From: a virus
DNA length: 64,000 bases
IMG/VR virus record: IMGVR_UViG_3300023171_000008
Span: 38,558-102,557 of that record
Direction: 5' to 3' (one strand)
Shown: one piece after another, positions 1 to 64,000 of the stretch
Layout of the letters: each line of letters starts with the position of its first letter
Numbering within the stretch: the stretch's first letter is position 1
Made by a program: the position numbers and the translations under genes
Notes under the pieces: model-generated
The model's input: the letters and a program-made list of their open reading frames with translations, nothing else
Told to the model about the DNA's origin: nothing
Database searches by the model: none

Positions 1-552
1 ATCTAATTTAACTGCTGGATCAAATTTAGTTAAATCTTTAGTAGATGATAATTGTAATCCTGCATTTAAACTAAATACTCTTTCTTTAGGTTTAGGTATA
101 TTTACTGGTACAATTAAAGTTTTAGATTTAATTGTATAATCAGGTTTAATATCTAATAGTTTACCTTGTGTTTTAGCTTTAATAACTATCTTAACATTGT
201 CATCTTCAAATGGAGTTTCATAATCATTAATAGTAATAGCATCACTATATAACTTTAATTGACTATTTTCTTTCTTAACTAAATCAGTTTCATTCTGTAA
301 AGCTAAATACTTTTCCATTAATTCTTGATTAACTTGTGGAATAGTTATAACTGTATCTCTCCATTTAATAACTGTTTTTAAAGTAGTACTTTGAGGAGTT
401 AATACTTGTGGTGAGTCAAAATGACCTTTGACTTCAGGAGTTGTTACTGTAACTGTAGTAGGAACTACTTCACATGTTTTAGTACATCTTCCTATACTAA
501 ATGAAGTTATTAATAATATAATTAGTCCTAATATATATAAATTTCTATTCAT
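1..552 (-). CDS. N-terminal part of a secreted or lipoprotein-like protein (runs off the window)
   Basis: An open frame of 184 codons starts at the CAT complement at 550-552 and stays open to base 1, so the C-terminus lies outside. Residues about 4-20 are a hydrophobic export segment followed by a Cys (I-G-R-C), which could be a lipoprotein cleavage site or a membrane anchor. A Thr/Val/Pro-rich stretch follows, then a helical segment around residues 75-110, then beta-rich sequence. It lies just downstream of the endolysin in a lysis block, so an envelope or spanin-like role is possible, but I do not recognise the family. Confidence 0.7.
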   Translation of the reverse strand, partial: MNRNLYILGLIILLITSFSIGRCTKTCEVVPTTVTVTTPEVKGHFDSPQVLTPQSTTLKTVIKWRDTVITIPQVNQELMEKYLALQNETDLVKKENSQLKLYSDAITINDYETPFEDDNVKIVIKAKTQGKLLDIKPDYTIKSKTLIVPVNIPKPKERVFSLNAGLQLSSTKDLTKFDPAVKLD

Positions 553-554
553 AA

Positions 555-977
555 TTATAATTTTAATTCAAAATGTGGTTTGTCAATTATGCTTTTCCAT
601 GACCCACCCCACTCTACTTTTATTCCTAAACATTTAGCAGTTGCTAATATATGAGCAGCTATTACTTTAAGATTATCTCCTTTATCATTTAAATCTAAAG
701 ATCCATTTACAAAAGGATATAAATCTACTGCATATCCATAACCATCTGCTTTAACTTGATGATTTGATTTATTTTTAATTCCATCAGCTTTTGTAACTAT
801 TGGACCTTTAGTAGTTCTACCTTTAGCATATAATTCCTGCTGTTCTTTAGTAGTACGTACTCCATTAGTTAATGTAAAGTCTACAGGTGTATTTTTAATA
901 GCTTCAGTTAAAACTTTAACTAAACTAGGATGTATTCCTTTTAAAGTATCTAAACTTCTTTGACTAAATTTTGACAT
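555..977 (-). CDS. Peptidase M15-type endolysin (L,D- or D,D-peptidase)
   Basis: A 140-aa protein of the M15 (VanY/D-Ala-D-Ala carboxypeptidase-like) fold used by many phage endolysins. The zinc site is visible as His73 in SNHQ, Asp85 in YAVDL and His135 in DKPHFEL near the C-terminus. Its length fits a single-domain peptidase with no separate wall-binding domain. No signal peptide is seen, so it would need a holin for release. It sits beside multi-membrane and coiled-coil proteins that complete a lysis cassette. It should cut peptidoglycan peptides; the exact bond is not visible from sequence. Confidence 0.9.
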   Translation of the reverse strand: MSKFSQRSLDTLKGIHPSLVKVLTEAIKNTPVDFTLTNGVRTTKEQQELYAKGRTTKGPIVTKADGIKNKSNHQVKADGYGYAVDLYPFVNGSLDLNDKGDNLKVIAAHILATAKCLGIKVEWGGSWKSIIDKPHFELKL

Positions 978-984
978 AATTTTA

Positions 985-1200
985 TTATCTAATTCCTAAT
1001 TCTTTTTGAAGATTAATTAATTCCATTTTCTCACTTTCATAATGATTAATCTTTTGAGATAATACTTGGTTTAAACTGTCAATCTTACAAGTATCTTCAT
1101 AAGTTGCATTATATAATTGTAATTCTACTACTTTACTTCTTGGAGTAAAAGTAAATAAAGCAACTGTTACTATTGATATTATATATCCTATTGTCTTCAT
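985..1200 (-). CDS. Small single-pass membrane protein, spanin-like candidate
   Basis: 71 aa with an N-terminal hydrophobic segment (residues about 4-19) followed by a charged, helix-prone region ending in a leucine-spaced coiled-coil pattern. It starts four bases inside the end of the preceding gene at 1197 and lies next to the endolysin, so it belongs to the lysis operon. The anchor-plus-coil layout is typical of inner-membrane spanins, but it is short and no partner lipoprotein can be assigned with certainty. Confidence 0.65.
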   Translation of the reverse strand: MKTIGYIISIVTVALFTFTPRSKVVELQLYNATYEDTCKIDSLNQVLSQKINHYESEKMELINLQKELGIR

Positions 1201-1550
1201 TGTTTTACTTTTTTATACTTTTTAGTGTAAAATAAAATATCTCTAACTTGTTCTTCATTTTTTTCAACGTATTTAATATGTGCTTCTGTAGTTGCTCTGA
1301 TGATAGAATCTTTGGAATTATTAAGATACTCAAGTCTGCTAATACGGCCATTATAAGATATGATAAGTTCATTCTTTTCTTTAGTAAATTCATTTTTTTG
1401 ATCAATTAATTGATTTTCGTAACTTTTACGACCAAAAAATATTATAAGTCCTGCTATTAATCCCAAAGCTCCAGTTATATAAGCTAACTTTTTTTTATCT
1501 GTTAAACTAATCCATTTATCTAATAAATCAGTAATCCATTTTATTTCCAT
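1197..1550 (-). CDS. Membrane-anchored coiled-coil protein (possible spanin subunit)
   Basis: 117 aa. A short amphipathic N-terminus (DLLDKWISL) is followed by one membrane helix at about residues 23-40 and then about 70 residues of charged coiled coil. It overlaps the holin-like gene upstream (1541-1550) and the 71-aa gene downstream, which indicates translational coupling. The design resembles Rz-type inner-membrane spanins or phage lysis accessory proteins. Function is inferred from layout and location only. Confidence 0.7.
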   Translation of the reverse strand: MEIKWITDLLDKWISLTDKKKLAYITGALGLIAGLIIFFGRKSYENQLIDQKNEFTKEKNELIISYNGRISRLEYLNNSKDSIIRATTEAHIKYVEKNEEQVRDILFYTKKYKKVKQ

Positions 1551-1915
1551 TTTTTAATAGTATATAATTTATAACTTACTTCAATAATAGCTGCGATAGT
1601 ACTTGAATACAAAATTGCAACTAAAGGTGTTACATACCAGTGATAATAAGCTACAGGATCTAATCCAAATAATTTAGAATATGTATTTAATAGTAATATA
1701 AATATTAAACCATATAATAATCTTTTACTAATCCAATACCAAGTATTACTATTAAGTAACATAAAAATTAATAACATTAGAAGAATTACATTATCTATAA
1801 TGGGTTGCCAAAATAAATATAAATTCCAATTTTTACATGAAAATTTAAATGAAAATATTAATATTAACGTTATTATATAAGGAAATAATTCTCCTAATGT
1901 TATTGTTTTATTCAT
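1541..1915 (-). CDS. Multi-pass membrane protein, likely holin
   Basis: 124 aa with about four hydrophobic segments (residues about 10-25, 40-57, 64-82, 92-112) and a basic C-terminal tail (YTIKKWK). Its size and topology fit a class I-like holin. It is followed by the coiled-coil proteins and the M15 endolysin in the same direction. No conserved catalytic residue is expected. Assignment rests on topology and position in the lysis block. Confidence 0.65.
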   Translation of the reverse strand: MNKTITLGELFPYIITLILIFSFKFSCKNWNLYLFWQPIIDNVILLMLLIFMLLNSNTWYWISKRLLYGLIFILLLNTYSKLFGLDPVAYYHWYVTPLVAILYSSTIAAIIEVSYKLYTIKKWK

Positions 1916-1918
1916 ATA

Positions 1919-2137
1919 CTATTTCTTAGGAAACATTGGTTTGTTTGGATTAATTGGTGTTAAACCATCCATTTGCAAATTAGATAAACTAACTATATTA
2001 GGTAAATCTGTTGTAGTATATATTTCTTTAAATATATAATGTTGATCTAAATCATTACTATACGAAGAAGTATATACTTCATTGTTATCATTTGCAAAAT
2101 AAAGTGCTGTATGTTCTGATACTTTTTTAAAATCCAT
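1919..2137 (-). CDS. Small protein of unknown function
   Basis: 72 aa, soluble, no membrane segment or Cys. Tandem aromatic and acidic residues sit in the middle, with a Pro/Asn-rich C-terminus. It lies between two multi-pass membrane proteins with only 3-base spacers, so it is co-transcribed with the lysis genes. Not recognised. Confidence 0.6.
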   Translation of the reverse strand: MDFKKVSEHTALYFANDNNEVYTSSYSNDLDQHYIFKEIYTTTDLPNIVSLSNLQMDGLTPINPNKPMFPKK

Positions 2138-2140
2138 TAT

Positions 2141-2566
2141 TTAAATTTGTTTTTTAATTTTTTTAATTAATGATGGTAATCCCCAATATCCAAACGCTAT
2201 TACGAATATAGCTAATCCAGATAATGATACAATACCATAAAGCTTTTCAGGTATTTTCACAAATATAGAAGATAACGAAAACAATCCACTTGTAATTATA
2301 GATGCAATAACTGCACCTTTAATTGTTCTTTCTTCTTCTTGATTAGCTGAATCTCCTGATTGATGATTTTGTCCCTGTAATATATTTATACCTACAGAAG
2401 CACCATATCCAAGTCCTATAGCTACAGCAGAAATTACAAACCATATTGTTATTTTATCTCCTGTAGAACCACCTATACCTATATAGCCTGCACCTGCAAT
2501 AATAAAAATTGCTACCGATACACCTACTAAGTAGTTAACTAAATCTGTTCTTTTAATTGTACTCAT
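2141..2566 (-). CDS. Four-helix membrane protein
   Basis: 141 aa with hydrophobic helices at about residues 10-30, 40-60, 84-103 and 112-130, rich in Gly/Ala/Ile, and a hydrophilic loop (residues about 62-82) containing E-E-E-R. It may be a second holin-like or antiholin-like protein, or a structural membrane protein. It sits at the border between tail genes and lysis genes. Confidence 0.65.
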   Translation of the reverse strand: MSTIKRTDLVNYLVGVSVAIFIIAGAGYIGIGGSTGDKITIWFVISAVAIGLGYGASVGINILQGQNHQSGDSANQEEERTIKGAVIASIITSGLFSLSSIFVKIPEKLYGIVSLSGLAIFVIAFGYWGLPSLIKKIKKQI

Positions 2567-2575
2567 ATTATAATT

Positions 2576-2905
2576 TTAAGAAATTAAAGTAGGTAAATAA
2601 AATGGTGCTATACTTGTGTATGCTCCACCATAACCTACTGCTTCAAAAGTAATTTGTAAATAAACTGGTTGTAAACTTAAGAGATTTCCTACATTAAAAG
2701 TTGCTACATCTGTACCCACTAAAGTTAAAGTTTGAATTATTGTATTATTTATATCTCTAATTATAAATCTTCGAGCATAGAAATCACTACGAGTAATTAC
2801 TGGATCGCTTATATCATAGTTAGAGGTATCTGTAAGTGTTAATACACTTGATGTAAGAATGCTACCTGAGATAGCTTTTGAAAAAGAAGCATTGAATTGT
2901 GCCAT
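2576..2905 (-). CDS. Small beta-rich tail-associated protein
   Basis: 109 aa, Thr/Ser/Val-rich alternating pattern typical of a beta-sandwich virion protein. It begins MAQFNASF with no signal peptide and ends in a hydrophobic Pro-Leu-Ile-Ser tail. It is part of the contiguous tail-fibre operon and precedes the lysis genes. A role as a small tail-tip or baseplate component is inferred from location. Confidence 0.6.
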   Translation of the reverse strand: MAQFNASFSKAISGSILTSSVLTLTDTSNYDISDPVITRSDFYARRFIIRDINNTIIQTLTLVGTDVATFNVGNLLSLQPVYLQITFEAVGYGGAYTSIAPFYLPTLIS

Positions 2906-2926
2906 TTGTATAAAAAGAATTATTGG

Positions 2927-3385
2927 TTAACGTATTGCTGTGTAAAAATATGTGGCTAAACCTGCCAAAGGCAAACTTCTATAATTAACGGTAAATGTTG
3001 TAGCGTTTATATTACTTATCCATCTATCGCCTATTGCTCCTTGTTGTGATAATGCCTCTAATAATATTCCTGAAGGTATATAAGGTAATCCGTGAGAAAC
3101 AGTATAAGTTAAAGTTAGTAAAGCTACAGTAATACTAAAAGTTCCAGTTGAGTAATTATTATTTCTCATTCTTGTCCATCTACCTACGCTCATACCAGAT
3201 ACTTGAATGTAGTTAATTCCATCTGCTGTATTGACAGCCGTAGAAGACCATCTATAATTTCCTCCACCTCTATCGTCTGGATTTACACCATACGCAACAT
3301 AGACTACCACTCCTTCTGTACCTGCTTGTAAAGCTAAATCTGCAAGGCTATCAAAAGCCTGTCCTGTCATTGTAATATAAGCCAT
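2927..3385 (-). CDS. Short tail-fibre/tail-tip protein
   Basis: 152 aa. The first half has a Gly-rich NPDDRGGGNYRW block like that found at the start of many phage tail-spike and fibre proteins. The C-terminal 70 residues contain TVSHGLPYIP, which parallels NIPHGLGVTP at the C-terminus of the 1247-aa fibre next door. It therefore looks like a shortened paralogue sharing the distal domain. It probably contributes to host binding. Confidence 0.65.
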   Translation of the reverse strand: MAYITMTGQAFDSLADLALQAGTEGVVVYVAYGVNPDDRGGGNYRWSSTAVNTADGINYIQVSGMSVGRWTRMRNNNYSTGTFSITVALLTLTYTVSHGLPYIPSGILLEALSQQGAIGDRWISNINATTFTVNYRSLPLAGLATYFYTAIR

Positions 3386-3388
3386 ATT

Positions 3389-6300
3389 TTATTTAAAAGC
3401 TATCCAACCCCAAGATAGATTATTAGTTCCAGATGCAGGGGCTACGCTATAAGTTATTATAATGTTTGTTGCATCCCATGTTACAAATTGAATTCCTGCT
3501 GAAGCAGCATTTTTTGCATCTGCTCTTGCGTAAGTTGGTGTTACTCCTAATCCATGAGGAATATTATATGTAATAGTACTTCCTCCAACTCCACTTTGAG
3601 TATTTGTTCCTTTTGTATTTAAACCATCTACATAACCTTTATTTGCAGCTTGTGTTGCTGTTGTAGGAGTTGGTACTATAGGACTAAAAGTAAATGTTCC
3701 TACACCTGTAGTCCTGTCAAAAGATAACCAAGTAGCTGAAAGGTCATAACTTTGTATAGCTAAATTACTTGTTGTATTAGAAGGCCTTAAGCTGTTAAAA
3801 TAACCACTTGTAGCAAAAATACGCATTGCTCTGTTTGTTACTCCCCCTATACTTATTGTATTATCCCCACTAAATACTAAAGTACTACCAATTGTAAAAC
3901 CACTACTAAAAGTGTTCATTGCAGTCCACGTATTAGTAGAAGCTAAAGTACCCTTTAAATTTAAAGCAGTTAGAATATTACCACTACTTAGTAAATTAGT
4001 GCTTGATGCAGTAGGTACACTATCCGTTAACACAGAAATTACAGAACCTGTTACATCTATAGGAGTAGTTCCTGTATAAGTAGTTCCTCCTCCACCTCCT
4101 GAAATTGTACCTAAATCCGCATAACCATCTACACCTGTATTAAATGTAGAACCATTAACTTTAACTCCTATAGTTAAGTTACCTGGACTTGTAGGTATAC
4201 TTAATGCAGGAGATGTACTATTTAAAACTGTTTGTAAAGTAGTGCTTTTATAATCATAATCGTAACGCCTGTCAGGAGAACCGCCTGAGTAATAATAACC
4301 CCCGTTACCTGTAGGTGTTACGGCTTGAAAATTAGTAAAATCATTGTATTTAACAATATACAATTTACCATTAACCGAGTTTAATTCTTCATTTAAATAA
4401 ATAAAACCCTCTTTAGAAATACTATTGTTGTCAGTAATTCTCGTTGTTGTTGAGCCTGAAAAATTACTAATAGGTACACTTTCTTTTACAGTTAAATCAG
4501 ATGTATCTATGCGTATTAACAAATGATTTGTTGTCGTGCCTGCTGTTGCTGTATGTATAATTAATTGACCTTGAAACAAACCTATCCAGTGAGGGTAAAT
4601 AGTCATTCCTGACGTTGCTCCGGTGCTTACCCTTGTACTTGGCATGTTTCTAACTAACTTACCACTTATAGCGTTATAAACATCTAAACCTATAAAGTTA
4701 TTTAATATATCAGTAGTCCCTGTGGTATATGTGGGGATATAAATATCTCCTTTGTATAAACAAAACGGTACACTTGATAAAAGTCTTTTAGTTGATCCTG
4801 TGCTTAAAGTTGACGATAATATAGTTAAATTATCAAGATTTAAATCAGTTCTAACTAATGAACCACCTGTAGTTGATGACGTAGATAAAACTGAAAATAC
4901 ACCATCATCTGAAACTTGTATATCTCCTGTACTTCCAGCAATTCCTGTTAACTCAATAACTTTAAAATCGTTTAAATTATAAGGATTTATTTTTATTAGT
5001 TGCGTTTTAGCTAATGCCGCATCTACTCCAAGTCTTGTATTCATATACAAATACTCTTTGTAAAACCTGCAACCATGAACTGCATACATATTGTTGCCTG
5101 AATCTCTGTAAACTAAATCTGTATATTCTTTGTAGTCGAAATCAATAATTTTTATAACTCCATCCTGCATGTCTGCTTTTAAAATAAGCACATACAAATT
5201 AGCACCTGTAGTATAACTGGTAGTACCATGTATAATTATATCATTACCATTTACATAAACCCAATTAGTTAATAGTCTTGGATATGTAGCGCGACTTGGA
5301 ACGTAAGGGGTAATATCTAAATATCTTTCTACTCCATCGCTGCCAATATAATACATACTACGCCCATCAAATAAATTGTTAGGCACGTCATATTTAAATA
5401 AACTGTTTGCGATAAATAAATCATCTGATAACCCTGTGTGTCCTGTGATATCTTCAAGTAAAGCTATCTCTCCGTCTTTATCAGGTAAATAATAATCATG
5501 CGATTCAGTCATTAAAGATCTGCTTAAACCTACAGCAATTCCAGTTTTATCACCAAAAAGAAATCTTGTTCCGTTGTCAGATAAAGAAGATAAATAATCT
5601 GTGCCATCTGTAAAATTAATAGTAGCCCCTGAAGCTCCATAATCAATATTTACATCCCCAGTAACAGGATTGTCTTCTGTAGTACCTGTAATTGGTATAA
5701 ACTGACTGCCTAATTGAGTATCTAAATCAATATTACCGTTTAAATCTGCTTCTACACCATTTACGGTTAAAGCATTATATTTCCCGTTTACCTTAAAATC
5801 AGGCTGTGATATATCTAAATTAAATTCGTCGTTGAAACTAAAAATAGCCTGGTCAGCAGGATTGCCTCCTTTAAATATAGCAGCTCTTTCATTATCGAAT
5901 ATTATGTCATTATTATTACCTGTATGATTTCCGTTGCTTAAAACGCTCTCAAGGTTTTGTGATACTCCACTCCCAGATATTGTTAAAGGTATTACACCAT
6001 TAGTCCCTGCTCTTACAGCAATGGCACCATTTACAGAAATACCTAAAGCTAAAGTATTATTAACAATTTCTGAGTTAGGTAGTTCATAAAACTTAGCTGT
6101 TCCTGTTAAGTTGTTAGAACCTATTTTACCCTGTACTCCTGTAGGACTTGTTTTTAAAGTTAGTCCTGAAGTATCTAACGTACCTGAAACTGTATTTGCT
6201 CCTCCTGTATACGATACATTAACTGCTCCTGTAGTTATTATTGTTTTACCTGAAGGTGCAATTAGATTTATAGAATTATTAGCAGTATTACCTAAAGCAA

Positions 6301-7132
6301 GAACACTTGCTAAATCCTGCCCTGGACTAACTTCACTATTTGTACTTGTTGCAAAATCTTCTGTAACTAATTGTTCTCCTGACCCTCCATATATACCATT
6401 TTCTCCTATAAACTGAACTAAATATAATACCCCTTCTTGTGTATAGCTGAAGTAATATATTAATTCATCATTAGATAAATCTCTTGAAACACTATTTGCT
6501 GCTGTTACATAATCTCCATCAGCTAATTCTCCTAAAGATATAGTACGAGTATTAGGGTCATTCGTAACATCTTCTACAGTAGTTGCATTAGAACTAAGTA
6601 ATTTAAACATTGATGCACTTGTAGCTGTTCCTGTAGGGTTTATACCTGTACTATTTCCCCATACCCCCGTACCACCTATAAACGCATATACTAAACGATT
6701 ACTATTACCATTAGCTAAATTTTCAGTAACTTGTATATATACAGGTTTAGTAGTTTCTGTAACTGTAAATGAACCATTAGGTATTCTATTATTTTGATTT
6801 ATAAAAGTTTGGATATTATTACCAACAGTAGTATTAAATTGAGCGGTATAATTTACAAATAAACCAGTATGATTAATAATAGGTTTTTTTGCTACTAAAT
6901 TAATATCTTCTATTCCATTTTCAAACCAATATTCAACTACATGACCCCCTATAAAATATAATCCAGAAGAATCATAAATAGGATTCTCTACAATAAGAAC
7001 AGTTCTACCTACCTCTCTTAAATTAGCTGTTGCTGTTAATGCATCTTGTATAGTTGCATAAGGACCTTTTTGTTTATCAGCACTTGCATTAGGATTTACT
7101 ACTTTTAATTTTTCTGTTATTTCAAAAGCCAT
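3389..7132 (-). CDS. Large tail-fibre protein with an apparent beta-propeller insert
   Basis: 1247 aa. Residues 1-90 form an anchoring domain shared with the 540-aa fibre downstream in sequence order (KVVNP...KGPY.TI.(D/E)AL.ATANLR..GRTV). Residues about 100-560 are Thr/Gly/Asn-rich beta repeats. Residues about 580-965 repeat a four-strand pattern (such as LIKINPYNLNDFKVIEL and LLIRIDTSDLTVKES) that looks like propeller blades. A distal domain follows with the HGLGVTP motif. Base composition is noticeably richer in G/C than neighbouring genes, which suggests module exchange. This is the likely receptor-binding fibre. Confidence 0.75.
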   Translation of the reverse strand: MAFEITEKLKVVNPNASADKQKGPYATIQDALTATANLREVGRTVLIVENPIYDSSGLYFIGGHVVEYWFENGIEDINLVAKKPIINHTGLFVNYTAQFNTTVGNNIQTFINQNNRIPNGSFTVTETTKPVYIQVTENLANGNSNRLVYAFIGGTGVWGNSTGINPTGTATSASMFKLLSSNATTVEDVTNDPNTRTISLGELADGDYVTAANSVSRDLSNDELIYYFSYTQEGVLYLVQFIGENGIYGGSGEQLVTEDFATSTNSEVSPGQDLASVLALGNTANNSINLIAPSGKTIITTGAVNVSYTGGANTVSGTLDTSGLTLKTSPTGVQGKIGSNNLTGTAKFYELPNSEIVNNTLALGISVNGAIAVRAGTNGVIPLTISGSGVSQNLESVLSNGNHTGNNNDIIFDNERAAIFKGGNPADQAIFSFNDEFNLDISQPDFKVNGKYNALTVNGVEADLNGNIDLDTQLGSQFIPITGTTEDNPVTGDVNIDYGASGATINFTDGTDYLSSLSDNGTRFLFGDKTGIAVGLSRSLMTESHDYYLPDKDGEIALLEDITGHTGLSDDLFIANSLFKYDVPNNLFDGRSMYYIGSDGVERYLDITPYVPSRATYPRLLTNWVYVNGNDIIIHGTTSYTTGANLYVLILKADMQDGVIKIIDFDYKEYTDLVYRDSGNNMYAVHGCRFYKEYLYMNTRLGVDAALAKTQLIKINPYNLNDFKVIELTGIAGSTGDIQVSDDGVFSVLSTSSTTGGSLVRTDLNLDNLTILSSTLSTGSTKRLLSSVPFCLYKGDIYIPTYTTGTTDILNNFIGLDVYNAISGKLVRNMPSTRVSTGATSGMTIYPHWIGLFQGQLIIHTATAGTTTNHLLIRIDTSDLTVKESVPISNFSGSTTTRITDNNSISKEGFIYLNEELNSVNGKLYIVKYNDFTNFQAVTPTGNGGYYYSGGSPDRRYDYDYKSTTLQTVLNSTSPALSIPTSPGNLTIGVKVNGSTFNTGVDGYADLGTISGGGGGTTYTGTTPIDVTGSVISVLTDSVPTASSTNLLSSGNILTALNLKGTLASTNTWTAMNTFSSGFTIGSTLVFSGDNTISIGGVTNRAMRIFATSGYFNSLRPSNTTSNLAIQSYDLSATWLSFDRTTGVGTFTFSPIVPTPTTATQAANKGYVDGLNTKGTNTQSGVGGSTITYNIPHGLGVTPTYARADAKNAASAGIQFVTWDATNIIITYSVAPASGTNNLSWGWIAFK

Positions 7133-7133
7133 A

Positions 7134-8756
7134 TTAAGATATTGTTACATTGATTGTATAATTGTTACTAAACGGTACAGCATTCTGTAAAGTATAATAT
7201 TTATATGATACTGAAGTGTTAGCAGCATCTGGTACAGTAGTAACTGAATTATCTAATGTAAAAGTTAAAAATTCATTAGTACCTGTATTCTGAGCTGAAA
7301 CTAGTGTTTTAGTAGAAGGTATTGCAATTACAAATCTTCTATTAGTTGTTCCTGTAGTAAAACTAAATGTATTACTTGAATTTACTACAGAAGAAGATAA
7401 TAATGCAGTTCTTAAATTAGTTCCATTAGTAGGGAAAGCACTTACGCTTCCACCATATTTTCTATATAATCCCATAATTGTTTGTTCTGGAGAATTAGTT
7501 GAACCTGAAGGTATTCTTCCTGTACAGTTTTGTTGACCTAAGTTATCATTTAAACAACTACCTTGTGCATAAAATACTTTACCTGAATATATAGTCGTTC
7601 CATTAGGAACTGTAAGTGTTTCAGTAAATGTACTTGCTGTAGATACAGTATTAGCATTTTTATATATTATTTGGCTAGTTGGATTACCACCATTATTTTG
7701 AGTATAAAATTGACTAATATTAACTCCTACAGAAGTACCTACTTCATAACTATTAAATACATTAGGATTTGATTGAATATAAGATACTGGAGTTACATAT
7801 GTAGGATTTTGTCTTAATAAATCATATATATTACCTATATCATCGTTAGCTACTATATCTGTTAGATAAGTATGTTCTGCTTCTTGTAAATGCCATTGCC
7901 CTCCTAAAGGGTTTAATATTTGAGCATGAGTAGTAGCGTGTGGATTTGCACCAGTTATTTGAGAATGAGTATATGCTGTTTGTGTATAATCTCCTCTACC
8001 TGCTGTAGAAGAAGTTGTACCTAATACTAAACCGCTTCCTATTTGTACATAAGTTGTACCACTCCATCTATAAGCTGTACTTGTATCTGCAGCTACATAT
8101 ATAATATCGGGTTGTCCTGTAGCAGGAAAGTTAGGTCTAGTAGGATATTCTTGAACTTGATCTATATAACTTGGTAATTGAGCTTCAGGAACTTTACCGT
8201 TAACTAAATCTGCTTTAGTTGATAGTTTTGCATCAAGATGTATCTTTTGAACGTAATCTAAGCTCTGTATTCCACTGGAATGGTCTATAGTAGAACTAAT
8301 ACCTCTTGTAGTACTATCTATTGTTATAGCTCCTATATTAGCTTTACCAGCTCCTGTAATAGTTGATTTAGAAGTACCTGTTGCATCTTTTATATTAAGT
8401 GTCCAAATTCCAGATGTTTTAATTAATTCTAAAGATTGTGGTTCTGATCCAGCTTTAAATATTACATTTCCTGTTACTGGTTGTGATTGAGTAGTACCTG
8501 TTAAAGGAATATAATCTGCATTAATATCATTAACATCTATTGTTTTAAGAACTAAATCAGCATCTGCAATACCATCTTTAAACCAGTATTCTACAGCACT
8601 TCCATTTTCCATTATTACTACAGTTCTACCTTCTTTACGTAAGTTTGCTGTAGCTACTAAAGCTTCTGATATTGAGTTATAAGGACCTTTTAAAGCATCT
8701 ACATCTGTAGAGGGATTTACTATTTTTACCTGTGTGGTTAAATCAAATGTTGGCAT
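7134..8756 (-). CDS. Tail-fibre protein, chimera of two neighbouring fibres
   Basis: 540 aa. The N-terminal 75 residues match the N-terminus of the 1247-aa fibre (KIVNPS, KGPYNSI, ATANLRKEGRTVVIMEN). The C-terminal 215 residues match the C-terminus of the 279-aa protein at 8758-9597 (FPTNGT.LR..LLSSSV, TGTTNRRFVIAIP, NTGTNEFL, NAVPFS.NYT). The middle contains an ATTHAQILNP segment and a YRWSGTTYV repeat unit common in fibres. It starts one base after the neighbour ends, with the same MxTF/MAFE start context. Confidence 0.75.
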   Translation of the reverse strand: MPTFDLTTQVKIVNPSTDVDALKGPYNSISEALVATANLRKEGRTVVIMENGSAVEYWFKDGIADADLVLKTIDVNDINADYIPLTGTTQSQPVTGNVIFKAGSEPQSLELIKTSGIWTLNIKDATGTSKSTITGAGKANIGAITIDSTTRGISSTIDHSSGIQSLDYVQKIHLDAKLSTKADLVNGKVPEAQLPSYIDQVQEYPTRPNFPATGQPDIIYVAADTSTAYRWSGTTYVQIGSGLVLGTTSSTAGRGDYTQTAYTHSQITGANPHATTHAQILNPLGGQWHLQEAEHTYLTDIVANDDIGNIYDLLRQNPTYVTPVSYIQSNPNVFNSYEVGTSVGVNISQFYTQNNGGNPTSQIIYKNANTVSTASTFTETLTVPNGTTIYSGKVFYAQGSCLNDNLGQQNCTGRIPSGSTNSPEQTIMGLYRKYGGSVSAFPTNGTNLRTALLSSSVVNSSNTFSFTTGTTNRRFVIAIPSTKTLVSAQNTGTNEFLTFTLDNSVTTVPDAANTSVSYKYYTLQNAVPFSNNYTINVTIS

Positions 8757-8757
8757 A

Positions 8758-9597
8758 TTATATTATTGTTACGTTTAAAGTATAGTTTGAACTGAATGGA
8801 ACTGCATTTTCTAAAACATAAACTTTATAAGCCTGATTTGTACCACTTGCATCTGGAATAAAGCTAATAGTATTATATGTTATAAAATTTAAAAATTCGT
8901 TTGTTCCTGTATTCTGTACTGATATTAATGTTTTATTACCAGGTATAGCTATTAAAAATCTTTTATTGGTAGTACCAGTATTAAATGTAAAATTATTAGC
9001 TGTATTTAAAACTGAACTCGATAATAATTTATTTCTTAATTCTGTTCCACTTATAGGAAAATTATCTATTGATCCACTATATCTTCTTAAGGCTCCTGAT
9101 ATTGTTTTAATTGGAGATATTACAGTTCCTGCTGGTATTTGATTAGTACAATCTATATTACCTAGGTTATTAGTTTTATTACATAATCCCTGACTATAAT
9201 TTACATAACCTCCATATACTACATTTGATGAAGTTATAAATAAATTTTCTGTAAAGGTATTTGTGTTAGTTACAATTGTACCGTTTTTAGTTATAAATTC
9301 AGATGTTTTATTACCTGCATCATTTTTATTAAATGTCTGAGTTATATTAATTACTTGAGTAGACCCTATTTCAAAAGTATTAGAATTAATATTTAAACTA
9401 GAACTTGGTTGTGTATATGAAGGATGTATGATGGAAGCTTGTATTACAGCATCTAATAAATCATATTGACTTTTCTTTAAATGATAAAACTCGTCTGGCT
9501 GTAATCCACCTTGTAATCCTGACAGATCATTATGATCTGTTATACCACCTCCACTACCCGAACCACTATTGGGATATACTATTTTTACATAAGCCAT
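8758..9597 (-). CDS. Tail-fibre protein with the shared C-terminal domain
   Basis: 279 aa. It starts MAYVKIVYPN followed by a Ser/Gly linker and the fibre motif DHNDLSGLQGG..PDEFYHL, often seen where trimeric fibres attach. The C-terminal about 215 residues are a paralogue of the C-terminus of the 540-aa fibre. It contains two Cys pairs within the shared domain (SQGLCNKTNNLGNIDC and its counterpart), a possible disulfide or metal site. Confidence 0.75.
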   Translation of the reverse strand: MAYVKIVYPNSGSGSGGGITDHNDLSGLQGGLQPDEFYHLKKSQYDLLDAVIQASIIHPSYTQPSSSLNINSNTFEIGSTQVINITQTFNKNDAGNKTSEFITKNGTIVTNTNTFTENLFITSSNVVYGGYVNYSQGLCNKTNNLGNIDCTNQIPAGTVISPIKTISGALRRYSGSIDNFPISGTELRNKLLSSSVLNTANNFTFNTGTTNKRFLIAIPGNKTLISVQNTGTNEFLNFITYNTISFIPDASGTNQAYKVYVLENAVPFSSNYTLNVTII

Positions 9598-9598
9598 A

Positions 9599-9991
9599 TT
9601 AAGTAGTTTGTATTATATAATTTACAAGAGCTTTACTTCCTAAAGGAACAATAAAGTCTAATTCAAATTGATTTAAATTGGTAAATTCAAGATTGATAGA
9701 AGCACCTTGAGGTATTTCTACATTATCATAAACAATATTACCTCTAACAGCTACTATAGTTATTGCATGAAAAGTATTGGCTGCATAATTAATATTTAAA
9801 TCTTCAGTAATAGCATCATGTGATTCACTAACTAATGTATTATAAGCAATTCCTCCATTATTACAGTTATTTACAGTAGCTATTAATTCTACTAATTTCT
9901 GCATATCTTCTGCTTTTAACTTAGTACAGTCTTGAAAAGCATTTAGTAAATAATTTACTGTATTTGATATTTGATTACATTCTATTGGCAT
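9599..9991 (-). CDS. Tail-associated virion protein
   Basis: 130 aa. An N-terminal helical half contains three Cys (MPIEC, QDC, VNNC), and a beta-rich C-terminal half follows. It is located at the head of the fibre cluster with a 1-base spacer. The Cys spacing fits the cysteine-rich character of the two tail proteins upstream in the operon. Not assigned to a named family. Confidence 0.6.
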   Translation of the reverse strand: MPIECNQISNTVNYLLNAFQDCTKLKAEDMQKLVELIATVNNCNNGGIAYNTLVSESHDAITEDLNINYAANTFHAITIVAVRGNIVYDNVEIPQGASINLEFTNLNQFELDFIVPLGSKALVNYIIQTT

Positions 9992-10000
9992 AATTAATAT

Positions 10001-10525
10001 TTATTTAGGAATTATAGGTATTGTTGGTTGAGGACATATTATTCTTCTTAATTTCCAACCCGTTGATTCTCTTACACCAGTAATTACTACTGTAAAGGTA
10101 GCTGGAAAAGCTTCTGTTTTATTAAAATAAAGTATACCTCTTCCTGCAGTAGGTTCTTCTGGACTTCTATCAGCTACATCAGATTGAGTAACAATTACTC
10201 TTGCTGTTTCTCCAGTATTTTCAAAAACTGTATTATTATATTGATATATAGGTATAGTTATATCTGTACCTACTAAACCAAAATAATCAGGAGGATTACC
10301 GCGTATACCATCTCCTACATATTTACTATCTTTTATTAATAATCCATTATAATATATTTGAAATCTATCTGGTAAATCATTAGCATCATATTCTACACCT
10401 GTATAACCTGTTCCTGTTCCTATAGTGATGTCTACTTGATATATACCTTTTGATCCATTAAAATCTAAAGATCCACCACAAGCTATTGTAGTGTCTTTTA
10501 ATTTTGTTATTGTCATTGTCGCCAT
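10001..10525 (-). CDS. Beta-rich tail protein
   Basis: 174 aa, strongly alternating beta pattern with Thr/Ile/Gly, starting MATMTITKLKDTTIACGG and ending with a Pro/Ile-rich tail. Its first base overlaps the last base of the 327-aa protein upstream. It is likely an adaptor or fibre-attachment component, judging only from composition and position. Confidence 0.6.
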   Translation of the reverse strand: MATMTITKLKDTTIACGGSLDFNGSKGIYQVDITIGTGTGYTGVEYDANDLPDRFQIYYNGLLIKDSKYVGDGIRGNPPDYFGLVGTDITIPIYQYNNTVFENTGETARVIVTQSDVADRSPEEPTAGRGILYFNKTEAFPATFTVVITGVRESTGWKLRRIICPQPTIPIIPK

Positions 10526-11508
10526 TATTCTGAGTATTGCATTGAACCTATATCTGATACTACATAATTAAATGTAACTATGTATTCATCTTTAATACTA
10601 GATAAAGGATAATATTTTAGTAATTGTGTTTCTAATGTAGCTAATAATATTTCTTGACCTATGAATGCAGGAATATCATTATAAGTTAAATTACCTAATG
10701 CTGGTAAACTTAATATTTTTAAAGCATATGGTTCATCTAATTCAGGATCGTGATAAGTAGGATTAGTATTAATTGTAAAATCTTCTTTAACAAAAGTTAT
10801 AATTTCATCATGTATAATAACTTTATTATTATCTCCAACTGAATCAGGTGGTAAATTCAATATTTCATTATAAACTAAAGTTATATTTTTGTCAATACTA
10901 AATAAAGTATTAAAATTATTATCACTTATTTTAAATGTAATAACTTCTGTAATAAGATCTTCAGTATTCCTTTGATAACTTAAATTAATTACATTAGTAA
11001 TATTAAATATAAAATTTAAAGTTACAGGTTCATTATTATAATATAAAGTTCCATATAAAGGTAATGCTGTAATCATTATGTCTTTAGCTAAATCACTTTC
11101 TTTATCAAAATAATCTTTAGTAAACATTGATCTTGTAAAATAAAATGATTGTCCTATTTCTAAATCAATATTTTCTACTATCACATTATCTACAACAGGT
11201 GGTGTATTTATAACTATTAAATTACTATTATTAGGATTACAATCTTTACATCCAACTAAATTAGTATATATACTTCTCTGTTCTCTATATTTACAAATAT
11301 CTTTATCAGTATTTTCAAAATAGATTAATAAATTTTTAAGTTTATTTAAAGTTATATTATTATAACAAGATGGACAATCGTATATAAATTCATTAATTAT
11401 ATCTACTAATAATAAAGTTTTAAAATCTAATGTACCATAAGAACTAGCTCTATTTAACTTTTTATATAAAGAACCTATTAATGTTTTAAAACTAGTTATC
11501 TCATTCAT
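10525..11508 (-). CDS. Tail protein with CxxC pairs and Ig-like repeats
   Basis: 327 aa. The N-terminal 100 residues are helical and carry CPSC and CKDC pairs. The rest repeats a unit with a long beta strand, such as 'LPxxGTLYYNxxPV' and 'LPALGNLTYNDIPA', about 110 residues apart, which looks like two tandem Ig/cadherin-like domains. It overlaps the next gene by one base on each side. It probably belongs to the tail assembly. The CxxC pairs may bind a metal or form disulfides. Confidence 0.65.
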   Translation of the reverse strand: MNEITSFKTLIGSLYKKLNRASSYGTLDFKTLLLVDIINEFIYDCPSCYNNITLNKLKNLLIYFENTDKDICKYREQRSIYTNLVGCKDCNPNNSNLIVINTPPVVDNVIVENIDLEIGQSFYFTRSMFTKDYFDKESDLAKDIMITALPLYGTLYYNNEPVTLNFIFNITNVINLSYQRNTEDLITEVITFKISDNNFNTLFSIDKNITLVYNEILNLPPDSVGDNNKVIIHDEIITFVKEDFTINTNPTYHDPELDEPYALKILSLPALGNLTYNDIPAFIGQEILLATLETQLLKYYPLSSIKDEYIVTFNYVVSDIGSMQYSE

Positions 11509-12110
11509 TATACTAAAATTAAATTATTATCTAATATTCCAAAATTTAAATTACTATTATAAATTGGATCTCTAAGTTTTCTACAACTAATACAATCTAC
11601 ATTTGATATTAATTTCTTAAGTTTCTTATATAAATAAATAGCTTCTTCATAATATCCTAATTGCAAAGATGTACATATACCCTTATTAATTAAATATAAG
11701 TTAGTTATATTGTCAATATTGTCATGATTATTTCTACAACCAACACAATCTTCTAATTCTAATATTCTATCTAATATATAAGATTTAACATTATTTAAAT
11801 TAGCAGCAATTCCTATAACAGCATTTTGACATGATACACAGTCACTATCTTCTACATAATTAGAAGTTATTTCTAAAAACCATATACCATTAAAAGAATT
11901 AATATTTATATCATTAGTTGTAATAATAAAAACTTCATTATTACTAGTTTGTTCCAATTTAAAACTTACATCAATTGCAGTACTATAATCTTTAAATGTA
12001 TTTTCATTCCATAATAACACTTTAGTAATTATAGAATTTACATTTGTAGTAATGTCTACATTTATATTAGTAGCGTCATTATTTATTGATAAATTGTTAA
12101 TATATATCAT
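11508..12110 (-). CDS. Tail protein with three CxxC motifs
   Basis: 200 aa. An N-terminal beta domain of about 90 residues contains the CVSC pair at its end. A helical C-terminal domain follows with CVGC and CISC pairs separated by about 60 residues, plus single Cys residues. It starts right after a terminator, so it heads a new transcription segment or relies on read-through. It is a likely partner of the 327-aa CxxC protein. Confidence 0.65.
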   Translation of the reverse strand: MIYINNLSINNDATNINVDITTNVNSIITKVLLWNENTFKDYSTAIDVSFKLEQTSNNEVFIITTNDININSFNGIWFLEITSNYVEDSDCVSCQNAVIGIAANLNNVKSYILDRILELEDCVGCRNNHDNIDNITNLYLINKGICTSLQLGYYEEAIYLYKKLKKLISNVDCISCRKLRDPIYNSNLNFGILDNNLILV

Positions 12111-12120
12111 ATGATTGCAT

Positions 12121-12160
12121 AAAAAAAGAGGAGCAAGTTAATTACTCTACTCCTCTTATT
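12121..12160 (-). terminator. Intrinsic terminator after the 332-aa virion protein
   Basis: On the minus strand an 8-bp stem AAGAGGAG/CTCCTCTT (12126-12133 with 12150-12157) is followed by a run of T (plus-strand A run 12121-12127). It lies 17 bases downstream of the stop of the 12177-13175 gene, so it ends that abundant transcript. Confidence 0.85.
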
Positions 12161-12176
12161 ATTTTAAGATTAATTA

Positions 12177-13175
12177 TTAAACTACTGCAAGATTTGCAGG
12201 TACTTCAGCATATGTTCCAATTGCAGTACGAAGATCTGCAAGTACTGCGTTAGTAGCAGCATTTTGTGCTAGCGTGTCAGCAGATTTTTGCACTAATATA
12301 TGTAGTACTTTGTACTGACGTTCTACAATAGTAGATTTACGTGGCTCATAGTATTTAAGTGCAATTACATTATATATACCGTCTTTAGCGGTATAAAATG
12401 GAGCACGACTAAATAGATCTGCAGGAATACCCATACCATGATCTGCATCATAGTCAAATCCTTTAACAAACCATTCGTAATTAGTTGCCCATTTACCAGT
12501 ACCATTTCCAACTACACCTTGAGTTGTAACTGTTGAAGTAAGTAGACCTAAGTTACTGTTATAACCAGCAAAAGCATTTTCATATACTTTACCAACTACT
12601 TCAAAACCTAGTTTACGACCATCGTCTCTACCTGGGTTGTTAACTTGAATTACTTCAGCTACTTGAATGCCTGTACCATTAGCAGTTGCAACGAATTCAC
12701 GATTACCTCTACGACCCAAATTTCCATTTAGTGAAGCAAGTAGTCCATCACGAATTACAGTTGCAGTAGGAGCTACAGCACCAGTTACATAATAACCTTG
12801 AATTACTTCAAAGTTTTCAGATGAAAGTTGGTCAAATAGACGTACTTCAATTTCGTAAGTACGATTAGCAGCAGCTACTCCACCAGTTGCAAAACCATCT
12901 ACTTTAACTACTTTAGCAACTTCAGCCTGATAAGGTCTAACTGTTACTTTATCAACATAACGAGGATTGATTTTATCACTAAATTCATAACCTCCTAATG
13001 CAGCAGAAGCTTTTTGTAAAACCTTGAATGGTTTACCTACTCCTACGTTCGTACCATCTGCCGATAGTACTTTAATTTCTTTATCTGTTGCAGATGCAAC
13101 AAATGTATCAATAGTAGTTTCTGTTGCTACAGCGTTACCTACTATAATTCGATTTACCTGGTCGGTGCTAAACAT
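12177..13175 (-). CDS. Abundant virion protein (structural)
   Basis: 332 aa, Ala/Val/Gly-rich, with little Cys. Codon use (more GGT, CGT, GCA, ACT) is unlike the A/T-ending lysine/asparagine-rich neighbours and resembles that of the major capsid gene, a mark of strong expression. A strong terminator directly follows. Position after the connector-like genes suggests an auxiliary capsid, tail-tube or head-fibre protein. I cannot tell which from sequence. Confidence 0.65.
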   Translation of the reverse strand: MFSTDQVNRIIVGNAVATETTIDTFVASATDKEIKVLSADGTNVGVGKPFKVLQKASAALGGYEFSDKINPRYVDKVTVRPYQAEVAKVVKVDGFATGGVAAANRTYEIEVRLFDQLSSENFEVIQGYYVTGAVAPTATVIRDGLLASLNGNLGRRGNREFVATANGTGIQVAEVIQVNNPGRDDGRKLGFEVVGKVYENAFAGYNSNLGLLTSTVTTQGVVGNGTGKWATNYEWFVKGFDYDADHGMGIPADLFSRAPFYTAKDGIYNVIALKYYEPRKSTIVERQYKVLHILVQKSADTLAQNAATNAVLADLRTAIGTYAEVPANLAVV

Positions 13176-13214
13176 TGATTAAAATGTATTTAATTAATAA
13201 TATATAATTGATTT

Positions 13215-13961
13215 TTATTCATTACGAACATCTAATTGAACTTTGGACTGTAAGTCATTTACCTTATAGTCTCTAATTGCAAGTTCAATAGCTCTATCTA
13301 ATATTTCTCGATGGATAGAATCATCTAATTCTGAAGTTAAAGGTAAAGATTCTCCATCTATAGTTAAACTTTCCAATGGATAAAGAATAGTTAAATCTCC
13401 TAATATAATAGGTTTAGGATTTTTTAAATATCTTAATCTATATTCTAAACTTCCAGTTATATTAAATGGTGATATAATTTCAACAACTTGATTAGAGTTA
13501 ACATTTGAAATATCTAATCTCCAAGCTTTACTTGTATCAGGACGTTTAAAAGGATTATTTATTTGAGTATTATATTCATCATATGAAGTAGGTTTAACTT
13601 CTATAATTGAATTATTATGACAATCATTAGAAGTTATTTTAACTTGCTCATTTACAATTAAAAATAAATCTGTAGGTAATACAAAGTATTTAGCTTGATT
13701 ACTTATATTAGAAGAATCTGTAATTGAATTAGTTGTTTTATAATCTTTAATTAATTGTCTTAAATCATTACGCCTTTTCTCAGAAGCTTCAAAACCTTTT
13801 CCTTTACGATTACTTAATGGATCATAATAATTTTTAACAAGTTGTTGTTGGGCAGTCGTGAGATAAACAGACTTCTCATATACATCTATAGGTGGAGCAG
13901 AAGCTCCTGCAATACTATTATATCCAATATCAAATTCTAATCCAAATTCTTCTACTGTCAT
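13215..13961 (-). CDS. Head-tail connector/ring-type structural protein
   Basis: 248 aa. The N-terminus (TVEEFGLEFDIGYN..., YEKSVYLTTAQQ.LVK.YYDP, SEKRRNDL..LI) resembles a structural protein family that follows the major capsid gene in crAss-like phages, which I recall as a ring or connector component. The C-terminus is acidic. It overlaps the preceding gene by one base, so it is translationally coupled. Name from memory of the family, not a search. Confidence 0.6.
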   Translation of the reverse strand: MTVEEFGLEFDIGYNSIAGASAPPIDVYEKSVYLTTAQQQLVKNYYDPLSNRKGKGFEASEKRRNDLRQLIKDYKTTNSITDSSNISNQAKYFVLPTDLFLIVNEQVKITSNDCHNNSIIEVKPTSYDEYNTQINNPFKRPDTSKAWRLDISNVNSNQVVEIISPFNITGSLEYRLRYLKNPKPIILGDLTILYPLESLTIDGESLPLTSELDDSIHREILDRAIELAIRDYKVNDLQSKVQLDVRNE

Positions 13962-14818
13962 TATTTATTAATTTTAGCTTCTAAAAGCATTCTAACTTCT
14001 TGATTCTTATTATTATCTAAATATAATACAGCATTTTCAAATGTAGATATTTGTCCAGATTCAGCTAAATCAAGTCCATCGGATGTTGAATATCTATTAG
14101 ATTTTTTAACTATAACACCTTTATCTACACCTATATTAATTAATAGTTTAGTATAAAAAGCTTTATCACTAACAACATTTACAAATGCAGTAGGATTAGT
14201 ATCAATAAATTCTTCAACTTTATGCTGTAACCAATCTAGTTTAGAATCTGAAGATAAAGCTTTATTAGTAAGTAATTTAAGTACTCCTAATAGTTTTTCT
14301 CTATCATCCTCTATTTTACCATATAGTTTAAATGCTTCTTTCTTAGAATCGTATTTACCTTTAGTTTCAAGCATTTCTTCATTCTCCCTAGTAATAACAA
14401 ATTGATAAGTAAGATTTTTATTACGATCTGCCCAAGATGGTGCAATTTCATATTTATCTAAACTTTCAAGTATTTTAATAGAGATATAACTCATTGGGTC
14501 ACTTAGATCAAATCTATTTGCACCTTCTTCTTTATAAAGAGCTACATTATATTTAGTCCAAAAGTCTCCATATACTGAAAGATTTAATCCAGTAACTTGT
14601 TCTAAATATTCTTTCTCTTCATCATTTAAAACATTCTTTATGCTGCCGTTACGTTGTAGTGGTGCATAAAACTTACGTACAGCTCCTGATAACATACCAC
14701 CTGCAATTACGTGATCTTTAGCTACATTAGCAGCCATACCTTTATTTCTATGAATGTATTTTACAATTACTATTTCATTTGGTAATGTAAAATTACTCTT
14801 AACTTCTTGTGTTTTCAT
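13961..14818 (-). CDS. Structural-module protein of unknown role
   Basis: 285 aa, mostly helical and charged, with no membrane segment. It lies between the major capsid gene terminator and the ring-like gene. It contains an early KYIHRNKGMAANVA segment and a C-terminal Leu-rich helical bundle. Proteins of this size in this position are common in crAss-like capsid modules, but I do not recognise a function. Confidence 0.6.
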   Translation of the reverse strand: MKTQEVKSNFTLPNEIVIVKYIHRNKGMAANVAKDHVIAGGMLSGAVRKFYAPLQRNGSIKNVLNDEEKEYLEQVTGLNLSVYGDFWTKYNVALYKEEGANRFDLSDPMSYISIKILESLDKYEIAPSWADRNKNLTYQFVITRENEEMLETKGKYDSKKEAFKLYGKIEDDREKLLGVLKLLTNKALSSDSKLDWLQHKVEEFIDTNPTAFVNVVSDKAFYTKLLINIGVDKGVIVKKSNRYSTSDGLDLAESGQISTFENAVLYLDNNKNQEVRMLLEAKINK

Positions 14819-14842
14819 CTTCTTCCTTAAGATTTAATATTA

Positions 14843-14875
14843 TAAAAAAGAGGTGTTTATAGGTACACCTCTTAA
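14843..14875 (-). terminator. Intrinsic terminator after the major capsid gene
   Basis: A perfect 9-bp stem AAGAGGTGT/ACACCTCTT (14848-14856 with 14865-14873) with an 8-base loop, followed on the minus strand by at least six T. It is 19 bases beyond the MCP stop codon and would terminate the scaffold-MCP transcript. Confidence 0.9.
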
Positions 14876-14893
14876 TAAAACCTTTAATATAAT

Positions 14894-16408
14894 TTAGTAT
14901 AATATACTTGGTATAAGTGATAGTGTACGACCTGGATCTTTCACTAATGCACCTGTACCTTCAATAAATGCAGTCATTGTAGCACTATCTTCCATTGTAG
15001 TCATTATACCACCACGTTGTCCTGTAAATGGATTACGGAAACCTGCTTGATAACCACGTATTTCTGGAGTGTTAGATACTTTAATTCTTTGAATATTAGG
15101 ATCAGCTTGCGAACCTATATAAAGAATATCATAACGATATGATTCAGCTACACCACCATCAGGGTGTATAATTTTATTACGAACCCTGTCATCATACATT
15201 GGATCTACTTCTAGTACAACATGAATGTTGTTAGGAGCGCGATATTCTGTAAATTGGAATCCTAAGCTAAATGCATTATCATGGAATTTAGATTGAACTT
15301 GTTTGATTGCATTTTGATTAGTATTATCAAAACCAATACCTGTCCAACCACTAGCTAATTGTGTAATAGCTCTGTGGAATTGAGCAGCTCCACGTTCACC
15401 TGTACGAAGGATAAATTTCCTTTCATCCCAATCTAGTTTACCTTCAGATAGTTCAGATAAGGCATCTTCTAGTAAAGCTAATGAAAATCTATTATAGAAG
15501 ATTGTATTAGAAACTTCCATTTGTTCCCTAATACCTGAACCAGCTTTAATAGTAATACCTGAAGCAGCGATATTCAAATAACGACCAGCTTCATCACGAT
15601 TGGTTTTACCAAACATCATTGTCCTAGACTTAAGTTTAGAAATCTGACGTTCAAATTGCCACATTACTTCTTGCATCCAATATTCCGATGTATGTACTTT
15701 ACCAGTTTTAGGATCTCTTGTTTCAAGACCAGTAGTATAAACTGGTTGAACTTTCATATCAATCATTGCACCAGATACTTTATGTTCTACCCTTATTGCA
15801 GTAACTGAATTACGCATTAAGAATGGGGAAGTAAATTGTATACCAGCACCTTGGATTGAAAGTTCGTCTTCAACTGGAGCACCTTCAATACTAAATCTGT
15901 TTCCAGGCAAGAATTCATCTCCAGGAATACCTGCTAATGATTCTGAACCACCCCATACTTCACAAGTATAAACATAATTTTGTCCTTCTTCATAAGGATC
16001 TTCTAGAATACGCATTTGATAAACATCTGGTCTATGTCCTGCAATCAAATGCATTTTAGTAAACCAACGTTCTGCAAATACTAGTTCAAAAGTAGTACGA
16101 GCTTGTCCTACATTAGTAGTACTTGACGTAACTACTGCACCTTCATAACGTGCTTCTACTAGTGGAATATTCCTTTCATCACTACCAATTACTTTCCATA
16201 CAAAATCTGTAGCACCTGCTTCAAGAGTTTTTTCAGGGAACATAGATAAAGTTGTATCTAGGTTTTTCATACCTGAATTTTGTAATAGAATTGTTGTAAT
16301 AGGAGATATTAGTTCTGGTTTATGTCCAAATAAAGCACCTATGTGGTTTTTAAGCGTTAGACCCGACCATGAGGTCGATTTTGTCATTTGAAAGCGACTT
16401 GTAGCCAT
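14894..16408 (-). CDS. Major capsid protein
   Basis: 504 aa, located directly after an acidic scaffold gene and two genes after the portal, the usual head-gene order. Composition is Ala/Gly/Thr-rich without signal or membrane segments. Codon use is richer in G/C-containing codons than its neighbours, consistent with very high expression. The gene is bracketed by a promoter before the scaffold and a strong terminator after it. The length fits the HK97-fold MCP of crAss-like phages. It should form the icosahedral shell. Confidence 0.85.
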   Translation of the reverse strand: MATSRFQMTKSTSWSGLTLKNHIGALFGHKPELISPITTILLQNSGMKNLDTTLSMFPEKTLEAGATDFVWKVIGSDERNIPLVEARYEGAVVTSSTTNVGQARTTFELVFAERWFTKMHLIAGHRPDVYQMRILEDPYEEGQNYVYTCEVWGGSESLAGIPGDEFLPGNRFSIEGAPVEDELSIQGAGIQFTSPFLMRNSVTAIRVEHKVSGAMIDMKVQPVYTTGLETRDPKTGKVHTSEYWMQEVMWQFERQISKLKSRTMMFGKTNRDEAGRYLNIAASGITIKAGSGIREQMEVSNTIFYNRFSLALLEDALSELSEGKLDWDERKFILRTGERGAAQFHRAITQLASGWTGIGFDNTNQNAIKQVQSKFHDNAFSLGFQFTEYRAPNNIHVVLEVDPMYDDRVRNKIIHPDGGVAESYRYDILYIGSQADPNIQRIKVSNTPEIRGYQAGFRNPFTGQRGGIMTTMEDSATMTAFIEGTGALVKDPGRTLSLIPSILY

Positions 16409-16431
16409 TATTTATTTAAGTTGTTAAAATT

Positions 16432-17490
16432 TTATAAGTCAAATACGAAGTTACTTCCGTAACTATTGGGATCTTGTGACCAACTTGGTGATCCATTATC
16501 CTGTATTTTAGTTGTTCGTGCAATCTTTTCTAAATCTTTAACAGCATTAGACTTACCTGCTGTAGCTATTTTAGAATAATCTTTAAAACCATTAGTTAAT
16601 TCATACATATAATACATTCTGGCTTCAAATTCAATAGGATTTTCTCTACGTTCCTTCATGAATTTATTTTCAAATGTACCATCTGGTGCTTTACCAACAA
16701 TTTCAGTTATAGCTTTATATACTTTATCTTGAATAGGTTTAGTAGCTTTAAAACCTTTAAGAGGTTCCTTATTATCATATACTACTTTTTTAATATCTTC
16801 TTCAAGTTTAGCTTGAGCTATTTTATCAGCTTCAATTTGTTTAATAGAATTGTCTCTTTCTAATTGTATTTGTCTAGATTGAAATTCTTTTAAACTTGTA
16901 AGTGATTCAGTAGCATCTTCTAATATAGCATCTTCACCTAAATCAATTATGCGTTTAAGTAAATTAGATGCTCTCTTTTCACCAAGACCTTGATTTATAT
17001 AATCTTCATAAATAAGTTTCTTAGCTAAATCTAAATCATCTTTTAATACATCTTCTGTAATTGAAGCAAGTGATTGTAGTTCTTGTTTACTTTGAGCAAT
17101 CTTACTAACATCTAAATTAGCAATATAATCATCTAAGATTGCTTTAGCTTGAATATCCTGCTCTCTTTTAAACACTGTAACTAAATCATCTATAGATTCG
17201 ATCTTTTCAGTTGTGATGTCAAATGAAGGTAGTAGACCTTGTTCGTGAACAACGCTAGCTAAAGAAGAATATAAGTTGGAAGAAGAATCGCTATCATCGT
17301 CATCATCTCCACCTTCATTTTGAGCATCTTCTTCAGCACCTACTTCCTCTGAACTTTTATCGTCCTCAGTGCCATTAATATTTTCATCTACATCTTCTGT
17401 AGATTCATCATCTTCGTAATTAGGTATTTCATCAATATTTAAATTAAATTCTTGATCAAATAAACCCATTTTTAATTCGTCTTCTTCCAT
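16432..17490 (-). CDS. Scaffold (capsid assembly) protein
   Basis: 352 aa with an extremely acidic N-terminal 75 residues, including a run of five Asp, and a long helical, Gln/Lys/Glu-rich coiled-coil middle (residues about 120-290). Start at 17490 is favoured because the promoter at 17520-17551 lies just upstream. Position immediately before the MCP gene and the acidic coiled-coil composition are characteristic of phage scaffolding proteins. Confidence 0.8.
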   Translation of the reverse strand: MEEDELKMGLFDQEFNLNIDEIPNYEDDESTEDVDENINGTEDDKSSEEVGAEEDAQNEGGDDDDDSDSSSNLYSSLASVVHEQGLLPSFDITTEKIESIDDLVTVFKREQDIQAKAILDDYIANLDVSKIAQSKQELQSLASITEDVLKDDLDLAKKLIYEDYINQGLGEKRASNLLKRIIDLGEDAILEDATESLTSLKEFQSRQIQLERDNSIKQIEADKIAQAKLEEDIKKVVYDNKEPLKGFKATKPIQDKVYKAITEIVGKAPDGTFENKFMKERRENPIEFEARMYYMYELTNGFKDYSKIATAGKSNAVKDLEKIARTTKIQDNGSPSWSQDPNSYGSNFVFDL

Positions 17491-17519
17491 GACAATTATT
17501 ATGTTTTATTTAAAGTTTA

Positions 17520-17551
17520 CAAATATAATACAATTCATAAAAAAATCCAAG
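17520..17551 (-). promoter_or_regulatory. Bacteroidota-type promoter for scaffold-MCP
   Basis: On the minus strand: CTTG (plus 17548-17551), exactly 20 bases, then TATATTTG (plus 17520-17527). This matches the -33 TTTG / -7 TAnnTTTG pattern with one mismatch in the -33 box. It lies 29 bases upstream of the scaffold start and overlaps the portal terminator, so the head-protein unit can be transcribed independently. Confidence 0.75.
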
Positions 17552-17580
17552 AGTTAAGTATAAAATTGTTAACTCTTGGA
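17541..17580 (-). terminator. Intrinsic terminator after the portal gene
   Basis: Perfect 12-bp stem TCCAAGAGTTAA/TTAACTCTTGGA (17546-17557 with 17569-17580) followed on the minus strand by seven T. It is 18 bases downstream of the portal stop. Its 3' stem shares bases with the -33 box of the scaffold promoter. Confidence 0.9.
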
Positions 17581-17598
17581 CAAATTCCTAATAGCTTT

Positions 17599-19992
17599 TT
17601 ATGCAGTTGTTTTCTTCTTAATACGAGCTATTTGATTAGACTCTTTCTTAAGTTCAACGTTATCTTTATGTTTTAACATATCCTGATCTAACGCTTTAAT
17701 TTTAGTAACATAATCATTTCTAACTTTTTCAGCATCTAATTCAAGCTTTTGTTCTGCAGTAGGATCTACAATACCATCATTATTTTCATCTTCATCAGAC
17801 ATACTATGACTTAATTCAGCAACATAACGTTTAGTTTCATTATCTCGTTGATTTTTCATATCTTCTAATTGAAGTTTTTGTTGTTCTAATTGAGATTGAG
17901 CTTGTATCTGTTCTCTAGCAATTTTATTCTGTTCTGAAGCTTGTTCAGACTGACGTTGTTGCATAGTTTCTTCAGCAGTTTCTAACTTACGTCTCATATC
18001 CATTAATGAAGGACTAAAGTAAATATCCATTATAGTAGATAGTGAACCACCATTTTGAATAAAAGCTTGAGCATATTGTTTAATAGCTTGCTCTAATTCA
18101 ATAGATTTAGGTGTGCTAGATACTAATAATCCATAATCAGATTCTGCAAAATCTTCACCTTCCATATTAAGTACTTCTATAGTTTGATCATCAAGTATAT
18201 ATTGTACTTTCTTATTTTCAGTATCCTTTAATGCTATCTTAGCAGCTTCTAAAAATGCGGTTAAACATCTAATTTTAACAGATTCGTGTTTTTGAAACCA
18301 CCATTCAGTAATATGTGAACTTTGATTTACAGCTCTTTCAACACCACCTACAGTTTCTCTGTTAGATATTTGACCTTCACGTTGTTGAGATACACCACAT
18401 ATTTCACCCATCTCCATTTTAATGAATTCAAGTAATTGTATATGTTGTTGAATATAATTACCAGTTTCCATATCAATAACACGTCCACCAATATTATTCA
18501 TATTACCTGCTAATTTACCAGTTGATTGACCATGATTACCCTCTTTAAATGAATCTACTACAGCAATTTTATTTACTACAGCAAAGTGTAACCATTTATC
18601 CATTTCCCAGTTAGCAGGTACTTTAGCTAAATCCAGTTCCATTATTCTACCATAATTAGTAGCAATAGCTTTATTTAACCTATCCCATATAGCATCATAC
18701 ATATATTGGTAATTCTTAGCTCTATCCATTAATGATACAGCCTTACCTTGATTAGTATTATATATTTGACCTATAATACCTAAATGTCCTTTAGATGGAT
18801 TATTGGCTTTAATATATTGTACAGGTAAAGGACGCATCTTTAAGAATATATCTCTACCTAACATTGTACCTTCCCACCCTTCATTAATCCAAAATATAGT
18901 TTCTTCTTCTCCTAATGTTTCATTAGTTTTATATTCTTCAGATTCAAATCTAAATTGAGTTTCACCATATTCATCATAGTACTTAATTTTCTTAACTTTA
19001 CGTAAAGACTTCCAACGTACTTTTAGTTCTCTAACATTTCCAAATTGATCTGTATAATTAGAACCAAATTTATGTCCATTGATTTCAGCTAATGTAAATA
19101 CTGAATCATATAATCCAAGTAATTCTTTATTATTAGCAAATAAACTACCTCTATTATGATCATCAGAATAACTACCTTTAGAATTAGAAGTTGCAAAGTC
19201 CATCATAAAATCAATGTCTTCAACTTTTAATTCATCGAAGTAATCATCTATTAATTGAGCAGGTGATTTATAATCTTCTATAATTATAATAGAAGCATCT
19301 TCAAACCTATCTGAATTACCACTTCTTATTGCACTAACTTTTAAAGGATTTAACTTTTCAAACACAGGTTCATTATGAAGCACATCTATTAAATATACTT
19401 CTTCTGCCATTATTAAAGCATCTTTAAATCCGTTACTAAACTTTTCTTGAAATTCTAATTCTTGCCAATAATGTCTAAGTATTTGACTAGCCATTTTTTC
19501 ACGTAGATCTTGCCAAGAATATTTCATATATTTATCAAGTTCAGCCATTTTAGCTTTTAATTCATCATCTTGATAATTAGCTTCTAATATTTCAGTTAAC
19601 TTTTGAGTTAGATGTTTTTTCTTATCCTCTTCTTTACGTGTTATAGCATCAGGATTAGTAACAATTACTGACCAATCAAATCTACGTTTTATTTCTTCAC
19701 CAACCAGTAAATCAATTTTAGGTACAACAATAGGATGATGTGGTATATTTTCAGTTACAAAACTAGCATCTAAATGATGTGGATTAACTATACCTGTTAA
19801 ATCCTCTATATCAACAATACCATTATAAAGATTTAAATTAGTGAATTTAGTTTTTAAACTCTTTCTAACTTCTTCATTATAGTAAAATGAATATTGATTA
19901 GCATGTTTTATATTGTCAATTCTCCAATCCTTATTCTTTTGACTATAAGGTAATCGTTGACGAGGTAAAGGAATATTTGTAAAGTTCTCCAT
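17599..19992 (-). CDS. Portal protein
   Basis: 797 aa, located between the large terminase and scaffold genes, the classical portal position, and of the size seen in crAss-like phages. A long helical centre carries a GEICGVSQQREGQISNRET block (residues about 520-545), as in many podovirus portals. A Gln/Glu-rich coiled coil spans residues about 670-790 and ends in a basic tail (IARIKKKTTA). It forms the dodecameric DNA entry channel. Confidence 0.85.
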   Translation of the reverse strand: MENFTNIPLPRQRLPYSQKNKDWRIDNIKHANQYSFYYNEEVRKSLKTKFTNLNLYNGIVDIEDLTGIVNPHHLDASFVTENIPHHPIVVPKIDLLVGEEIKRRFDWSVIVTNPDAITRKEEDKKKHLTQKLTEILEANYQDDELKAKMAELDKYMKYSWQDLREKMASQILRHYWQELEFQEKFSNGFKDALIMAEEVYLIDVLHNEPVFEKLNPLKVSAIRSGNSDRFEDASIIIIEDYKSPAQLIDDYFDELKVEDIDFMMDFATSNSKGSYSDDHNRGSLFANNKELLGLYDSVFTLAEINGHKFGSNYTDQFGNVRELKVRWKSLRKVKKIKYYDEYGETQFRFESEEYKTNETLGEEETIFWINEGWEGTMLGRDIFLKMRPLPVQYIKANNPSKGHLGIIGQIYNTNQGKAVSLMDRAKNYQYMYDAIWDRLNKAIATNYGRIMELDLAKVPANWEMDKWLHFAVVNKIAVVDSFKEGNHGQSTGKLAGNMNNIGGRVIDMETGNYIQQHIQLLEFIKMEMGEICGVSQQREGQISNRETVGGVERAVNQSSHITEWWFQKHESVKIRCLTAFLEAAKIALKDTENKKVQYILDDQTIEVLNMEGEDFAESDYGLLVSSTPKSIELEQAIKQYAQAFIQNGGSLSTIMDIYFSPSLMDMRRKLETAEETMQQRQSEQASEQNKIAREQIQAQSQLEQQKLQLEDMKNQRDNETKRYVAELSHSMSDEDENNDGIVDPTAEQKLELDAEKVRNDYVTKIKALDQDMLKHKDNVELKKESNQIARIKKKTTA

Positions 19993-20078
19993 TTTTAATT
20001 AATTAAACTACGCAATATACAAAATTAATATTCATATTCAAAATAAATATTTAGTTATTAATAATAATTTGATTTTCC

Positions 20079-22328
20079 TTAATAGCTTTTCCTATAGTTT
20101 CTTTCAAAGAATTTATCATTACTTAACAACTCAATTTGTTTACCTTCATTTTCTTTAGCTGATTCTGTTCGTTTAAATCTATCTTCTCTTAATATAAATA
20201 ACATACCTGCAGCAGATATTCTATCAAAGTTACCATCACTATTCCATTTAATAGCTTCTTCAATATGTGCAATACCTCTCATAGTATGTAAATTTAATTT
20301 ACCAGTTTCCTCTTCTTCACCATATATAGGTGTATTCATCCAATCTGCGTGAAGTTTTCTACCCCACTTATTAACTTCTTTATTAGCCAATGTACCTTTA
20401 CTATTATTTCCATAACCAACACCTTTAGTTAATTCCATATCACGAAGTATTTGAGGAGTATCACATAATCTATATAAAGCATTTTTCTTATCAAAATAAC
20501 TAAATAAACCTTTTAAGTTTTTCTCATAATTAGCAACACCATTATAAAATTCTAATACACGCAATGCTATTTCATATGCTTCTTCAGCTAATCTAGGTCT
20601 ACCAGTATATTCACAAACTATTCTGTCTGTAAATGTATCTAATCCAATTATACTAAATAATGAAGTACCTGCGTCTGCATCAATAGGGTCAATTCCAAAT
20701 ATATATCTACCACTAGCTATTGTATCATTAGCATTCTTTTTAGGCATTTCATATATCTCTAAAGCACCTTCTCTATTAGCAGTATCTTTATCATAGCTAC
20801 GCAAAGGATATTTATCCCCATTTAACTTCCATATAACTTCACCATCATTACTTCTTATCAATTCACCTACATAATGTTCAGCTAAGAATGATTCTCTTCT
20901 AGGTAATATAGATTCTAAATAATCTTTAAGATCTGCTACAGGAAATACTGTTCCTTCAGTACGCATAATAGCTTCTTGAGGAGTAATGGGTTCTTCAGCT
21001 TTTTTCTGAGTAATTGCAGATGGATCTGTTGAATTATATTTTACTAAATATCTATCATTTAATATTTGTATTAATGCTTTAATTACATCTGGTTCACCAT
21101 TTTCTAAATCAAAACATTCATTACGATTCATATATGCTCCCCAAAAGAATCCACATAAAGTATCTCCAGGAGTATTTTTATCAAATACATTTGGAATACC
21201 ATATATGTTATAACCTTCAGGATAATAAAATAGTTTTTCAGAGCCTTCAAATGAACCACCTTCAACACCACCTGTACCCATTGCTATCATGAAACCAAAT
21301 GTAGTATCACCATCTTCAACAGCTTTTCTATTTACATTCCAAGCTTTTTCAAGATTAGGAAATAAACCATCTTCTTCATAGTGAATTAAAGGTCCCCTAA
21401 TACCCCTAGCTTTATCAGGATTATCTTTTAATGATATACCACTTACAGAAGATAATAATCCTTTACGTGAGCCGTATTCATCTTTAAATCCTAATTGTAA
21501 CTCCATTGTAGTACCAGATCTATCAGTAAGTCTCATACGAGGTAATGGTGTATGTTCAGCTATCCAGTCTAAGTTATCTAATATTTTACCCCATATACCT
21601 TTATCTCCAGTAAGAAATGTTTTATCAGATGCCAAATGAAAGTTAGGGTTACCTGATCCAGGAAGTACATACATATTTCTAGGACTCCATGATGCGGCTT
21701 TAAAACTTGCACCAATACCACGAGTCTTAAGCATTTTACCATGACTACCTTTACGTTTAGCTTGTTCTACGTAATGATGAAATAAATAATCTCCTAACCA
21801 AGGTTTACCAAATTTTCTTATACGTTCACCTTTAGATTTAGATCCATTACCTTGTACACCTTCTTTTTCAACTAACCATATAGGACTATAGTTCCAATAG
21901 AAATATAATTCTCCAGGAATCCATTCACCATCAGAAGGTCTAACTAAACCATGTTTCCATTTATATAATTCATCTTTCCAGAATTGAGCATATTCAGATT
22001 TAGGATTAGGATTAGGTGTTAAATGTGTATATACTCCATACTTATCAAAGTATAATCCTTTCTCTCTAAAGAAATCCATATCTTCTAATATGTGAGGATT
22101 GGTAATATCTACTTCTATTCTACCGTCATTATAATCTGTAGATTTAGGTCTATCTTTACTATAACCTCTAATATGTTCAGGAGCAATTAATCTTTTAATA
22201 AATTCAACTGAATTAATAAATTCTAATAAATCAGCATATACTTCTCGTGGTAAACTTTCTTTTAATTCATCTGTAATAGGTGTTTGATAATTGTTAAATT
22301 TATATATTTCATTTATTGATTCATCCAT
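20079..22328 (-). CDS. terL: Terminase large subunit
   Basis: 749 aa. The ATPase half has a Walker A-like K-T-R-G-I-G-A-S (residues about 198-206) and a Walker B-like hydrophobic strand ending LIHYEEDG (residues about 310-318). The C-terminal nuclease half begins with FGIDPIDADAG (about residue 540), supplying the first RNase H-fold Asp. It powers DNA packaging and cuts the concatemer. Length matches crAss-like TerL. No small terminase subunit is recognised nearby. It overlaps the GroEL-like gene by 16 bases. Confidence 0.9.
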   Translation of the reverse strand: MDESINEIYKFNNYQTPITDELKESLPREVYADLLEFINSVEFIKRLIAPEHIRGYSKDRPKSTDYNDGRIEVDITNPHILEDMDFFREKGLYFDKYGVYTHLTPNPNPKSEYAQFWKDELYKWKHGLVRPSDGEWIPGELYFYWNYSPIWLVEKEGVQGNGSKSKGERIRKFGKPWLGDYLFHHYVEQAKRKGSHGKMLKTRGIGASFKAASWSPRNMYVLPGSGNPNFHLASDKTFLTGDKGIWGKILDNLDWIAEHTPLPRMRLTDRSGTTMELQLGFKDEYGSRKGLLSSVSGISLKDNPDKARGIRGPLIHYEEDGLFPNLEKAWNVNRKAVEDGDTTFGFMIAMGTGGVEGGSFEGSEKLFYYPEGYNIYGIPNVFDKNTPGDTLCGFFWGAYMNRNECFDLENGEPDVIKALIQILNDRYLVKYNSTDPSAITQKKAEEPITPQEAIMRTEGTVFPVADLKDYLESILPRRESFLAEHYVGELIRSNDGEVIWKLNGDKYPLRSYDKDTANREGALEIYEMPKKNANDTIASGRYIFGIDPIDADAGTSLFSIIGLDTFTDRIVCEYTGRPRLAEEAYEIALRVLEFYNGVANYEKNLKGLFSYFDKKNALYRLCDTPQILRDMELTKGVGYGNNSKGTLANKEVNKWGRKLHADWMNTPIYGEEEETGKLNLHTMRGIAHIEEAIKWNSDGNFDRISAAGMLFILREDRFKRTESAKENEGKQIELLSNDKFFERNYRKSY

Positions 22329-23818
22329 GCTGTATAATTTAATACTATAGCTTCAGTACTAAGTATTGTTTTAGCTACAGATACTGCATTTTCCAATGCA
22401 CATCTAATTGATTTAAGTGGATCTATTATATTTAAATCAAACATATTTAATTCAATATCTAAATCACAACCATTTTCTTTAATTGTTTCATAAGGTTTAG
22501 TTAATGAAATGGCAATACACCCTTCTATACTATTTAAATCTAAATAAGTTTTTTCTTCTTTTGGATGTAATTTATCATAAACTTTAAATACATTTATAAT
22601 GATATATAATAATGCTTTTCCACCACCTTCTACTATACCCTCTTCTAATGCACAAGCTACTGCTAATACTGCATCATCATATCTATCCTTACGTTCTTTC
22701 ATTTCAATCTCTGAACGTCCACCTACTTTAATAATAGATACTTTACCTGTAAGATTAGATATACGTTGTTCTAATAATTCCTTATCATAGTTTTCTAACT
22801 CTTTAGAGTATTCTTTCATATCATTAATCTTATTATCTAAATTAATAGATTCATCTTTTAATAATATACTTGTGTCTCTAGTAATTTTAGCAGATTTAAG
22901 TCTACCTAATATATTAGATGAATACTTTTTAGTTAAATCAATTATAAGACTTCCTCCTGTAAATAAACTTATATCTTGAAGTAAATCCTGTCTATGTTTA
23001 GAAAAGCCAGGAGATTTGATTACACAGCATTTTAGAGCTTGTGATAATACATTAGTTTCAACTAATCTTAACAGACTTTCATTTACATGTTCTGTAATAA
23101 TAAGTAGTGATTCTTCTTTACCATGTATATCTTTAATTATATTTTCAAAAGCATTTAAGCTATCAAGCTTACCATCTATAATTATTACATAAGGTTTATC
23201 TAAATGTACTTCACCTTTCTTTGGATCTGTAATAAAGTTTTTACTAAAATATGTAGTATTAAGTGACATACCGTCTACATATTCTAAAGTATCTTCATTA
23301 TTATTACTTTCTTCAACTTTAATTATACTAGAAAAATCATAAGCTTGTTGGATAAAATCACCAACTTGTATATCATTATTAGCAGATATAGTTGCAACAT
23401 ATTTAATATCTTCATGTTTTAACTGTCGTGAATTAGCTTTTAATTCTTCAATGACTTTAGGTATAATTTCATCAAATGCTTTATTAATATCTTTAGTATT
23501 AAAATTTTTAAGATTATTTATAAATGCTGTAGCTAATACTGTTGTAGTAGTTGTAGCATCACCAACTTCTTTTAATTGTTTATTAGCTGCTTGTTTAACT
23601 AACTCTGCACCTATATCTTCTACTGGATCTTTAAATCTAATACTATTAGCTACAGATACACCGTCTTTAGTAACTTTATATTTATTAGGATTATCTTTAT
23701 CAGGTATAATAACTGTAGTACCATTAGGACCTAATGTAGATGCTACTGCTTTATTAAGTTTATTAATACCATTTATTAACTTATCTTTTCCTTCTTGATT
23801 AAAATATACTTCTTCCAT
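22313..23818 (-). CDS. groEL: Phage GroEL-like chaperonin
   Basis: 501 aa with equatorial-domain signatures: LNKAVASTLGPNGTTVII at residues 21-38 and GDATTTTTVLA at 86-96, where Asp87 aligns with the ATP-hydrolysis Asp of GroEL (usual motif GDGTT). The C-terminal equatorial segment (AVACALEEGIVEGGGKALL) is clear. It is shorter than the bacterial protein (about 545 aa) and lacks a GGM tail. The middle apical region is divergent. It probably folds virion proteins together with the co-chaperonin encoded at 24915-25265. Confidence 0.9.
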   Translation of the reverse strand: MEEVYFNQEGKDKLINGINKLNKAVASTLGPNGTTVIIPDKDNPNKYKVTKDGVSVANSIRFKDPVEDIGAELVKQAANKQLKEVGDATTTTTVLATAFINNLKNFNTKDINKAFDEIIPKVIEELKANSRQLKHEDIKYVATISANNDIQVGDFIQQAYDFSSIIKVEESNNNEDTLEYVDGMSLNTTYFSKNFITDPKKGEVHLDKPYVIIIDGKLDSLNAFENIIKDIHGKEESLLIITEHVNESLLRLVETNVLSQALKCCVIKSPGFSKHRQDLLQDISLFTGGSLIIDLTKKYSSNILGRLKSAKITRDTSILLKDESINLDNKINDMKEYSKELENYDKELLEQRISNLTGKVSIIKVGGRSEIEMKERKDRYDDAVLAVACALEEGIVEGGGKALLYIIINVFKVYDKLHPKEEKTYLDLNSIEGCIAISLTKPYETIKENGCDLDIELNMFDLNIIDPLKSIRCALENAVSVAKTILSTEAIVLNYTAWMNQ

Positions 23819-23819
23819 A

Positions 23820-24383
23820 TTAATCTATTAACAGACCGTCTTCAAAAAGTCCCATTTTCTGAGAACCTTTCATACGATTATCTAATTCTATTTGTTCCTT
23901 TAATAATTCTTTTTCAGATGCTTTTAAATCTTTCATAATAATAGGAACTTTAGCTAAAGCATTAGTTATATCGGTTATCTTAGTTACTGTACCTCCATTA
24001 GCTGTACGTTCTCTAAGTAATATATCTGCCATCTCTAAATATTCCGAAGCATCGTTAGCAGCCTTTAAACCACTTTTATGTAATTTACCTATTACAGTTA
24101 AACTTTTAGATTCGTAAAAATCTATTGCAGTTTGCATTACATTATCTATTTTCCAATCTTCAGGTAATCCAATATCTTTAACTATTTCAACAACTCTAGT
24201 TTTAGGTTCTATAATTAAGTAATCAGATTTAATATCCGTATAATAATATATAAATAACATTTCTTTAAGAGCTGTGTCTTTATTACGAGACTTATCTCTC
24301 TTCAATATAGCTCGAAAGGGAAGTAGACCATAAGCCTCTTCCCTAACTGTTAATTGCCAATCTTTTAATTCAAATAATCTCAT
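23820..24383 (-). CDS. Packaging/head-module protein of unknown function
   Basis: 187 aa, charged, helical in its C-terminal half, with no membrane segment. It overlaps the membrane-anchored gene upstream by four bases (ATGA type) and precedes the chaperonin by one base. The location beside TerL resembles a conserved hypothetical seen near terminase genes of crAss-like phages. A small-terminase or structural role cannot be excluded. Confidence 0.6.
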   Translation of the reverse strand: MRLFELKDWQLTVREEAYGLLPFRAILKRDKSRNKDTALKEMLFIYYYTDIKSDYLIIEPKTRVVEIVKDIGLPEDWKIDNVMQTAIDFYESKSLTVIGKLHKSGLKAANDASEYLEMADILLRERTANGGTVTKITDITNALAKVPIIMKDLKASEKELLKEQIELDNRMKGSQKMGLFEDGLLID

Positions 24384-24712
24384 ACCTTAGCTTTCCTTCC
24401 TCTTTTAGGTTTAACTACTTCAGATGCATCATCTATTGTAATTACAGGTTCAATAATAATAGGAGTTTTAAATAAACTTAAATTATAAGTTAATTCATTA
24501 ACTGTTTTTTGTGATAGTTCATATAACTTTAATCTGTTTTCTGATCTAGAAATTTCTTTATAATGTAAATCAGAAATTTCTTTATTAAGTTTTTTTAGAT
24601 CTTCATGTTCTAGTTTAAGTAAATCATATTTATCTTCTAGTTTATTATACTCTCTAGTTTGATAAATACTATAACCAAATATTAATACTGCAACTATAAT
24701 AACTATAATCAT
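24380..24712 (-). CDS. Membrane-anchored coiled-coil protein
   Basis: 110 aa. One N-terminal membrane helix (IIVIIVAVLIFGYSI) is followed by a long heptad-patterned coiled coil (residues about 22-75) and a basic tail KPKRGRKAKV that could touch nucleic acid. One-base overlap with the gene upstream. Function unknown. Confidence 0.65.
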   Translation of the reverse strand: MIIVIIVAVLIFGYSIYQTREYNKLEDKYDLLKLEHEDLKKLNKEISDLHYKEISRSENRLKLYELSQKTVNELTYNLSLFKTPIIIEPVITIDDASEVVKPKRGRKAKV

Positions 24713-24915
24713 TATTTAGTAAGTTTACTTATTAATTTATCATATACTTTCTCTACATCTTCAAAATCAATAGTAGTATTATTAGCATTATATTTTATCA
24801 TATCTAAAGCAATTAATAATACTGATTTTTTAAAATTATAATCGTGTTGATATGTCCAATTGCTTCCTACTAATTTACCAGGAATATATGGTAAAGTTTT
24901 AATATTATCTTCCAT
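24712..24915 (-). CDS. Small protein of unknown function
   Basis: 67 aa, soluble, ending in a short helix. It is sandwiched between the GroES-like gene and the coiled-coil membrane gene with one-base overlaps on both sides, so it is part of the chaperonin-packaging operon. Not recognised. Confidence 0.6.
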   Translation of the reverse strand: MEDNIKTLPYIPGKLVGSNWTYQHDYNFKKSVLLIALDMIKYNANNTTIDFEDVEKVYDKLISKLTK

Positions 24916-25265
24916 TATTCTCTATATTTAGCTTTAATTAATTGATCTGAAATCATTGCATAAGTTACTCCGTTATGTTCTATAGGGTCTATATTAATTA
25001 CAGGATATGTTTCATGTGTATCATGTGGATTAACTTCATTCTTAACCATTTTCTTAATATCAATTAATACTTTATCATTAACTTTAATATCTCTAACATA
25101 TGGTCCTACTGCAATTACATACTGTACTTCTGACATTGTACTTTGAGATAGTTGTAGTTCATCATCTTCCTCTACTGTATTTAAAGTAATTATAACTTTA
25201 TTAAAAGTTGGCTCCCAAGGAAATACTTCTGCAATCTCATTAAAATCTTTAATCTGTCTTTTCAT
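24915..25265 (-). CDS. groES: GroES-like co-chaperonin
   Basis: 116 aa. The beta-barrel pattern FNKVIITLNTVE...VQYVIAVGPYVRDIKVNDKVLIDI...MISDQLIKAKY parallels GroES (RVIVKRKEVE...VLAVG...VKVGDIVIF...SDILAIVE). The acidic segment between the first two strands (residues about 33-46) would be the mobile loop. There is an extra insertion before the last strand. It sits four genes upstream of the GroEL-like gene in the same operon, which strongly supports a matched pair, comparable to T4 gp31 serving as a phage co-chaperonin. Confidence 0.75.
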   Translation of the reverse strand: MKRQIKDFNEIAEVFPWEPTFNKVIITLNTVEEDDELQLSQSTMSEVQYVIAVGPYVRDIKVNDKVLIDIKKMVKNEVNPHDTHETYPVINIDPIEHNGVTYAMISDQLIKAKYRE

Positions 25266-25548
25266 TCTTCTCTATATATTTTTGTTTAACAATCTCGTCT
25301 CTTTTAAGACTTCTTTTAATTATTTCTGAATCTGTATATATTTTACCTATGTATTTAAAGTAAAAATTAGTTCTTAAATTATCTATTTCTTCATTTGTTA
25401 ATCCTTCAAAGTTTAACTCTCTTATAGTTTTATAAGCAAATCTAAACTGTGATTCAACTATCTCTTTAACATCTTTATCAACTAAATTATTCATTAATCC
25501 AATACTGTGTATTAAGTCTTTAACTTTCTTATTATCTACATCATTCAT
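25249..25548 (-). CDS. Small helical protein
   Basis: 99 aa, highly charged helices and no membrane segment. It overlaps the GroES-like gene by 17 bases and the 128-aa gene by 8 bases. It could be a small regulatory or assembly protein. Not recognised. Confidence 0.6.
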   Translation of the reverse strand: MNDVDNKKVKDLIHSIGLMNNLVDKDVKEIVESQFRFAYKTIRELNFEGLTNEEIDNLRTNFYFKYIGKIYTDSEIIKRSLKRDEIVKQKYIEKNEKTD

Positions 25549-25927
25549 TATCTATAATATTAAAATTAAATTGTATATTAAATGATTTAGCATTCTTAGT
25601 AAGTACTGGAATATAAGCAGGTGATATTTGATTGTTAATAACTACATTCTTCTTTCTTAATTGAGATAATAAATTTTCCAAACCAGCTTGTTGTACATTT
25701 AGTTCGTCACATATTAATATTTTAGTATCATAATCAAATACTGATTTCCATAATATTTTATTATTAGTAATCTCTTTCTGTAATTGAAAATGATAATATA
25801 ATAACAATGCTAAAACTCTTTGATGTCTAGGAGCTAACTTATGGAATGGTGTCATTATCTCCACATATCTAAAAAAGAATGTTTTTAACTTAGTATTTAT
25901 ATTAGCTATTTTTTCATTAGCTTTCAT
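25541..25927 (-). CDS. Probable winged-helix protein
   Basis: 128 aa. The C-terminal half (KTKILICDELNVQQAGLENLLSQLRKKNVV) looks like a helix-turn-helix read as 'a structured DNA-binding wing', and the protein starts with a helical segment containing LAPRHQRVLALLLYY. It could be a transcriptional regulator of the late arm. It overlaps the PhoH gene by 11 bases. HTH assignment is by eye. Confidence 0.55.
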   Translation of the reverse strand: MKANEKIANINTKLKTFFFRYVEIMTPFHKLAPRHQRVLALLLYYHFQLQKEITNNKILWKSVFDYDTKILICDELNVQQAGLENLLSQLRKKNVVINNQISPAYIPVLTKNAKSFNIQFNFNIIDNE

Positions 25928-26564
25928 TATTTAAATATTTTCTATAAGCTCTATTAATGTCTACAATCATAGGATTTCTCATTTGAAATGAATCATCTAA
26001 TTCTAATACTCCTAATCCATTTATATCTTCCATAATCTTTATAAATGTTTTAAGTCCAGAATTCTTTATATCAGCTTGATCAGGATCTCCATTAATAAAT
26101 AATTTACTATTAGATGATAATCTAGTACAGATAGTTATAAGTTCATGTAATGTACAGTTTTGAGCTTCTGACAGTATCACAACTGAATAATCCCATGTAT
26201 TACCTCTAATAAAATTCATAGGTTCAAAATGAATCTTAGCTTTATACTTCTGAACTAATTCTTTATCAACAATTTTATTTAAATTATCATAAAAGCTTTT
26301 TTCATACGGATGTGTTTTATCATTAGCTTCTCCAGGAAGATAACCCATTGATTTACCTATTTCAATACAAGGTTTCATAAATACTAATTGTTCAAACTCC
26401 TTTTTAAATAACCCATCAAAAGCTCTATATAGTTGTACAAAGTCTTTACCTGTACCTGCTTCACCTACTATAATAGATATTTCATTCTGTCGTAAAAAAT
26501 TAACTACTTCTTTTTGATTAGATTTTAATTCACATCTGAAAATTCCTGAGTTCTTTGTAGCCAT
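25917..26564 (-). CDS. phoH: PhoH-like P-loop ATPase
   Basis: 215 aa. Walker A is G-E-A-G-T-G-K at residues 33-39. The PhoH-specific GYLPG at about 69-73 follows the MKPCIEIGKSM strand. The Walker B/SEAQN region is SVVILSEAQNCT, and GDPDQAD with a final D-D-S-F-Q-M-R segment complete the family. PhoH proteins are common phage ATPases, possibly linked to RNA metabolism. The length is typical of the stand-alone phage form. Confidence 0.9.
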   Translation of the reverse strand: MATKNSGIFRCELKSNQKEVVNFLRQNEISIIVGEAGTGKDFVQLYRAFDGLFKKEFEQLVFMKPCIEIGKSMGYLPGEANDKTHPYEKSFYDNLNKIVDKELVQKYKAKIHFEPMNFIRGNTWDYSVVILSEAQNCTLHELITICTRLSSNSKLFINGDPDQADIKNSGLKTFIKIMEDINGLGVLELDDSFQMRNPMIVDINRAYRKYLNNES

Positions 26565-26567
26565 TAT

Positions 26568-26879
26568 TTACTTAGATTTGTTATTAGCTTTTTCGTATTC
26601 AAATATATTTTTATATTCTATTAAACTATTTAATGACTTACATCTCCAGCAATGATTGTTTTCTTCATCATCAATTCGTATATCTAATGACTTACAATAT
26701 CTACACGCTACAACTGGCTCTTTATCATATTCTTCTTTACTATTTTCCATAAATTTAATTTTATCTTTTATACTCTGTACATATTCTGTATCATAAAACG
26801 GAAATACATGGTATAGATTAACCTTCACTACGTGATCTAACAGTTCTTTTAGATTCTTGAGTGTATTTTTGTTCATCAT
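26568..26879 (-). CDS. Zinc-ribbon protein
   Basis: 103 aa with CRYC (residues about 59-62) and CWRC (about 78-81), a compact zinc ribbon in the C-terminal half. An internal Met at residue 42 is an alternative start that would avoid the 62-base overlap with the next gene upstream. Likely a small nucleic-acid or protein-binding factor. Confidence 0.6.
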   Translation of the reverse strand: MMNKNTLKNLKELLDHVVKVNLYHVFPFYDTEYVQSIKDKIKFMENSKEEYDKEPVVACRYCKSLDIRIDDEENNHCWRCKSLNSLIEYKNIFEYEKANNKSK

Positions 26880-27057
26880 TATTATTTATATTAAATTCAA
26901 ACACCCATTCATCAGTTATTTCATTTTTATCTAATGTTATATTATATTTATAATTAGGATGATTTTCAATGAATTGAGTTGCTTTTTCTTCAAAACTTAT
27001 TATATTATCAAGTATCTTATTTAATACTTTATCTTTAACTATATATGTATTATTCAT
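26818..27057 (-). CDS. Small charged protein
   Basis: 79 aa starting MNNTYIVKDK. It overlaps the zinc-ribbon gene by up to 62 bases in another frame, and its last residues are basic (KRTVRSRSEG). The start at 27057 abuts the stop of the 50-aa gene upstream (TAATG). No recognised domain. Confidence 0.55.
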   Translation of the reverse strand: MNNTYIVKDKVLNKILDNIISFEEKATQFIENHPNYKYNITLDKNEITDEWVFEFNINNNDEQKYTQESKRTVRSRSEG

Positions 27058-27209
27058 TATGTTATTATATTATCTTTAATCTTTATATTAAATTCTAAAT
27101 CATATAATAATGTACTATCTTTATAAGATGTTATTTCACCTAACTCAATAAACTTAATACATCTTTCTAAAAACTCTTTAATTACTAATTGTTGTTCTGG
27201 TTGATACAT
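27057..27209 (-). CDS. Small unknown protein (50 aa)
   Basis: A short frame beginning MYQPEQQLVIKEFLERC and ending NIITstop. It fills an otherwise empty 150-base gap and is linked by TAATG and ATAATG overlaps with both neighbours, the pattern of every real junction in this operon. Function unknown. Confidence 0.55.
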   Translation of the reverse strand: MYQPEQQLVIKEFLERCIKFIELGEITSYKDSTLLYDLEFNIKIKDNIIT

Positions 27210-27502
27210 TATTTTATATTTAATTGTTTCATTAAAACTTTTAATTCCTCTTTAGTATTAATTATTATATTACGTACACAAGGTTCATTAAAATGTTTCA
27301 AGTATTGTTCATTCTTAGATAAATCTGCAACAATAATACTAATTGTATTTAAACTATTACTATAACCTAATATATAATTACCTTTATAATATTTCTTAAA
27401 CTTATCATCTACAACAGCTATATCTAAATTCCAACCTAAACTTTCAAAATCTTCTTTAACTAATCCCATTATCAAATTTAAATTTAATCCAATCTTCCTC
27501 AT
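27209..27502 (-). CDS. Small unknown protein
   Basis: 97 aa, alternating alpha/beta. Start assigned at 27502 inside the end of the Cys-rich gene (47-base overlap). The internal Met13 (GLNLNLIMGLVKEDFESLGW) would shorten the overlap to about ten bases and may be the true start. No family recognised. Confidence 0.6.
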   Translation of the reverse strand: MRKIGLNLNLIMGLVKEDFESLGWNLDIAVVDDKFKKYYKGNYILGYSNSLNTISIIVADLSKNEQYLKHFNEPCVRNIIINTKEELKVLMKQLNIK

Positions 27503-27749
27503 TCATTATATCAGGAAACTTCTGTCCATTATTACATGATTTATCTACATACCATTTACCTGGAAGTGAACAACCACATTGTTGACATTCTCTATTAACC
27601 CAACAATCACTACATTTTAATGCACGATAGGCTATTTGCTCTTTATAGTAATCAGGTTTACTTCCTAATTCAGTTAATAACATATTAGTATTACCTTCAA
27701 TATATTGTTTAATATTATTTAAAGTTATTTTATGCTTCATTTGTGACAC
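27456..27749 (-). CDS. Cysteine-rich zinc-binding protein
   Basis: 97 aa with a dense Cys cluster: C-S-D-C at residues 45-48 followed by R-E-C-Q-Q-C-G-C and a later K-S-C. This pattern recalls short Cys-rich proteins found in many Bacteroidota phages, but no function is known to me. It starts 20 bases inside the preceding gene. Confidence 0.65.
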   Translation of the reverse strand: MSQMKHKITLNNIKQYIEGNTNMLLTELGSKPDYYKEQIAYRALKCSDCWVNRECQQCGCSLPGKWYVDKSCNNGQKFPDIMNEEDWIKFKFDNGIS

Positions 27750-27978
27750 AGTTTCCTAACACCATAAACTTCTCCATTGAATCAATATCTCTACCAAGTT
27801 GTTCTTTAGATAATTCTTCTACATTATCTTCAGTAACTTCTATATTATTATCTTTAAAATATCTAATTAAATCATTAATAAGATTTAAAGACTTATAAAA
27901 TCCTTTAGTATGTTTTTTAACTAACTTATCTTTATTAACTTTAACTTGACGATTACCATTCTTAGTATATGTATTCAT
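27730..27978 (-). CDS. Small basic protein
   Basis: 82 aa with a Lys-rich N-terminus (RQVKVNKDKLVKKHTKG) then an acidic helical region with a short EVTEDNVEELSKEQL segment. It could bind DNA or RNA. It overlaps the Cys-rich gene by 20 bases. Not recognised. Confidence 0.55.
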   Translation of the reverse strand: MNTYTKNGNRQVKVNKDKLVKKHTKGFYKSLNLINDLIRYFKDNNIEVTEDNVEELSKEQLGRDIDSMEKFMVLGNCVTNEA

Positions 27979-27979
27979 A

Positions 27980-28105
27980 TTATCCCCTTAATCTATTTCT
28001 AGAATTATAATGATTACTAATCAACTCTAATCTATTTAATCTTTTTTCTAATTCTTCAATTCTTTCTCTTAATAACGATATTAATAGTCTATCACTTTCA
28101 GTCAT
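27980..28105 (-). CDS. Tiny coiled-coil protein (41 aa)
   Basis: MTESDRLLISLLRERIEELE continues in a strong leucine heptad to ...RLELIS, ending with a basic tail. The ATGA overlap with the stop of the 34-aa gene upstream supports translation. Possibly a dimerising regulator or peptide inhibitor. Function unknown. Confidence 0.55.
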   Translation of the reverse strand: MTESDRLLISLLRERIEELEKRLNRLELISNHYNSRNRLRG

Positions 28106-28202
28106 ATTTTTTATCTTCTTCTGATCCTTTTATTACCCAAAAATATTTATCTTCTTTTTTATCGTAAACCATTCTGACATCTAGTACTTGTATATCAATC
28201 AT
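28098..28202 (-). CDS. Tiny unknown protein (34 aa)
   Basis: MIDIQVLDVRMVYDK... reads as one short beta-hairpin-like domain with an acidic, lysine-rich C-terminus. Its start overlaps the stop of the 92-aa gene and its stop overlaps the start of the 41-aa gene, consistent with the operon's compact packing. Confidence 0.5.
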   Translation of the reverse strand: MIDIQVLDVRMVYDKKEDKYFWVIKGSEEDKKYD

Positions 28203-28473
28203 TGTTATTTAATTTATTTATATTAACAATTTTAGTACCTTCTTTATTAAACTCAATATGAGATCTAATTAAACCTGTTTTATTCTTAACATAAATCTGT
28301 ACAGTTGGTTTACTATTATCATTTAAAAATAATCCAACATTAACATTATTTAATCTATCTGACAACTTACTATACTTACGAGTATAATAATTATAAAGAT
28401 TAAACACATCTCTTTGATTAGTAATTATATCTTGTTCTATTGTATTATAAGTTTTATTTATATCTAATATCAT
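28195..28473 (-). CDS. Small unknown protein
   Basis: 92 aa. A helical N-terminal half (IEQDIITNQRDVFNLYNYY) precedes a beta-rich C-terminal half. One-base gap after the ClpP-like gene. No recognised domain. Confidence 0.6.
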   Translation of the reverse strand: MILDINKTYNTIEQDIITNQRDVFNLYNYYTRKYSKLSDRLNNVNVGLFLNDNSKPTVQIYVKNKTGLIRSHIEFNKEGTKIVNINKLNNND

Positions 28474-28474
28474 A

Positions 28475-29005
28475 TTATTTATTAATTTTTAAACGATTAA
28501 AATCTTTTTTGTATAATACTACATCATTACCTTCTAAATAAGACTTAACTTCTTTCTTATTTAAACCTATTTTAGCAAATTTAGCAGCCCAGTTATTATT
28601 CTCTTCACGTAGTTGTTCAATCAGTATTCTATCATCTACACTAGCTTTCCTAAATGAATTAGTAACTACTCTATCTCCCATATGAAATAATACCCAATCT
28701 AAATCTTCAGTTAATATAATTTCTTTATTACAATCTGTAAATAAGAATGTACCTGCTGAAGCAATAAATCCTGTCATATAAATTCTTATATCTGGATGAT
28801 TATTAATAAAATGTATTAGTACAGCCATTGCATGTGCTTCTCCTCCAGGTGTAGTAAAGAATAAATCTATACATTCATAACCACTTAATATATCAATTAA
28901 ACCTTGTACTGATTCTACATCTATACTGTCTTCAAAATGATATACATATCTTAATGGTTCTATATCACTCATTATCTCATGTAATTCTTCTTTACTTAAT
29001 TCCAT
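28475..29005 (-). CDS. ClpP-like serine protease
   Basis: 176 aa with the crotonase-like ClpP fold. TPGGEAHAM at residues 52-60 forms the oxyanion-hole loop, Ser83 in F-I-A-S-A-G is the nucleophile, and His108 in VLFHMGD is the base. The third triad residue is not certain. Phage ClpP-like enzymes often act as prohead proteases, but this gene is far from the capsid genes, so a regulatory or anti-host role is possible. It begins 14 bases inside a 58-aa gene. Confidence 0.85.
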   Translation of the reverse strand: MELSKEELHEIMSDIEPLRYVYHFEDSIDVESVQGLIDILSGYECIDLFFTTPGGEAHAMAVLIHFINNHPDIRIYMTGFIASAGTFLFTDCNKEIILTEDLDWVLFHMGDRVVTNSFRKASVDDRILIEQLREENNNWAAKFAKIGLNKKEVKSYLEGNDVVLYKKDFNRLKINK

Positions 29006-29168
29006 CTTCTAATTGTTTATAATATTGTTGTTTAAGAAAGCTATTAAATCCATCTATATCAAATCCTTTAGACTTAACCCAAGGCTTCTTATCAATAGAT
29101 AATTTATTTGGTAATATAACTTTATTTTTCATAAAGATAATCTGTTTAAACCATTCCTGATAAGTCAT
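28992..29168 (-). CDS. First small gene of the leftward operon (58 aa)
   Basis: MTYQEWFKQIIFMK... to ...YKQLEDGIK. The start lies 26 bases downstream of a Bacteroidota-type promoter and is preceded by GTTATT, the usual A/T-rich leader. It overlaps the ClpP-like start by 14 bases. It is lysine/aromatic-rich with no known domain. As the first gene of the late arm, it may be a regulatory peptide, but this is speculation. Confidence 0.6.
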   Translation of the reverse strand: MTYQEWFKQIIFMKNKVILPNKLSIDKKPWVKSKGFDIDGFNSFLKQQYYKQLEDGIK

Positions 29169-29193
29169 AATAACCTTATTTTTAAATTCTATA

Positions 29194-29225
29194 CAAAGGT
29201 AATCAATTATTTTGATATATCCTAA
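29194..29225 (-). promoter_or_regulatory. Promoter of the leftward (late) arm
   Basis: Minus strand: TTAG (plus 29222-29225), 20 bases, TACCTTTG (plus 29194-29201), matching TAnnTTTG exactly and the -33 box at three of four bases. It lies just beyond the terminator of the adjacent RNA gene and before the first leftward gene, so it is the best candidate for initiating the whole minus-strand operon. Confidence 0.7.
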
Positions 29226-29261
29226 TAAAAGTTAAATTATTTTAAATAAATTTTAATATAA

Positions 29262-29298
29262 ACAAAAAAAGTCCTAATACAATTAAGTAAAAGGACTT
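29262..29298 (-). terminator. Terminator of the minus-strand RNA gene
   Basis: 7-bp stem AAGTCCT/AGGACTT (29269-29275 with 29292-29298), loop of 16, followed on the minus strand by seven T (plus A run). It separates the RNA gene from the late-arm promoter. Confidence 0.85.
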
Positions 29299-29548
29299 CT
29301 ATTAATATAAATTAAACACACTTATGGCTAACTTTATTACTTACTACTATATAATAAGTTATTTAACTATTAAACACAAAGGGGTTTCCCAAACTTTGGT
29401 AGCTTAGGAAATCCTTGGCTTATATAGTTTGTTGAAGTCGTCATACCCCTCGAAACCCGTTATCCATATTATATATCCACTTTTGCCCTGGATTGTATTA
29501 AATACTATAATATGGCAACAACCACCTATATAAGTTGCATAAATTATT
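29262..29548 (-). ncRNA. Stand-alone structured RNA gene (about 285 nt)
   Basis: Starts near 29548, just downstream of a good promoter (29556-29587), and ends in an intrinsic terminator. Inside, a perfect 10-bp helix (29464-29473 with 29506-29515) encloses two hairpins (ATCCA/TGGAT at 29475/29489 and GTATT/AATAC at 29495), a three-way junction. A second domain is closed by GGGTTTC/GAAACCC (29382-29388 with 29452-29458). It has no long ORF: only a 24-codon frame at 29370-29444. It does not match tRNA, tmRNA or 6S patterns that I know. It may regulate host or late transcription. Confidence 0.7.
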
Positions 29549-29555
29549 TAAAGTA

Positions 29556-29587
29556 CAAAGATACAACATTTATTTTAAATATGCAAG
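29556..29587 (-). promoter_or_regulatory. Promoter of the structured RNA gene
   Basis: Minus strand: CTTG (plus 29584-29587), exactly 20 bases, TATCTTTG (plus 29556-29563), a full match to TAnnTTTG. The predicted start is about 8 bases downstream, near 29548. Confidence 0.75.
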
Positions 29588-29735
29588 TAAATTAGTATTT
29601 ATTTTTAAATTATTTACTATTTCTAATAGCTTTTTGGTGATAATTGATATAATAAAATTATTTTTTTTAAAATTTTTTAAAATTTATTATTATAGAATGT
29701 GTTAACTAACAACAAACTTCCTCCCCACTCTTTTT
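29588..29735. other. AT-rich divergence region, candidate replication origin
   Basis: This 150-base stretch between the two divergent arms has no gene. It holds long T and A runs around 29657-29690 and a pyrimidine-only tract at 29716-29735 on the plus strand just before the first early gene. Divergent transcription and easily melted DNA fit an origin, but no iterons or initiator boxes were seen. Confidence 0.25.
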
Positions 29736-29743
29736 TAATTTTG
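29736..29743 (+). promoter_or_regulatory. Possible -7 box for the first rightward gene
   Basis: TAATTTTG matches TAnnTTTG and lies 42 bases upstream of the start at 29785. No convincing TTTG is found 19-21 bases upstream, so it may need an activator or be fortuitous. Confidence 0.35.
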
Positions 29744-29784
29744 GGATATACCCACAGTCTTTTAACATTACAAAACTTTACATT

Positions 29785-30186
29785 ATGTCTACAAAATTCA
29801 AAAAAGTCGTTAATGCTGCAACTAATGCAGTTGAGTTTCAATTCGGAGCTGAATTAGTATCTATCAACACTACAACTCCACAATCGTACACCAATGCCTC
29901 AGGTGAGGAGAAAGTGTATTACTTAGGTACTGTTAACTTCACTGCACCTAACGGTACTGAACAGAAAGGTGTTACTACTCAAATCTACGCTAAGTCATTA
30001 GAGTATGGTATGAAAGTAGGTAACGTACTATTATCTACTCTTACAAGGGCTGAGAATGGTTCTATGTTCATCAGGACATCACACTTACCTGCTATCAGTA
30101 CTATTGATACTGCTGCATTTGCTGGTCTTGATTTTAACACTATTGAAGCTGAAGTTCCTGCAGAGCCAATTGCTGCTGTAGTTTAA
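29785..30186 (+). CDS. Highly expressed early protein of unknown function
   Basis: 133 aa, Thr/Ala/Val-rich with a beta pattern and an Ala/Val/Pro-rich tail (EAEVPAEPIAAVV). The acidic tail after a beta domain could suit an OB-fold nucleic-acid-binding protein. Codons (GGT, CCA, GCT, more C-ending codons such as TAC and AAC) differ from the AT-rich neighbours, a mark of strong expression. It is the first gene of the right arm and has its own strong terminator, so it forms a single-gene unit. Confidence 0.75.
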   Translation: MSTKFKKVVNAATNAVEFQFGAELVSINTTTPQSYTNASGEEKVYYLGTVNFTAPNGTEQKGVTTQIYAKSLEYGMKVGNVLLSTLTRAENGSMFIRTSHLPAISTIDTAAFAGLDFNTIEAEVPAEPIAAVV

Positions 30187-30194
30187 TCTTATCA

Positions 30195-30230
30195 CCACGA
30201 CATCCTATCATAGGCTCTGTCGTGGTTTTA
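30195..30230 (+). terminator. Intrinsic terminator after the first early gene
   Basis: Perfect 8-bp stem CCACGACA/TGTCGTGG (30195-30202 with 30218-30225), loop of 15, then TTTT. It lies 8 bases beyond the stop at 30186. Confidence 0.9.
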
Positions 30231-30261
30231 ATCATCTTTAAATCTATTAATACAATATATT

Positions 30262-30414
30262 ATGAATACTACAATTAACATTGGTGATTATTATTATAAT
30301 CCTAAAGCAATTCATTTAGGTATTAGAATTGCAACTGAACAAACTCTTAAAAATATTGCATTCTCTAAAGCTATTGCTTATGGTCAATGTTATTATGTAA
30401 AAATTCAATTATAA
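30262..30414 (+). CDS. Small unknown protein (50 aa)
   Basis: MNTTINIGDYYYNPK... ending YYVKIQL. It is preceded by CTATTAATAC...TTATG, the leader motif repeated before several genes here. Aromatic-rich with no recognised domain. Downstream gene at 30433 uses the same leader. Confidence 0.55.
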   Translation: MNTTINIGDYYYNPKAIHLGIRIATEQTLKNIAFSKAIAYGQCYYVKIQL

Positions 30415-30432
30415 CCTATTAATACTAATATT

Positions 30433-30660
30433 ATGAAACTAACACTAATGAGTAACGACTCTAACGTTACTGAATACGGTACAGTTAAAATTGCACATAT
30501 GACTAATTTTAGTGATAATGAGTGTAAATTTCATTGTCATCTACAAGATGAACTAATTAAACTTACTACATTACTAATTGTTAACATGATACCTTTTAGT
30601 GTTAAATTTAGTAATGTAATTATTGACCTTACAAGAGTATCTATTAGATTAGACTCTTGA
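30433..30660 (+). CDS. Small unknown protein (75 aa)
   Basis: Beta-rich, with three Cys/His near the middle (CKFHCHLQ), which could be a small metal site. The start follows ACCTATTAATACTAATATTATG. No family recognised. Confidence 0.6.
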   Translation: MKLTLMSNDSNVTEYGTVKIAHMTNFSDNECKFHCHLQDELIKLTTLLIVNMIPFSVKFSNVIIDLTRVSIRLDS

Positions 30661-30668
30661 TTAACCTA

Positions 30669-30744
30669 TTAATACTATAATATGAGTGAACTATTATTTA
30701 GTTCTGTACCTTTACTCAATCTTATATTATAGTATTAATTTTAT
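30669..30744 (+). ncRNA. Structured intergenic RNA hairpin
   Basis: A perfect 15-bp inverted repeat (30669-30683 with 30724-30738) closes a loop that contains a 6-bp hairpin GAACTA/TAGTTC (30688-30693 with 30699-30704) and GAGT/ACTC. A T-rich tail follows. A 16-codon frame starts inside it but is probably not a gene. It may be a terminator, processing site or small RNA. The whole 30661-30939 gap otherwise holds nothing but a -7 promoter box. Confidence 0.55.
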
Positions 30745-30882
30745 ATTAACATTTAATAGTAATATGTAATTAATAATTTATTTACCATTAAGTTATGGAA
30801 TAATTATTTTGTATATTGCTATTTATAAATGTTTATTTTATAAGTCTATAATATATATTCATCATTGTGAAGTGATTCATTG

Positions 30883-30890
30883 TAACTTTG
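30883..30890 (+). promoter_or_regulatory. Possible -7 promoter box
   Basis: TAACTTTG, an exact TAnnTTTG match, lies 49 bases before the small gene at 30940. The -33 region reads TCAT at 20-base spacing, so support is partial. Confidence 0.35.
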
Positions 30891-30939
30891 GTGAATAGGT
30901 TATAGCATTCTTTATATTAACATTTAATACTAATACATT

Positions 30940-31017
30940 ATGAAACATTCAATTGAACAACTAAAGATGTGGTTCGATACTAAAGGTGATAAACCTGTAT
31001 CTGTTACTACATATTAA
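30940..31017 (+). CDS. Tiny unknown protein (25 aa)
   Basis: MKHSIEQLKMWFDTKGDKPV... stop at 31017. It is preceded by AACATTTAATACTAATACATTATG, a close copy of the leader motif used at 30433. The repeated leader is the main reason to call it a gene. Confidence 0.45.
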   Translation: MKHSIEQLKMWFDTKGDKPVSVTTY

Positions 31018-31029
31018 TTATTAACAGAT

Positions 31030-31116
31030 GTAAAGTTATAATAAGAGTATTATATTCTATTATAATACTTGGGAATATTATTTTAAATAATTATAATATC
31101 TCTTATTAAACTTTAC
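31030..31116 (+). ncRNA. Three-way-junction RNA element
   Basis: Outer helix of two perfect 8-bp blocks: GTAAAGTT (31030-31037) with AACTTTAC (31109-31116), and AATAAGAG (31040-31047) with CTCTTATT (31100-31107). Inside are a hairpin GTATTATA/TATAATAC (31047-31054 with 31061-31068) and a second hairpin ATTATTT/AAATAAT (31077-31091). There is no good ORF. It could be a small RNA or an RNase III processing site. Confidence 0.6.
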
Positions 31117-31141
31117 TATTACTCCTTAATATATATACTAA

Positions 31142-31225
31142 ATGTTTTACTTATTTCTAACACTATATTTACTACTAGTAATAGTAGTTATTATTAACCT
31201 TATTAAAACTTTAAATAACTTATGA
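31142..31225 (+). CDS. Single-pass membrane micropeptide (27 aa)
   Basis: MFYLFLTLYLLLVIVVIINL... is almost wholly hydrophobic. The stop TGA overlaps the start ATG of the next frame (ATGA), which suggests translational coupling. Function unknown. Confidence 0.4.
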   Translation: MFYLFLTLYLLLVIVVIINLIKTLNNL

Positions 31226-31362
31226 AAACTATTTATTTATTACCTTCAGGTACAATTCAAACCAATGATATTATTAAATTTGGTGAAATAACTATTTCAT
31301 TTAAAGATTTAGATAGTATTCTTATTACATTACATACTAAAAATATATCTCATATTGATTAA
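31222..31362 (+). CDS. Small unknown protein (46 aa)
   Basis: MKTIYLLPSGTIQTNDIIKF... a compact beta-rich mini-protein coupled to the preceding membrane micropeptide. It follows the TTATG start context. No recognised domain. Confidence 0.5.
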   Translation: MKTIYLLPSGTIQTNDIIKFGEITISFKDLDSILITLHTKNISHID

Positions 31363-31450
31363 ACTTTTACTAACAACTTAACTTATGAATAATCATATTA
31401 AAACAATTGGTGTGATATTACTATTTGTAATTAATACTTAACTATAAATC

Positions 31451-31487
31451 TAGTTCATCTTCTGCATTTGTAGAACTATTCATTTTT
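31451..31487 (+). terminator. Stem-loop with T-rich tail
   Basis: TAGTTC/GAACTA (31451-31456 with 31473-31478) encloses an inner TCTGC/GTAGA stem (31461-31474) and is followed by TTCATTTTT. It could terminate the small-gene transcript. The same GAACTA/TAGTTC helix occurs at 30688-30704. Confidence 0.4.
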
Positions 31488-31549
31488 CACCTATAATATC
31501 TATTACTATAGCTTTTACAACACATTAACAATTAACTAAACTAATCATT

Positions 31550-31860
31550 ATGAACAATTATTTAATAACAATTATAACATTAATTATAAATATTATTTTA
31601 TTATTAATCATATTTTCACCTAATATATATATTTAATACACAAACATCATTTTAATTGGGTAAATAATAACATAAATGTTCAATATAGAGATAATAATTA
31701 TTTTAATATTACAGATTATTATTTAATATATGATGATAGATTTAGAATATACATATCAACTCAATTAATTAAAGATAAAGATAATTATTATGCTAAAAAT
31801 GGATTATCTTTTAAAATGACTTCTGTTTTATGTATCAATTGTAATGAACTTAATAACTAA
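31550..31860 (+). pseudogene. Membrane-anchored small protein split by a frameshift in an AT repeat
   Basis: A 28-codon frame (31550-31636, membrane segment) ends in a TAA just after an alternating A/T tract (TAATATATATATT, 31621-31633). In another frame, 31624-31860 is open but has no ATG at its start and encodes a soluble domain (NNINVQYRDNNYFNITDYY... to NCNELNN). Removing one AT unit would join the two into about 100 residues. It may be a decayed gene, a phase-variable gene or a sequencing indel. Confidence 0.4.
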
Positions 31861-31882
31861 TCAATTAGCTAATCATATTATC

Positions 31883-32017
31883 ATGACAACACAAGATCTT
31901 TATAACTATTTATCTAAAATAATAGATAATAATATTACAGAAATACCTTATGAAGGTAAAGAAATTGACAAGAATGGTTTAATTACTGATATAATAGATT
32001 TAATTTCAGAACTATAA
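31883..32017 (+). CDS. Small acidic protein (44 aa)
   Basis: MTTQDLYNYLSKIIDNNITE... ending DLISEL. It follows ATTATCATG, is helical and strongly acidic near the C-terminus. The start context matches other genes of the block. Function unknown. Confidence 0.5.
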   Translation: MTTQDLYNYLSKIIDNNITEIPYEGKEIDKNGLITDIIDLISEL

Positions 32018-32058
32018 TAACTATTTTAAACATTAACTAACTACTAAACTAATAAATT

Positions 32059-32247
32059 ATGATAAAAGTAACTATTTCTAAAGAGTATTATTTTGATGAG
32101 ATAGAACTTATTAAAAATAATATTGCTCCTGAATTAATTGATGAAATAGAATATGCTAAAATGCATGTTATTTCTATAATTAATAAACAAATATGTGAAG
32201 GAGTATTTTTTACAGACGAACTAACAGTAGAGATAAATCAATTATAA
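32059..32247 (+). CDS. Small unknown protein (62 aa)
   Basis: MIKVTISKEYYFDEIELIK..., mixed alpha/beta, soluble. The start follows AATTATG. Nothing recognised. Confidence 0.6.
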   Translation: MIKVTISKEYYFDEIELIKNNIAPELIDEIEYAKMHVISIINKQICEGVFFTDELTVEINQL

Positions 32248-32256
32248 ATAAAAATT

Positions 32257-32421
32257 ATGCTACCATCGATTATACTAAGTATATCTATCTTTTTTTCAAT
32301 AATCTTTGTATGTGATTTCATATCAGTTGAAATATTGGATAAATCAATTTATGAAAGAAAAATATTATATGTCCCATTAATATGTATACTATGGGGATAT
32401 TTTTATTATCTTGTTAATTAA
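32257..32421 (+). CDS. Two-helix membrane protein (54 aa)
   Basis: MLPSIILSISIFFSIIFVC... with hydrophobic segments at about residues 3-22 and 38-53. It follows AAATTATG, ten bases after the preceding gene. One of a run of tiny membrane proteins in this block. Confidence 0.5.
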   Translation: MLPSIILSISIFFSIIFVCDFISVEILDKSIYERKILYVPLICILWGYFYYLVN

Positions 32422-32429
32422 ACTAAATT

Positions 32430-32630
32430 ATGAATAAACTATTAATAATACTATTTTATACAGCAATTGTAATTACAAGTATAACAATATTAACATTCTT
32501 AGTATTACTATATATACTAATATGGTGGGATGTGACATATATAAATGAAATACTTATGACATTATTTTTAACATCTTGTGTCTCATTTCTTATAATACCT
32601 ATTACAGGGGAACTTTTAAATAAACTGTAA
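32430..32630 (+). CDS. Two-helix membrane protein (66 aa)
   Basis: Two hydrophobic segments (residues about 4-31 and 41-60) separated by a short polar loop with Trp-Trp. It starts nine bases after the preceding gene. Unknown function; part of the early membrane-protein cluster. Confidence 0.6.
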   Translation: MNKLLIILFYTAIVITSITILTFLVLLYILIWWDVTYINEILMTLFLTSCVSFLIIPITGELLNKL

Positions 32631-32632
32631 TT

Positions 32633-32935
32633 ATGATAACAATTGGAATAATCTTAATAATATTAGCTGTTTTAATAATTTTAGCAGCTATAATTATAGT
32701 ATATGACGAAAGTGTAGAAACAGGTATTGGAAGTATTTTACTTGCTTTATTTTTAGGATTTATTGGTATAATGATGATAAATTCTTATATTATTAATCTT
32801 GAAAATAAATGTAAACCTAAAGTATATAAAATAGATTTACCTGAAGAAATATCTTTAGCTAAAACTAATGATATTTTATACATTAACAAAATAACTAAAG
32901 ATAGTATATATCTTGGTTTTAAACCTAATAAATAA
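32633..32935 (+). CDS. Membrane protein with a small C-terminal domain (100 aa)
   Basis: Two membrane helices (residues about 4-24 and 34-53) are followed by a 45-residue soluble tail, YKIDLPEEISLAKTNDILYI.... The layout is the same as that of the gene at 33072-33356, which appears to be its disrupted paralogue. Confidence 0.65.
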   Translation: MITIGIILIILAVLIILAAIIIVYDESVETGIGSILLALFLGFIGIMMINSYIINLENKCKPKVYKIDLPEEISLAKTNDILYINKITKDSIYLGFKPNK

Positions 32936-32970
32936 ATAATTAATTCAACTAATTACTAAAACTTACTAAA

Positions 32971-33075
32971 ATGTTAAACGATCTATCAAATATTTATTAT
33001 TCTAAACAGTATAATGAATTAAATAATAAACAACAATGTTTTATAAATAAACAATTAAATAAATTTAAATTATGA
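32971..33075 (+). CDS. Tiny basic protein (34 aa)
   Basis: MLNDLSNIYYSKQYNELNNK... ending NKFKL, rich in Lys/Asn. Its TGA stop overlaps the ATG of the next gene (ATGA). Function unknown. Confidence 0.45.
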   Translation: MLNDLSNIYYSKQYNELNNKQQCFINKQLNKFKL

Positions 33076-33356
33076 TAACTTTTATATTTATAATAGTAAT
33101 AATAGTTTTAATAATAGGTATTAATAAATTATATCTTAAAGATGAAGTTTTGACTATATTTTTAATGATGTTAATAGCAATATCTGTAGTTGCTATTATA
33201 GGTATTAATACACAACCGCCACAAACTAAACTATTTAAACCTGAATATCAAATAGAATTACTAAATTAAAATGATGTTAGAATATATAATGGTAAAACTT
33301 ATAAAACTATTCAATTTGATAGTATTCAGGATTATATAATAAACGATAACGAATAA
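33072..33356 (+). pseudogene. Membrane protein with an in-frame TAA (paralogue of 32633-32935)
   Basis: Codons 1-65 encode two membrane helices then FKPEYQIELLN. TAA lies at 33267-33269. The same frame continues without a new ATG for 28 codons (NDVRIYNGKTYKTIQFDSIQ... to 33356). The extended product has the same layout as the 100-aa protein at 32633. This could be a nonsense mutation, stop read-through, or simply a shortened functional membrane protein. Confidence 0.5.
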
Positions 33357-33359
33357 ATT

Positions 33360-33434
33360 ATGGGAGATATTTTATTTTGTGTAATATGCTTTATAATAGG
33401 GTGGTTTTTAGCTGCTTTAACAAATAATAATTAA
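33360..33434 (+). CDS. Single-pass membrane micropeptide (24 aa)
   Basis: MGDILFCVICFIIGWFLAAL..., a single hydrophobic helix after AATTATG. Probability of being real rests on start context and the surrounding run of similar genes. Confidence 0.4.
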   Translation: MGDILFCVICFIIGWFLAALTNNN

Positions 33435-33449
33435 CTAAATAATTAAACA

Positions 33450-33918
33450 ATGAAAAAACTTTTAACAATATTAATATGTATTTTAAGTCTAAGTACATAT
33501 GCACAAAAAGATACTATAACTAATAACTTTACTAAAACTGATGAAGTATTGTCAGAAGTAGTTAAGAAAGCTGTAGTATTAGCTGAAAAGACTGGTAATT
33601 TTATAATTGAACAAGCTCCTGATATATTACAAGAGTTTTATAATTGGAAGATTATTAGTTATATAATGGGTATACTATTATCTATTATAATATTTTTAAT
33701 AGGTAGATATATACCTTATTTATGGTTAACTAAAGAAGAATCATTATTATAGCGATAGATTTTTTAATCGATATGGTTCTGATGGTGTTATTGGAGCATA
33801 TATTACATTTGCTATAACAACTATTACTTTTAGTATCTTATTTATTACTAATTTATATAATTTAATATTTATAATTACAGCACCAAAATTATTTCTAATT
33901 GAATACTTTTTAAATTAA
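33450..33918 (+). CDS. Secreted/membrane protein apparently split by a +1 frameshift (holin-like)
   Basis: Frame 1 (33450-33752, 100 codons) has a signal peptide (LLTILICILSLSTYAQ), a helix, and a membrane segment, ending TKEESLL-TAG. The +1 frame (33754-33918, no ATG) continues DRFFNRYGSDGVIGAYITF... with two more membrane stretches and ends PKLFLIEYFLN. Joined, the product resembles a small membrane-protein family I recall from Bacteroidota phages whose last helices end in APKL..(I/L)EY. A programmed shift, mutation or sequencing error could explain it. Confidence 0.6.
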
Positions 33919-33922
33919 TATT

Positions 33923-34243
33923 ATGAAAAAACTTATTTTATGTATAATGATATTATTATCATATACAATTAATGCACAACTAATAAATGAACCATCTATA
34001 GATCCAGGTAATAATAATTTACCTAATACTACTAATACTATCACAGTTAATATAACATCAGGTATAGTAAAAGTAAGAATTAAATGTGAAGAATGTTCTG
34101 GATTTGATTGTGTATCATATGGTAAAGGTAGTGATAATAAACTCTATAAAATAGAGAAATGGTCTACTATAGATTTAGAAACTAAGAAATTAGTTAAATA
34201 TACTAAAGTAACAGTTGTTACATCATATCCTGTAGGATGTTAA
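33923..34243 (+). CDS. Secreted small protein with Cys cluster (106 aa)
   Basis: A clear signal peptide (KKLILCIMILLSYTINAQ) is followed by a beta-rich mature part carrying C-E-E-C-S-G-F-D-C and a final Cys. It therefore has five Cys likely to form disulfides outside the inner membrane. It could modify the host surface or act in superinfection exclusion; this is inference from location and export. The start follows ATATTATG. Confidence 0.65.
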   Translation: MKKLILCIMILLSYTINAQLINEPSIDPGNNNLPNTTNTITVNITSGIVKVRIKCEECSGFDCVSYGKGSDNKLYKIEKWSTIDLETKKLVKYTKVTVVTSYPVGC

Positions 34244-34249
34244 AATAAT

Positions 34250-34700
34250 AAAGTCTTGTCCAATTGTAGGAGAACAGGTATAGTTCACTTAATCCATATA
34301 GCTTTATACGATACCTTAGCACTGGATATTCAAGGCACAACCTTGCAAGACTTTTAATAATATAAACCTTTCTAACTTGAAGATAAATAGTAATAATAAG
34401 TCAAGTAGATGGAATCCTGACTATGGTATGGTTCTGCCATTATTACAAGCTGATCCAACAGCTGTTATTTATTACTACAAGGTAGTTATACTAGTTAACT
34501 AATGTACTATCTGGATGAAAGTCAGATTATAACTATTCCTTTGGAAATGGGATTAGAAAGGTTTTAATAATAAATTGTGTACAAATCTAATATTAATCAT
34601 TAGATAGTTATGGGGGTAACAAGTACACAATAATATGTAATTTGATAAATAATTAATAACATTTAAATAACATGATCAGAGGTTCTCCTATTGTGATGTA
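34250..34700 (+). ncRNA. Large structured RNA region upstream of tRNA-Leu
   Basis: No gene lies in 34244-34886. Strong helices cover 34250-34700: domain A closed by AAAGTCTTG/CAAGACTTT (34250-34258 with 34346-34354), with a CAAGG/CCTTG hairpin. Domain B is closed by a 12-bp helix (34364-34375 with 34553-34564) that holds ACTTGA/TCAAGT, CTGACT/AGTCAG, AGCTG/CAGCT and TAGTTA/TAACTA helices. Domain C (34574-34631) is a three-way junction. TAGGAGAAC (34267) can pair with GTTCTCCTA (34682) across the region. The layout and nearby tRNA recall GOLLD/ROOL-type giant phage RNAs. Confidence 0.65.
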
Positions 34701-34886
34701 AAATAGTCACCTTAAACAAAAATATAAGTGAATAATAGTAGCTTGTACCATATAAATAAAAAAATATAATAAAATAACGAAATTAAATAACTTAACTAAA
34801 ACAATATCATTATGAAGAAAATGTAATAATATTAATTGTGAAATTCAAACTAGATTTATCTAACTGTTATAGTCAGTATTTTAAAT

Positions 34887-34972
34887 GCAGCTATGGTGTA
34901 ACTGGTAGCCACGCAAGACTTAAAATTTTGTGAACAGTAATGTTCGTAAGGGTTCGACTCCCTTTAGCTGTA
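34887..34972 (+). tRNA. tRNA-Leu (anticodon UAA)
   Basis: Full cloverleaf: acceptor GCAGCTA/TAGCTGT, anticodon stem CAAGA/TTTTG with loop CTTAAAA giving anticodon TAA, a long variable arm (GAAC/GTTC) typical of Leu, and T stem AAGGG/CCCTT with loop TTCGACT. The 3' end is followed by ACA rather than an encoded CCA. It reads UUA, the most frequent Leu codon in this AT-rich genome. Confidence 0.93.
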
Positions 34973-35000
34973 CAAATAACAATATAAACTAATAATAACT

Positions 35001-35351
35001 ATGAATCAATTACAAAACTTACAACAAGGTTATAGTAAAGAAACTATTGCAGATATGCTTAAAGCTTTACTTAAAGAACCACAAAGATCTAAATTAAGAT
35101 TAGTACAAGTAGATGAACTGAAAATATTAGAATCATCTACTAAGAAACTTAATGAAACTGAACGTAATTATATTAAAACATTGTATCAAAACTTTGTTTT
35201 AAATAAATTTGAATTTGATGATAAATCAAATAAACCTATTGTTAAACCAATTGTTATTAAAGAACATGTTGGTATAACTATGTTAAGAGAATTGAATGAT
35301 GCTGCAGCAATGTTGTTTTATTCAGATAAATCATTTAAATTAACTGAATAA
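35001..35351 (+). CDS. Early protein of unknown function
   Basis: 116 aa, all helical and charged, starting MNQLQNLQQGYSKETIADML. No membrane segment. It lies 28 bases after the tRNA and starts in an ACTATG context. No recognised domain. Confidence 0.65.
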   Translation: MNQLQNLQQGYSKETIADMLKALLKEPQRSKLRLVQVDELKILESSTKKLNETERNYIKTLYQNFVLNKFEFDDKSNKPIVKPIVIKEHVGITMLRELNDAAAMLFYSDKSFKLTE

Positions 35352-35368
35352 CTACTAATAATAAAATT

Positions 35369-36823
35369 ATGAATATTAACGAATTAAAAGAAGGTGGGAT
35401 ATATATTGCATATAGAGATGATATAGATGATGGAATTATATTTAATCATATACATATTAAAAATATATTTACATATTCTAAAATTGGTAAAACAAATGTT
35501 ATATGTAGAAATTTTAGTTATGATCCAAGATATAAATATGTAGAACCCACGTTAGAACAAAAACATTGGTTTAATATGTGTGTAATTGAAGATAAATTTA
35601 TATCTTATGATGATGCTATGAAATCATTTGTTAAAGAATTTGTATTACCTGAAAAATGGTGTATTAAAGGTACTATATGTAAAACTGTACAAAAATATTT
35701 TTTAACATATAAAAATAATAAATTAGATGATTTAGTTATAGATCCAAGTTATGAAACTTGGTATTTTCATTCTAATCCAGTTGTATATGAAATGTATGCA
35801 AGTTCTTATAAACATAATAATTATACTGAAATAACTTTTGATCAATTTAAGCAATATGTTTTGAAAGAAGTTGTAATAGAAGAAGTTAAACTACCTTATG
35901 AAATATTAGTGAAACATAATGAAGATATTATTGAAGTAGCTAATGAAGAAGGTAATGTATTTAAGATTGGTGATAGAGTTAAATCACTTAAACGTCAATA
36001 TCCAAGTACAATTACTAGATTTATAAAAGGTAATACTGCTATAAATGCTATTACTAGTAACTTTATAAAAGGTATATCTATTGATAAAATAGAACATTAT
36101 ATCGAACCTAAAGTTAAACACTTAGTTATAACTAACAGTCATATAGATCAATTAAAATTACATAATCAAGGTATTGATGCTGTAGTAATACAACCTGAAG
36201 AATCATTATTAGATAAAGCTAAACGATTATATCCTATTGGTACTAAGTTTATTCCAACTAATACTAATAATGAACGTATTATTATTACTGGTTTATTTAA
36301 AAATAATGGTTCTGGTGGAATAAATGAATATAGTGACTATGGTATATTAGTTAAAACTAAAAATGATTATCACTGTGTTTACACAAATGGTCAATGGGCT
36401 GAAATAATTAGTAAACCTGAAGTTGATAATTCTAAATATGAGATATTAAGTTTAAGTTATTATTTTGAAAACGAACCAATAGAAATCTATAATATAACTG
36501 AAAAACTTACAAATAATGGTTATTATAAGTTTTATAATAATAAAAACGGTTATGTAGATTTAAGTTCTATTTTTTATCCTAAAGATAAATACGATAAAAA
36601 AGTTCAAATTCATTCAGTTAAACAATTATCTACAGGTGATATATTTACAGTAGGTGATAAAGCTAAAACTATTGACTCTAAAAATAATCATATTATAAAG
36701 TCAATTAAAATTAATCAAAAGTCTATTGATTATAATACTAAAGACGGTATTGATAGAATATGGTTAACTTGGAGTAATAATGAAGGGGGTAATTGGTTAG
36801 AATCTTCTGAATTAATTAAATAA
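35369..36823 (+). CDS. Large early protein with repeated small beta domains
   Basis: 484 aa. It contains several short beta-barrel-like units: an N-terminal IDIG/YIAYRDDID segment, a KIGDRVKSLKRQYPSTI (KOW/SH3-like) unit at about residues 193-212, another at about 285-350, and a C-terminal KVQIHSVKQLSTGDIFTVGDKA unit at about 412-433. The last unit is shared with the 265-aa protein at 40673-41470. These units look like phage modules repeated in Bacteroidota phage hypothetical proteins. Function is unknown. Confidence 0.65.
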   Translation: MNINELKEGGIYIAYRDDIDDGIIFNHIHIKNIFTYSKIGKTNVICRNFSYDPRYKYVEPTLEQKHWFNMCVIEDKFISYDDAMKSFVKEFVLPEKWCIKGTICKTVQKYFLTYKNNKLDDLVIDPSYETWYFHSNPVVYEMYASSYKHNNYTEITFDQFKQYVLKEVVIEEVKLPYEILVKHNEDIIEVANEEGNVFKIGDRVKSLKRQYPSTITRFIKGNTAINAITSNFIKGISIDKIEHYIEPKVKHLVITNSHIDQLKLHNQGIDAVVIQPEESLLDKAKRLYPIGTKFIPTNTNNERIIITGLFKNNGSGGINEYSDYGILVKTKNDYHCVYTNGQWAEIISKPEVDNSKYEILSLSYYFENEPIEIYNITEKLTNNGYYKFYNNKNGYVDLSSIFYPKDKYDKKVQIHSVKQLSTGDIFTVGDKAKTIDSKNNHIIKSIKINQKSIDYNTKDGIDRIWLTWSNNEGGNWLESSELIK

Positions 36824-36828
36824 CATAT

Positions 36829-36876
36829 AATAGATATAGGTTGAGATTAATAATAATTAAAATCTATATCTATTTA
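36829..36876 (+). terminator. Stem-loop after the 484-aa gene
   Basis: A perfect 11-bp stem AATAGATATAG/CTATATCTATT (36829-36839 with 36864-36874) with a 24-base loop, six bases beyond the stop codon. The following T run is short, so it may be a processing site rather than an efficient terminator. Confidence 0.4.
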
Positions 36877-36895
36877 TAATTAAATAACAAAATAA

Positions 36896-37078
36896 ATGAA
36901 AAATAAAGAAATATTAAATAATATATTATCTAAAGAAATAGATGATTTATTAAATGATCAGATTTCTGATTTAATAGACGAAGAATCATTTGAACAGGCT
37001 GAATGCAGAATGTCTTATCAAAATGATGATTGGGGAGATTATGAAAATAACAAAGGTAATTATGAGAACAATATTTAA
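36896..37078 (+). CDS. Small acidic protein (60 aa)
   Basis: MKNKEILNNILSKEIDDLLN..., helical and acidic with an Asp/Glu/Tyr-rich C-terminus. The end overlaps the start of the membrane protein at 37062. Not recognised. Confidence 0.6.
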   Translation: MKNKEILNNILSKEIDDLLNDQISDLIDEESFEQAECRMSYQNDDWGDYENNKGNYENNI

Positions 37079-37295
37079 AATAATAGCAGTATTATGGTTA
37101 TTAGATGTATTTGTATTCATAGCATCATTAGTCTTTATGGTATTACTTGCTATTGGTGTAGATCTTAATCTAATTACATTAATACAATTGTTTATATTTA
37201 CATTAGTAATGGTACTACCATTATCTTTATTGTTAATATATTTAATATCATCACCACATAAACCAATTAAAATATGGAAACTAAGTTTAAAGTAG
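37062..37295 (+). CDS. Two-helix membrane protein (77 aa)
   Basis: Start chosen at 37062 (TTATGAGAACA), which leaves a short overlap with the preceding gene. An upstream in-frame ATG at 36990 would add 24 polar residues. Two long hydrophobic helices (IIAVLWLLDVFVFIASLVF and a second ending PLSLLLIYLI). Function unknown. Confidence 0.6.
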   Translation: MRTIFKIIAVLWLLDVFVFIASLVFMVLLAIGVDLNLITLIQLFIFTLVMVLPLSLLLIYLISSPHKPIKIWKLSLK

Positions 37296-37993
37296 GAGAT
37301 AAGATAGTTGTATGTAATAATTGTCATCATAAAGATACTATTACATATAAAAGAGATTGTCAAATTGGTTATATTAAAGATTTAAAAATTGGACATGATA
37401 CAATATTGATAGATTTTGAGGATAATGGTAATTGGTTAAATAGTACGGTTTATAAAGATAGTATACAACATTATATAGAAACAAAAGAACAAAATATGAA
37501 AACAGTAGTATTACCAATAGAAATCGCAAGAAAGATGTATCTTCATAGTAAAGATGAATCTGTTAGAGAGTTCGCTTTAAGTAATTATAGTAAAGAGGAA
37601 TTAGAAGCTAAAGAATTACCTAAAAGTTGGGAAGAATTGAAAGAAGTTAAAGGATGTACTATTGATATAAATTCTGACATGTATGTTTGTAATAATAAAA
37701 CAGTATATAAAACTCTTTCTGCAAATCGTAATATATTTCCAACTAAATCATTAGCTGAAGCAGCATTGGCTTTAAGTCAATTATTACAACTTAGAGAAGT
37801 TTATAGAAATGGTTGGATTCCTGATTATACTAAAGATGATATAAAATATTGTATTATGTTTAATAAAAATAATTTAAATTTATATCAAACGGTGTATTAT
37901 AGTAGATTATTTAGCTTTCAATCTAAAGAAATTGCACAACAATTCTTAAGTAATTTTGAAGAATTATTAGAAACTTGTAAAGAACTTATATGA
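37274..37993 (+). CDS. Early protein with KOW-like N-terminus
   Basis: 239 aa. The N-terminal 60 residues are a small beta unit with KVGDKIVVCNNCHHKD. The central part contains a KSWEELKEVKGC and a FPTKSLAEAALALSQLLQL segment that I recall from many Bacteroidota phage hypothetical proteins. It overlaps its two neighbours (ATGA type at the end). No function can be assigned. Confidence 0.65.
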   Translation: METKFKVGDKIVVCNNCHHKDTITYKRDCQIGYIKDLKIGHDTILIDFEDNGNWLNSTVYKDSIQHYIETKEQNMKTVVLPIEIARKMYLHSKDESVREFALSNYSKEELEAKELPKSWEELKEVKGCTIDINSDMYVCNNKTVYKTLSANRNIFPTKSLAEAALALSQLLQLREVYRNGWIPDYTKDDIKYCIMFNKNNLNLYQTVYYSRLFSFQSKEIAQQFLSNFEELLETCKELI

Positions 37994-38199
37994 TATTTAT
38001 AATAATATATATAGTGTCAGTAATAATATCTTATTATACATCAAGATATTTATTGAAAAAATCAACTAATAGTTGGAATTACGATGACGTATTTGCAATA
38101 ATATTTTTTTCATTGTTAATACCAATAATTATAATAATATTAGCTTTTATTTTTAATTGTCCAATAAATAATAATAGAAAACCACCAAAATGGTTATAA
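37990..38199 (+). CDS. Two-helix membrane protein (69 aa)
   Basis: Starts in the ATGA overlap of the preceding gene. Hydrophobic helices at about residues 2-17 and 34-54. The C-terminus is basic and Pro/Trp-containing. Function unknown. Confidence 0.6.
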   Translation: MIFIIIYIVSVIISYYTSRYLLKKSTNSWNYDDVFAIIFFSLLIPIIIIILAFIFNCPINNNRKPPKWL

Positions 38200-38221
38200 A
38201 ATAACTTAATAAATAATAATT

Positions 38222-38614
38222 ATGAAAACTAAGGAATTAGAAGAGATTACATCAGTAACATATAGTTTTGCTGATGGTACTAAAGTTGTACAACCAATCA
38301 ATAGAGAAGTATTTGTTGATTATAAAGGTAGAAAGAAGTCTATTAATGAAGTATTACAAGTATTTCATACAACAGCTTTAGATAAGAAAGCTACATCATT
38401 TACATTAGATGGTGATGTAGAAGATGTTATAGCAGTTAATGAACAACATTTTACTACTAAAGAACGCAAGAATGCTAAGAGAGATTATGCTGAATTTAAA
38501 GCAATGAATCCTCAAGGTTTCTTTACTGAACAACAGAAGTTTAGATCTGAACTAATAGATAAACTATCTAAACGTGTTAGATTTAATTTAACTAAGTTAA
38601 GTAATTTAAACTAA
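38222..38614 (+). CDS. Unknown soluble protein (130 aa)
   Basis: MKTKELEEITSVTYSFADGT..., beta-rich first half, helical basic C-terminal half (FRSELIDKLSKRVRFNLTKL). Starts after AATTATG. Probably nucleic-acid binding by composition only. Not recognised. Confidence 0.6.
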   Translation: MKTKELEEITSVTYSFADGTKVVQPINREVFVDYKGRKKSINEVLQVFHTTALDKKATSFTLDGDVEDVIAVNEQHFTTKERKNAKRDYAEFKAMNPQGFFTEQQKFRSELIDKLSKRVRFNLTKLSNLN

Positions 38615-38871
38615 TGATTATATTTATATTAATCTGGTGTTTAATAGGTTTAGTATCATTATGGAGAGTATATCATGGATTTTTAAAAGATTGGTATATT
38701 AGATTTAATGAAAGTTATTGGTCATATGATGCTAAAACATTTAAATTATTATTTATAGCAAGTCCTGTATTTATAATGGGAGGACTTTTTACATTATTGT
38801 ATTGGGAAATTAATGTAAATACTACTAACTGGTATTTTACAACTAAAAATAAAATAACTAATGAATCTTAA
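38614..38871 (+). CDS. Two-helix membrane protein (85 aa)
   Basis: Its first base is the last base of the preceding stop codon. Hydrophobic segments at about residues 2-18 and 46-65. The neighbour at 38861 overlaps it. Function unknown. Confidence 0.6.
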   Translation: MIIFILIWCLIGLVSLWRVYHGFLKDWYIRFNESYWSYDAKTFKLLFIASPVFIMGGLFTLLYWEINVNTTNWYFTTKNKITNES

Positions 38872-39031
38872 ACAAGCTTTAGTTGTGTTATTAGCTATAT
38901 TGTTAATGGGAGTAATTGCTACAGTATTATATAACTATTTTGTATGGTTTGTAGCTGCAGCAATATCCTCAACTATCAACTTAGTTATTATGTTTAAAGC
39001 AATTAATATAATGGTTGATTATGACGATTAA
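38861..39031 (+). CDS. Two-helix membrane protein (56 aa)
   Basis: MNLKQALVVLLAILLMGVIA..., with a second helix around residues 28-47, ending MVDYDD. Begins 11 bases inside the preceding gene and shares ATGA-like overlap with the next. One of the early membrane-protein set. Confidence 0.55.
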   Translation: MNLKQALVVLLAILLMGVIATVLYNYFVWFVAAAISSTINLVIMFKAINIMVDYDD

Positions 39032-39173
39032 TGCAATATTAACACAACCAATAAATAGACCAGAGTCTATACAGGAACGTAGAAATCATTTTCAACAATG
39101 GTTGTCTAATTTAAAGAACTATAATTACAAGCAAATACAACGAGAGTTAGATGCTTGTGATATTATTAAATAA
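39021..39173 (+). CDS. Small basic protein (50 aa)
   Basis: MTINAILTQPINRPESIQER... helical, Gln/Arg-rich, ending DACDIIK. It overlaps the preceding stop by 11 bases. It could bind nucleic acid; function unknown. Confidence 0.55.
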   Translation: MTINAILTQPINRPESIQERRNHFQQWLSNLKNYNYKQIQRELDACDIIK

Positions 39174-39183
39174 TTAATAGTGA

Positions 39184-39260
39184 CTATTGAGATGGAAAAA
39201 TGGGAAGAAAAGGGATTAATAACCTCAAGATTGTGAGTTCGATTCTCACTTCAATAGCTA
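39184..39260 (+). tRNA. Degenerate tRNA-like element
   Basis: A canonical T arm GTGAG-TTCGATT-CTCAC (39233-39249) is joined directly to an 8-bp acceptor CTATTGAG/TTCAATAG (39184-39191 with 39250-39257). The anticodon arm does not close well: only AGG/CCT pairs around ATTAATA, so the anticodon is not assignable. It could be a decayed tRNA, an unusual tRNA with a shifted loop or a tRNA mimic. A terminator follows. Confidence 0.4.
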
Positions 39261-39303
39261 AACAAAGTTCATAATTTTTGTTTTATTAGTTAGTTATTAG
39301 TTG

Positions 39304-39338
39304 AACTGTCAGTGAATAAAGTAGCTGACAGTTTTTTT
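39304..39338 (+). terminator. Intrinsic terminator
   Basis: Perfect 9-bp stem AACTGTCAG/CTGACAGTT (39304-39312 with 39325-39333), loop of 12, then seven T. It closes the tRNA-like unit and isolates the oxygenase gene that follows. Confidence 0.9.
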
Positions 39339-39360
39339 ATTAAAATTTAAAATATACGTT

Positions 39361-40044
39361 ATGAATAATATAAAAAAAAGATCTAAAAAAATATTAAATT
39401 TAAAACAATATAATAAAAATAATTATCCCGAATTTGTATCAGATATTAACGATATCTGTCCATATAATAAACAATATATTTTAAGATGTTTAATTAAAAA
39501 AGGATTTGATGATTTTAAAATACCTGATGAATTATTATGGTTGAAAAATATTATTGAAAAATCATATAATTATCAAAAAAATATAATAAAAATTGAACAT
39601 TCTTTTTGTTATGTTACAGTAAGGCATGGTTTAATAGAATCTACAACTGATGATGAATGGCATGTAGATGGATTTAGTATGAGAATTAATCATATACCTG
39701 AACAAAATTACATATACTCTAATATTTTACCAACAGAATACTTAGTTAAAAAATTAAATTTAAATAACTTTAATCCTTTTGAAGAAAATATACATAAGAT
39801 TATACAGAAAAATATAAATAATAATTCTAAAATTAATAAATTAGTAATTAATAAATTATATTGTTTAGATCCTTATGTAATACATAGAAGACCTGTTATT
39901 AAAGATAATAATTTAAATAGAACTTTTGTAAGAATATCTTTTACTCCAATTGAAATACAAGATACAAATAATACATTAAACCCTTTAATTCCTACTAATT
40001 TTAATTATGATGGAGTTTTACAATTTAGAAATAATTTAAAATAA
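39361..40044 (+). CDS. 2-oxoglutarate/Fe(II)-dependent oxygenase-like protein
   Basis: 227 aa. The metal triad is visible as His101 and Asp103 in EWHVDGF and His175 in YVIHRRP, followed by an Arg (R187 or R191 in RTFVRISF) that would bind 2-oxoglutarate. These proteins hydroxylate nucleic acids, proteins or small molecules; the substrate is unknown here. The gene is even richer in Asn/Ile/Lys than its neighbours, stands alone between a terminator and tiny genes and has no operon overlap, which suggests a moron-type insertion. Confidence 0.65.
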   Translation: MNNIKKRSKKILNLKQYNKNNYPEFVSDINDICPYNKQYILRCLIKKGFDDFKIPDELLWLKNIIEKSYNYQKNIIKIEHSFCYVTVRHGLIESTTDDEWHVDGFSMRINHIPEQNYIYSNILPTEYLVKKLNLNNFNPFEENIHKIIQKNINNNSKINKLVINKLYCLDPYVIHRRPVIKDNNLNRTFVRISFTPIEIQDTNNTLNPLIPTNFNYDGVLQFRNNLK

Positions 40045-40054
40045 AAAAAATAAA

Positions 40055-40114
40055 ATGACATACTTATTTATAGCACTTTTGGTATTACTCTTAATGGGAT
40101 TAGGAGATGATTAA
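40055..40114 (+). CDS. Hydrophobic micropeptide (19 aa)
   Basis: MTYLFIALLVLLLMGLGDD. The stop is overlapped by the start of the lipoprotein gene at 40107. May be a leader or a membrane micropeptide. Evidence is start context and overlap only. Confidence 0.35.
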   Translation: MTYLFIALLVLLLMGLGDD

Positions 40115-40403
40115 ATATAGTTTAATAATAATATTTATAATAAGTCTTATTAGTTGTGATTATTTACCATCTAATAGAGATAAAAAGACGGATAATATTT
40201 ATAAACCTGGAGATACCTTATATATAGATACAACTAAAGTAGTAGTTGCTAAAATGGATGATTTTAAGGAATATAAAGCAAATAGATATTATTACTGGGT
40301 TAGAGTAATTGATACAGTAAGTAATAGATATGAAGTGAATGCTTTTCAGGCAGTAGAATATGAATTAACTAAAGAAATAAATTATGAAAGAAATATTGAT
40401 TGA
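40107..40403 (+). CDS. Lipoprotein (98 aa)
   Basis: The lipobox L-I-S-C lies at residues 14-17 after a hydrophobic signal, so the mature protein begins at Cys17 and is lipid-anchored. The mature part is Tyr/Lys-rich and beta-like. A phage-encoded surface lipoprotein in the early block could block superinfection. The end overlaps the next gene by 20 bases. Confidence 0.7.
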   Translation: MIKYSLIIIFIISLISCDYLPSNRDKKTDNIYKPGDTLYIDTTKVVVAKMDDFKEYKANRYYYWVRVIDTVSNRYEVNAFQAVEYELTKEINYERNID

Positions 40404-40587
40404 GTTGATAGATGATTGTATTTATGTTAAAAAAATAATGTTAGTTCAAGAACAAAAAGTTAATGCTGTTAGAGAACAAAATTATAAATTAGCTTCTAAA
40501 TTCAGAACTAAAGAAACTGATTTATATTCTAAATTATTATCCATAGAACAGTTAGAAGAAATGAAAGTTAAACTATCTAAAGATTAA
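40384..40587 (+). CDS. Small helical protein with UVR-like motif
   Basis: 67 aa. The segment V-R-E-Q-N-Y-K-L-A-S-K-F-R-T-K-E (residues about 29-44) resembles the UVR helical hairpin of UvrB/UvrC. It may be a protein-interaction helix hairpin. Starts inside the lipoprotein gene. Function unknown. Confidence 0.55.
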   Translation: MKEILIELIDDCIYVKKIMLVQEQKVNAVREQNYKLASKFRTKETDLYSKLLSIEQLEEMKVKLSKD

Positions 40588-40590
40588 ATT

Positions 40591-40671
40591 ATGAAAAAGA
40601 ATGAAGAAGTGCATTACCTTGATGTAATGGATAATGACGGTTGGATGTCTAATGATGTAATTTGTAGTTGA
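40591..40671 (+). CDS. Tiny acidic protein (26 aa)
   Basis: MKKNEEVHYLDVMDNDGWMS... ends at TGA one base before the next ATG. Start after AATTATG. Unknown. Confidence 0.4.
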   Translation: MKKNEEVHYLDVMDNDGWMSNDVICS

Positions 40672-40672
40672 T

Positions 40673-41470
40673 ATGAAACAGTATAAATTAATTAGAACTT
40701 TTAAAGATAGTCCACCATTAAATGCTTATACTAATATTAATACAAATAAGAATAATTGTATTATATATAAACCTAATGGTGAAATATTTTCAGATTCTTA
40801 TGGTTGGAGATGGGTTGAAGACTATCCTGAATTTTGGGAAGAAATAATTTCTAAAAATTATGAAATATTATTATTTATTGATAGTAAAGGAATATTAAGA
40901 AATGTTACAGGATTTGGTCAAAATTGGTATGATAGTAAATTCGATAAAATACATTCTGTTAAACGCCTAAGTGACGGTGAAATATTTTCTATTGGTGATA
41001 AAACAGGACTTACTAACGGTAATGGTTATAAATGTCCTATATTAAAATTTGAATTATCATATAATGAAAGTAGAGGTCATACAGAAAAATATCGTAATAG
41101 AGAAACTTTAAAATTTACTTTAGGTACAGGTTATGATAATAAAAATGAATGGGGTCCTTTTGAATTAGAATTATTAAGACCAATTCCTAAAAAGTTATTT
41201 ACTACTGAAGATAGTGTTAATATATTTGAAAATGATAAATATTATACAGTTAATGGTTTTTATAATATGTTTTCTTTTATATGTAAATCATCAGAAATTT
41301 CAGCATTAAATCCTAATGTAAAAAGATTTTCAACTAAAGAAGCTGCTGAAGATTATGTAATTATGAATAAACCTTGTTTAAGTGTTAATGACATAACGGA
41401 ATTATATAATACTTTTGTTAATGATTTTTATGTTAATCGTTTAAAGAAACTTGTAAAATCTAAATTATGA
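40673..41470 (+). CDS. Early protein with IHSVKRLS-GEIFSIGD module
   Basis: 265 aa. The middle has KIHSVKRLSDGEIFSIGDKT (residues about 97-117), a small beta unit shared with the C-terminus of the 484-aa protein at 35369. A C-terminal KLFTTEDSVNIFENDKYYTV...RFSTKEAAEDYVIMNKPCLSV segment is one I recall in Bacteroidota phage hypothetical proteins. No function known. Ends in an ATGA overlap with the next small gene. Confidence 0.65.
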   Translation: MKQYKLIRTFKDSPPLNAYTNINTNKNNCIIYKPNGEIFSDSYGWRWVEDYPEFWEEIISKNYEILLFIDSKGILRNVTGFGQNWYDSKFDKIHSVKRLSDGEIFSIGDKTGLTNGNGYKCPILKFELSYNESRGHTEKYRNRETLKFTLGTGYDNKNEWGPFELELLRPIPKKLFTTEDSVNIFENDKYYTVNGFYNMFSFICKSSEISALNPNVKRFSTKEAAEDYVIMNKPCLSVNDITELYNTFVNDFYVNRLKKLVKSKL

Positions 41471-41589
41471 TATTATATTCAATAGGTTTTATATTTATAG
41501 TAATAATAATTGCTATATTTAAAACACACAGTAAGTTAGACAAAGAGGATAAAAAATACAGAAATAAAAATAACACAATGATATTTTAA
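41467..41589 (+). CDS. Single-pass membrane protein (40 aa)
   Basis: MILYSIGFIFIVIIIAIF then a highly charged cytoplasmic tail (KTHSKLDKEDKKY...). The ATGA overlap with the preceding gene supports translation. Function unknown. Confidence 0.5.
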   Translation: MILYSIGFIFIVIIIAIFKTHSKLDKEDKKYRNKNNTMIF

Positions 41590-41590
41590 T

Positions 41591-42229
41591 ATGGCAAATA
41601 GTTGTTCATATATAATAAACGGTAAAGAAACTATTGATACAATATGTTTTGCTACGTTTAGACAGAATCATAATGAAATGAAGATTATTATAGAGAAATC
41701 TAAATTTTCTGTAGATAAAGATTTAGTTAATGAATATCTTAAAGATTTAAGTAAAATATTTAATTTTACATTTATATTTGATGAACTTAAAGAACGATTT
41801 GAATTAGATTTATCTAATATTCCATATAGTTATTTTCAACAGAGAATATTGTTATCAATGTTTGTAAGATTTATATGGGAAGGTAATTATAATGTAAATC
41901 CTGATAAATATGAAGGTCCAGATTATGATAATTATTATAAAATATTACCAATATATTTTAACTTTAAGAAATATTATCCTAAGACTAATAGATTTAAACT
42001 ATTGTTAATATCATGTAATTGGTATTTATTAACTAAACCTAAGTTTAATTCAAATCATTTTTTGACTTATAGTTCTTATATGTGTAAATTAGATTTAGAT
42101 GTAAATAGTTTAAAACAACAAAGTATTAATGAATATTGTAAGGGAAATAAATTAGATTTTAACATAAGTAGTAATTTAGTTACAGAAGAAGATTATAGAA
42201 AATTTTATAAATTAATAATTAAACAATAA
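41591..42229 (+). CDS. Unknown protein (212 aa)
   Basis: Aromatic-rich (many Tyr/Phe/Trp), mixed alpha/beta, no membrane segment and no repeats. Begins one base after the preceding stop. No recognised motif. Confidence 0.6.
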   Translation: MANSCSYIINGKETIDTICFATFRQNHNEMKIIIEKSKFSVDKDLVNEYLKDLSKIFNFTFIFDELKERFELDLSNIPYSYFQQRILLSMFVRFIWEGNYNVNPDKYEGPDYDNYYKILPIYFNFKKYYPKTNRFKLLLISCNWYLLTKPKFNSNHFLTYSSYMCKLDLDVNSLKQQSINEYCKGNKLDFNISSNLVTEEDYRKFYKLIIKQ

Positions 42230-42235
42230 TAAATT

Positions 42236-42493
42236 ATGAGAACAAGTAGTAACAACGTTAAATGGTTTTATAATAATGATGAAACACATTGTGTAATACA
42301 GGATAATAAAGGTAATGATTTAGCAACTGGTGTAACAACTAAATATGCTAAAGATAAACCTAATAAGATTTTAGGTAGAGATACATCATTCAGAAGAGCT
42401 ATGAATCAAGCTGCTGATCAAGAGATTGTATCTAAGAAAGATCGTAAAGAGATCTGGGAAACTTATAGAACAACTATTAAACAACCTGAATAA
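42236..42493 (+). CDS. Small unknown protein (85 aa)
   Basis: Starts after AAATTATG with WFYNNDETHCVIQDNKGNDL, then a basic helical C-terminus (LGRDTSFRRAMNQAA). A probable small DNA- or protein-binding factor, not recognised. Confidence 0.6.
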   Translation: MRTSSNNVKWFYNNDETHCVIQDNKGNDLATGVTTKYAKDKPNKILGRDTSFRRAMNQAADQEIVSKKDRKEIWETYRTTIKQPE

Positions 42494-42724
42494 TTGAAAG
42501 CAGTTGAAGCAAGGAATCTAGCGATACAAAATGGTGATGATATTTTAAAACCTATATTTATTAAAATTAAAGAAGCAGCTAGTTTAGGTAAATTATTTTT
42601 ATCTTTTGATAAAGATGAAATGACTGATGATATTTTATTACAGCTAATAAATAGAGATTATAATGTATCTCCAAGATTTCATACAGGTAGTAAAGCTAAA
42701 AATGTTACTGTAAGTTGGGAATAA
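42494..42724 (+). CDS. Small unknown protein (76 aa), TTG start
   Basis: The frame begins with TTG at 42494 directly after the preceding TAA, and no ATG occurs before the domain, so a TTG start is likely. Content is A-R-N-L-A-I-Q-N-G-D-D-I-L-K-P with a helical half, ending VTVSWE. A structured RNA follows. Family resemblance to short phage hypotheticals only. Confidence 0.55.
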   Translation: MKAVEARNLAIQNGDDILKPIFIKIKEAASLGKLFLSFDKDEMTDDILLQLINRDYNVSPRFHTGSKAKNVTVSWE

Positions 42725-42729
42725 TAATA

Positions 42730-42796
42730 ATTAATAGTATATCTTTACGAGAGTATTAAGAAAGGTCCAAGTCCTTTAGATGTACTATTAATTTTA
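42730..42796 (+). ncRNA. Compact three-way-junction RNA
   Basis: A 15-bp outer helix (42730-42744 with 42778-42792, one G-U pair) encloses two hairpins: TAC-GAGA-GTA with a GNRA-type loop (42746-42755) and AAAGG/CCTTT (42761-42765 with 42773-42777). A short TTTT follows the helix. It fills the gap between two genes and contains no ORF. The same architecture occurs at 31030-31116 and 34574-34631. Confidence 0.65.
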
Positions 42797-42806
42797 ATAA
42801 AATTAG

Positions 42807-42905
42807 ATGAATTACAATTGTCTTGAATGTAGTAAAGAAATAGATAGAATTCAATATTCAATAGGATATGGATTTTGTTTAGAATGTATAGAAAAAGATG
42901 TTTAA
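42807..42905 (+). CDS. Zinc-finger micropeptide (32 aa)
   Basis: MNYNCLEC...GFCLECIEKDV has two C-x2-C pairs 18 residues apart, a minimal zinc knuckle. The stop overlaps the start of the macro-domain-like gene at 42898. Confidence 0.5.
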   Translation: MNYNCLECSKEIDRIQYSIGYGFCLECIEKDV

Positions 42906-43260
42906 AAAAATATTTGTATTTGGTAGTAATACTCAAGGTAAACATGGTAAAGGTGCCGCATTATATGCTAAACAACATTATGGAGCTATTTATGGTCAAT
43001 CTAAGGGATTACAAGGTAATAGTTATGCTATTATAACTAAGGATTTAAGTAAAGGTCTTAGATCGATTGATTTAGATTATATTAAAGAACAAGTTGATGA
43101 ATTTATAGAATTTGCTAACAATTCAAATAAGAAATTCTTTGTATCAGCAATAGCATGTGGTTTAGCAGGTTATAGGGTATCTGAAATTGCACCAATGTTT
43201 AATAATATTCCTGATAATGTAGAATTATGTGATGATTTTAAATGGTATTTGAATGGATAA
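42898..43260 (+). CDS. Macro-domain-like phage protein
   Basis: 120 aa. F-V-F-G-S-N-T-Q-G-K-H-G-K-G-A-A (residues 6-21) is the conserved Gly-rich signature of a small macro-domain-like family found in phages. S-A-I-A-C-G-L-A-G-Y (about residues 83-92) and I-A-P-M-F complete it. It may bind ADP-ribose or a nucleotide; catalytic activity is not shown. It is coupled to the DNA polymerase gene by an 8-base overlap. Confidence 0.7.
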   Translation: MFKKIFVFGSNTQGKHGKGAALYAKQHYGAIYGQSKGLQGNSYAIITKDLSKGLRSIDLDYIKEQVDEFIEFANNSNKKFFVSAIACGLAGYRVSEIAPMFNNIPDNVELCDDFKWYLNG

Positions 43261-45190
43261 ACAATTGTATGATATTGAAGTATTTTGGAACTATTCATGT
43301 TGGGGATTAAAAGAATTAAATGTTGATAATAGATTATTCTTTGAAATATCAGAAGAACGTAATGATATTGATTTAGTATATAATTACTTTATTAATTTTA
43401 AAGGTTTTCTTATTAGTTTTAATGGAATTGCTTATGATAATATGGTTACTAAATATTTAATAATTAATTATAATAAATTAAGATATTTAAATTATTTAGA
43501 AATTAATAAACAGTTAAAACAATTTTCAGATAAACTTATTAATGGAGATTTTGATGATGAAATTAAAAGAATTAAATATTTTAAAATAGGTTGGACAGAT
43601 TTAGATATTTATTTATATTGGAGTAAAGGTTTAAGAATATCTAAACAGTTGTCTTTAAAAGCTTTGGGGATACAATTAGGTTATCATACTATTCAAGAAT
43701 TACCATATAAACCAGATACTATTTTAACTATTGATGATTTACCTAAACTTAGACATTATAATCAGGTTCATGATTTAGGAATTTTAGAATTATTAATTAA
43801 TAAAATGGATGAAGATATAAGATTAAGAGCTTATATTAAATCTGAATATGGTTTAGATTCATGGAGTTTAGATGCACCTAAAATTGCTTCTGAATATTTA
43901 TTAGAATATTATTGTAGTAATACCTATGATGGTAATTTACCATATTGGGAATATAAAAGTAATACTCGTAAAAATAGATATGTTCCTGAAGTATGGAGAA
44001 TAGGTAATTATTTACCTGAAGTTAAATTTAAAACTAAATTCTTTAATGATATTTATAATAAAATATCTAATGCTAATAGTAATGATAACTTTTTAGAAAA
44101 AATACCATTTTATCAAGGTGACCATGCAGTAATGTTATCTATTAGTCAAGGAGGGATTCATTCTGTTAATAATAACCAAATTTATGAAGAAGATAAGGAT
44201 TATTACATAATTGACGCAGATGTAGCGGGACTTTATCCAACGTTATTTAGACAATATAAATTTCTTAGAAAAGATTTACATATTATATTGAATAAATATA
44301 TACAAATGATTGATGATAGAACTGATGCTAAACGTAAAGGTGATAAAAAGAAAGATACTTTTCTAAAATTATGCAATAATGCATTTTCAGGATTAGTTGA
44401 TTCTGATGTAACATGGTTATATAGTCCTGAACATATATTAGCTTTAAGAGTTTTTGGTCAATTAATTCAATTACGTTTTATGGAAGAATTAAATTTCCAT
44501 GGAATTTATATTCTTTTTACGAATACGGATGGAACTTTATGTAAAGTACCTAAAAATAAGTTAAATGAATATCATCAAGTAGCTAAACAAATTTCTGAAG
44601 AATTTAAAATTGAATGGGAATTTGCCATTATAAAAGGTATATATTTTCAAAATACTAATTTTTATTTATCTAATATTATTGAAGAATACATGTTAAATGA
44701 TAATTTAGATAAGATTAATGTTAAAACTTCTGGTAAAATTAAACGTAAAGGTAAATCTTTTAGATATGGTAATGATATACCATTAGGTGATTCTACTGAT
44801 GAATTAGTAATTGCTAAAGCATTAGAAGCTTATTTTATTAATAAAGTTGAACCAAAAGATTTTATAACTAATCCTGATAAATATAATTTACATATATATG
44901 ATTATTGTAAATCTAATAAGGTATCTAAACAATATACAGTTTATTGGAACAATCAAATCCAACAAAACTTAAATAGATATTACTTTAGTAAACAAGCACC
45001 ATATCTTTATAAGAAAAAGAATACTAAACAAACATTAGATTCGATGAATGTTGGAGAAGGTGTTATATTATTTAATAATTATGAAGAAAAGCCTTGGAAA
45101 GATTATAAAATTAATTATAATTATTATATAAGTAAAACACAAGAAATTATAGATAAAATGAAGAATTTAAATCAATTAAAATTATTTTAA
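43253..45190 (+). CDS. Family B DNA polymerase
   Basis: 645 aa. A 3'-5' exonuclease domain precedes the polymerase: D-I-E at residues 7-9, F-N-G-I-A-Y-D (about 57-63) and Y-N-Q-V-H-D (about 167-172). Polymerase motif A is D-A-D-V-A-G-L-Y-P (Asp321), motif B is K-L-C-N-N-A-F-S-G, and motif C is F-T-N-T-D-G, where the first Asp of the usual DTD is Asn. It copies the phage genome. Length fits crAss-like PolB. Confidence 0.9.
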   Translation: MDKQLYDIEVFWNYSCWGLKELNVDNRLFFEISEERNDIDLVYNYFINFKGFLISFNGIAYDNMVTKYLIINYNKLRYLNYLEINKQLKQFSDKLINGDFDDEIKRIKYFKIGWTDLDIYLYWSKGLRISKQLSLKALGIQLGYHTIQELPYKPDTILTIDDLPKLRHYNQVHDLGILELLINKMDEDIRLRAYIKSEYGLDSWSLDAPKIASEYLLEYYCSNTYDGNLPYWEYKSNTRKNRYVPEVWRIGNYLPEVKFKTKFFNDIYNKISNANSNDNFLEKIPFYQGDHAVMLSISQGGIHSVNNNQIYEEDKDYYIIDADVAGLYPTLFRQYKFLRKDLHIILNKYIQMIDDRTDAKRKGDKKKDTFLKLCNNAFSGLVDSDVTWLYSPEHILALRVFGQLIQLRFMEELNFHGIYILFTNTDGTLCKVPKNKLNEYHQVAKQISEEFKIEWEFAIIKGIYFQNTNFYLSNIIEEYMLNDNLDKINVKTSGKIKRKGKSFRYGNDIPLGDSTDELVIAKALEAYFINKVEPKDFITNPDKYNLHIYDYCKSNKVSKQYTVYWNNQIQQNLNRYYFSKQAPYLYKKKNTKQTLDSMNVGEGVILFNNYEEKPWKDYKINYNYYISKTQEIIDKMKNLNQLKLF

Positions 45191-45343
45191 ATGGAAGATA
45201 GAGATACATTAAAACCAACTAACTGTGTTATTTGTGGTAAAGTAACATTTATTAGTTTAAATGATATTGGAAAATACGGTAGAAAATGTCCTAATTGTAG
45301 AAATAAAGAAAATACTAATTCTTATGGATTATTATTTGGATAA
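45191..45343 (+). CDS. Zinc-ribbon protein (50 aa)
   Basis: C-V-I-C and C-P-N-C pairs about 26 residues apart in MEDRDTLKPTNCVIC... ending SYGLLFG. It follows the polymerase stop with no gap. Likely a small nucleic-acid-binding protein. Confidence 0.55.
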   Translation: MEDRDTLKPTNCVICGKVTFISLNDIGKYGRKCPNCRNKENTNSYGLLFG

Positions 45344-45354
45344 ATACATAAATT

Positions 45355-45558
45355 ATGAGTAAAATATTAACTGCAGAAGAATTTATAAATACAGAAAGTT
45401 TCTTCGAGTATGAAGAACTCTTGATTAAATTTGCTAAACTCCACATAGAAGCTTGTAAAAAAGAAATGTGTAAAAAGTTTGCAGATCAAATTGGTGGTAG
45501 AGAAGGTTGGGGTAATGAAATAATAATGTCAGTATATTCATTAGATAATATAAAATAA
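45355..45558 (+). CDS. Small unknown protein (67 aa)
   Basis: Helical with two Cys near the middle (EACKKEMCKKF), starting after AAATTATG. Not recognised. Confidence 0.6.
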   Translation: MSKILTAEEFINTESFFEYEELLIKFAKLHIEACKKEMCKKFADQIGGREGWGNEIIMSVYSLDNIK

Positions 45559-45923
45559 TGAAAGAAATATGTGGATATAAAGGATTAGATGGTGAATTCT
45601 ATGAAAAGAAAGTAGATTGTGAAAAAGCTGATTTGAAGTATAGAATTGAAATTCTTGAAAGAAAATTAAATAATTTTAAAGTAATATTATCTGATTATTT
45701 ATTTAAAGATTATGACACTTACAAATTTCATAGATATGATGTGACTAGTGTATCTAAATATGTATTAGATAATATTGCTCAACTTGTATTAAGAGATTCT
45801 GAAATGTTTATATCTATTATTAAACAAAAAGACAAACTTAAAGATGATTTAGATGCTTTAAATAAGACTTTTAAAGAGGAATACGATAAACCTTGGTGGC
45901 TTAAGATAATTTGGTGGAAATAA
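45558..45923 (+). CDS. Coiled-coil protein with aromatic tail (121 aa)
   Basis: The N-terminus has CGYKGLDGEFYEKKVDC, followed by long helices and an ending PWWLKIIWWK. That Trp-rich tail is an interface I recall in other phage hypotheticals. One-base overlap with the preceding gene. Function unknown. Confidence 0.6.
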   Translation: MKEICGYKGLDGEFYEKKVDCEKADLKYRIEILERKLNNFKVILSDYLFKDYDTYKFHRYDVTSVSKYVLDNIAQLVLRDSEMFISIIKQKDKLKDDLDALNKTFKEEYDKPWWLKIIWWK

Positions 45924-45937
45924 TTAAATAAACTATT

Positions 45938-46156
45938 ATGAATATTAATGTAACTTCAGAATTACCTGTTTGTTTAGATTTGATAATTGACTGTTATAAA
46001 ACATATAATCCTATTATAATTAGTGAAAAGTTAGAAGAAGAATTTGACATACATTTAACTATAGATCAAGTTATAGATTACATGGAATTACATCAAAATA
46101 ATTATAAACTAATAAAAGAAGAAATGATTAAACAACAATATTATGAATATTATTAA
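45938..46156 (+). CDS. Small unknown protein (72 aa)
   Basis: The start follows CTATTATG. Sequence ELPVCLDLIIDCYKT... then a helical HTH-like segment (EEFDIHLTIDQVIDYMELH). Could be a small regulator. It overlaps the next gene by 14 bases. Confidence 0.55.
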   Translation: MNINVTSELPVCLDLIIDCYKTYNPIIISEKLEEEFDIHLTIDQVIDYMELHQNNYKLIKEEMIKQQYYEYY

Positions 46157-46343
46157 TAATAAGATAGAATGTCCACATTGCTTGGCTGTCGGTACTATTA
46201 TGGAAGGTAAATCTACAGGTAGAGGATTTGAGTACATTACTTGTAAACTATGTCATGGAATTGGTACAGTAGATTCTATTATCAATGATGATTATATACT
46301 TTCGTTAGATGAAGATAACTTTATAGAAGATGAACAAATTTGA
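46143..46343 (+). CDS. DnaJ-type zinc-finger mini-protein (66 aa)
   Basis: C-P-H-C-L-A-V-G at residues 9-16 and C-K-L-C-H-G-I-G at about 33-40 follow the CxxCxGxG pattern of DnaJ zinc centres, with an acidic tail. It may act as a metal-binding chaperone accessory. Overlaps both neighbours. Confidence 0.65.
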   Translation: MNIINNKIECPHCLAVGTIMEGKSTGRGFEYITCKLCHGIGTVDSIINDDYILSLDEDNFIEDEQI

Positions 46344-46959
46344 AATTGATTTAGAATTACTTAAATCTAATAATGTAAGTTTAGTTCAATTTGTAACTTT
46401 AATTAATATTTATAATAATGAAACAGATTTTGGAGGTATTGATTATAACTTGGTTTTGTTACCACTCCAAGATAGATCATTTATTAAGATAGTTAAAGAT
46501 GATAAACTTAAACAGTTATATATTCTTAGAGAGAAAGGTAAATTATTTATTGAGAAATTTATAGTCGAACAAACTTATATTGATAAAAAGTTAATTGAAT
46601 TTAATGATAAATATTTAAAATCTGTACCTAATATATTATATAATACTTATCAATCATTTGATGACTTTGTAAACGAATATAGAGGTTTATTTAAGGGATT
46701 AAAACCTGGTAGTCAAGGTAATCTTCAATCTATTAAAGAAAAGTTGACTAAATGGCTTAAAAGTAATCCTGATAAGACTAAGGAAGACATAATTAGAGCT
46801 ACTAAATTGTATATTCATTCTGTAGATAATTTAAAGTATTTACAACAAGCTGATTATTTTATTTATAAGAAAGATGCTAACGGAATACGATCTAGATTAA
46901 GTGATTTTATTGATGAACAAGAACAACCTGAAAATGGCTGGACATCAACACTTCGCTGA
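46330..46959 (+). CDS. Probable replication-associated helical protein (209 aa)
   Basis: The N-terminal 90 residues look like a winged helix (LVQFVTLINIYNNE...SFIKIV). The C-terminal half carries IKEKLTKWLKSNPDKTKEDIIRATKLYIHSVDNLKYLQQADYFIYKK, a pattern I recall from phage proteins near helicase/primase genes (DnaD- or loader-like). It could be a helicase loader, by context. The next gene begins inside its end. Confidence 0.55.
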   Translation: MNKFEIDLELLKSNNVSLVQFVTLINIYNNETDFGGIDYNLVLLPLQDRSFIKIVKDDKLKQLYILREKGKLFIEKFIVEQTYIDKKLIEFNDKYLKSVPNILYNTYQSFDDFVNEYRGLFKGLKPGSQGNLQSIKEKLTKWLKSNPDKTKEDIIRATKLYIHSVDNLKYLQQADYFIYKKDANGIRSRLSDFIDEQEQPENGWTSTLR

Positions 46960-47140
46960 TATGACAGATTTTAACACATTTTATAAGACTATCTATTATG
47001 TAAAAGATTATATTAAAGTACCATTATTAAATATGATGTTAGAGAATAAAGATTATATGAAATATGGTAAATTAAACCATGATAAAATTAAAAGTAAAAT
47101 GATGGAATTATATGAAGAAAATATAAGTAAATTTCAATGA
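46937..47140 (+). CDS. Small helical protein (67 aa)
   Basis: ATG at 46937 (AAATGGCTGG) gives MAGHQHFADMTDFNTFYKT.... An upstream in-frame ATG at 46901 would add 12 residues and enlarge the overlap. Ends in an ATGA overlap with 47137. Unknown function. Confidence 0.55.
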   Translation, partial: AGHQHFADMTDFNTFYKTIYYVKDYIKVPLLNMMLENKDYMKYGKLNHDKIKSKMMELYEENISKFQ

Positions 47141-47592
47141 AGAAGATTTATATCGATGTAAAAGGTAAAAAGAAATTAATAGATTTTATTGAAGAATGTT
47201 TTAATACTAATAATGTTTATGGTGTAAAATATTTTAAACAAACTTATAAAGATATAAATCTGATTAATAAAGAATTTAAATCTGGTAGAAGAAGTTTTGA
47301 AGATATTAGAGATATAATTAAAACTAATTTTAGAAAAAATATTAGTGATAAAACTATTGCTAAAACTTTATATCAACTATATTTAGATGGTAAAATGTGT
47401 AGTTTATATTGTCCTGATGCAAGTAAATTAGTATTTTTTAATTGTAAATATGAACCTAATAAATACAAAATGATTTATAATACATTACTACCACCAAATG
47501 AAGATATAAGTGAGAAAGGTAAATCAGAATATTCATTGAAAGATATATTAGATTTAGCAGGATTTAAAGATAGATATAAAGTTAATGAGTGA
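47137..47592 (+). CDS. Unknown protein (151 aa)
   Basis: Basic, Lys/Asn-rich. Helical with a possible HTH in its middle (KNISDKTIAKTLYQLYLDGK) and a single Cys pair around residue 88-91. ATGA coupling with both neighbours. Not recognised. Confidence 0.6.
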   Translation: MKKIYIDVKGKKKLIDFIEECFNTNNVYGVKYFKQTYKDINLINKEFKSGRRSFEDIRDIIKTNFRKNISDKTIAKTLYQLYLDGKMCSLYCPDASKLVFFNCKYEPNKYKMIYNTLLPPNEDISEKGKSEYSLKDILDLAGFKDRYKVNE

Positions 47593-48154
47593 TTTAATAA
47601 TAGGTAAAGGACGTAGAAATAATTATATTTTTTATGGTAGTTTAGAAACTAAATTATTATTTGAAAGTACTCTTAATCACTATTATAATAATCAATTACT
47701 ATTTGGAAAAGTTGAAGAAAATAACAAAATAAATAATGAAATGACAGAAGTTTTATATGTAAAATTAACTGATGTACCTAAAACAGATACACGTAAGGAT
47801 TTTATTAGAAAGTTTATAAGAGGTAAGTTTGCTTCTTATAGTAATGAAGATTGTACTAAATTACAATGTGATAGCGGTAGATTTAGAAGTATTACTGAAC
47901 TACATCAAATAGTATTAAGTAGATTTCCTAAAACATCGTTTGAAGCTATTATTAGAATAGTTAGAGACTTGATTAATGAAGAAAATCCTTTTACAATGGT
48001 ATATTGCACTATAGTTGAGAAAGTAGTATTAAAGTATTTAGGTAAGGCTACTTCTAGTTATATATCTGATTATAGTCGTAATAATTATTATATTGTTAAA
48101 GGAACTGATGGATATTCGTTATGTGATTATGAACAATTAATTAATAAAATATAA
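47585..48154 (+). CDS. Unknown protein (189 aa)
   Basis: Mixed alpha/beta, with helical EAIIRIVRDLINEE and TSSYISDYSRNNYY segments and no membrane helix. Overlaps the previous gene by 8 bases and shares one base with the next. No recognised domain. Confidence 0.6.
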   Translation: MSDLIIGKGRRNNYIFYGSLETKLLFESTLNHYYNNQLLFGKVEENNKINNEMTEVLYVKLTDVPKTDTRKDFIRKFIRGKFASYSNEDCTKLQCDSGRFRSITELHQIVLSRFPKTSFEAIIRIVRDLINEENPFTMVYCTIVEKVVLKYLGKATSSYISDYSRNNYYIVKGTDGYSLCDYEQLINKI

Positions 48155-48519
48155 TGTTAAACTATAGTAAAAAAGCTTTAGATAATAAAGAAATTTATTA
48201 TAAAAATCATAGATTAATTAAGTTTAAAGATGATAAGTATGAAGTAAAAAACTTAAATGATTTATTTCGTAAACTATTTAATAACAGTACTTCTAATGCT
48301 ACAATATATGTAGATAATGGATTTCACCATTGTGGAATTAATAGAGGTAGAAGTTATATAGACTGTTGGTTATTATGTAAATATTATTTACCTAATGTAA
48401 GTTATTATGAAATGTATCATGAACTTAGAGATTTAGTTCAATTAAGTAATTATGCACATTTTAGTGTATGTCCTACTATAGGTAGAAACAGGTTTAACGG
48501 ATTATTAAATATAAAATAA
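48154..48519 (+). CDS. Unknown protein (121 aa)
   Basis: Starts in the stop of the previous gene (TAATG). Contains FHHCGINRGRSYIDCWLLC, with two His and three Cys clustered, a possible metal site. Function unknown. Confidence 0.6.
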   Translation: MLNYSKKALDNKEIYYKNHRLIKFKDDKYEVKNLNDLFRKLFNNSTSNATIYVDNGFHHCGINRGRSYIDCWLLCKYYLPNVSYYEMYHELRDLVQLSNYAHFSVCPTIGRNRFNGLLNIK

Positions 48520-48527
48520 ATAAACAA

Positions 48528-49127
48528 ATGAAAGAAATTAAATGTGTTAAAACTAATGGTTATAAATTAACTGTTGATAATGTATATGAAGTTATTAAAT
48601 CTGAAGATGATTATTACTTCTTAATAAATGATAATGGTAAAACTGTTAGATATGGTAAATCGTTATTTGAAGAAGTTGAAGATGAAGTATTGGTAGTTGC
48701 TGAACCAATTAAACGTACTGAACAAGATATGATTGATAGTATTGTTTATATTGGCGATAATATTACATACAGAGATCTTAATGATAATGAAGTAGTTATT
48801 GATAACGTAATGAGTAATAGTGATACGGAAATATCATGTGGTATTAGTCAAATATATAATATCGATAATCAAATTGAAGAAATAACTGATAATTTACCTG
48901 AAGATGATGATTATCTTAATCTTCGTAAAGCATTAATAACTGCTGTAATTAAAGGTTTTGCTATTGATGATAAACATAAAACAATGTGGTTAATGAGTAC
49001 TGCGATTGAAAAACATACTGAAGAAGATTTAGCTACTTTTGATGAATTAGCAGGTACAGTTAGTCAAGATAAAGTTAATCCTAATAGTCATAATGTTATT
49101 AGGATGTGGGTATTTTATACTAATTAA
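48528..49127 (+). CDS. Unknown protein (199 aa)
   Basis: The N-terminal 55 residues form a small SH3-like beta unit (NGYKLTVDNVYEVIKSEDDYYFLIND). The rest is acidic and helical. It lies nine bases before the helicase-like gene and may assist it. Not recognised. Confidence 0.6.
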   Translation: MKEIKCVKTNGYKLTVDNVYEVIKSEDDYYFLINDNGKTVRYGKSLFEEVEDEVLVVAEPIKRTEQDMIDSIVYIGDNITYRDLNDNEVVIDNVMSNSDTEISCGISQIYNIDNQIEEITDNLPEDDDYLNLRKALITAVIKGFAIDDKHKTMWLMSTAIEKHTEEDLATFDELAGTVSQDKVNPNSHNVIRMWVFYTN

Positions 49128-49136
49128 ATAATTTAA

Positions 49137-50234
49137 ATGAGTTTATTTGAAAGAACATTAAATTTTGTAAAAGAAAGACGTGATAGAATATTATCTGGTA
49201 AAATAAACTGTATTCCTTGGGGATTTCCTAGATTTGAAAAAGAATCTCCTGGAATTGAACAAGGTAAATATTATCTCATAACTGCCTCTTCAAAATCAGC
49301 TAAAACACAGCTTACAGACTGGTTATTTCTTTATAATGTAGTTCAACAAGTATTAGATAATAATTTAAATATTAGAATTAAGATTTTTTATTTTAGTCTT
49401 GAGATGTCTAAGGAAGAGAAGATGTTAGCATGTTTTTCAAATATACTTTATGTCAAAGAAAATATTAGAATTGCACCAAAAGATTTAAAATCAACTAGTT
49501 CTGAAAATCCTTTATCAGAAGATGTATTAAAAATATTAGATAAGTATAAACCTTATTTTGATAAGATTGAAGAAATAGTTGAATTTATTGATGATACACG
49601 GAATCCAACTGGTATTTATGACATAGTAAGGAAATATGCTTTAGCAAATGGTACTTTACATTATAGAAATATAGTGATAAAAGATGAAATTACTAAAGTT
49701 GAAGATTACTATGAACCTAATGATCCAGACGAATATGTAATGATTATAATTGATCATATTAGTCTTATTTCAACAGAACGTAGAAATGGTCAAATATTAT
49801 CATTACATGAAAGTATATCTGTATTATCATCAGATTATTTAATTAAACTTAGAAATAGATTTAAATATATTCCAGTAGTAATTCAACAACAAGCTTTAGC
49901 TGGAGAAAATCTTGAACATAAGAAATTAGGTAGTCTTAAACCATCTGCTGCTAACTTATCAGAAAATAAAACTACAATTAGAGATTGTAATATGGCAATA
50001 TCTATATTTAGTCCATTTAAACATGAAATTCCTGATTATTATGGATATGATATTACTAAATTACAGGATAATTCTAGATTTATTGAGATAATGGCATCTA
50101 GAGATGGTGGTGCAAATAGTGTATTTCCTTTATATTTTGATGGAGCTGTAAATTATTTTAGTGAATTACCACTCCCTAAAGATAAAGAAGGTATACTTAA
50201 AGTATATAATTATATAGACAAAATAAGAAAATAA
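49137..50234 (+). CDS. DnaB-like replicative helicase ATPase
   Basis: 365 aa RecA-fold core without a DnaB N-terminal domain. Walker A is degenerate, I-T-A-S-S-K-S-A-K-T (residues about 44-53). EMSKEEK (about 85-91) matches the H1a-like LEM segment. Walker B is V-M-I-I-I-D-H-I-S (about 200-208). A Q-Q-Q motif (about 242-244) and a late arginine-containing MASRDGG segment complete it. It should unwind DNA at the phage fork. Confidence 0.85.
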   Translation: MSLFERTLNFVKERRDRILSGKINCIPWGFPRFEKESPGIEQGKYYLITASSKSAKTQLTDWLFLYNVVQQVLDNNLNIRIKIFYFSLEMSKEEKMLACFSNILYVKENIRIAPKDLKSTSSENPLSEDVLKILDKYKPYFDKIEEIVEFIDDTRNPTGIYDIVRKYALANGTLHYRNIVIKDEITKVEDYYEPNDPDEYVMIIIDHISLISTERRNGQILSLHESISVLSSDYLIKLRNRFKYIPVVIQQQALAGENLEHKKLGSLKPSAANLSENKTTIRDCNMAISIFSPFKHEIPDYYGYDITKLQDNSRFIEIMASRDGGANSVFPLYFDGAVNYFSELPLPKDKEGILKVYNYIDKIRK

Positions 50235-50238
50235 CAAA

Positions 50239-50850
50239 ATGAGAAATTATAGATGTTACTTCTATTACAGAAGTAAAGATAATTTAATATTGTATCCTAG
50301 TAGTAATGAAGCTTGTTGGGCAGGAATTCGTGACAGAACTATTTATGAACCAAATGCTGATAAGTATGATTATTATAAAGAGACACTTTCTAAAGATTTA
50401 TATGATATTAATTACATTTATATCAAAGATTATATACAACCAGAAATTTCAGAAATAGATAGAAATAGAGTTATATATTTGATTAATAAAATTGTAGAAT
50501 GTAGTTATATTGTTATAGATAATGTTAAATATATTAAAGTTAAATTATTAGATAATTATGACTCAAATCTAATAATACTTAATATAATTAGAATGTTTTG
50601 GTATCATCCAGGTTATTTTAATATTACTCAATATTATAAAGATATACATAAACGTAGAACTAAAAATGAGGATTCTCTAAGTTTTATATTAAAATGTATT
50701 AAAGATAATGTTAGTGATACTAAAAATAAATTAACTGGTTATGAATCATATGGAGATCATTCTATAATAAGAAAAGGTATATTACTTAAAACTAGACAAG
50801 ATTTATTAAATTACAAAGGTACAAGTACAATAGAGTTTTTAACAACTTAA
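50239..50850 (+). CDS. Unknown protein (203 aa)
   Basis: Tyr- and Asp-rich with no membrane helix. Contains a YHPGYFNITQYYKDIH segment. Lies four bases after the helicase gene, which suggests a replication-linked role, but no domain is recognised. Confidence 0.55.
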   Translation: MRNYRCYFYYRSKDNLILYPSSNEACWAGIRDRTIYEPNADKYDYYKETLSKDLYDINYIYIKDYIQPEISEIDRNRVIYLINKIVECSYIVIDNVKYIKVKLLDNYDSNLIILNIIRMFWYHPGYFNITQYYKDIHKRRTKNEDSLSFILKCIKDNVSDTKNKLTGYESYGDHSIIRKGILLKTRQDLLNYKGTSTIEFLTT

Positions 50851-50880
50851 ATAGTGGTATATGGTGGTCGGATTGAATGA

Positions 50881-51651
50881 ATGATAGAATTACCAACAAA
50901 AAAAGTTAAAGCTACAAGAATTAATCCTAAAAAGATTGTTATATTTTCAAAACCTAAAATTGGTAAAAGTACTGCAATAAGTATGTTACCTAATTGTTTA
51001 TTAATTGACTTAGAAGATGGTTCAAACTTTGTTGATGCTGTAAAAATTAGTGTAATGGATATTGCTCGTGAACAAGATGTAACTCCTATAAATGCTTTAA
51101 AACAAGTTATAGAACAAATTAAAGAAGCTAATAAAGCTAAAGGAGATTTTGTTTATAAATATGGTGCTATAGATACAGTATCTTCATTAGAAGAGATGGT
51201 GATGCCAATTGCATTAAATTTGTATAAACAAACTAGTATGGGGCGTAACTTTCAAGGAGATGATGTGAGGAAACTTCCCAATGGAGCAGGTTATCAATAT
51301 ACTAGAGAAGCTTTATGGATCGTACTTGAAGAATTAGAAGAATGTTTTAATACATTAATAATACTTGGACACACTCGTGATCGTATTATTGAAAAGAATG
51401 GTAAAGAAATGAATGAGAGGGGCCTTTCGTTGATGGGGCTATCTGCAACTATTCTATGTGGTCAAGTTGATGCTGTAGGTTATATGTATCGAGAAGAAGG
51501 TAAAGAGAATAAAACTATGGTTAATTTCAAACCTTCAGAATCATTAGCATCAGGTAGTCGTAGTGAACATCTTAAGAATAAGATAATTACATTACTTGAG
51601 TCAAATGATGAAGGAGTAATAACAGATCATTGGGATCAAATTTTTATTTAA
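50881..51651 (+). CDS. Sak4-like RecA-family ATPase
   Basis: 256 aa. Walker A is K-P-K-I-G-K-S-T at residues 25-32 (the ATP-binding AAA_24/Sak4 pattern), followed by L-L-I-D-L-E-D-G. Walker B-like IILGHTRD lies at about residues 160-167. Sak4-type proteins are single-strand annealing/recombination ATPases, and this one precedes a possible SSB, a common pairing. An alternative is a generic phage nucleotide-binding protein. Confidence 0.75.
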   Translation: MIELPTKKVKATRINPKKIVIFSKPKIGKSTAISMLPNCLLIDLEDGSNFVDAVKISVMDIAREQDVTPINALKQVIEQIKEANKAKGDFVYKYGAIDTVSSLEEMVMPIALNLYKQTSMGRNFQGDDVRKLPNGAGYQYTREALWIVLEELEECFNTLIILGHTRDRIIEKNGKEMNERGLSLMGLSATILCGQVDAVGYMYREEGKENKTMVNFKPSESLASGSRSEHLKNKIITLLESNDEGVITDHWDQIFI

Positions 51652-51755
51652 GATAATAGCTGTAGACGTACAGATCGTAACTATAACATAATATATTACA
51701 ATAAATCTTCGGAAAGTAATAAGACAGTTATCCAAATCGTAAGTTGGCTAAGTAA

Positions 51756-51790
51756 GAGGTCTTAGTTATAAAACCTCATTTTTAATTTTA
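51756..51790 (+). terminator. Weak terminator after the Sak4-like gene
   Basis: GAGGT/ACCTC (51756-51760 with 51773-51777), then ATTTTT. The 51652-51812 gap also has a CCAA/TTGG hairpin at 51732-51746 but no gene. The stem is short, so it may attenuate rather than fully stop transcription. Confidence 0.45.
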
Positions 51791-51812
51791 ATATAAGCCA
51801 AAATAAATATAT

Positions 51813-52424
51813 ATGAGCAAATTTAATTTCAACGAAAGAAGTATGATGAGTAATTCAGTATCACCAGTATTTAATGCAGGTGTAGCTGGAAAAGTGGAAG
51901 AAGTGAAAGTTGAAGTGAATAAACGTAGAGCAGATGAACCAGATAGTTATCCTGCATATAAATTAACATTTACTGATAATACTGGTAATTCAGTAAATCA
52001 AGGATTTTATTACTTTACTCCTAAACAAGGTTATTCAGATGAACAAAATGACAAATTATCAGGTTATCTAATTGATAGAGTACTTGAAACTGCAAATGCA
52101 GTAATACCTGAAGGATTTGTTTATCCTGAAATACCTGAAACTGGAGATAATGTAAAAGATACTAATGTTGCATTAGATACACTATTTAAAGTAATTAAAG
52201 ATAATTCAGATGATACTAAAGTAAATGTATTTGTTACATATGGTACTAAACAAAAACCATCTAAGTATTTATCTTTAAGGTATTTTAATTATGTTGAAAA
52301 GGCTGGTAAAACAGGTTATTCTCCATTAAAAGAGAAAGGTGACGATTTAATGCAACGAGTTGTTGAAGATAGTCCACGAGAGGAACAATCTACTACAACT
52401 ACTACATCAGGTCCAGCTTGGTAA
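51813..52424 (+). CDS. Possible single-stranded DNA-binding protein
   Basis: 203 aa, beta-rich with a conserved-looking VEVNKRRADEPDSYPAYKLTFTD core and an acidic, Thr-rich tail ending GPAW (acidic C-terminal tips are typical of phage SSBs). It lies between the Sak4-like ATPase and a strong terminator, and uses a higher share of strong codons. SSB is a context-based proposal. Confidence 0.55.
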   Translation: MSKFNFNERSMMSNSVSPVFNAGVAGKVEEVKVEVNKRRADEPDSYPAYKLTFTDNTGNSVNQGFYYFTPKQGYSDEQNDKLSGYLIDRVLETANAVIPEGFVYPEIPETGDNVKDTNVALDTLFKVIKDNSDDTKVNVFVTYGTKQKPSKYLSLRYFNYVEKAGKTGYSPLKEKGDDLMQRVVEDSPREEQSTTTTTSGPAW

Positions 52425-52509
52425 TTAACAATTAAATTTTATTATATGAAAACAGATATTATCTGGAAAGATCTTATTCTCTATGGCGGAATAGGAGTTT
52501 AATTGATTT

Positions 52510-52541
52510 AAGGGGTAGTAAATTAATACTACCCCTTTTTA
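52510..52541 (+). terminator. Strong intrinsic terminator
   Basis: A perfect 11-bp stem AAGGGGTAGTA/TACTACCCCTT (52510-52520 with 52527-52537) with a 6-base loop and a T run. An 18-codon frame (52446-52502) just before it is probably not a gene. Confidence 0.92.
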
Positions 52542-52560
52542 TTTAACTAATAACAAAATT

Positions 52561-52746
52561 ATGGAAAAATTTAAAGCTATAAAAAATTTTAGTACTGTCG
52601 ATAAAAATCTTTTAATTATAGAAGATGAAATAATTTACGGACAAAAAACTGTTAGATATGACGGAATGTTATTATATGATCCAAAAACAAGGGAATATTT
52701 AGGTGAGATTATACATCCAAATGATTTTATGATTAAAGTTAAATAA
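52561..52746 (+). CDS. Small unknown protein (61 aa)
   Basis: Starts 19 bases after the terminator in an AATTATG context. Beta-rich with a Pro-Asn turn at the end. Its stop overlaps the primase start (TAATG). Not recognised. Confidence 0.6.
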   Translation: MEKFKAIKNFSTVDKNLLIIEDEIIYGQKTVRYDGMLLYDPKTREYLGEIIHPNDFMIKVK

Positions 52747-53777
52747 TGATAATAGACTTAAATAAGAATAAACAACTTATTACTAAACAAGCTATTTTAC
52801 AACATATTCAAGATATTGATATATATAGAAAGTATTTAAATCAAGAAATTAATCTTAAACAACCAATGTTATCTCCATTAATGAAAGATAATAAACCATC
52901 ATTAGGTTTCTTTATTGGTGAAAATAATGAAATATGTTTTAATGACTTTAGAATTGGTAAAGGAGATGCAATTCGTTTTGTTCAATTATTAGAAGGTATA
53001 TCTTATTTTGACGCATTAAGTAAAATAGCTGTAGATTTTAATTTAGATAAAGATTATATTTGTAAAAATATTACTAAATCTGATATTAAATCTAATACTA
53101 ATAATTATTTATCAAGAGAAGAAATATTATCTAAAGTAGGTTCATTATATCTTAATAAAAAGAAAAGAGATTGGCAAATACATGATATAGTTTATTGGTC
53201 AGATTATGGAATATCTATTGAAACATTGAAGTTTTACAATGTAGAACCATTAGATTATATATTTATCAATGATAAAATAATTAAAGCTGATAAACATTGT
53301 TATTGTTTTACTGAATATAAAGATAACAAAGAAACTTATAAGATTTATCAACCTTTTAATATTAAATACAAATGGTTAAACAGTCATAATGATTCTGTAT
53401 GGCAAGGTTGGGAACAATTACCTAATAAAGGTGATGATTTAATTATTACCAAGTCATTAAAGGATGTTATGGCTTTATATGAAGTTACAGGCTATTCTGC
53501 TGTATCTTTACAGTCAGAAGGTATATTACCTAAACATCATGTATTTAGTCAATTAGATGAACGATTTCAAACTATCTATTCATTATATGATAATGATTTT
53601 GATAAAGATGAAAACTGGGGAAAGATATTTGGAGATAAAATAGCTAGAGAATTTGGATTAATAGAAAGTTATATTCCAGATAAATATAAATGTAAAGATT
53701 TTAGTGATTTAGTAAAACAATATGGTAAAGACAAAGCTAAATATATATTAAATAGTAATGTGTTATTACCATTTTAA
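52746..53777 (+). CDS. DnaG-type primase
   Basis: 343 aa. The N-terminal zinc-domain core SPLMKDNKPSLGFF...FNDFRIGKGDAIRFV (residues about 37-77) is kept but lacks the usual Cys/His set, so it may not bind zinc. The TOPRIM domain has I-T-K-S-L-K-D (about residues 234-240) and L-Y-D-N-D-F-D (about 280-286). It makes primers at the fork with the DnaB-like helicase nearby. Confidence 0.85.
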   Translation: MIIDLNKNKQLITKQAILQHIQDIDIYRKYLNQEINLKQPMLSPLMKDNKPSLGFFIGENNEICFNDFRIGKGDAIRFVQLLEGISYFDALSKIAVDFNLDKDYICKNITKSDIKSNTNNYLSREEILSKVGSLYLNKKKRDWQIHDIVYWSDYGISIETLKFYNVEPLDYIFINDKIIKADKHCYCFTEYKDNKETYKIYQPFNIKYKWLNSHNDSVWQGWEQLPNKGDDLIITKSLKDVMALYEVTGYSAVSLQSEGILPKHHVFSQLDERFQTIYSLYDNDFDKDENWGKIFGDKIAREFGLIESYIPDKYKCKDFSDLVKQYGKDKAKYILNSNVLLPF

Positions 53778-53789
53778 TAAATAAAATAA

Positions 53790-54017
53790 ATGATTATAAA
53801 AAATATCACGTTTTTAACAACTTGTCATGAAAGTTTAGCAGGATGTCTTAATAAAAGAAATGAACATAAATTATTAGAAATTAAAGTTAAAATTCCTTTA
53901 GATAAAAGAGATTTGTTAAGTAATAATTATTATGATTTAACTAAATATCTTGAAATATTAACAGGATTTTTTGTTATTAAATTTTTAAAAATAAATAATA
54001 AATGCATAAAAGATTAA
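53790..54017 (+). CDS. Small unknown protein (75 aa)
   Basis: Basic, beta-rich, with a Cys at residues 10 and 17 (TTCHESLAGC). Overlaps the GGCT-like gene by 16 bases. Opens the amidoligase cassette. No recognised domain. Confidence 0.55.
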   Translation: MIIKNITFLTTCHESLAGCLNKRNEHKLLEIKVKIPLDKRDLLSNNYYDLTKYLEILTGFFVIKFLKINNKCIKD

Positions 54018-54406
54018 TTTCAGTATACGGAACACTCCGTTTAGGTGGTAGCAATAACTATTTACTTAAAGATAGTAAGTTTATAGGAGAATTTAAAACA
54101 GAACCTATATTTGATTTATATAGTTTAGGAGGATTTCCTGGACTTAAATTAAATGGAGATACTTCAGTTACTATGGAAGTATATGAAGTAGATGAACAAA
54201 CTGCTAAAAGAGTAGATCAATTAGAAGGTTATAAAGAAGGAGTTGAACCATATTTTTATGATAAAATTAAATTAGAAACTCCTTATGGTGAAAGTTCTGT
54301 TTATATTTACATAAATGGAGTTCAATATCATAACAAAATAAAATCAGGAGACTGGATAGATTATGTCAAGAAGTCGAAAAAGGAAACATCAGAAGTTTAC
54401 AATTAA
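54002..54406 (+). CDS. Gamma-glutamylcyclotransferase-fold protein
   Basis: 134 aa GGCT/AIG2-like fold: the substrate loop Y-G-T-L-R at residues 9-13, the catalytic-Glu strand M-E-V-Y-E-V around Glu59, and L-E-G-Y at 74-77. The family cyclises or releases gamma-glutamyl groups as 5-oxoproline. In amidoligase cassettes it is thought to trim or recycle the added gamma-glutamyl-type peptide. Its end overlaps the start of the first glutamine amidotransferase gene. Confidence 0.85.
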   Translation: MHKRLISVYGTLRLGGSNNYLLKDSKFIGEFKTEPIFDLYSLGGFPGLKLNGDTSVTMEVYEVDEQTAKRVDQLEGYKEGVEPYFYDKIKLETPYGESSVYIYINGVQYHNKIKSGDWIDYVKKSKKETSEVYN

Positions 54407-55175
54407 TCATGTAAATAAAGTAGTAAAAGAAGATAAAAGAATTAACGAAAATTATAAAGAATATAAAAAAATGAATAAAGTCAAGAAAATTGGAATTGTA
54501 GGTAATTGGACAGGAGCAAATAGTTTTGGTATAACTAAACCCTATATGTTCTTTTGGAGTCATTTTGGTGAAGTATCTATTATATCTCCAATGGAAAAAC
54601 ATGTTAGAGATTTAGATTTATTAGTAATTCCAGGTGGTCCTGATGTTGATGTATTTAGATATTTACGTGAAGAAGATGATATTGATTTAAATACTGGTGC
54701 ACCATGTTATCAACGTGAACGATTTGATAAAATGTTGTTACCTAAATATATTGCTAAAGGTACTCCTATATTTGGTACTTGTAGAGGTTTGCAAACTATT
54801 GCAGTTACACTAGGTGCTAGACTTAAGCAACATATGCATCATGAAACCAATGGTGATAATAGACATGCTTTAGTACATGGCATTACATTTGACAATGTAG
54901 AAGTTGTGCCAGGATTAGAAGAAATGATTAATCATCCTGATAATAAAGATTATAAAGTTAATAGTTTACATCATCAAACTGTATTAGAAGAAACTTTACC
55001 TTTAGAAGCTACAGTATTAGCTAGACATAGTAAAGATAATGAAGTTGAAGCTATCACATATTGGCCTCATTATCCTATACATACACAACAATATCATTGT
55101 GAAGAGATTTACGATCCTTTCTCATACACATTAATTTCACATTTATTATCATTATCAGATGAAAAAGAAATATAA
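54363..55175 (+). CDS. Class I glutamine amidotransferase (first)
   Basis: 270 aa, C26-type. Nucleophile Cys140 in G-T-C-R-G, then His245 in QYHCE with Glu247. The catalytic domain starts around residue 37 (MNKVKKIGIVGNWTG), so a start at 54471 is possible; the upstream frame would add a basic SRSRKRKHQK tail. It releases ammonia from glutamine or cuts gamma-glutamyl peptides. Located between the GGCT-like and ATP-grasp genes (17-base overlap with the latter). Confidence 0.85.
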   Translation: MSRSRKRKHQKFTINHVNKVVKEDKRINENYKEYKKMNKVKKIGIVGNWTGANSFGITKPYMFFWSHFGEVSIISPMEKHVRDLDLLVIPGGPDVDVFRYLREEDDIDLNTGAPCYQRERFDKMLLPKYIAKGTPIFGTCRGLQTIAVTLGARLKQHMHHETNGDNRHALVHGITFDNVEVVPGLEEMINHPDNKDYKVNSLHHQTVLEETLPLEATVLARHSKDNEVEAITYWPHYPIHTQQYHCEEIYDPFSYTLISHLLSLSDEKEI

Positions 55176-56001
55176 TTTATTTAGACCATTTATCCTTAGT
55201 AGACATCCAAGCCATTCAATATTAAGAGCTGTTAATAAGACTTTACCATTATTACCATTTAAATCTGTAGTTAGATTAGGTTCAACCACAGTATTAGCAG
55301 ATGATAATGAAAGAGTTCAAATTAATACACCCCAATCAGTTAAAAATTCAGCATCCAAATTATTGATGAAACAATGTTTTACTAATGCTGGAGTTAAAAC
55401 TGCAAAATGGTGGACTTGGGGAGAAGGTAATATATTTTCATTAAATGGTGATGATAATATAGATATGACTTTAATTAATCATTTACCATATCCATTAGTA
55501 GCTAAATCTCTCTATGGATCAAGAGGAATTGGAAATACTAAATTTAATAATCAAGGTGAGTTAGAGAAGTGGTTAATTGGTAAAAACTTGAATAACTATA
55601 TATTTGAAGAGTTTGTAAAAATGACTCGTGAATATAGACTTCATGTAACTGACGATGGTTGTTTCTATACTTGTAGAAAGTTAGTTAAAAATGACGCACC
55701 AGAAGATACTTGGCAAAAACATGATGATGTATGTAATTGGATATTAGAAGATAATCCTTCGTTTAAAAAACCTAATAATTGGAATGATATAGTAGCTGAT
55801 TGTATTAAAGCTAAAAATGCTTTAGGATTAGATATATGTGCATTTGATGTGGCAATACAAGGTAGTAAAAATGGTGTTGAACGTGAAAATCCAGAATGGA
55901 ACATATTCGAGTCATGTTCAGCTCCTAGTTTCGGTAAGATTACTGGAGAAAAATATATTCAAGAATTAACAAAATTAATAATTAAAAAAGCAAATAATTA
56001 A
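55159..56001 (+). CDS. ATP-grasp amide ligase (RimK-like)
   Basis: 280 aa. The ATP-grasp central region has L-V-A-K-S-L-Y-G-S-R-G-I-G (residues about 113-125), binding ATP phosphate. Y-I-F-E-E-F-V and A-F-D-V-A with a late E-S-C-S-A-P-S supply the metal-binding acidic/Asn loop. These enzymes join a carboxylate to an amine through an acyl phosphate. In this cassette it would add amino acids to a substrate whose identity is unknown. Confidence 0.85.
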   Translation: MKKKYNLFRPFILSRHPSHSILRAVNKTLPLLPFKSVVRLGSTTVLADDNERVQINTPQSVKNSASKLLMKQCFTNAGVKTAKWWTWGEGNIFSLNGDDNIDMTLINHLPYPLVAKSLYGSRGIGNTKFNNQGELEKWLIGKNLNNYIFEEFVKMTREYRLHVTDDGCFYTCRKLVKNDAPEDTWQKHDDVCNWILEDNPSFKKPNNWNDIVADCIKAKNALGLDICAFDVAIQGSKNGVERENPEWNIFESCSAPSFGKITGEKYIQELTKLIIKKANN

Positions 56002-56002
56002 T

Positions 56003-57214
56003 ATGTATTACGAAGATTGGTTAGATAAATTAGCAGTACAAGGATTTACAACAATAGATGAAATAGTTCATTATATAGAAGATCCAGATAAAACACCTGA
56101 AGAAATATATGAAACTATTCCTAATGAAAGTATAGATGAAAAAGCAGATTATTTATTAAGTTATTTTAGAGATAGTGAAATGCAATGGCCTGTAGAAGAA
56201 TCTAAAGTTGTTGAAAAACAAAAATTAAGACTTGTTATTGCAGATAATAGTAGTTCTAAAGAATATGTAAACTTTTTATCTGAAATATACGATGTAACTG
56301 TGGTTAAACATGGTGATGAAGCAGATTTAGTATTATTTACTGGTGGAGAAGATGTATATCCTAAATATTATGCTGAAAATACTGGTAAATTTACTTCATA
56401 TAATGAACGTAGAGATAAGTTAGAACAAAACGTTTATAGTATGTATCGATATACACCTAAGCTTGGAATATGTCGTGGAAATCAATTCTTAGCAGTAATG
56501 AAAGGTGGTAAATTAATACAACATGTTAGTGGTCATGGTCAATCACATTATATTACTACTAATAGTGGTATGAACATCGAAGTAACTTCTACACATCATC
56601 AGATGGTTTATCCTTTTGATTTACCTCAAGATAGATACGAATTAATTGGTTGGTCTAAAAACTTTAGAAGTGGTACATATCTTAATGGAAATAATGAAGA
56701 AATTGATTTACATCGAGATTTCTTAGAAGTTGAAATTATTAAATGGGGTAATGATGCATTAGGTATTCAAGGACATCCAGAATATAGTTCAGCTTCACCA
56801 CAGTTTAAGAAATACGCTTTACAACTTATTCAAAAGTTAATTGGAGAATATGGTGAAAAGTCTCTTTCAAGTAAGTATACTACTAGATCAATCCAAGCAC
56901 CAAAATCTTTAGGTTGGTATGATAATATGGGTGTTCAGATTAAAGACAGTGGTTTACGTTTTATTGATACTCCAACATACGGACAAGATTTCTATTCAAC
57001 TAAAGGTAGTATAGAAGCCTTATCTGGCAAACAACCCAATATTCAAATGAAAGAAGAAGTTGGATTTGATGTAAATCAATTTAATAACTTCTATAAACAA
57101 GAATTAGAAAAACAAATCATTGAATCAAAAGAAAATTCTCTTCCCACTTATAATGCTTTTAATATAGAAAATTTGGAAAATGTATTAAATGATTTATCAA
57201 AAAATAAAAAATAA
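56003..57214 (+). CDS. Class I glutamine amidotransferase (second, with extensions)
   Basis: 403 aa. Residues 1-75 are an acidic helical extension. The amidotransferase core has Cys157 in G-I-C-R-G and His258/Glu260 in Q-G-H-P-E. A C-terminal region (residues about 285-403) carries a YGQDFYSTKG segment and a coiled helical tail. It is distinct from the first class I enzyme, so two different glutaminase steps are likely. The start follows the ATP-grasp gene by one base. Confidence 0.85.
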   Translation: MYYEDWLDKLAVQGFTTIDEIVHYIEDPDKTPEEIYETIPNESIDEKADYLLSYFRDSEMQWPVEESKVVEKQKLRLVIADNSSSKEYVNFLSEIYDVTVVKHGDEADLVLFTGGEDVYPKYYAENTGKFTSYNERRDKLEQNVYSMYRYTPKLGICRGNQFLAVMKGGKLIQHVSGHGQSHYITTNSGMNIEVTSTHHQMVYPFDLPQDRYELIGWSKNFRSGTYLNGNNEEIDLHRDFLEVEIIKWGNDALGIQGHPEYSSASPQFKKYALQLIQKLIGEYGEKSLSSKYTTRSIQAPKSLGWYDNMGVQIKDSGLRFIDTPTYGQDFYSTKGSIEALSGKQPNIQMKEEVGFDVNQFNNFYKQELEKQIIESKENSLPTYNAFNIENLENVLNDLSKNKK

Positions 57215-57222
57215 TCAAATAA

Positions 57223-57633
57223 ATGAATAAATATAAAATAACAATAGGTTCTGATCCAGAAGTATTTATAGAAAATGAACAAGGTCAAGTAGTATCGGCA
57301 ATAGGATTAGTTCCAGGTACTAAACATGAACCACATCCAATAGACGATAAAGGTCATTTTATACAAACTGATAATATTGCATTAGAATATAATATTCCAC
57401 CATGTGATAATGAAGATGATTTTGTACATCATATACAGTTTGTTAAAGATTATTTAGAAGTTATTGCTGTTGCTAATGGTTATAAATTATCTACTAAAGC
57501 ATCTGAAGAAGTTGATTCTGTTTATTTACAAGATGATCAAGCTCGTATTTTTGGTTGTGAACCCTCACTTAATCCTTACACAAGATCAGTTAACGAGTCA
57601 CCAAATGCAAATACAAATTTAAGATGTGTTGGT
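57223..57633 (+). CDS. phiEco32-type COOH-NH2 ligase, exon 1
   Basis: Exon 1 (137 codons) begins MNKYKITIGSDPEVFIENEQ, the ATP-binding signature of the phiEco32-like COOH-NH2 ligase (glutamine synthetase-like fold), and ends CGCEPSLNPYT...NLRCVG. The coding phase ends cleanly at base 57633. Joined to 58654-59049 it gives a 268-aa protein with the family length. Without splicing translation stops at TAG 57646-57648 after five foreign residues. It lies eight bases after the second class I amidotransferase. Confidence 0.85.
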
Positions 57634-57706
57634 AGAATATCTGCCTAGATATATAGAAATATATATCTGTAATTGGACAAAAACGGTGAATAAAAATTCA
57701 TAATTA

Positions 57707-57738
57707 TTAGGAAATGTCATAAATTTTTCATATATTTG
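57707..57738 (+). promoter_or_regulatory. Intron-internal promoter for the LAGLIDADG gene
   Basis: TTAG at 57707-57710, 20 bases, TATATTTG at 57731-57738. The -7 box matches TAnnTTTG exactly and the -33 box has one mismatch. The endonuclease start lies 19 bases downstream, so it can be expressed without the host ligase transcript. Confidence 0.65.
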
Positions 57739-57757
57739 TATATATAAAATATAATTT

Positions 57758-58471
57758 ATGATTGACAATTATTTTGATAAAATTGATTCTGATATTAAAG
57801 CTTATTTATTAGGCTTTTTTATTGCAGATGGTTGTATTAGCAAAAATAGTAGATGTACTAATAGTTATCGTTTTTCAATTAATATTTCTGATATAGATAG
57901 AGAAATTTTAGAAATTTATAAAAGTGAATTAATGACAAATAATAAAATTGTTACTTCACATTATAAAAAAGGAGCTATAAATAGAAAACCAGTATCATGT
58001 TTAAGATGGACTTCTGGTTATATGTTTGAAATGTTTAAAGTAAAATATAATATTAATCCTAATAAAACAAAGGATTTTAACTTTACTTTTAATTTTGAAT
58101 TAATAGATGAAGAATATTATTTTTCTTTTATAAGAGGATTTTTTGATGGAGATGGTCATATATCATATACTGACACTAATCAATTTACTTTCGCATTTTA
58201 TGCAACTTCTAAACCTTTTTTAGAACAAATTGGTAAAATATTTGAAAAAGAGTTTGATATAGAATATTTAATTAAGGGAACTATTAAAACAAATATAGAA
58301 TTATTTTGTTTAAGATTTAATTGTAACCAGAAAAGAAAATATTTTATAAAAAAATTATATGATAAATTTTACAGTAATTCTAAATTTTCTTTATTAAGAA
58401 AAAAATTAAAATTTGAAAAATATTTAAATACCGTGCTAAATTCTAATGGTAAAAAATTAGAATCAGTGTAA
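57758..58471 (+). CDS. LAGLIDADG homing endonuclease
   Basis: 237 aa with two LAGLIDADG helices: L-L-G-F-F-I-A-D-G-C (about residues 18-27) and F-I-R-G-F-F-D-G-D-G (about residues 123-132), the latter Asp residues being the metal-binding acids. Two motifs mean a monomeric, double-domain enzyme. Should cut the intron-less ligase gene and promote intron homing. The gene is very AT-rich, and such double-motif enzymes are rarer in phages than GIY-YIG or HNH types. Confidence 0.92.
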   Translation: MIDNYFDKIDSDIKAYLLGFFIADGCISKNSRCTNSYRFSINISDIDREILEIYKSELMTNNKIVTSHYKKGAINRKPVSCLRWTSGYMFEMFKVKYNINPNKTKDFNFTFNFELIDEEYYFSFIRGFFDGDGHISYTDTNQFTFAFYATSKPFLEQIGKIFEKEFDIEYLIKGTIKTNIELFCLRFNCNQKRKYFIKKLYDKFYSNSKFSLLRKKLKFEKYLNTVLNSNGKKLESV

Positions 58472-58653
58472 CGCATAGGAGTTGATCCATAATTTAAGAG
58501 TCTTAGTGACTCTTTTTTTATGACTAAAATATTCCCACGAGTGTCCGACATCTGACTGTCTGCGAGATAAAAGATGAAAATATATGCTGAACTATAATGA
58601 ATGAATATAATTATAGAATCTAGGGATAAAAAGCCTTAGAGATAACAAAATTG

Positions 58654-59049
58654 GGACACATACATATCGGATATCCAGAAGCTAATCAAGAAACTTCTGA
58701 GAAAATTGTAAAAATGTTTGATATATTTGTAACACTTCCTGCTTTATTAATAGATAAAGATGATAGAAGACGTGAACTTTATGGAAAAGCAGGTGAATTT
58801 CGCTTCAAAGAACCTTGGGGATGTGAAGCAAGAGCTTTAAGTAACTTTTGGATACATTCTGAAGAAAATATTCGTTGGGTTTATAAACAAACTATAAAAG
58901 CTGTAGAATGTGTATTAGATGGTAATGCTGATGCATTATTTGATAAATATTCAGAACAAGTAGTTGAAGCAATTAATACTAATAATAAAGTATTAACTGA
59001 ATCATTATTATCTGAAATATTTGCTGGAGAAGAAGTATTAATAAACTAA
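58654..59049 (+). CDS. phiEco32-type COOH-NH2 ligase, exon 2
   Basis: 131 codons plus stop beginning G-H-I-H-I-G-Y, the metal/ATP-binding motif of this ligase family, then K-D-D-R-R-R-E-L-Y-G and C-E-A-R-A-L-S. The phase matches exon 1 exactly. The function is ATP-dependent joining of a carboxylate to an amine, proposed for peptide or protein modification. It precedes the class II amidotransferase by 11 bases. Confidence 0.85.
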   Translation, partial: GHIHIGYPEANQETSEKIVKMFDIFVTLPALLIDKDDRRRELYGKAGEFRFKEPWGCEARALSNFWIHSEENIRWVYKQTIKAVECVLDGNADALFDKYSEQVVEAINTNNKVLTESLLSEIFAGEEVLIN

Positions 59050-59060
59050 AAAATAAATAA

Positions 59061-61001
59061 ATGATAATACTGATAGTATTAATCCTAGGTATATTACAAA
59101 TTCTATTAAATTTAATATTTAAACCTAATTATAATACATTAAATTGTGGTATATGGGGTCAAGCGAGTAATTCCACTAAAAAGATTAATGAATCTAATAT
59201 AAAAATATTAGGTTTGTTTAATGAATCTAGAGGTAAGAATTCTTGTGGTATAACTATAGATGGAGAGATTTATTATGGTTTAGATAAGGAAGCTTTATTT
59301 ACTAATTTTGCTAAGGGTAGGTCTATAAAGCCTACATTATATCCTACAGTAATTGGTCATACAAGACAGTCTAGTATAGGTGTGATTAATTCTTATAATG
59401 CACATCCATTTGGATTTGGAGAGAATAAAGATGGAGGTTATAAAATGTGTATCGTACATAATGGTACTTTATTAAATCATAAAGAATTAGCTGATAAATA
59501 TGAAGTATCTAAAGATATAGATTCTCCAAGTTTACATGTAGAGAATTTTAATGTTGTACGTACTAAAATTGATAGTGAAATACTAGGAGAAATTATATAT
59601 AAGACTGGTAATATCAAAGTATTAAGTGATTATAATGGTGCTGCCGCATTAGTATGGACTGATACAGATCATCCTAATGTAATTTATTTATGGAGTGGTA
59701 AAAGTCGTGCATGGTCAGATGATGCTGAAGATAAACAAGTTGAAGAACGTCCAATGTTTGTTTATATTGAAAGTAAGAATAATTTCTATTTTTCATCATT
59801 AGCAGAACCTTTACATGTTATTAGAAATAATAATGGTGAAATATTTCAAATAGATTATAATACTGTTTATACTGTTAAAGATGGTAATTTTAAAGAAGCT
59901 AAAAAGTTATTAGTTAGTAGAAAAGATAATTACCAAAGAGAAATTGTTAAATATACATCTTATACTGGAGGTTATAATTATGGTGATGATTGGGAAGATA
60001 GTCGGTGGCTTCAGAAGCCTAAAACTTCTGGTCAAACGGTTATTAATCTTCCTGCAGCTAAAGAAGAAGTAATTAATATATTTGACGATACTACTTTAAA
60101 AACTCAAAATGAGTATAAAGGTAAAGTTGTTAATAAAAAATTACGTTATTATAGAAATAATCATTTAATTAATGGTGTTTATACTAACATTATTAACTTT
60201 GATTTCTTTTATCTTGGAGATATTATTAAAGAAGCTAAAGCTCATTTTGGTACATTAGTTAATAAACCTTTTAATTATAGTACTGGAGAATTTGGTGATA
60301 TTGAAGATAAAGATTTATTTGAAACTCCATTTAAACATGACGCTCCTACATTATTTTATTTTGTAGAAGGTATAATGTTAAGAACAGAGCTTGATTATTT
60401 AACGGCATTAGCACCATTTAATATATTTAAAAATGGAGATAAATGGGATTATGAAAAGTTATCTCATGCATCAATGTTGCCAGTAGTAGATTTGACTTCT
60501 AAACCTTCAGATAGTAAACAAATGATATTAAAACATGGTGTAGAGTATAACGGTATTGTAACTGGATTAAACTTTGAGAAAAGATATGAAATTAGTAAAG
60601 GTAACTTAATTAAAATACTTCCATTAACGGCTGTAAACACTAATAGTGTAGTTAAATTAGCTAATAATGTTCATAGACCTATTATACTTAAAGAGTGTAT
60701 TAATTTTATCACTAATCTTGAGGAAAATATTGAAATTGAAGAAGTTGAAGAAGGTACTATTAAACAATTAGAACAAGACGATAAAGAATTCTTAGATAGT
60801 TTAAATGATAATATTGATAATATTGATTATGTAGCTGATGCAGTTGACGGTATATTAAATGATTGCTTAACTGGACCTTTAATTAAATTTCAAGATTATA
60901 AAGTTAAATTGAGTTATTATTTACCTCATGTAGAAGCTGTTAAAGCTCTTAAAGTTCTTGAAGATATGGAAAATGTAGTTGGTGAATTTATAAAAAACTA
61001 A
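59061..61001 (+). CDS. Class II glutamine amidotransferase with hydrophobic propeptide
   Basis: 646 aa. The class II N-terminal nucleophile motif C-G-I-W-G occurs at Cys29, not at residue 2, after a membrane-like segment (residues 2-20). No start codon lies directly before Cys29, so autocatalytic removal of a 28-residue propeptide, as in PurF or GltB, is needed for activity. Downstream motifs G-H-T-R-Q-S-S and H-N-G-T-L fit the family. The C-terminal 400 residues are acidic and of unknown function. It donates ammonia, probably to the amidoligases. Confidence 0.8.
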   Translation: MIILIVLILGILQILLNLIFKPNYNTLNCGIWGQASNSTKKINESNIKILGLFNESRGKNSCGITIDGEIYYGLDKEALFTNFAKGRSIKPTLYPTVIGHTRQSSIGVINSYNAHPFGFGENKDGGYKMCIVHNGTLLNHKELADKYEVSKDIDSPSLHVENFNVVRTKIDSEILGEIIYKTGNIKVLSDYNGAAALVWTDTDHPNVIYLWSGKSRAWSDDAEDKQVEERPMFVYIESKNNFYFSSLAEPLHVIRNNNGEIFQIDYNTVYTVKDGNFKEAKKLLVSRKDNYQREIVKYTSYTGGYNYGDDWEDSRWLQKPKTSGQTVINLPAAKEEVINIFDDTTLKTQNEYKGKVVNKKLRYYRNNHLINGVYTNIINFDFFYLGDIIKEAKAHFGTLVNKPFNYSTGEFGDIEDKDLFETPFKHDAPTLFYFVEGIMLRTELDYLTALAPFNIFKNGDKWDYEKLSHASMLPVVDLTSKPSDSKQMILKHGVEYNGIVTGLNFEKRYEISKGNLIKILPLTAVNTNSVVKLANNVHRPIILKECINFITNLEENIEIEEVEEGTIKQLEQDDKEFLDSLNDNIDNIDYVADAVDGILNDCLTGPLIKFQDYKVKLSYYLPHVEAVKALKVLEDMENVVGEFIKN

Positions 61002-61002
61002 A

Positions 61003-62121
61003 ATGAGTAAAGAAAAAATAGTAACAACAATAAACAATGAGGAATTACCTATTACACAATGTAGAAGATTTGAAACTCTATATTATAAAATAGGTGATAT
61101 AAATGTTGAAAATTCAGGAGAATGTTATTTTGTAAGTAATAAATATTATAGATTTGAAACAGGTCAAATAGTATGGGATTATGAAAAACAACAATATGTT
61201 TTAAAAAACGATAATTTAATTAATGGTATTGTTAAACTTAATGAAAGCGATATTCAATTAGGTTACTTTACTAAAAGTGAAGATAATATACCTACTATAA
61301 CTCCTAATGGTACATATATGTCTTTAAATGAAGAAGTGTTTAAAGATAGTAAACTTTATCGTGAAAGATTATCTAATGGTCAATATTATCATATTGATTT
61401 ATTATCAGCTAAGGAATTTAATAGACTTAAAATTACAGATCAAGGATATAAACAGTCGTTACCTTATGACTCAAAGGGAATATTAGGACAATATCTTGAG
61501 AAATATAATAAGTTAGAAGTTGAACCTGGATATTATATTAATAATTATTCTAAGTTAATTGATAACTTATCATTTGGTCTTGAATTTGAAACATCTTCAG
61601 GTTTTATACCTAATAGATTATTAAATAAAGTAGGATTAATTCCACTTAGAGATGGTAGTATAACAGGTATAGAATACGTTACTGTACCTATGCAAGGTAG
61701 TAAAGGATTACAGACAGTTATTAATGCAGTAGATCTTCTTAAAAAGAGAACTGAGTATAATGATTCATGTAGTTTACATTTGCATATTGGTAATGTGCCT
61801 AGAACTAAAGAATTTATATTAGCATTTTTTAAAGTTACATGTGCATTACAAGATGAAATATTTAATATGTTTCCAATCTATAAGAAGTATAATTTTGGTG
61901 TTAAGAATAAAAACTATTCTAGACCTTATCCTACTTATGAGTTGTTATCTCAAATGGATCCTATAATTACTAGAAATAATTTAGATAGTAATTTTGATGT
62001 ATTATTTAAATACTTATCTATGGATTTAATGAACTTAAATTCTATTGGGAATGATTTAGATAATATCGAAGGACATCCTGCAGATTTACAAGGTAATCAG
62101 AAATGGAATATTAAAACACGT
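61003..62121 (+). CDS. Amidoligase (GS-fold), exon 1
   Basis: 373 codons ending K-T-R. The catalytic core carries G-L-E-F-E-T (Glu194, Glu196), G-I-E-Y-V-T (about Glu224) and C-S-L-H-L-H-I-G (His259, His261), the signatures of the putative amidoligase family with a glutamine-synthetase-like fold. Unspliced, TGA follows at 62122-62124. It begins one base after the class II amidotransferase. The enzyme should attach an amine to a carboxylate, with ammonia or amino acids supplied by its neighbours. Confidence 0.85.
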
Positions 62122-62197
62122 TGAGTAAAAATAGCGTAGCTATAAAGTAATTTATAGTAAAAAATATTGGGTGAATTCAAAGAAAGTCTTAATAAAA

Positions 62198-62229
62198 TTT
62201 GTTTTTGTTGTAAAAATTTATTATATTTG
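62198..62229 (+). promoter_or_regulatory. Intron-internal promoter for the HNH gene
   Basis: TTTG at 62198-62201, exactly 20 bases, TATATTTG at 62222-62229: a full match to the Bacteroidota consensus in both boxes. The HNH start is 17 bases downstream. Confidence 0.8.
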
Positions 62230-62246
62230 TATATAATAATATTTAT

Positions 62247-62867
62247 ATGAAACAAGAAAAAGAATACTTAGAAGCAAATAAAAAACAATCAGTTAATTTA
62301 GTAGATTATCCTTATAAAAAAGGAGATAAAGTAGGTAATTTTATAGTAAATTCTGATAATTATGTTTATCATCATAAAAGATATCAAGTTGAATTAACTT
62401 GTGAATGTGGTAAAATAGTTTACAGAAGATTAAATAATATACTAAAATTAAAAAATATTTGGTGTTCAAAATGTAAAGGATATAATTTATATCCAGAAAG
62501 AAGAAAGTCTAGTGCATGGTTTACTAACGGTATTCACATACTTTGGTATAACGAAATAACTAGCAACTTACATAGAGGAAACAGAATAATAGATTGTAAA
62601 ATCAATATAGAAGATCTAAAAACTTTATATGACGATCAAAAAGGAATTTGTCCATATACAGGTATTTATTTAAATGTTTTAGATTTATTAAAAAAAGAAT
62701 CTAATGCTTCTATTGATAGAACAGATTCTTCAAAAGGTTATACTATGGATAATATTAAATGGGTTTATAAGCCTTTAAATATTATGAAAAATAGATATTC
62801 ATTAGAGGAATTTTTATTTGTTTGTAAAAAAGTTACAAATTTTACAGATAACTTTGAGCCAAGCTAA
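62247..62867 (+). CDS. HNH homing endonuclease
   Basis: 206 aa. The N-terminal C-E-C-G...C-S-K-C is a zinc ribbon for DNA binding. The HNH core reads C-P-Y-T-G-I-Y-L then A-S-I-D-R-T-D-S-S-K-G-Y-T-M-D-N-I-K-W-V and a final N-x-M-K-N, the layout of intron-encoded HNH enzymes of phages. Should target the intron-less amidoligase gene. Placed similarly within its intron as the LAGLIDADG gene in the other. Confidence 0.92.
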   Translation: MKQEKEYLEANKKQSVNLVDYPYKKGDKVGNFIVNSDNYVYHHKRYQVELTCECGKIVYRRLNNILKLKNIWCSKCKGYNLYPERRKSSAWFTNGIHILWYNEITSNLHRGNRIIDCKINIEDLKTLYDDQKGICPYTGIYLNVLDLLKKESNASIDRTDSSKGYTMDNIKWVYKPLNIMKNRYSLEEFLFVCKKVTNFTDNFEPS

Positions 62868-63026
62868 CTAGGGATAGTTAGAAGGTGCAACGACTAGTAC
62901 ATGGAGTCTAGAACAGACAGTAAAGTACCACGAGCGCCCAACATCCTTGCGAAGGATGATGACATAGTCTGAACTATATAGAAATATATAGAAGATAGGA
63001 TAAAGAGCCTATCGATAACAAAATTG

Positions 63027-63578
63027 TATTATCATAATAACTTAATTCCGTTAATCTTTTGTAATAAAGCAACTATTGAATTCAGAGTACATACTTCTAC
63101 ATTTGATGTTAATAAGATTATTCCGTTTATATTTCTTAATTCATTTTTAATTAACTATACTATTCACAATCAAGAAGAAATATTAGCTAATCCTAAATTC
63201 TTAATTAAAAAAACTTTACAACATGTTATTGGTCATTGTACTAATGTAAATGATAACATTAAAGATCTAGGCTTATTAAGAGATTGTTTAAATATGTATG
63301 TTAACGAAAGAACTGTTTTTACTAGAAGTCAAAATGCTAATGGTAAGATAATGGGTGAAGAACATTTAATACCCTCATGTAGTTCTTACATTAACTGGAA
63401 TACTAAAGATCTTAAACCTAAAGCTTATGGTTTAGACGCTGATTTACAAGCTTATATTCAGAGAACAAAAGCTCAAATGAATTATGATCCCACAGTTAAT
63501 GTTAAAAAACCTGCAATGAAAGCTAAACCACAACCTAAACAACAGAATATTAATGCTGAAGATCATTTACCATGGTAA
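63027..63578 (+). CDS. Amidoligase, exon 2
   Basis: 183 codons plus stop, beginning Y-Y-H-N-N-L-I-P and soon carrying A-T-I-E-F-R-V-H-T, the C-terminal Glu/Arg catalytic signature. The end is a Lys/Pro-rich linker followed by an acidic tip (AEDHLPW). The full protein is 556 aa. Its stop overlaps the start of the glycosylase-like gene. Confidence 0.85.
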   Translation, partial: YYHNNLIPLIFCNKATIEFRVHTSTFDVNKIIPFIFLNSFLINYTIHNQEEILANPKFLIKKTLQHVIGHCTNVNDNIKDLGLLRDCLNMYVNERTVFTRSQNANGKIMGEEHLIPSCSSYINWNTKDLKPKAYGLDADLQAYIQRTKAQMNYDPTVNVKKPAMKAKPQPKQQNINAEDHLPW

Positions 63579-63991
63579 TTAAACATAAAGTAGAAGTTCA
63601 AACATTTGAAGATGAATTAAGTTGTAATTATGAAGACTTATTAGGTGAAAGCTGGTGTAAAGTTGACGATATAAAAACTTTACTTAAAAGTGATTATATG
63701 ACTCATTTAATGCATTATATAAATCAGCGTAGATTAAAGGATACTTGTACATATCCTAAAGAGCGTAGAGATATGTTTGCTGCATTTAGAGAAATAGAAT
63801 TTGATAAAGTTAAAGTAGTCATATTTAATGACTTTCCTAATGATGGTCATACAGCTAATGGTATAGGATTTGGTGAATATAAAAAACCAACTGCTTACAA
63901 TAGTATGTTAAAGACTGTTGAAGGATTAATTAATCAAATGCCTATTAGTGAAAGAAATGAGGAATTCGATTATACATTAAGTAGTTGGTGA
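63572..63991 (+). CDS. Uracil-DNA glycosylase-like protein, apparently frameshifted at its end
   Basis: 139 aa. T-C-T-Y-P-K-E-R-R-D-M-F-A-A-F then V-K-V-V-I-F-N-D-F-P-N-D-G-H-T-A-N-G-I-G-F correspond to family-1 UDG, where GQDPYH is here FNDFPN (Asp87 kept, Gln to Asn). TGA at 63989-63991 follows S-S-W. The +1 frame after the Trp codon reads E-Q-G-V, the UDG continuation, so the ORF appears out of frame. The rest lies beyond the window. May remove uracil from phage DNA. Confidence 0.65.
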   Translation: MVIKHKVEVQTFEDELSCNYEDLLGESWCKVDDIKTLLKSDYMTHLMHYINQRRLKDTCTYPKERRDMFAAFREIEFDKVKVVIFNDFPNDGHTANGIGFGEYKKPTAYNSMLKTVEGLINQMPISERNEEFDYTLSSW

Positions 63992-64000
63992 ACAAGGTGT

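Follow-up and report, generated by a model that had tools for sequence, protein, structure and literature searches.

A stand-alone structured noncoding RNA gene, built around an H-type pseudoknot core, opens the structural (late) gene arm in the viral record IMGVR_UViG_3300023171_000008 (102,557 bases). Our computational analysis centred on a 64-kb stretch of this record, hereafter the window, whose proteins include a terminase, a portal, a major head protein, GroEL, tail ring proteins and a crAss001-type auxiliary capsid protein. This protein set, together with a terminase ~40% identical to those of crAss001 and DAC15, identifies the phage as crAss-like. The Crassvirales rank with the most abundant known phages, and the literature searched yielded no description of a noncoding RNA family in this group. 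The family reported here offers a clear covariation pattern and a ready search model, and permits a concrete test of what stand-alone structured phage RNAs do.

Promoter, transcript and terminator of the RNA gene

The two gene arms diverge at 29.2-29.8 kb of the window, with the structural arm on the minus strand and the replication arm on the plus strand. The structural arm extends over roughly 55 kb and contains internal terminators at positions 17545, 14848 and 12126. In crAss-like phages this arm is expressed late, and host RNA polymerase is considered to transcribe it (PMC8375218, PMC10136315). The following features were mapped at the divergence (window coordinates):

29556-29586 (-): Bacteroidetes sigma-A-type promoter, recognised from the sequence and the published consensus (PMC9723704), upstream of nearly all homologues; TTG at 29584-29586, 20-nt spacer, TATCTTTG as -7 box at 29556-29563
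29262-29551 (-): noncoding RNA, ~290 nt, ends placed from the -7 box and the terminator; fold z -3.67
29514-29538 (-): segment A, GCAAC...GTTGC, 5' strand of S1 (CUUAUAUAG, GUU); covariation
29464-29515 (-): H2, covarying stem CCATATTA/TAATATGG, with two inner hairpins in the window allele
29453-29458 (-): conserved GGGUUU of loop L1, adjoining stem S2
29445-29452 (-): 5' strand of S2 (P3), CGAGGGGU; covariation
29419-29442 (-): segment B, GACGACUUC-AAC-AAA-CUAUAUAAG, 3' strand of S1, holding the invariant core
29388-29408 (-): H4 hairpin CCTAAGCT/AGTTTGGG within loop L3
29377-29385 (-): 3' strand of S2 (P3), ACCCCUUUG, preceded by invariant GGAA; covariation
29264-29297 (-): intrinsic terminator, AGTCCT...AGGACT plus T tract, from the sequence and a long-loop scan
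29194-29224 (-): second promoter, TAGG-N19-TACCTTTG, downstream of the RNA terminator, predicted to restart transcription into the structural arm

The -7 box fits the flavobacterial sigma-A consensus TAnnTTTG (positions -12 to -5; PMC9723704), and this placement puts the predicted +1 at ~29551. Only a few promoters of this type occur in the 102.6-kb genome, and the same extended promoter stands ahead of nearly all homologues; the exceptions are L095, where it lies further upstream, L098, where none was recognised, and L005, where a tRNA intervenes between promoter and RNA. A host sigma-A-type promoter, as read from the sequence, would be in line with transcription of the structural arm by the host polymerase. 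The intervening gene in L005 is a tRNA-Thr (L005:2188-2261), and its position implies that tRNA and RNA would share a primary transcript. Arrays of tRNA genes also occur near the head of the structural arm in crAss001 and DAC15.

The terminator has the form AGTCCT-N16-AGGACTTTTTTT, with a stem of 8 and a long loop. It was overlooked by a simple scanner and recovered when longer loops were allowed, a scan that yielded only four terminators on the minus strand of the window. Most homologues carry a different terminator stem in place of that of the window, and two (L043 and L103) have none. The minus-strand transcript folds with a minimum free energy of -74.5, against -56.6 ± 4.9 for shuffled sequences (z -3.67; 0 of 200 shuffles as good), and the plus strand gives a weaker signal (z -1.96).

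The first-pass annotation had placed a promoter, a folded RNA and a terminator on the minus strand and had read them as an independent RNA gene. All three elements were recovered at the positions it gave, and the conserved promoter, the covarying structure and the presence of a terminator in most homologues support the gene's independence. A ClpP-like protease gene lies a short distance downstream of the unit (window 28475-29005, minus strand); ClpP-like homologues also occur downstream of the RNA in L008, L091, L105 and L108, and none was seen beside most other copies.

The region contains no good open reading frame, as had been proposed. The frame that starts at the core ATG ranges from 7 to >90 codons among homologues and shows no conservation beyond ~10 residues, which indicates that the product is RNA. 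A short coding gene, in which a small peptide would begin with MTTS...SQ, encoded by ATG-ACR-ACT-TCN, can draw on the presence of MTTS as the first four codons in all members and on some changes at third positions. The erratic frame length, a frame shift in L103 and the variable positions of codon 5, which are accounted for by pairing with segment A, make this reading barely credible. A 63-codon open frame in L103 was also rejected, having no credible start.

Pseudoknot fold and covariation

Alignment of the homologues revealed two covarying helices, S1 and S2. Because they cross, the core forms an H-type pseudoknot, with H2 contained in loop 1 (L1) and H4 in loop 3 (L3). Such a core is invisible to nested folding and was therefore absent from the fold of the first-pass annotation, which had described a 10-bp helix and a three-way junction. 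These elements correspond to H2 of the window allele: they are present in the minimum-free-energy structure, and comparison inside the allele group to which the window belongs supports them (GTAT/ATAC versus GTATATT/AATATAC; ATCC/GGAT versus ATCT/AGAT), but they do not belong to the conserved core.

Covariation among relatives had been named beforehand as the check on the helices, and they withstood it. Across the S1 and S2 alignment, 98.1% of cells are paired and ten base pairs have changed on both sides, although the sequences are related and the cell counts are thus not independent events. The covariation score was 0.594, compared with 0.245 ± 0.020 in shuffles and at most 0.108 in all slid-column controls, which preserve relatedness and still fall far below the observed value.

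S1 consists of two blocks, CUUAUAUAG/CUAUAUAAG and GUU/AAC in the window and UAGUU/GGCUA and UACA/UGUA in L016, and 7 of its 9 counted pairs have changed on both sides. In S2 (P3), pairs change from C-G to A-U to G-C, from G-C to A-U and from A-U to G-C, with almost no broken pairs. H2 varies in length and register; counted in one register, its five tested positions all pair in most of 20 sequences and four pair in the rest. Within segment A, GCAAC and GUUGC may instead make a local 5-bp hairpin, which is not proven because these sequences are almost invariant. Alternatively, GUUG pairs with CRAC and extends S1, an arrangement possible in 20 of 20 sequences.

Approximately 30 residues are invariant, most of them outside the variable helices. 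The U-rich loop adjoining S2 and the A-rich GGAAA suggest, purely by analogy, that base triples may form. Outside the core, the RNAs of L026 and L114 carry an extra, nearly identical block of ~50 nt (AAAGTAGTCTGGACAGTCTAAAAAAGACAGGGCTAAATTGCAATTACTTTT) before the terminator, and those of L038, L040, L043 and L098 contain a conserved ACAACAACAACATTAG or similar unstructured repeat in the 3' tail that other alleles lack.

Distribution of the RNA family

Searching the whole window against Rfam 15 (4227 families) at gathering thresholds returned a single match, a tRNA, and the RNAs of the window and L038 gave only chance-level matches at E up to 10, so a known RNA family was rejected. DNA searches of phage records with the RNA locus gave no match, nor did the neighbouring ssb-like protein as query. 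The family was reached through a terminase search, which supplied 80 loci with a related terminase, many of them matched by intergenic blastn. A pattern of the invariant core then matched 31 viral contigs; after removal of three chance matches (L104, L109 and L110), these represent 24 distinct RNAs, including that of the window. A covariance model of the family (R1) identified 27 virus records at E < 1e-16, with one copy in each; the match in the window spans 29377-29538 and scores 120.5 bits.

The model found no copy in crAss001, DAC15, phi38:1, cr85_1, cr111_1, cr126_1, cr128_1 or bajarodcaudo virus 1. Among 84,980 bacterial and archaeal genomes, the strict exact pattern had 0 matches and the relaxed pattern matched 10 stretches, none credible; a host origin was rejected, as none of these stretches beats E 0.5 with the model.

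In all records with a placeable terminase, the RNA lies on the strand of that gene, ~4.8-8.6 kb upstream of it and near the arm divergence. G029 keeps the same position even though its terminase is only 33% identical. The terminase tree confines the RNA to two clades. In a large sister clade, the members for which 10 kb upstream was covered do not have it, and it is likewise absent from sister crAss-like phages for which the divergence region was available (L034, L035, L045, L051, L067 and L068).

Exchange of RNA alleles and endonuclease cassettes

Relationships among the RNAs depart from those among the terminases. L010 and L011 share 98% terminase identity and 49% RNA identity; the reverse holds for L016 and L027 (68% versus 96%) and for L005 and L084 (69% versus 86%). 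Overall, RNA and terminase distances are barely correlated (Mantel r 0.22, p 0.05). Over 18.4 kb downstream, L016 and L019 share 99% identity, yet they differ in the RNA body: at the slot of the L016 RNA, between the same promoter and terminator, L019 holds an unrelated noncoding stretch of ~300 nt and an endonuclease gene.

This discordance and the L016/L019 replacement mark the slot as a recombination hotspot and the RNA as an allele that can be exchanged there. By these computations, RNA alleles and the whole gene have been exchanged horizontally between crAss-like phages. As the contigs are metagenomic, single cases could be assembly chimaeras; with several independent cases, chimaeras are unlikely to explain them all. 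The resulting population biology is unusual: the fold is conserved, near-identical phages have traded divergent alleles, and endonuclease cassettes can take the place of the RNA.

Within the RNA-bearing clades, the RNA is missing from three members with a covered slot (L004, L019 and L013), and all three hold a GIY-YIG-type gene there. L004 and L019 share a second cassette, in which a conserved noncoding stretch of ~300 nt (~83% identical) precedes a GIY-YIG-superfamily (MUG113/T5orf172) gene:

L019:2975-3833; L004:2421-3281; also L134, L135, L137: second cassette (RNA2 plus endonuclease), sharing the promoter-terminator slot

The noncoding stretch of this cassette has no Rfam match and could represent a new endonuclease-associated RNA. 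In L013, ~350 nt of noncoding sequence (L013:1260-1640) precedes the GIY-YIG gene at the slot and shows no evident resemblance to either RNA.

Comparison with known RNAs

Several known systems resemble the RNA in part. Like the HK022 put RNA, it is a structured phage RNA early in a long same-strand transcription unit; put, which works without a protein, is however a cis element lacking its own terminator, whereas the window RNA carries a promoter of its own, in most members also a terminator, and differs from put in its pseudoknot and its sequence. The pseudo-ToxI of PhiTE (PMC3475682) is a phage-encoded pseudoknot RNA with a counter-defence role, the kind of function that we favour for the window RNA. 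The PhiTE mimics are tandem short repeats, in contrast to one unrelated RNA of ~290 nt, and a ToxI-type antitoxin was rejected because the RNA is single copy and the alignments show no repeated unit. GOLLD and ROOL (PMC12286853) are likewise stand-alone, highly structured and phage-associated RNAs, often near tRNAs (compare the tRNA-Thr of L005), but they are far larger families already in Rfam, and the window RNA matches neither. The phi29 pRNA shares the stand-alone phage RNA format, loop pairing and a positional link to packaging genes; unlike it, the window RNA has no Rfam pRNA match and is absent from sister phages with a homologous terminase.

The TROVE protein encoded by crAss001 (PMC8375218) made a Y-like RNA a serious candidate. 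TROVE/Ro60 (PF05731) is absent from all RNA-bearing records searched and present in crAss001 and cr111_1, both of which lack the RNA; with no Rfam Y RNA match, this identity was rejected. An omegaRNA or HEARO was set aside, no IscB/TnpB-type nuclease being among the Pfam matches listed for the 97 phage proteins scanned, as was a tmRNA or tRNA, for which ARAGORN made no prediction at the RNA locus. ARAGORN did predict tmRNAs in two crAss-like loci (L106:4160-4540 and L114:6447-6816, both minus strand), and their long or odd tag peptides make these uncertain.

The segment GACGACUUC resembles the complement of the 16S decoding site. Pairing with that site was rejected because roughly one sequence in two would lose a pair at an A/G column, and because the segment is accounted for by pairing with segment A instead. 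A riboswitch or attenuator was considered by eye in the homologue alignment: the core is fixed, the terminator stems are allele-specific, and no conserved alternative or antiterminator partner was seen.

Possible function of the RNA

We favour, at a probability of roughly 0.45, a trans-acting, protein-binding RNA with an accessory function directed at the host or at competitors. Host RNA polymerase would make the RNA from the sigma-A promoter, and the transcript would fold, stop at its own terminator and act in trans. By presenting proteins with an unvarying tertiary surface, it would serve as a decoy for, or modulate, a factor of the host or of a competitor. Protein binding is suggested by the conserved unpaired residues, as a fixed tertiary surface for a protein is the most likely meaning of invariant positions lying mostly outside the variable helices. 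The RNA resembles neither an antisense RNA nor a gene for a peptide, and the swapping of alleles and the replaceability of the gene fit an accessory, conflict-type function. A partner gene was sought by presence and absence across 11 genomes and rejected, since no protein of the window phage, the set compared, tracks the RNA; this favours a host or other external partner. More specifically, and rather improbably, the locus may set specificity through allele-specific pseudoknot pairing that serves recognition of self, of competitor phages or of host factors, with alleles swapped by homing endonucleases at one hotspot.

As an essential role, control of the early-late switch, raised in the first-pass annotation, finds no support: the RNA is missing from sister phages, L004, L019 and L013 carry endonuclease cassettes, and with close and distant relatives both doing without it, an indispensable switch is unlikely. 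The annotation's other proposal, that the RNA sequesters a host factor, may yet hold. The strongest rival is a cis-acting leader of the structural arm, a possible though doubtful reading in which the nascent pseudoknot binds host RNA polymerase in the manner of put, an RNA-only antiterminator (PMC9378689), and carries it through its own and later terminators. Its rank follows from the position of the RNA, which in every checkable case heads the late arm on the same strand, and from L043 and L103, whose lack of a terminator before the next gene would suit a cis leader and counts against a trans-acting RNA; the long arm with its internal terminators would also give such a leader work to do. Most members, however, have a second promoter directly after the terminator, giving the arm its own start, and L004, L019 and the sister clade keep the same arm without the RNA. 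Nor would strong allele divergence be expected of an RNA that contacts a single conserved RNA polymerase.

The endonuclease genes raise the unlikely alternative that the RNA is a passenger, or a part or landing site, of a mobile cassette at a homing-endonuclease hotspot where endonucleases drive gene conversion. The GIY-YIG-type genes in the slots of all three covered RNA-minus members, the recurrence of the second cassette in other phages at the same promoter-terminator slot and the endonuclease VII, HNH or GIY-YIG genes flanking several RNA-plus copies agree with it. Many RNA-plus loci, that of the window among them, lack a neighbouring endonuclease, however, and the structure is under clear selection and retained in phages as distant as G029, so that a hotspot accounts for mobility but not for conservation. 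Segments A and B, complementary within each allele and different between alleles, could also pair between molecules into allele-specific rings or cages for packaging or as a scaffold (compare phi29 pRNA and GOLLD). GOLLD, ROOL and OLE form RNA-only oligomers (PMC12286853), and the RNA gene heads the terminase-carrying arm; an intramolecular pseudoknot is nevertheless the simpler account of the same pairs, no packaging RNA in Rfam matches, and sister phages have a homologous terminase without such an RNA, which leaves self-assembly very unlikely.

A metallophosphatase-like gene is confined to some RNA-bearing phages: its product (L002:8490-8930, plus strand) is shared at 51-75% identity by several of them, including the very distant G029, whereas G001, G007 and two RNA-bearing phages lack it.

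Follow-up and report, generated by a model that had tools for sequence, protein, structure and literature searches.

RIO-1-like podoviruses carry a seven-gene "peptidoglycan modification cassette", which is also found in phiEco32, 7-11, PA11, tf, LUZ24, PaP3 and CW02 (PMC5498523, citing Hardies 2013 and Iyer). A comparable set is encoded by ORFs 21-29 of the LUZ24-like phage UFV-P2, where a COOH-NH2 ligase, an amidoligase, a class II glutamine amidotransferase (GATase), an ATP-grasp ligase and a GGCT adjoin the primase/helicase and an HNH gene lies within the cluster (PMC3890496). In the Crassvirales, Cellulophaga phage phi14:2 (g037-g041) has GGCT, ATP-grasp, COOH-NH2 ligase, class II GATase and amidoligase genes between primase and uracil-DNA glycosylase (UDG). 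Our search of the accessible literature found no assay of any cassette enzyme and no report of a cassette product.

The locus described here is a further example of this cassette, which is thus already known, published in podoviruses and annotated in crAss-like phi14:2. The window analyzed comprises 64,000 nucleotides (positions 38,558 to 102,557 of IMG/VR record IMGVR_UViG_3300023171_000008). Judging from terminase and portal PHROG matches, a phi14:2-like gene order and a 138-bp end overlap, it is part of a complete circular crAss-like (Crassvirales) phage genome of about 100 kb. The cassette-defining COOH-NH2 ligase, Amidoligase_2, ATP-grasp, class I and class II GATase and GGCT genes are all present and adjacent. 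As in the podoviruses, two amidoligases and the ATP-grasp, GGCT and GATase genes sit amid DNA-metabolism genes, and the function is in both cases a predicted one; the present cassette differs in its crAss-like phage background, its two class I enzymes and the group I introns in both GS-type ligases. The shared genes have the same order and location as in phi14:2, whose class II GATase also has a membrane leader, but the phi14:2 cassette lacks class I enzymes and introns, and its proteins are 28-49% identical to those described here. UFV-P2 differs in gene order, and its HNH gene stands on its own, flanked by the amidoligase and the GATase. The introns resemble those described in crAss-like phages, which likewise bear endonucleases and lie in conserved genes (Yutin 2021, PMC7886860).

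Composition and linkage of the cassette

The original prediction of a cassette at 54002-63578 had the coordinates right. What it counted as eight consecutive genes are seven enzyme genes, all on the + strand between primase and UDG, two of them split by introns with endonuclease ORFs. Their products comprise three ligases (two of GS type and one ATP-grasp), a class II GATase, a pair of class I/C26 enzymes and a GGCT:

54002..54406, +, GGCT / AIG2-like gamma-glutamylamine cyclotransferase, 134 aa (PF06094, E 2e-16; PHROG 2520)
54363..55175, +, GAT1a, class I GATase / Peptidase_C26, 270 aa (PF07722, E 3e-24; PF00117, E 4e-11)
55159..56001, +, RimK-like ATP-grasp ligase, 280 aa (PHROG 2599, S6 glutaminyl transferase, E 3e-23)
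56003..57214, +, GAT1b, second class I GATase / Peptidase_C26, 403 aa (PF07722, E 9e-16; PHROG 7218, E 9e-30)
57223..57633, +, COOH-NH2 ligase exon 1, residues 1-137 (PHROG 3815 positions 1-138, E 4e-34)
57634..58653, +, intron 1, group I type, 1020 nt (delimited by exon alignment)
57758..58471, +, LAGLIDADG homing endonuclease inside intron 1, 237 aa (PF14528, E 2e-16)
58654..59049, +, COOH-NH2 ligase exon 2, residues 138-268, starting GHIHIGY (PHROG 3815 positions 139-261, E 5e-35)
59061..61001, +, class II (Ntn) glutamine amidotransferase, 646 aa (PF13522, E 7e-10)
61003..62121, +, Amidoligase_2 exon 1, residues 1-373 (PF12224, E 5e-5; PHROG 2443, E 2e-28)
62122..63026, +, intron 2, group I, 905 nt (RF00028, 45.3 bits, E 5e-10, below the gathering score of 50)
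62247..62867, +, HNH / endonuclease VII-like homing endonuclease inside intron 2, 206 aa (PHROG 3322, E 2e-17; PHROG 1035, E 7e-13)
63027..63578, +, Amidoligase_2 exon 2, 183 aa, starting YYHNNLIPLIF...TIEFR (aligned to phi14:2 g041 residues after 380)

HMM searches supported all of the folds that had been named, except that the ATP-grasp protein had no Pfam match, to the RimK family or any other, and is placed by PHROG 2599 instead. Catalytic motifs are intact in the cassette enzymes, as judged by alignment and motif check. The GGCT, ATP-grasp ligase and amidoligase are 39%, 49% and 38% identical to their phi14:2 counterparts, and the nearest solved relative of the GGCT is YtfP (1xhs). Amidoligase exon 1 scores 23.8 bits against PF12224 (cut-off 22); the predicted amidoligase model, built from 7 sequences, has a mean pLDDT of 57, and the GS-fold placement rests on the Pfam and PHROG families. 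PDB sequence searches with profiles of both GS-type ligases returned nothing useful.

GAT1a has its Cys within GTCRG (138-142) and its His-x-Glu within YHCEE (244), and matches the distant solved relatives 3fij, TrpG and PuuD; GAT1b has GICRG (155) and HPE (257) motifs and a PF00117 GATase match (E 5e-6). Both proteins fit C26 gamma-glutamyl hydrolases better than ammonia-donating GATases. The earlier "three separate glutaminase routes" was too strong a claim, since the class I proteins are at least as gamma-glutamyl-hydrolase-like.

Linkage was assessed in 59 contigs picked by the COOH-NH2 ligase alone. The amidoligase and the class II GATase each co-occurred in 57/59, the ATP-grasp ligase in 56/59, a class I enzyme in 50/59 and the GGCT in 32/59. 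The identical gene set and order recur in dozens of independent contigs, which excludes chance, and the near inseparability of the core enzymes points to a defined pathway, not to a scatter of auxiliary genes. These data support the earlier view of the cassette as one linked, multi-step amide/peptide-bond pathway. The cassette is widespread: its COOH-NH2 ligase was found in 312 of 50,697 phage records, mostly from Pseudomonas and E. coli phages.

The surrounding genes are replication genes, without envelope or lysis genes, and nucleotide enzymes are encoded nearby. A stop at 63991 suggested a third intron in UDG; this was ruled out, as UDG continues across the circular junction. The record is circular, ending in the 138-bp overlap with a 2-base glitch.

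Group I introns in the two GS-type ligase genes

As read from exon alignments and RNA features, each of the GS-type ligase genes is interrupted by a group I intron that carries a homing-endonuclease gene; the two introns are unrelated and evidently mobile. When joined, the exons yield a COOH-NH2 ligase of 268 aa and an amidoligase of 556 aa, both colinear with phi14:2 in alignment, and exon 2 of the COOH-NH2 ligase matches PF14395 above cut-off (E 2e-7). Each intron has a U.G in P1 at the 5' splice site and a terminal G, as read from the sequence.

The P1 of intron 1 reads GGU|AGA...UCUGCC, and its 3' end is ...GATAACAAAATTG. An Rfam search returned no group I match to intron 1. Homologues in three contigs (L008, L034, L068) define a family whose consensus structure has 39/78 pairs compensated and all of the P3-P9 helices present in four homologues; 94.9% of cells are paired, compared with at most 45% when the structure is slid. 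The core includes a P7 pseudoknot (GCAUA/UAUGC), and since P7 is invariant in the family it is not itself probed by covariation. The LAGLIDADG endonuclease is 57% identical to that of the L008 intron and is related to I-MsaII of Staphylococcus phages. Intron 2 has the P1 ACGU|UG...GCGU, and a homologue at the identical site in contig L049 scores 49.9 bits against RF00028 (gathering score 50).

Intron-free alleles of the two sites exist in contigs L011 and L012 and in phi14:2. Across related cassettes introns recur in the COOH-NH2 ligase, the amidoligase and the class I enzymes, at conserved, mostly catalytic motifs. KarlSchell_Bas89 was not counted: its annotation gives the COOH-NH2 ligase in two pieces around an HNH gene, but the DNA contains a complete ORF next to a duplicated 5' end.

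Inteins were rejected for both insertions, since in-frame stops and a frame shift are present and an intein would leave the frame open. The broader reading of the split ORFs as pseudogenes, frameshifts or inteins could appeal to the assembly glitch at the record ends, but is hardly tenable given the clean exon joins, the endonuclease gene in each insertion, the group I P1 pairing and compensated RNA structure, and the homologous insertions at identical sites in other contigs. Neither ligase would thus be producible without RNA self-splicing, and an early operon transcript would have to splice twice, once per ligase, to complete the ligase set. Because both genes are intron-split, standard annotation breaks two key enzymes. 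The original prediction had missed both introns, and also the class II GATase membrane leader.

The leader of the class II amidotransferase

The class II GATase starts with a hydrophobic leader (residues 1-28, KD 3.04) directly before the catalytic Cys29, a residue that is invariant among 43 relatives and has no start codon adjoining it. This arrangement implies a membrane-tethered pro-enzyme, and an N-terminal Cys would require processing of the leader. In PurF/GltB-type class II GATases a propeptide likewise precedes the nucleophile Cys and must be removed; here the leader is instead a membrane helix, and sister proteins begin Met-Cys. Twenty-five of the 43 relatives have the conserved membrane-helix leader before the Cys, and the remaining 18 start with Met-Cys or nearly so. 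Among the relatives, at least 12 gains or losses of the leader have occurred with the catalytic Cys unchanged, and the leaderless relatives indicate that membrane anchoring is not essential everywhere. A strong transmembrane segment occurs in 28/98 class II GATases versus 0 or 1 in the other cassette proteins.

The predicted model of the protein has a pLDDT of 81.5. The Ntn domain matches GlmS, PurF and AsnB in the PDB, then the gamma-glutamyl hydrolase EgtC; all of the PDB matches listed are to Ntn GATases, and none covers the C-terminal domain (about 340-525).

The leader is possibly a new feature and offers a concrete clue to the pathway's site of action. We tentatively suggest, at somewhat less than even odds, that the crAss-like class II GATase is a membrane-tethered zymogen, tied to the inner membrane by its conserved transmembrane leader until this is cleaved and Cys29 is exposed. 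Such retention would direct the amide chemistry to a membrane-bound envelope precursor. The leader mildly favours an envelope target.

Candidate substrates of the pathway

Our preferred reading, with a probability of roughly 0.45 for the explanation as a whole, is that the linked amide-bond cassette, with its introns and membrane class II GATase as proposed above, alters a host cell-envelope precursor. The ligases would build two or three successive amide bonds on one substrate, probably gamma-glutamyl or isopeptide bonds. The class II GATase, with its N-terminal membrane helix before the nucleophile, would supply ammonia at the membrane, becoming active only once this leader has been cut off. 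Trimming or deprotection of gamma-glutamyl groups would fall to the C26 enzymes and GGCT. Most probably the substrate would be a peptidoglycan peptide or a lipid-linked precursor that is modified in the course of infection, with the blocking of a second phage as a possible benefit. A host-envelope target is a plausible prediction. The published prediction of peptidoglycan modification (PMC5498523) and the confinement of the transmembrane segment to the class II GATase speak for it; the location among replication genes, the leaderless relatives and the wide host range speak against it. Phages with the COOH-NH2 ligase infect Bacteroidetes, Pseudomonas, Escherichia and Vibrio, and an envelope target common to all of them would have to be widely conserved.

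Alternatively, the cassette could make a soluble gamma-glutamyl peptide or small molecule, such as an antimetabolite or a thiol or polyamine conjugate, with gamma-glutamyl added as a protecting group and later taken off by the cyclotransferase and the C26 enzymes, much as such a group is put on and then removed in the metabolism of butirosin and putrescine. The co-occurrence of gamma-glutamyl makers with removers (PF06094 and two C26 enzymes), the presence of PuuD among the distant solved C26 relatives and the EgtC match of the Ntn domain are consistent with such a scheme. We nevertheless consider it unlikely, as no gene for export, a carrier protein or tailoring was noticed next to the cassette, the membrane leader is left unexplained and about half of the sampled cassettes lack a GGCT.

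A decidedly weaker candidate is the amino-acid tagging of a protein of the host or the phage, for example a ribosomal, an RNA polymerase or a virion protein, as RimK does on S6. The PHROG name of the ATP-grasp protein and the early-gene position adjoining replication genes would fit, but the name derives from distant similarity without a Pfam RimK match, and one ligase would suffice rather than three with GATases. The addition of amino acids or amide groups to the bases of phage DNA, as hypermodifications, is very improbable: the cassette does lie between primase and UDG near nucleotide enzymes, but the thymidylate synthase homologue retains the canonical GLPYN motif, which weakly disfavours the idea, and no base-hypermodification gene was recognized among the PHROG-scanned neighbours, about half of which are without annotated function. 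Virion proteins and DNA bases, both offered as targets in the original prediction, gained no support in the present analysis.

The cassette set is also carried by the E. coli phage KarlSchell_Bas89, in which knock-out tests should be easy.

Enzyme content and linkage of the cassette

Pfam and PHROG searches supported every enzyme family named in the original prediction and reduced its count of eight enzymes to seven: GGCT, two class I GATase/C26 proteins (C26, gamma-glutamyl hydrolase family), COOH-NH2 ligase, class II GATase and Amidoligase_2, together with an ATP-grasp enzyme recognised by PHROG only. All are encoded on the + strand between 54002 and 63578. Both class I proteins retain a Cys, set in GTCRG in one and in GICRG in the other, with His-x-Glu further downstream, and match Peptidase C26 better than GATase. 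As PuuD and TrpG are among their distant solved relatives, hydrolysis of gamma-glutamyl bonds appears as likely a function as ammonia supply.

A search with the COOH-NH2 ligase alone retrieved 59 contigs with enough flank, in which the ligase was accompanied by the amidoligase and the class II GATase (57/59 each), ATP-grasp (56/59), a class I enzyme (50/59) and GGCT (32/59). We read the cassette as a linked pathway, present in several gene orders among these contigs. The COOH-NH2 ligase occurs in 312 of 50,697 annotated phage records, mainly of Pseudomonas and Escherichia phages. In Leptolyngbya phage Lbo-JY46 (L003, 1470-5679) the cassette lies beside nicotinate phosphoribosyltransferase (PncB) and PRPP synthetase genes. 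The window has one GGCT gene; tandem pairs occur in contigs L007 (3549-4381), L008, L009, L015 and others.

Ligase genes interrupted by insertions with group I intron anatomy

Two ligase genes of the cassette are each split around an endonuclease ORF.

57223-57633, + strand, COOH-NH2 ligase piece 1 (PHROG 3815 positions 1-138)
57634-58653, insertion 1, with LAGLIDADG endonuclease ORF
58654-59049, + strand, COOH-NH2 ligase piece 2 (PHROG 3815 positions 139-261)
61003-62121 and 63027-63578, + strand, amidoligase pieces (joined, 556 aa)
62122-63026, insertion 2, with HNH endonuclease ORF

The joined COOH-NH2 ligase (268 aa) is colinear with that of Cellulophaga phage phi14:2. Both insertions start after a U that could enter a P1 helix as part of a U.G pair (GGU/GCC and ACGU/GCGU for insertions 1 and 2, respectively) and end in ...GATAACAAAATTG. 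Insertion 2 scored 45.3 bits (E 5e-10) against Rfam group I introns, slightly below the curated cut-off; insertion 1 had no match in the Rfam search. Homologues of insertion 1 in L008, L034 and L068 share with it a structure containing a P7 pseudoknot. In these four sequences, from which the structure was itself derived, compensatory changes occur in 39 of the 78 pairs, and 94.9% of cells pair, compared with at most 45% once the partners are shifted. Both interrupted genes would be restored by splicing.

Interruptions with the same hallmarks were sought in 105 distinct contigs.

Interrupted cassette genes in related contigs
COOH-NH2 ligase, after residue 111: L008
COOH-NH2 ligase, at the window's site: L034, L068
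Amidoligase, at the window's site: L049 (49.9 bits to RF00028)
Class I enzyme, around the nucleophile Cys: L009/L102, L026, L036, L041, L075

Most of these sites lie in the most conserved motifs, which homing introns usually interrupt. The L008 intron (6525-7586) and intron 1 occupy different COOH-NH2 ligase sites, each after ...TGGT, and their endonucleases are 57% identical; this kinship and the shared TGGT suggest ectopic movement to a new site. The introns of L068 (7388-7661, 274 nt) and L034 (5294-5731, 438 nt) lack an intact endonuclease gene, and that of L034 retains an apparent remnant. The ligase of KarlSchell_Bas89 (L158, 6475-7786), annotated as a two-piece gene, was rejected as a split gene: the DNA reads as one uninterrupted ORF, next to which lie an HNH gene and a duplicate of the 5' end. 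Introns are known from crAss-like phages in other genes (PMC7886860).

The class II GATase leader and the target of the cassette

The class II GATase begins with a putative transmembrane leader of 28 residues (59061-59147) that runs directly into the catalytic Cys29, which is invariant across 43 relatives. Residues 2-20 are strongly hydrophobic (hydrophobicity score KD 3.04); among the other cassette proteins, a comparable segment was found only in one COOH-NH2 ligase, marginally. A leader of 22-48 residues is present in 25 of the 43 relatives, and 18 were scored leaderless, at least 16 beginning exactly Met-Cys. The tree implies a minimum of 12 changes between leader-bearing and leaderless forms, a pattern that recombination could mimic. 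The window sequence has no start codon directly before Cys29. An AlphaFold model (pLDDT 81.5) matches Ntn GATases such as GlmS, PurF, AsnB and EgtC. Because enzymes of this kind require a free N-terminal Cys, the class II GATase would presumably stay inactive unless its leader were cut off. The C-terminal domain (60080-60640, residues about 340-525) is well modelled and absent among the PDB matches listed.

The leader points to a membrane site for this enzyme. The gene content, its linkage and the interruption of the two ligase genes are established. Beyond these, we tentatively favor, at a probability of about 0.45, an envelope model: the ligases would perform sequential amide ligation and the GGCT and C26 enzymes gamma-glutamyl trimming, close to the membrane, with the host envelope as target. 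Synthesis of a soluble gamma-glutamyl product by the cassette is a rather unlikely alternative, protein tagging is improbable, and DNA modification is very improbable. The enzyme set is already described as the seven-gene peptidoglycan modification cassette of RIO-1-like podoviruses and relatives, proposed to block superinfection (PMC5498523). The same enzyme set occurs in UFV-P2 (PMC3890496), and the OM43 phage authors take up the superinfection idea of Iyer 2009 (PMC10580990). We found no experimental test of cassette function in the papers examined.

Genome context

The window (G000:C1:38558-102557) belongs to a virus record of 102,557 bases. As its first and last 138 bases match at 98.6%, the genome is circular and complete, at about 102.4 kb. 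Its terminase and portal proteins fall into PHROG families of phages, and the primase/cassette/UDG order is that of phi14:2 (Crassvirales). The UDG (uracil-DNA glycosylase) gene spans the ends of the circular record (63572-63991 and the record start, L005:2-433), and a 2-base glitch at the record end gives it a false stop.

Follow-up and report, generated by a model that had tools for sequence, protein, structure and literature searches.

A group I intron containing an HNH endonuclease reading frame in a crAss-like phage amidoligase gene

Interrupted amidoligase gene

The amidoligase gene of the phage studied here occurs in two pieces, which raises the question of whether the DNA between them is a mobile intron that leaves the ligase intact or an insertion that has disrupted the gene. 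The window, i.e., the whole stretch of 64,000 nucleotides analysed, corresponds to bases 38558–102557 of a 102,557-base virus record. Gene content and tblastn matches placed the phage near Cellulophaga phage phi14:2 (Crassvirales, Steigviridae), in which the gene order is primase, gamma-glutamyl cyclotransferase, ATP-grasp-type ligase, COOH.NH2 ligase, aminotransferase-like protein, and amidoligase. Reading of the translations also revealed a GroEL-like chaperonin gene (22313–23818) among the phage structural genes. In the window, the N-terminal 373 residues of the amidoligase and the remainder of the protein are encoded separately, as follows.

61003–62121, + strand: amidoligase 5′ exon, 373 codons ending in ...KTR, last base U; Amidoligase_2, PHROG 2443; homologues continuous across the junction
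62122–63026, + strand: group I intron, 905 nt, ending in G; RF00028 match, covariation, and an insert of the same length at the same junction in another phage (L071, see below)
63027–63578, + strand: amidoligase 3′ exon, from YYHNN... to the stop, including the EFRVH motif

The 5′ exon matched Pfam Amidoligase_2 (4.6e-05) and PHROG 2443 (1.5e-28), and the identity of the interrupted gene as a COOH-NH2 amidoligase was indicated by the Amidoligase_2 profile and the presence of HxH and ExR motifs. When the two exons were joined, an open frame for a 556-aa ligase was obtained, which aligned without gaps to uninterrupted homologues across ...NQKWNIKTR|YYHNN.... Ambiguity at the junction amounts to one base, 62122 and 63027 both being T; the frame allows two equivalent positions, and the limits were set at 62122–63026 because a 3′-terminal G exists only for that placement. 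An in-frame TGA (62122–62124) lies directly 3′ of the 5′ exon, such a stop being typical of these introns (PMC3073962). The preliminary description of this DNA had proposed a group I intron between the N-terminal part and the EFRVH-bearing C-terminal part of the ligase, with a U-G pair at the 5′ splice site, G at the 3′ end and restoration of the frame; the analysis bore this out (U62121-G62134, G63026) and confirmed the intron coordinates to the base.

Insertion site in related phages

The joined protein was compared first with five relatives from IMG/VR and then with 78 further ligase loci, a search for intron-less alleles having been suggested beforehand. All ligase loci compared but one cross the insertion site in one piece, and the site is uninterrupted in 78 loci of other phages (some of them duplicates; approximately 64 distinct sequences). 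The exception, L071 (IMGVR_UViG_3300020045_007522), has a ligase 43% identical to that of the window, broken at exactly 373|374 by a 905-nt insert (L071:5120–6024). This insert shares 73% DNA identity with the window intron over 876 nt, likewise ends in G, and scored 49.9 bits against RF00028.

In 78/78 of the intron-free alleles listed, the site is between an Arg codon (AGA in 38, CGT in 26, AGG in 10, and others in 4) and a Tyr codon; in L037 and L049, for example, the sequence across the site is ACACGT|TAT. The residues beside the junction, R373 and Y374, were invariant in 55 aligned ligases; 6 of the 521 junctions in the ligase alignment were flanked by two invariant residues. The insertion region was also considered as an exceptionally conserved block and rejected as such, since its ten-residue neighbourhood ranked at 26% and only the two flanking residues were invariant. 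A search of PDB by sequence and profile gave no credible solved structure of a ligase relative. By comparison with glutamine-synthetase-like ligases, the Arg, which precedes the ExR motif by 18 residues, is presumably a candidate phosphate-binding residue. The earlier suggestion that conserved catalytic codons serve as homing sites thus held in part: invariant residues do flank the site, but the neighbourhood is not outstanding, different introns use different motifs (see below), and a catalytic role of the Arg and Tyr is only a candidate one. A preference for conserved codons is usual among phage introns (PMC3984707) and is not a peculiarity of the ligase cassette.

Ribozyme fold and covariation

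When a short stretch was scanned, the 3′ core of the intron (62845–62991) matched RF00028 with 53.6 bits (E = 2.6e-13), just above the cut-off of 50. The score was 45.3 bits in a scan of the whole genome, and a scan of the whole window at the gathering score did not detect the intron, because the ORF splits the intron core. Features of group I introns were present, including the core helices P3–P8, P7 with the R/S sequences, and a U-G pair in a P1 formed with an internal guide. P7.1 and P7.2 paired and covaried in part, and the core showed Twort-type kinship; subgroup IA (IA2-like) is a candidate assignment. The helices written from the window sequence were as follows.

62118–62137, + strand: P1, exon ACGU (62118–62121) with guide GCGU (62134–62137), U62121-G62134 wobble
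62130–62133, + strand: P10 5′ strand, pairing with 3′ exon 63027–63030; 4 bp in the window and 3 in L071
62140–62157, + strand: P2 hairpin, 7 bp; 2 compensatory changes
62167–62173, + strand: P3 5′ strand UUGGGUG, partner 62935–62941; 1 compensatory change
62177–62189, + strand: 5′ strands of P4 (62177–62182, partner 62852–62857) and P5 (62186–62189, partner 62846–62849)
62858–62886, + strand: P6 and P6a (62864–62881); 5 compensatory changes in P6a
62892–62969, + strand: P7 (GACUA 62892–62896 with UAGUC 62965–62969), P7.1 and P7.2 (62897–62928), and P8 (62942–62958); pairing, covariation, RF00028
62974–63013, + strand: P9 (62974–62991) and P9.1 (62994–63013); pairing, covariation

Covariation was tested on an alignment of the window and L071 introns with the ORF loops removed, the 5′ half being represented by two sequences; the cr6_1 and cr111_1 introns were set aside as their cores aligned too poorly. 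Standard pairs were found in 97.3% of the cells in the window and L071 introns, compared with 29–46% in slid versions. Eighteen pairs were changed on both sides between the two introns, whereas shuffles gave a mean of 9.0 with 0/500 reaching 18, and sliding the partner by 1–3 columns left 0–2. These changes were located in P1, P2, P3, P4, P6a, P7.1, P7.2, P8, and P9.1; in P1, an A-U pair involving the exon was replaced by G-C in L071. The 3′ core alone had a folding z of −3.8. Since P1–P9.1 pair fully in the window and the independent L071 sequence keeps 97% of the cells paired, the fold is beyond chance, and the intron at 62122–63026 would be expected to be self-splicing.

HNH endonuclease ORF

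The ribozyme is interrupted by a reading frame in which an HNH endonuclease had been recognized in the preliminary description, and profile matches agreed.

62247–62867, + strand: ORF of 206 aa within the P5 loop, for a predicted HNH homing endonuclease of endonuclease VII-like type; PHROG 3322, 1035

The ORF matched PHROG 3322 (1.8e-17) and PHROG 1035 (endonuclease VII; 7e-13), as well as PHROG 3118; searches of Pfam, NCBIfam and PDB gave no match. Its last 22 nt form strands of P5, P4, P6 and part of P6a, and overlap of an ORF with the ribozyme core has been described as 'core creep' (PMC3073962). L071 was the only close relative found in scans of IMG/VR, and none was found in a scan of GTDB genomes. 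Both carriers have an open ORF, and the two proteins are 61% identical, with dN 0.29 and dS about 1.0 (dN/dS about 0.3), indicating that the endonuclease is under protein-level constraint, i.e., purifying selection. Such an enzyme would be predicted to cut the intron-free allele.

Promoter-like element before the endonuclease ORF

A promoter-like element precedes the HNH ORF in the window.

62198–62229, + strand: TTTG-N20-TATATTTG, with TATATTTG at 62222–62229, 17 nt upstream of the HNH ORF start

It fits the Bacteroidetes promoter consensus TTTG/TANNTTTG (PMC6847099). The element in the L071 intron is TTAGGAAATGT-N13-TATATTTG, and the same form is present in the intron in the COOH.NH2 ligase gene of the window. 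By count in the window the evidence is weak, the loose form occurring 7 times against 5.7 expected and the strict form 2 times against 0.27. Across IMG/VR, 27 of the 43 distinct matches to TTAGGAAWTGT-N13-TATATTTG were at most 45 nt upstream of an ORF of 60 or more aa, compared with 16% of random places, and the spacing to the ORF was mostly 15–25 nt. On the basis of this excess, the motif probably serves as a genuine promoter for genes in general, and the HNH ORF may be expressed from it independently. Specificity of TTAGGAAWTGT-N13-TATATTTG for intron endonucleases was considered and rejected, as endonucleases made up approximately one third of the 27 downstream ORFs. This motif or a looser form was observed at 57707–57738, 62198–62229, L071:5193, L071:10061, and L003:10700, upstream of LAGLIDADG, HNH, and GIY-YIG ORFs, and also before ordinary genes in many viral contigs. 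In L071, a GIY-YIG ORF (L071:10112–10411; homing endonuclease, PHROG 314) lies directly after a ribonucleotide reductase-like ORF and possibly belongs to another intron.

Other insertions in the ligase genes

As stated in the preliminary description, two ligase genes of the cassette are split by introns. The other intron of the window (57634–58653) interrupts the COOH.NH2 ligase gene after codon 137 and contains a LAGLIDADG ORF (57758–58471). In locus L049, the same junction is occupied by a 438-nt version that lacks a long ORF. L003 has a relative, 87% identical at the 3′ end, at a different junction near codon 111. In L091 and L092, the FG|LEFET motif of the amidoligase, a site other than that of the window intron, is interrupted by an insert with a LAGLIDADG-like ORF (L092:4555–5626, about 1070 nt). 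Since these insertions fall at differing junctions, the motif used varies from intron to intron in both ligase genes. The 3′ intron module also had matches near the ligase loci L097, L090, L099, L053, and L005.

It is conceivable, but in our estimate improbable, that endonuclease genes of unrelated families (HNH and LAGLIDADG), each carrying a host-type promoter (TTAGGAAWTGT-N13-TATATTTG or looser), insert preferentially in the ligase cassette of these phages. If so, cutting of a competitor would start at an early stage of infection and would not depend on the host gene being transcribed and spliced.

Mobility and alternative explanations

A tree of 66 distinct ligase sequences contained the 2 carriers, both from one collection. 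L071 was nested with the intron-free L052 and L056 (100/100) in a clade of 10 rows, and the window ligase was in a clade of 16 rows, the remaining 15 of which are intron-free. The same site is therefore occupied in distant hosts and only patchily among relatives, as in mobile introns. The codon before the intron is CGT in L071, whereas L052 and L056, the two intron-free loci closest to it, have AGA; exon co-conversion would give this pattern, as would selection for the splice-site U. The dS between the carriers was 1.02 for the intron ORF and 1.09 for the exon; with synonymous sites near saturation (pS 0.56), the time of transfer is unreadable from these values.

Taken together, it is very probable that a mobile group I intron with an HNH endonuclease interrupts the amidoligase gene of this crAss-like phage, and that it splices and homes as proposed. 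In the proposed course, the transcribed intron would fold into a P1–P10 ribozyme, and judging from this structure, a guanosine cofactor would be used to cut after U62121, and U62121 would be joined to U63027, restoring the 556-aa ligase. The HNH endonuclease of the P5 loop, whose expression is probably driven by a separate host-type promoter, would in mixed infection cut ligase alleles lacking the intron, close to the invariant Arg|Tyr codons, and repair of the cut allele would copy the intron in; kinship and patchy distribution suggest these last steps.

The intron may instead splice while its endonuclease has lost the homing role, being degenerate or a maturase, so that inheritance was vertical with loss in most lineages. 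We regard this as unlikely: the rarity of carriers (2/66) and the nearly equal synonymous divergence of intron ORF and exon would fit, but by eye the ligase tree calls for about seven or more losses against two gains, and an ORF open in both carriers with a conserved protein also speaks against it. Each of two well-supported ligase clades contains a single carrier, so that two gains by homing are likelier than such losses. Disruption of the gene by a free endonuclease gene, leaving two separate ligase proteins, finds a possible start for a C-terminal ORF in the TTG at 63024; given the complete fold, covariation that includes the exon-guide pairing, the RF00028 match and the exact restoration of frame, it appears very improbable. 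That assembly joined unrelated DNA is scarcely credible even for a metagenomic record, as the orthologous insert is placed at the identical base in the independent L071 record. The window and L071 introns occupy one site in crAss-like phages that are distant from each other, with alleles lacking the intron in between, so that direct tests of splicing, of homing and of exon co-conversion could be made in phages of Bacteroidetes. Gene callers will divide these ligases in two.

Comparison with known systems

Endonuclease-bearing group I introns in crAss-like phages are already known, and the amidoligase intron is an ordinary selfish element of this type. Dense group I introns were reported in other genes of these phages (Yutin et al. 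2021, PMC7886860), where they were found via endonuclease domains; the phage order is the same, whereas the introns described here interrupt ligase genes, and their phage is close to Cellulophaga phi14:2, which adds the phi14:2-like branch and these genes to the intron-bearing crAss-like groups. The ribozyme resembles the orf142 introns of Staphylococcus phage Twort, with 83% identity across about 75 nt of the 3′ core, the same P7–P9.1 layout and a near-identical intron end. The Twort introns are in another gene, and the two compared are too short for an endonuclease ORF, whereas the amidoligase intron has an ORF in the P5 loop and resides in a Bacteroidetes-type phage. I-PfoP3I (PMC3428280) and I-BasI/I-HmuI are likewise HNH enzymes of phage group I introns; the present ORF differs in matching the endonuclease VII-like PHROGs 3322 and 1035. 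This is also different from the T4 td intron, in which I-TevI is a GIY-YIG enzyme encoded in the P6 loop, whereas here an HNH enzyme is encoded in the P5 loop with a 22-nt overlap with P5, P4, P6, and P6a.
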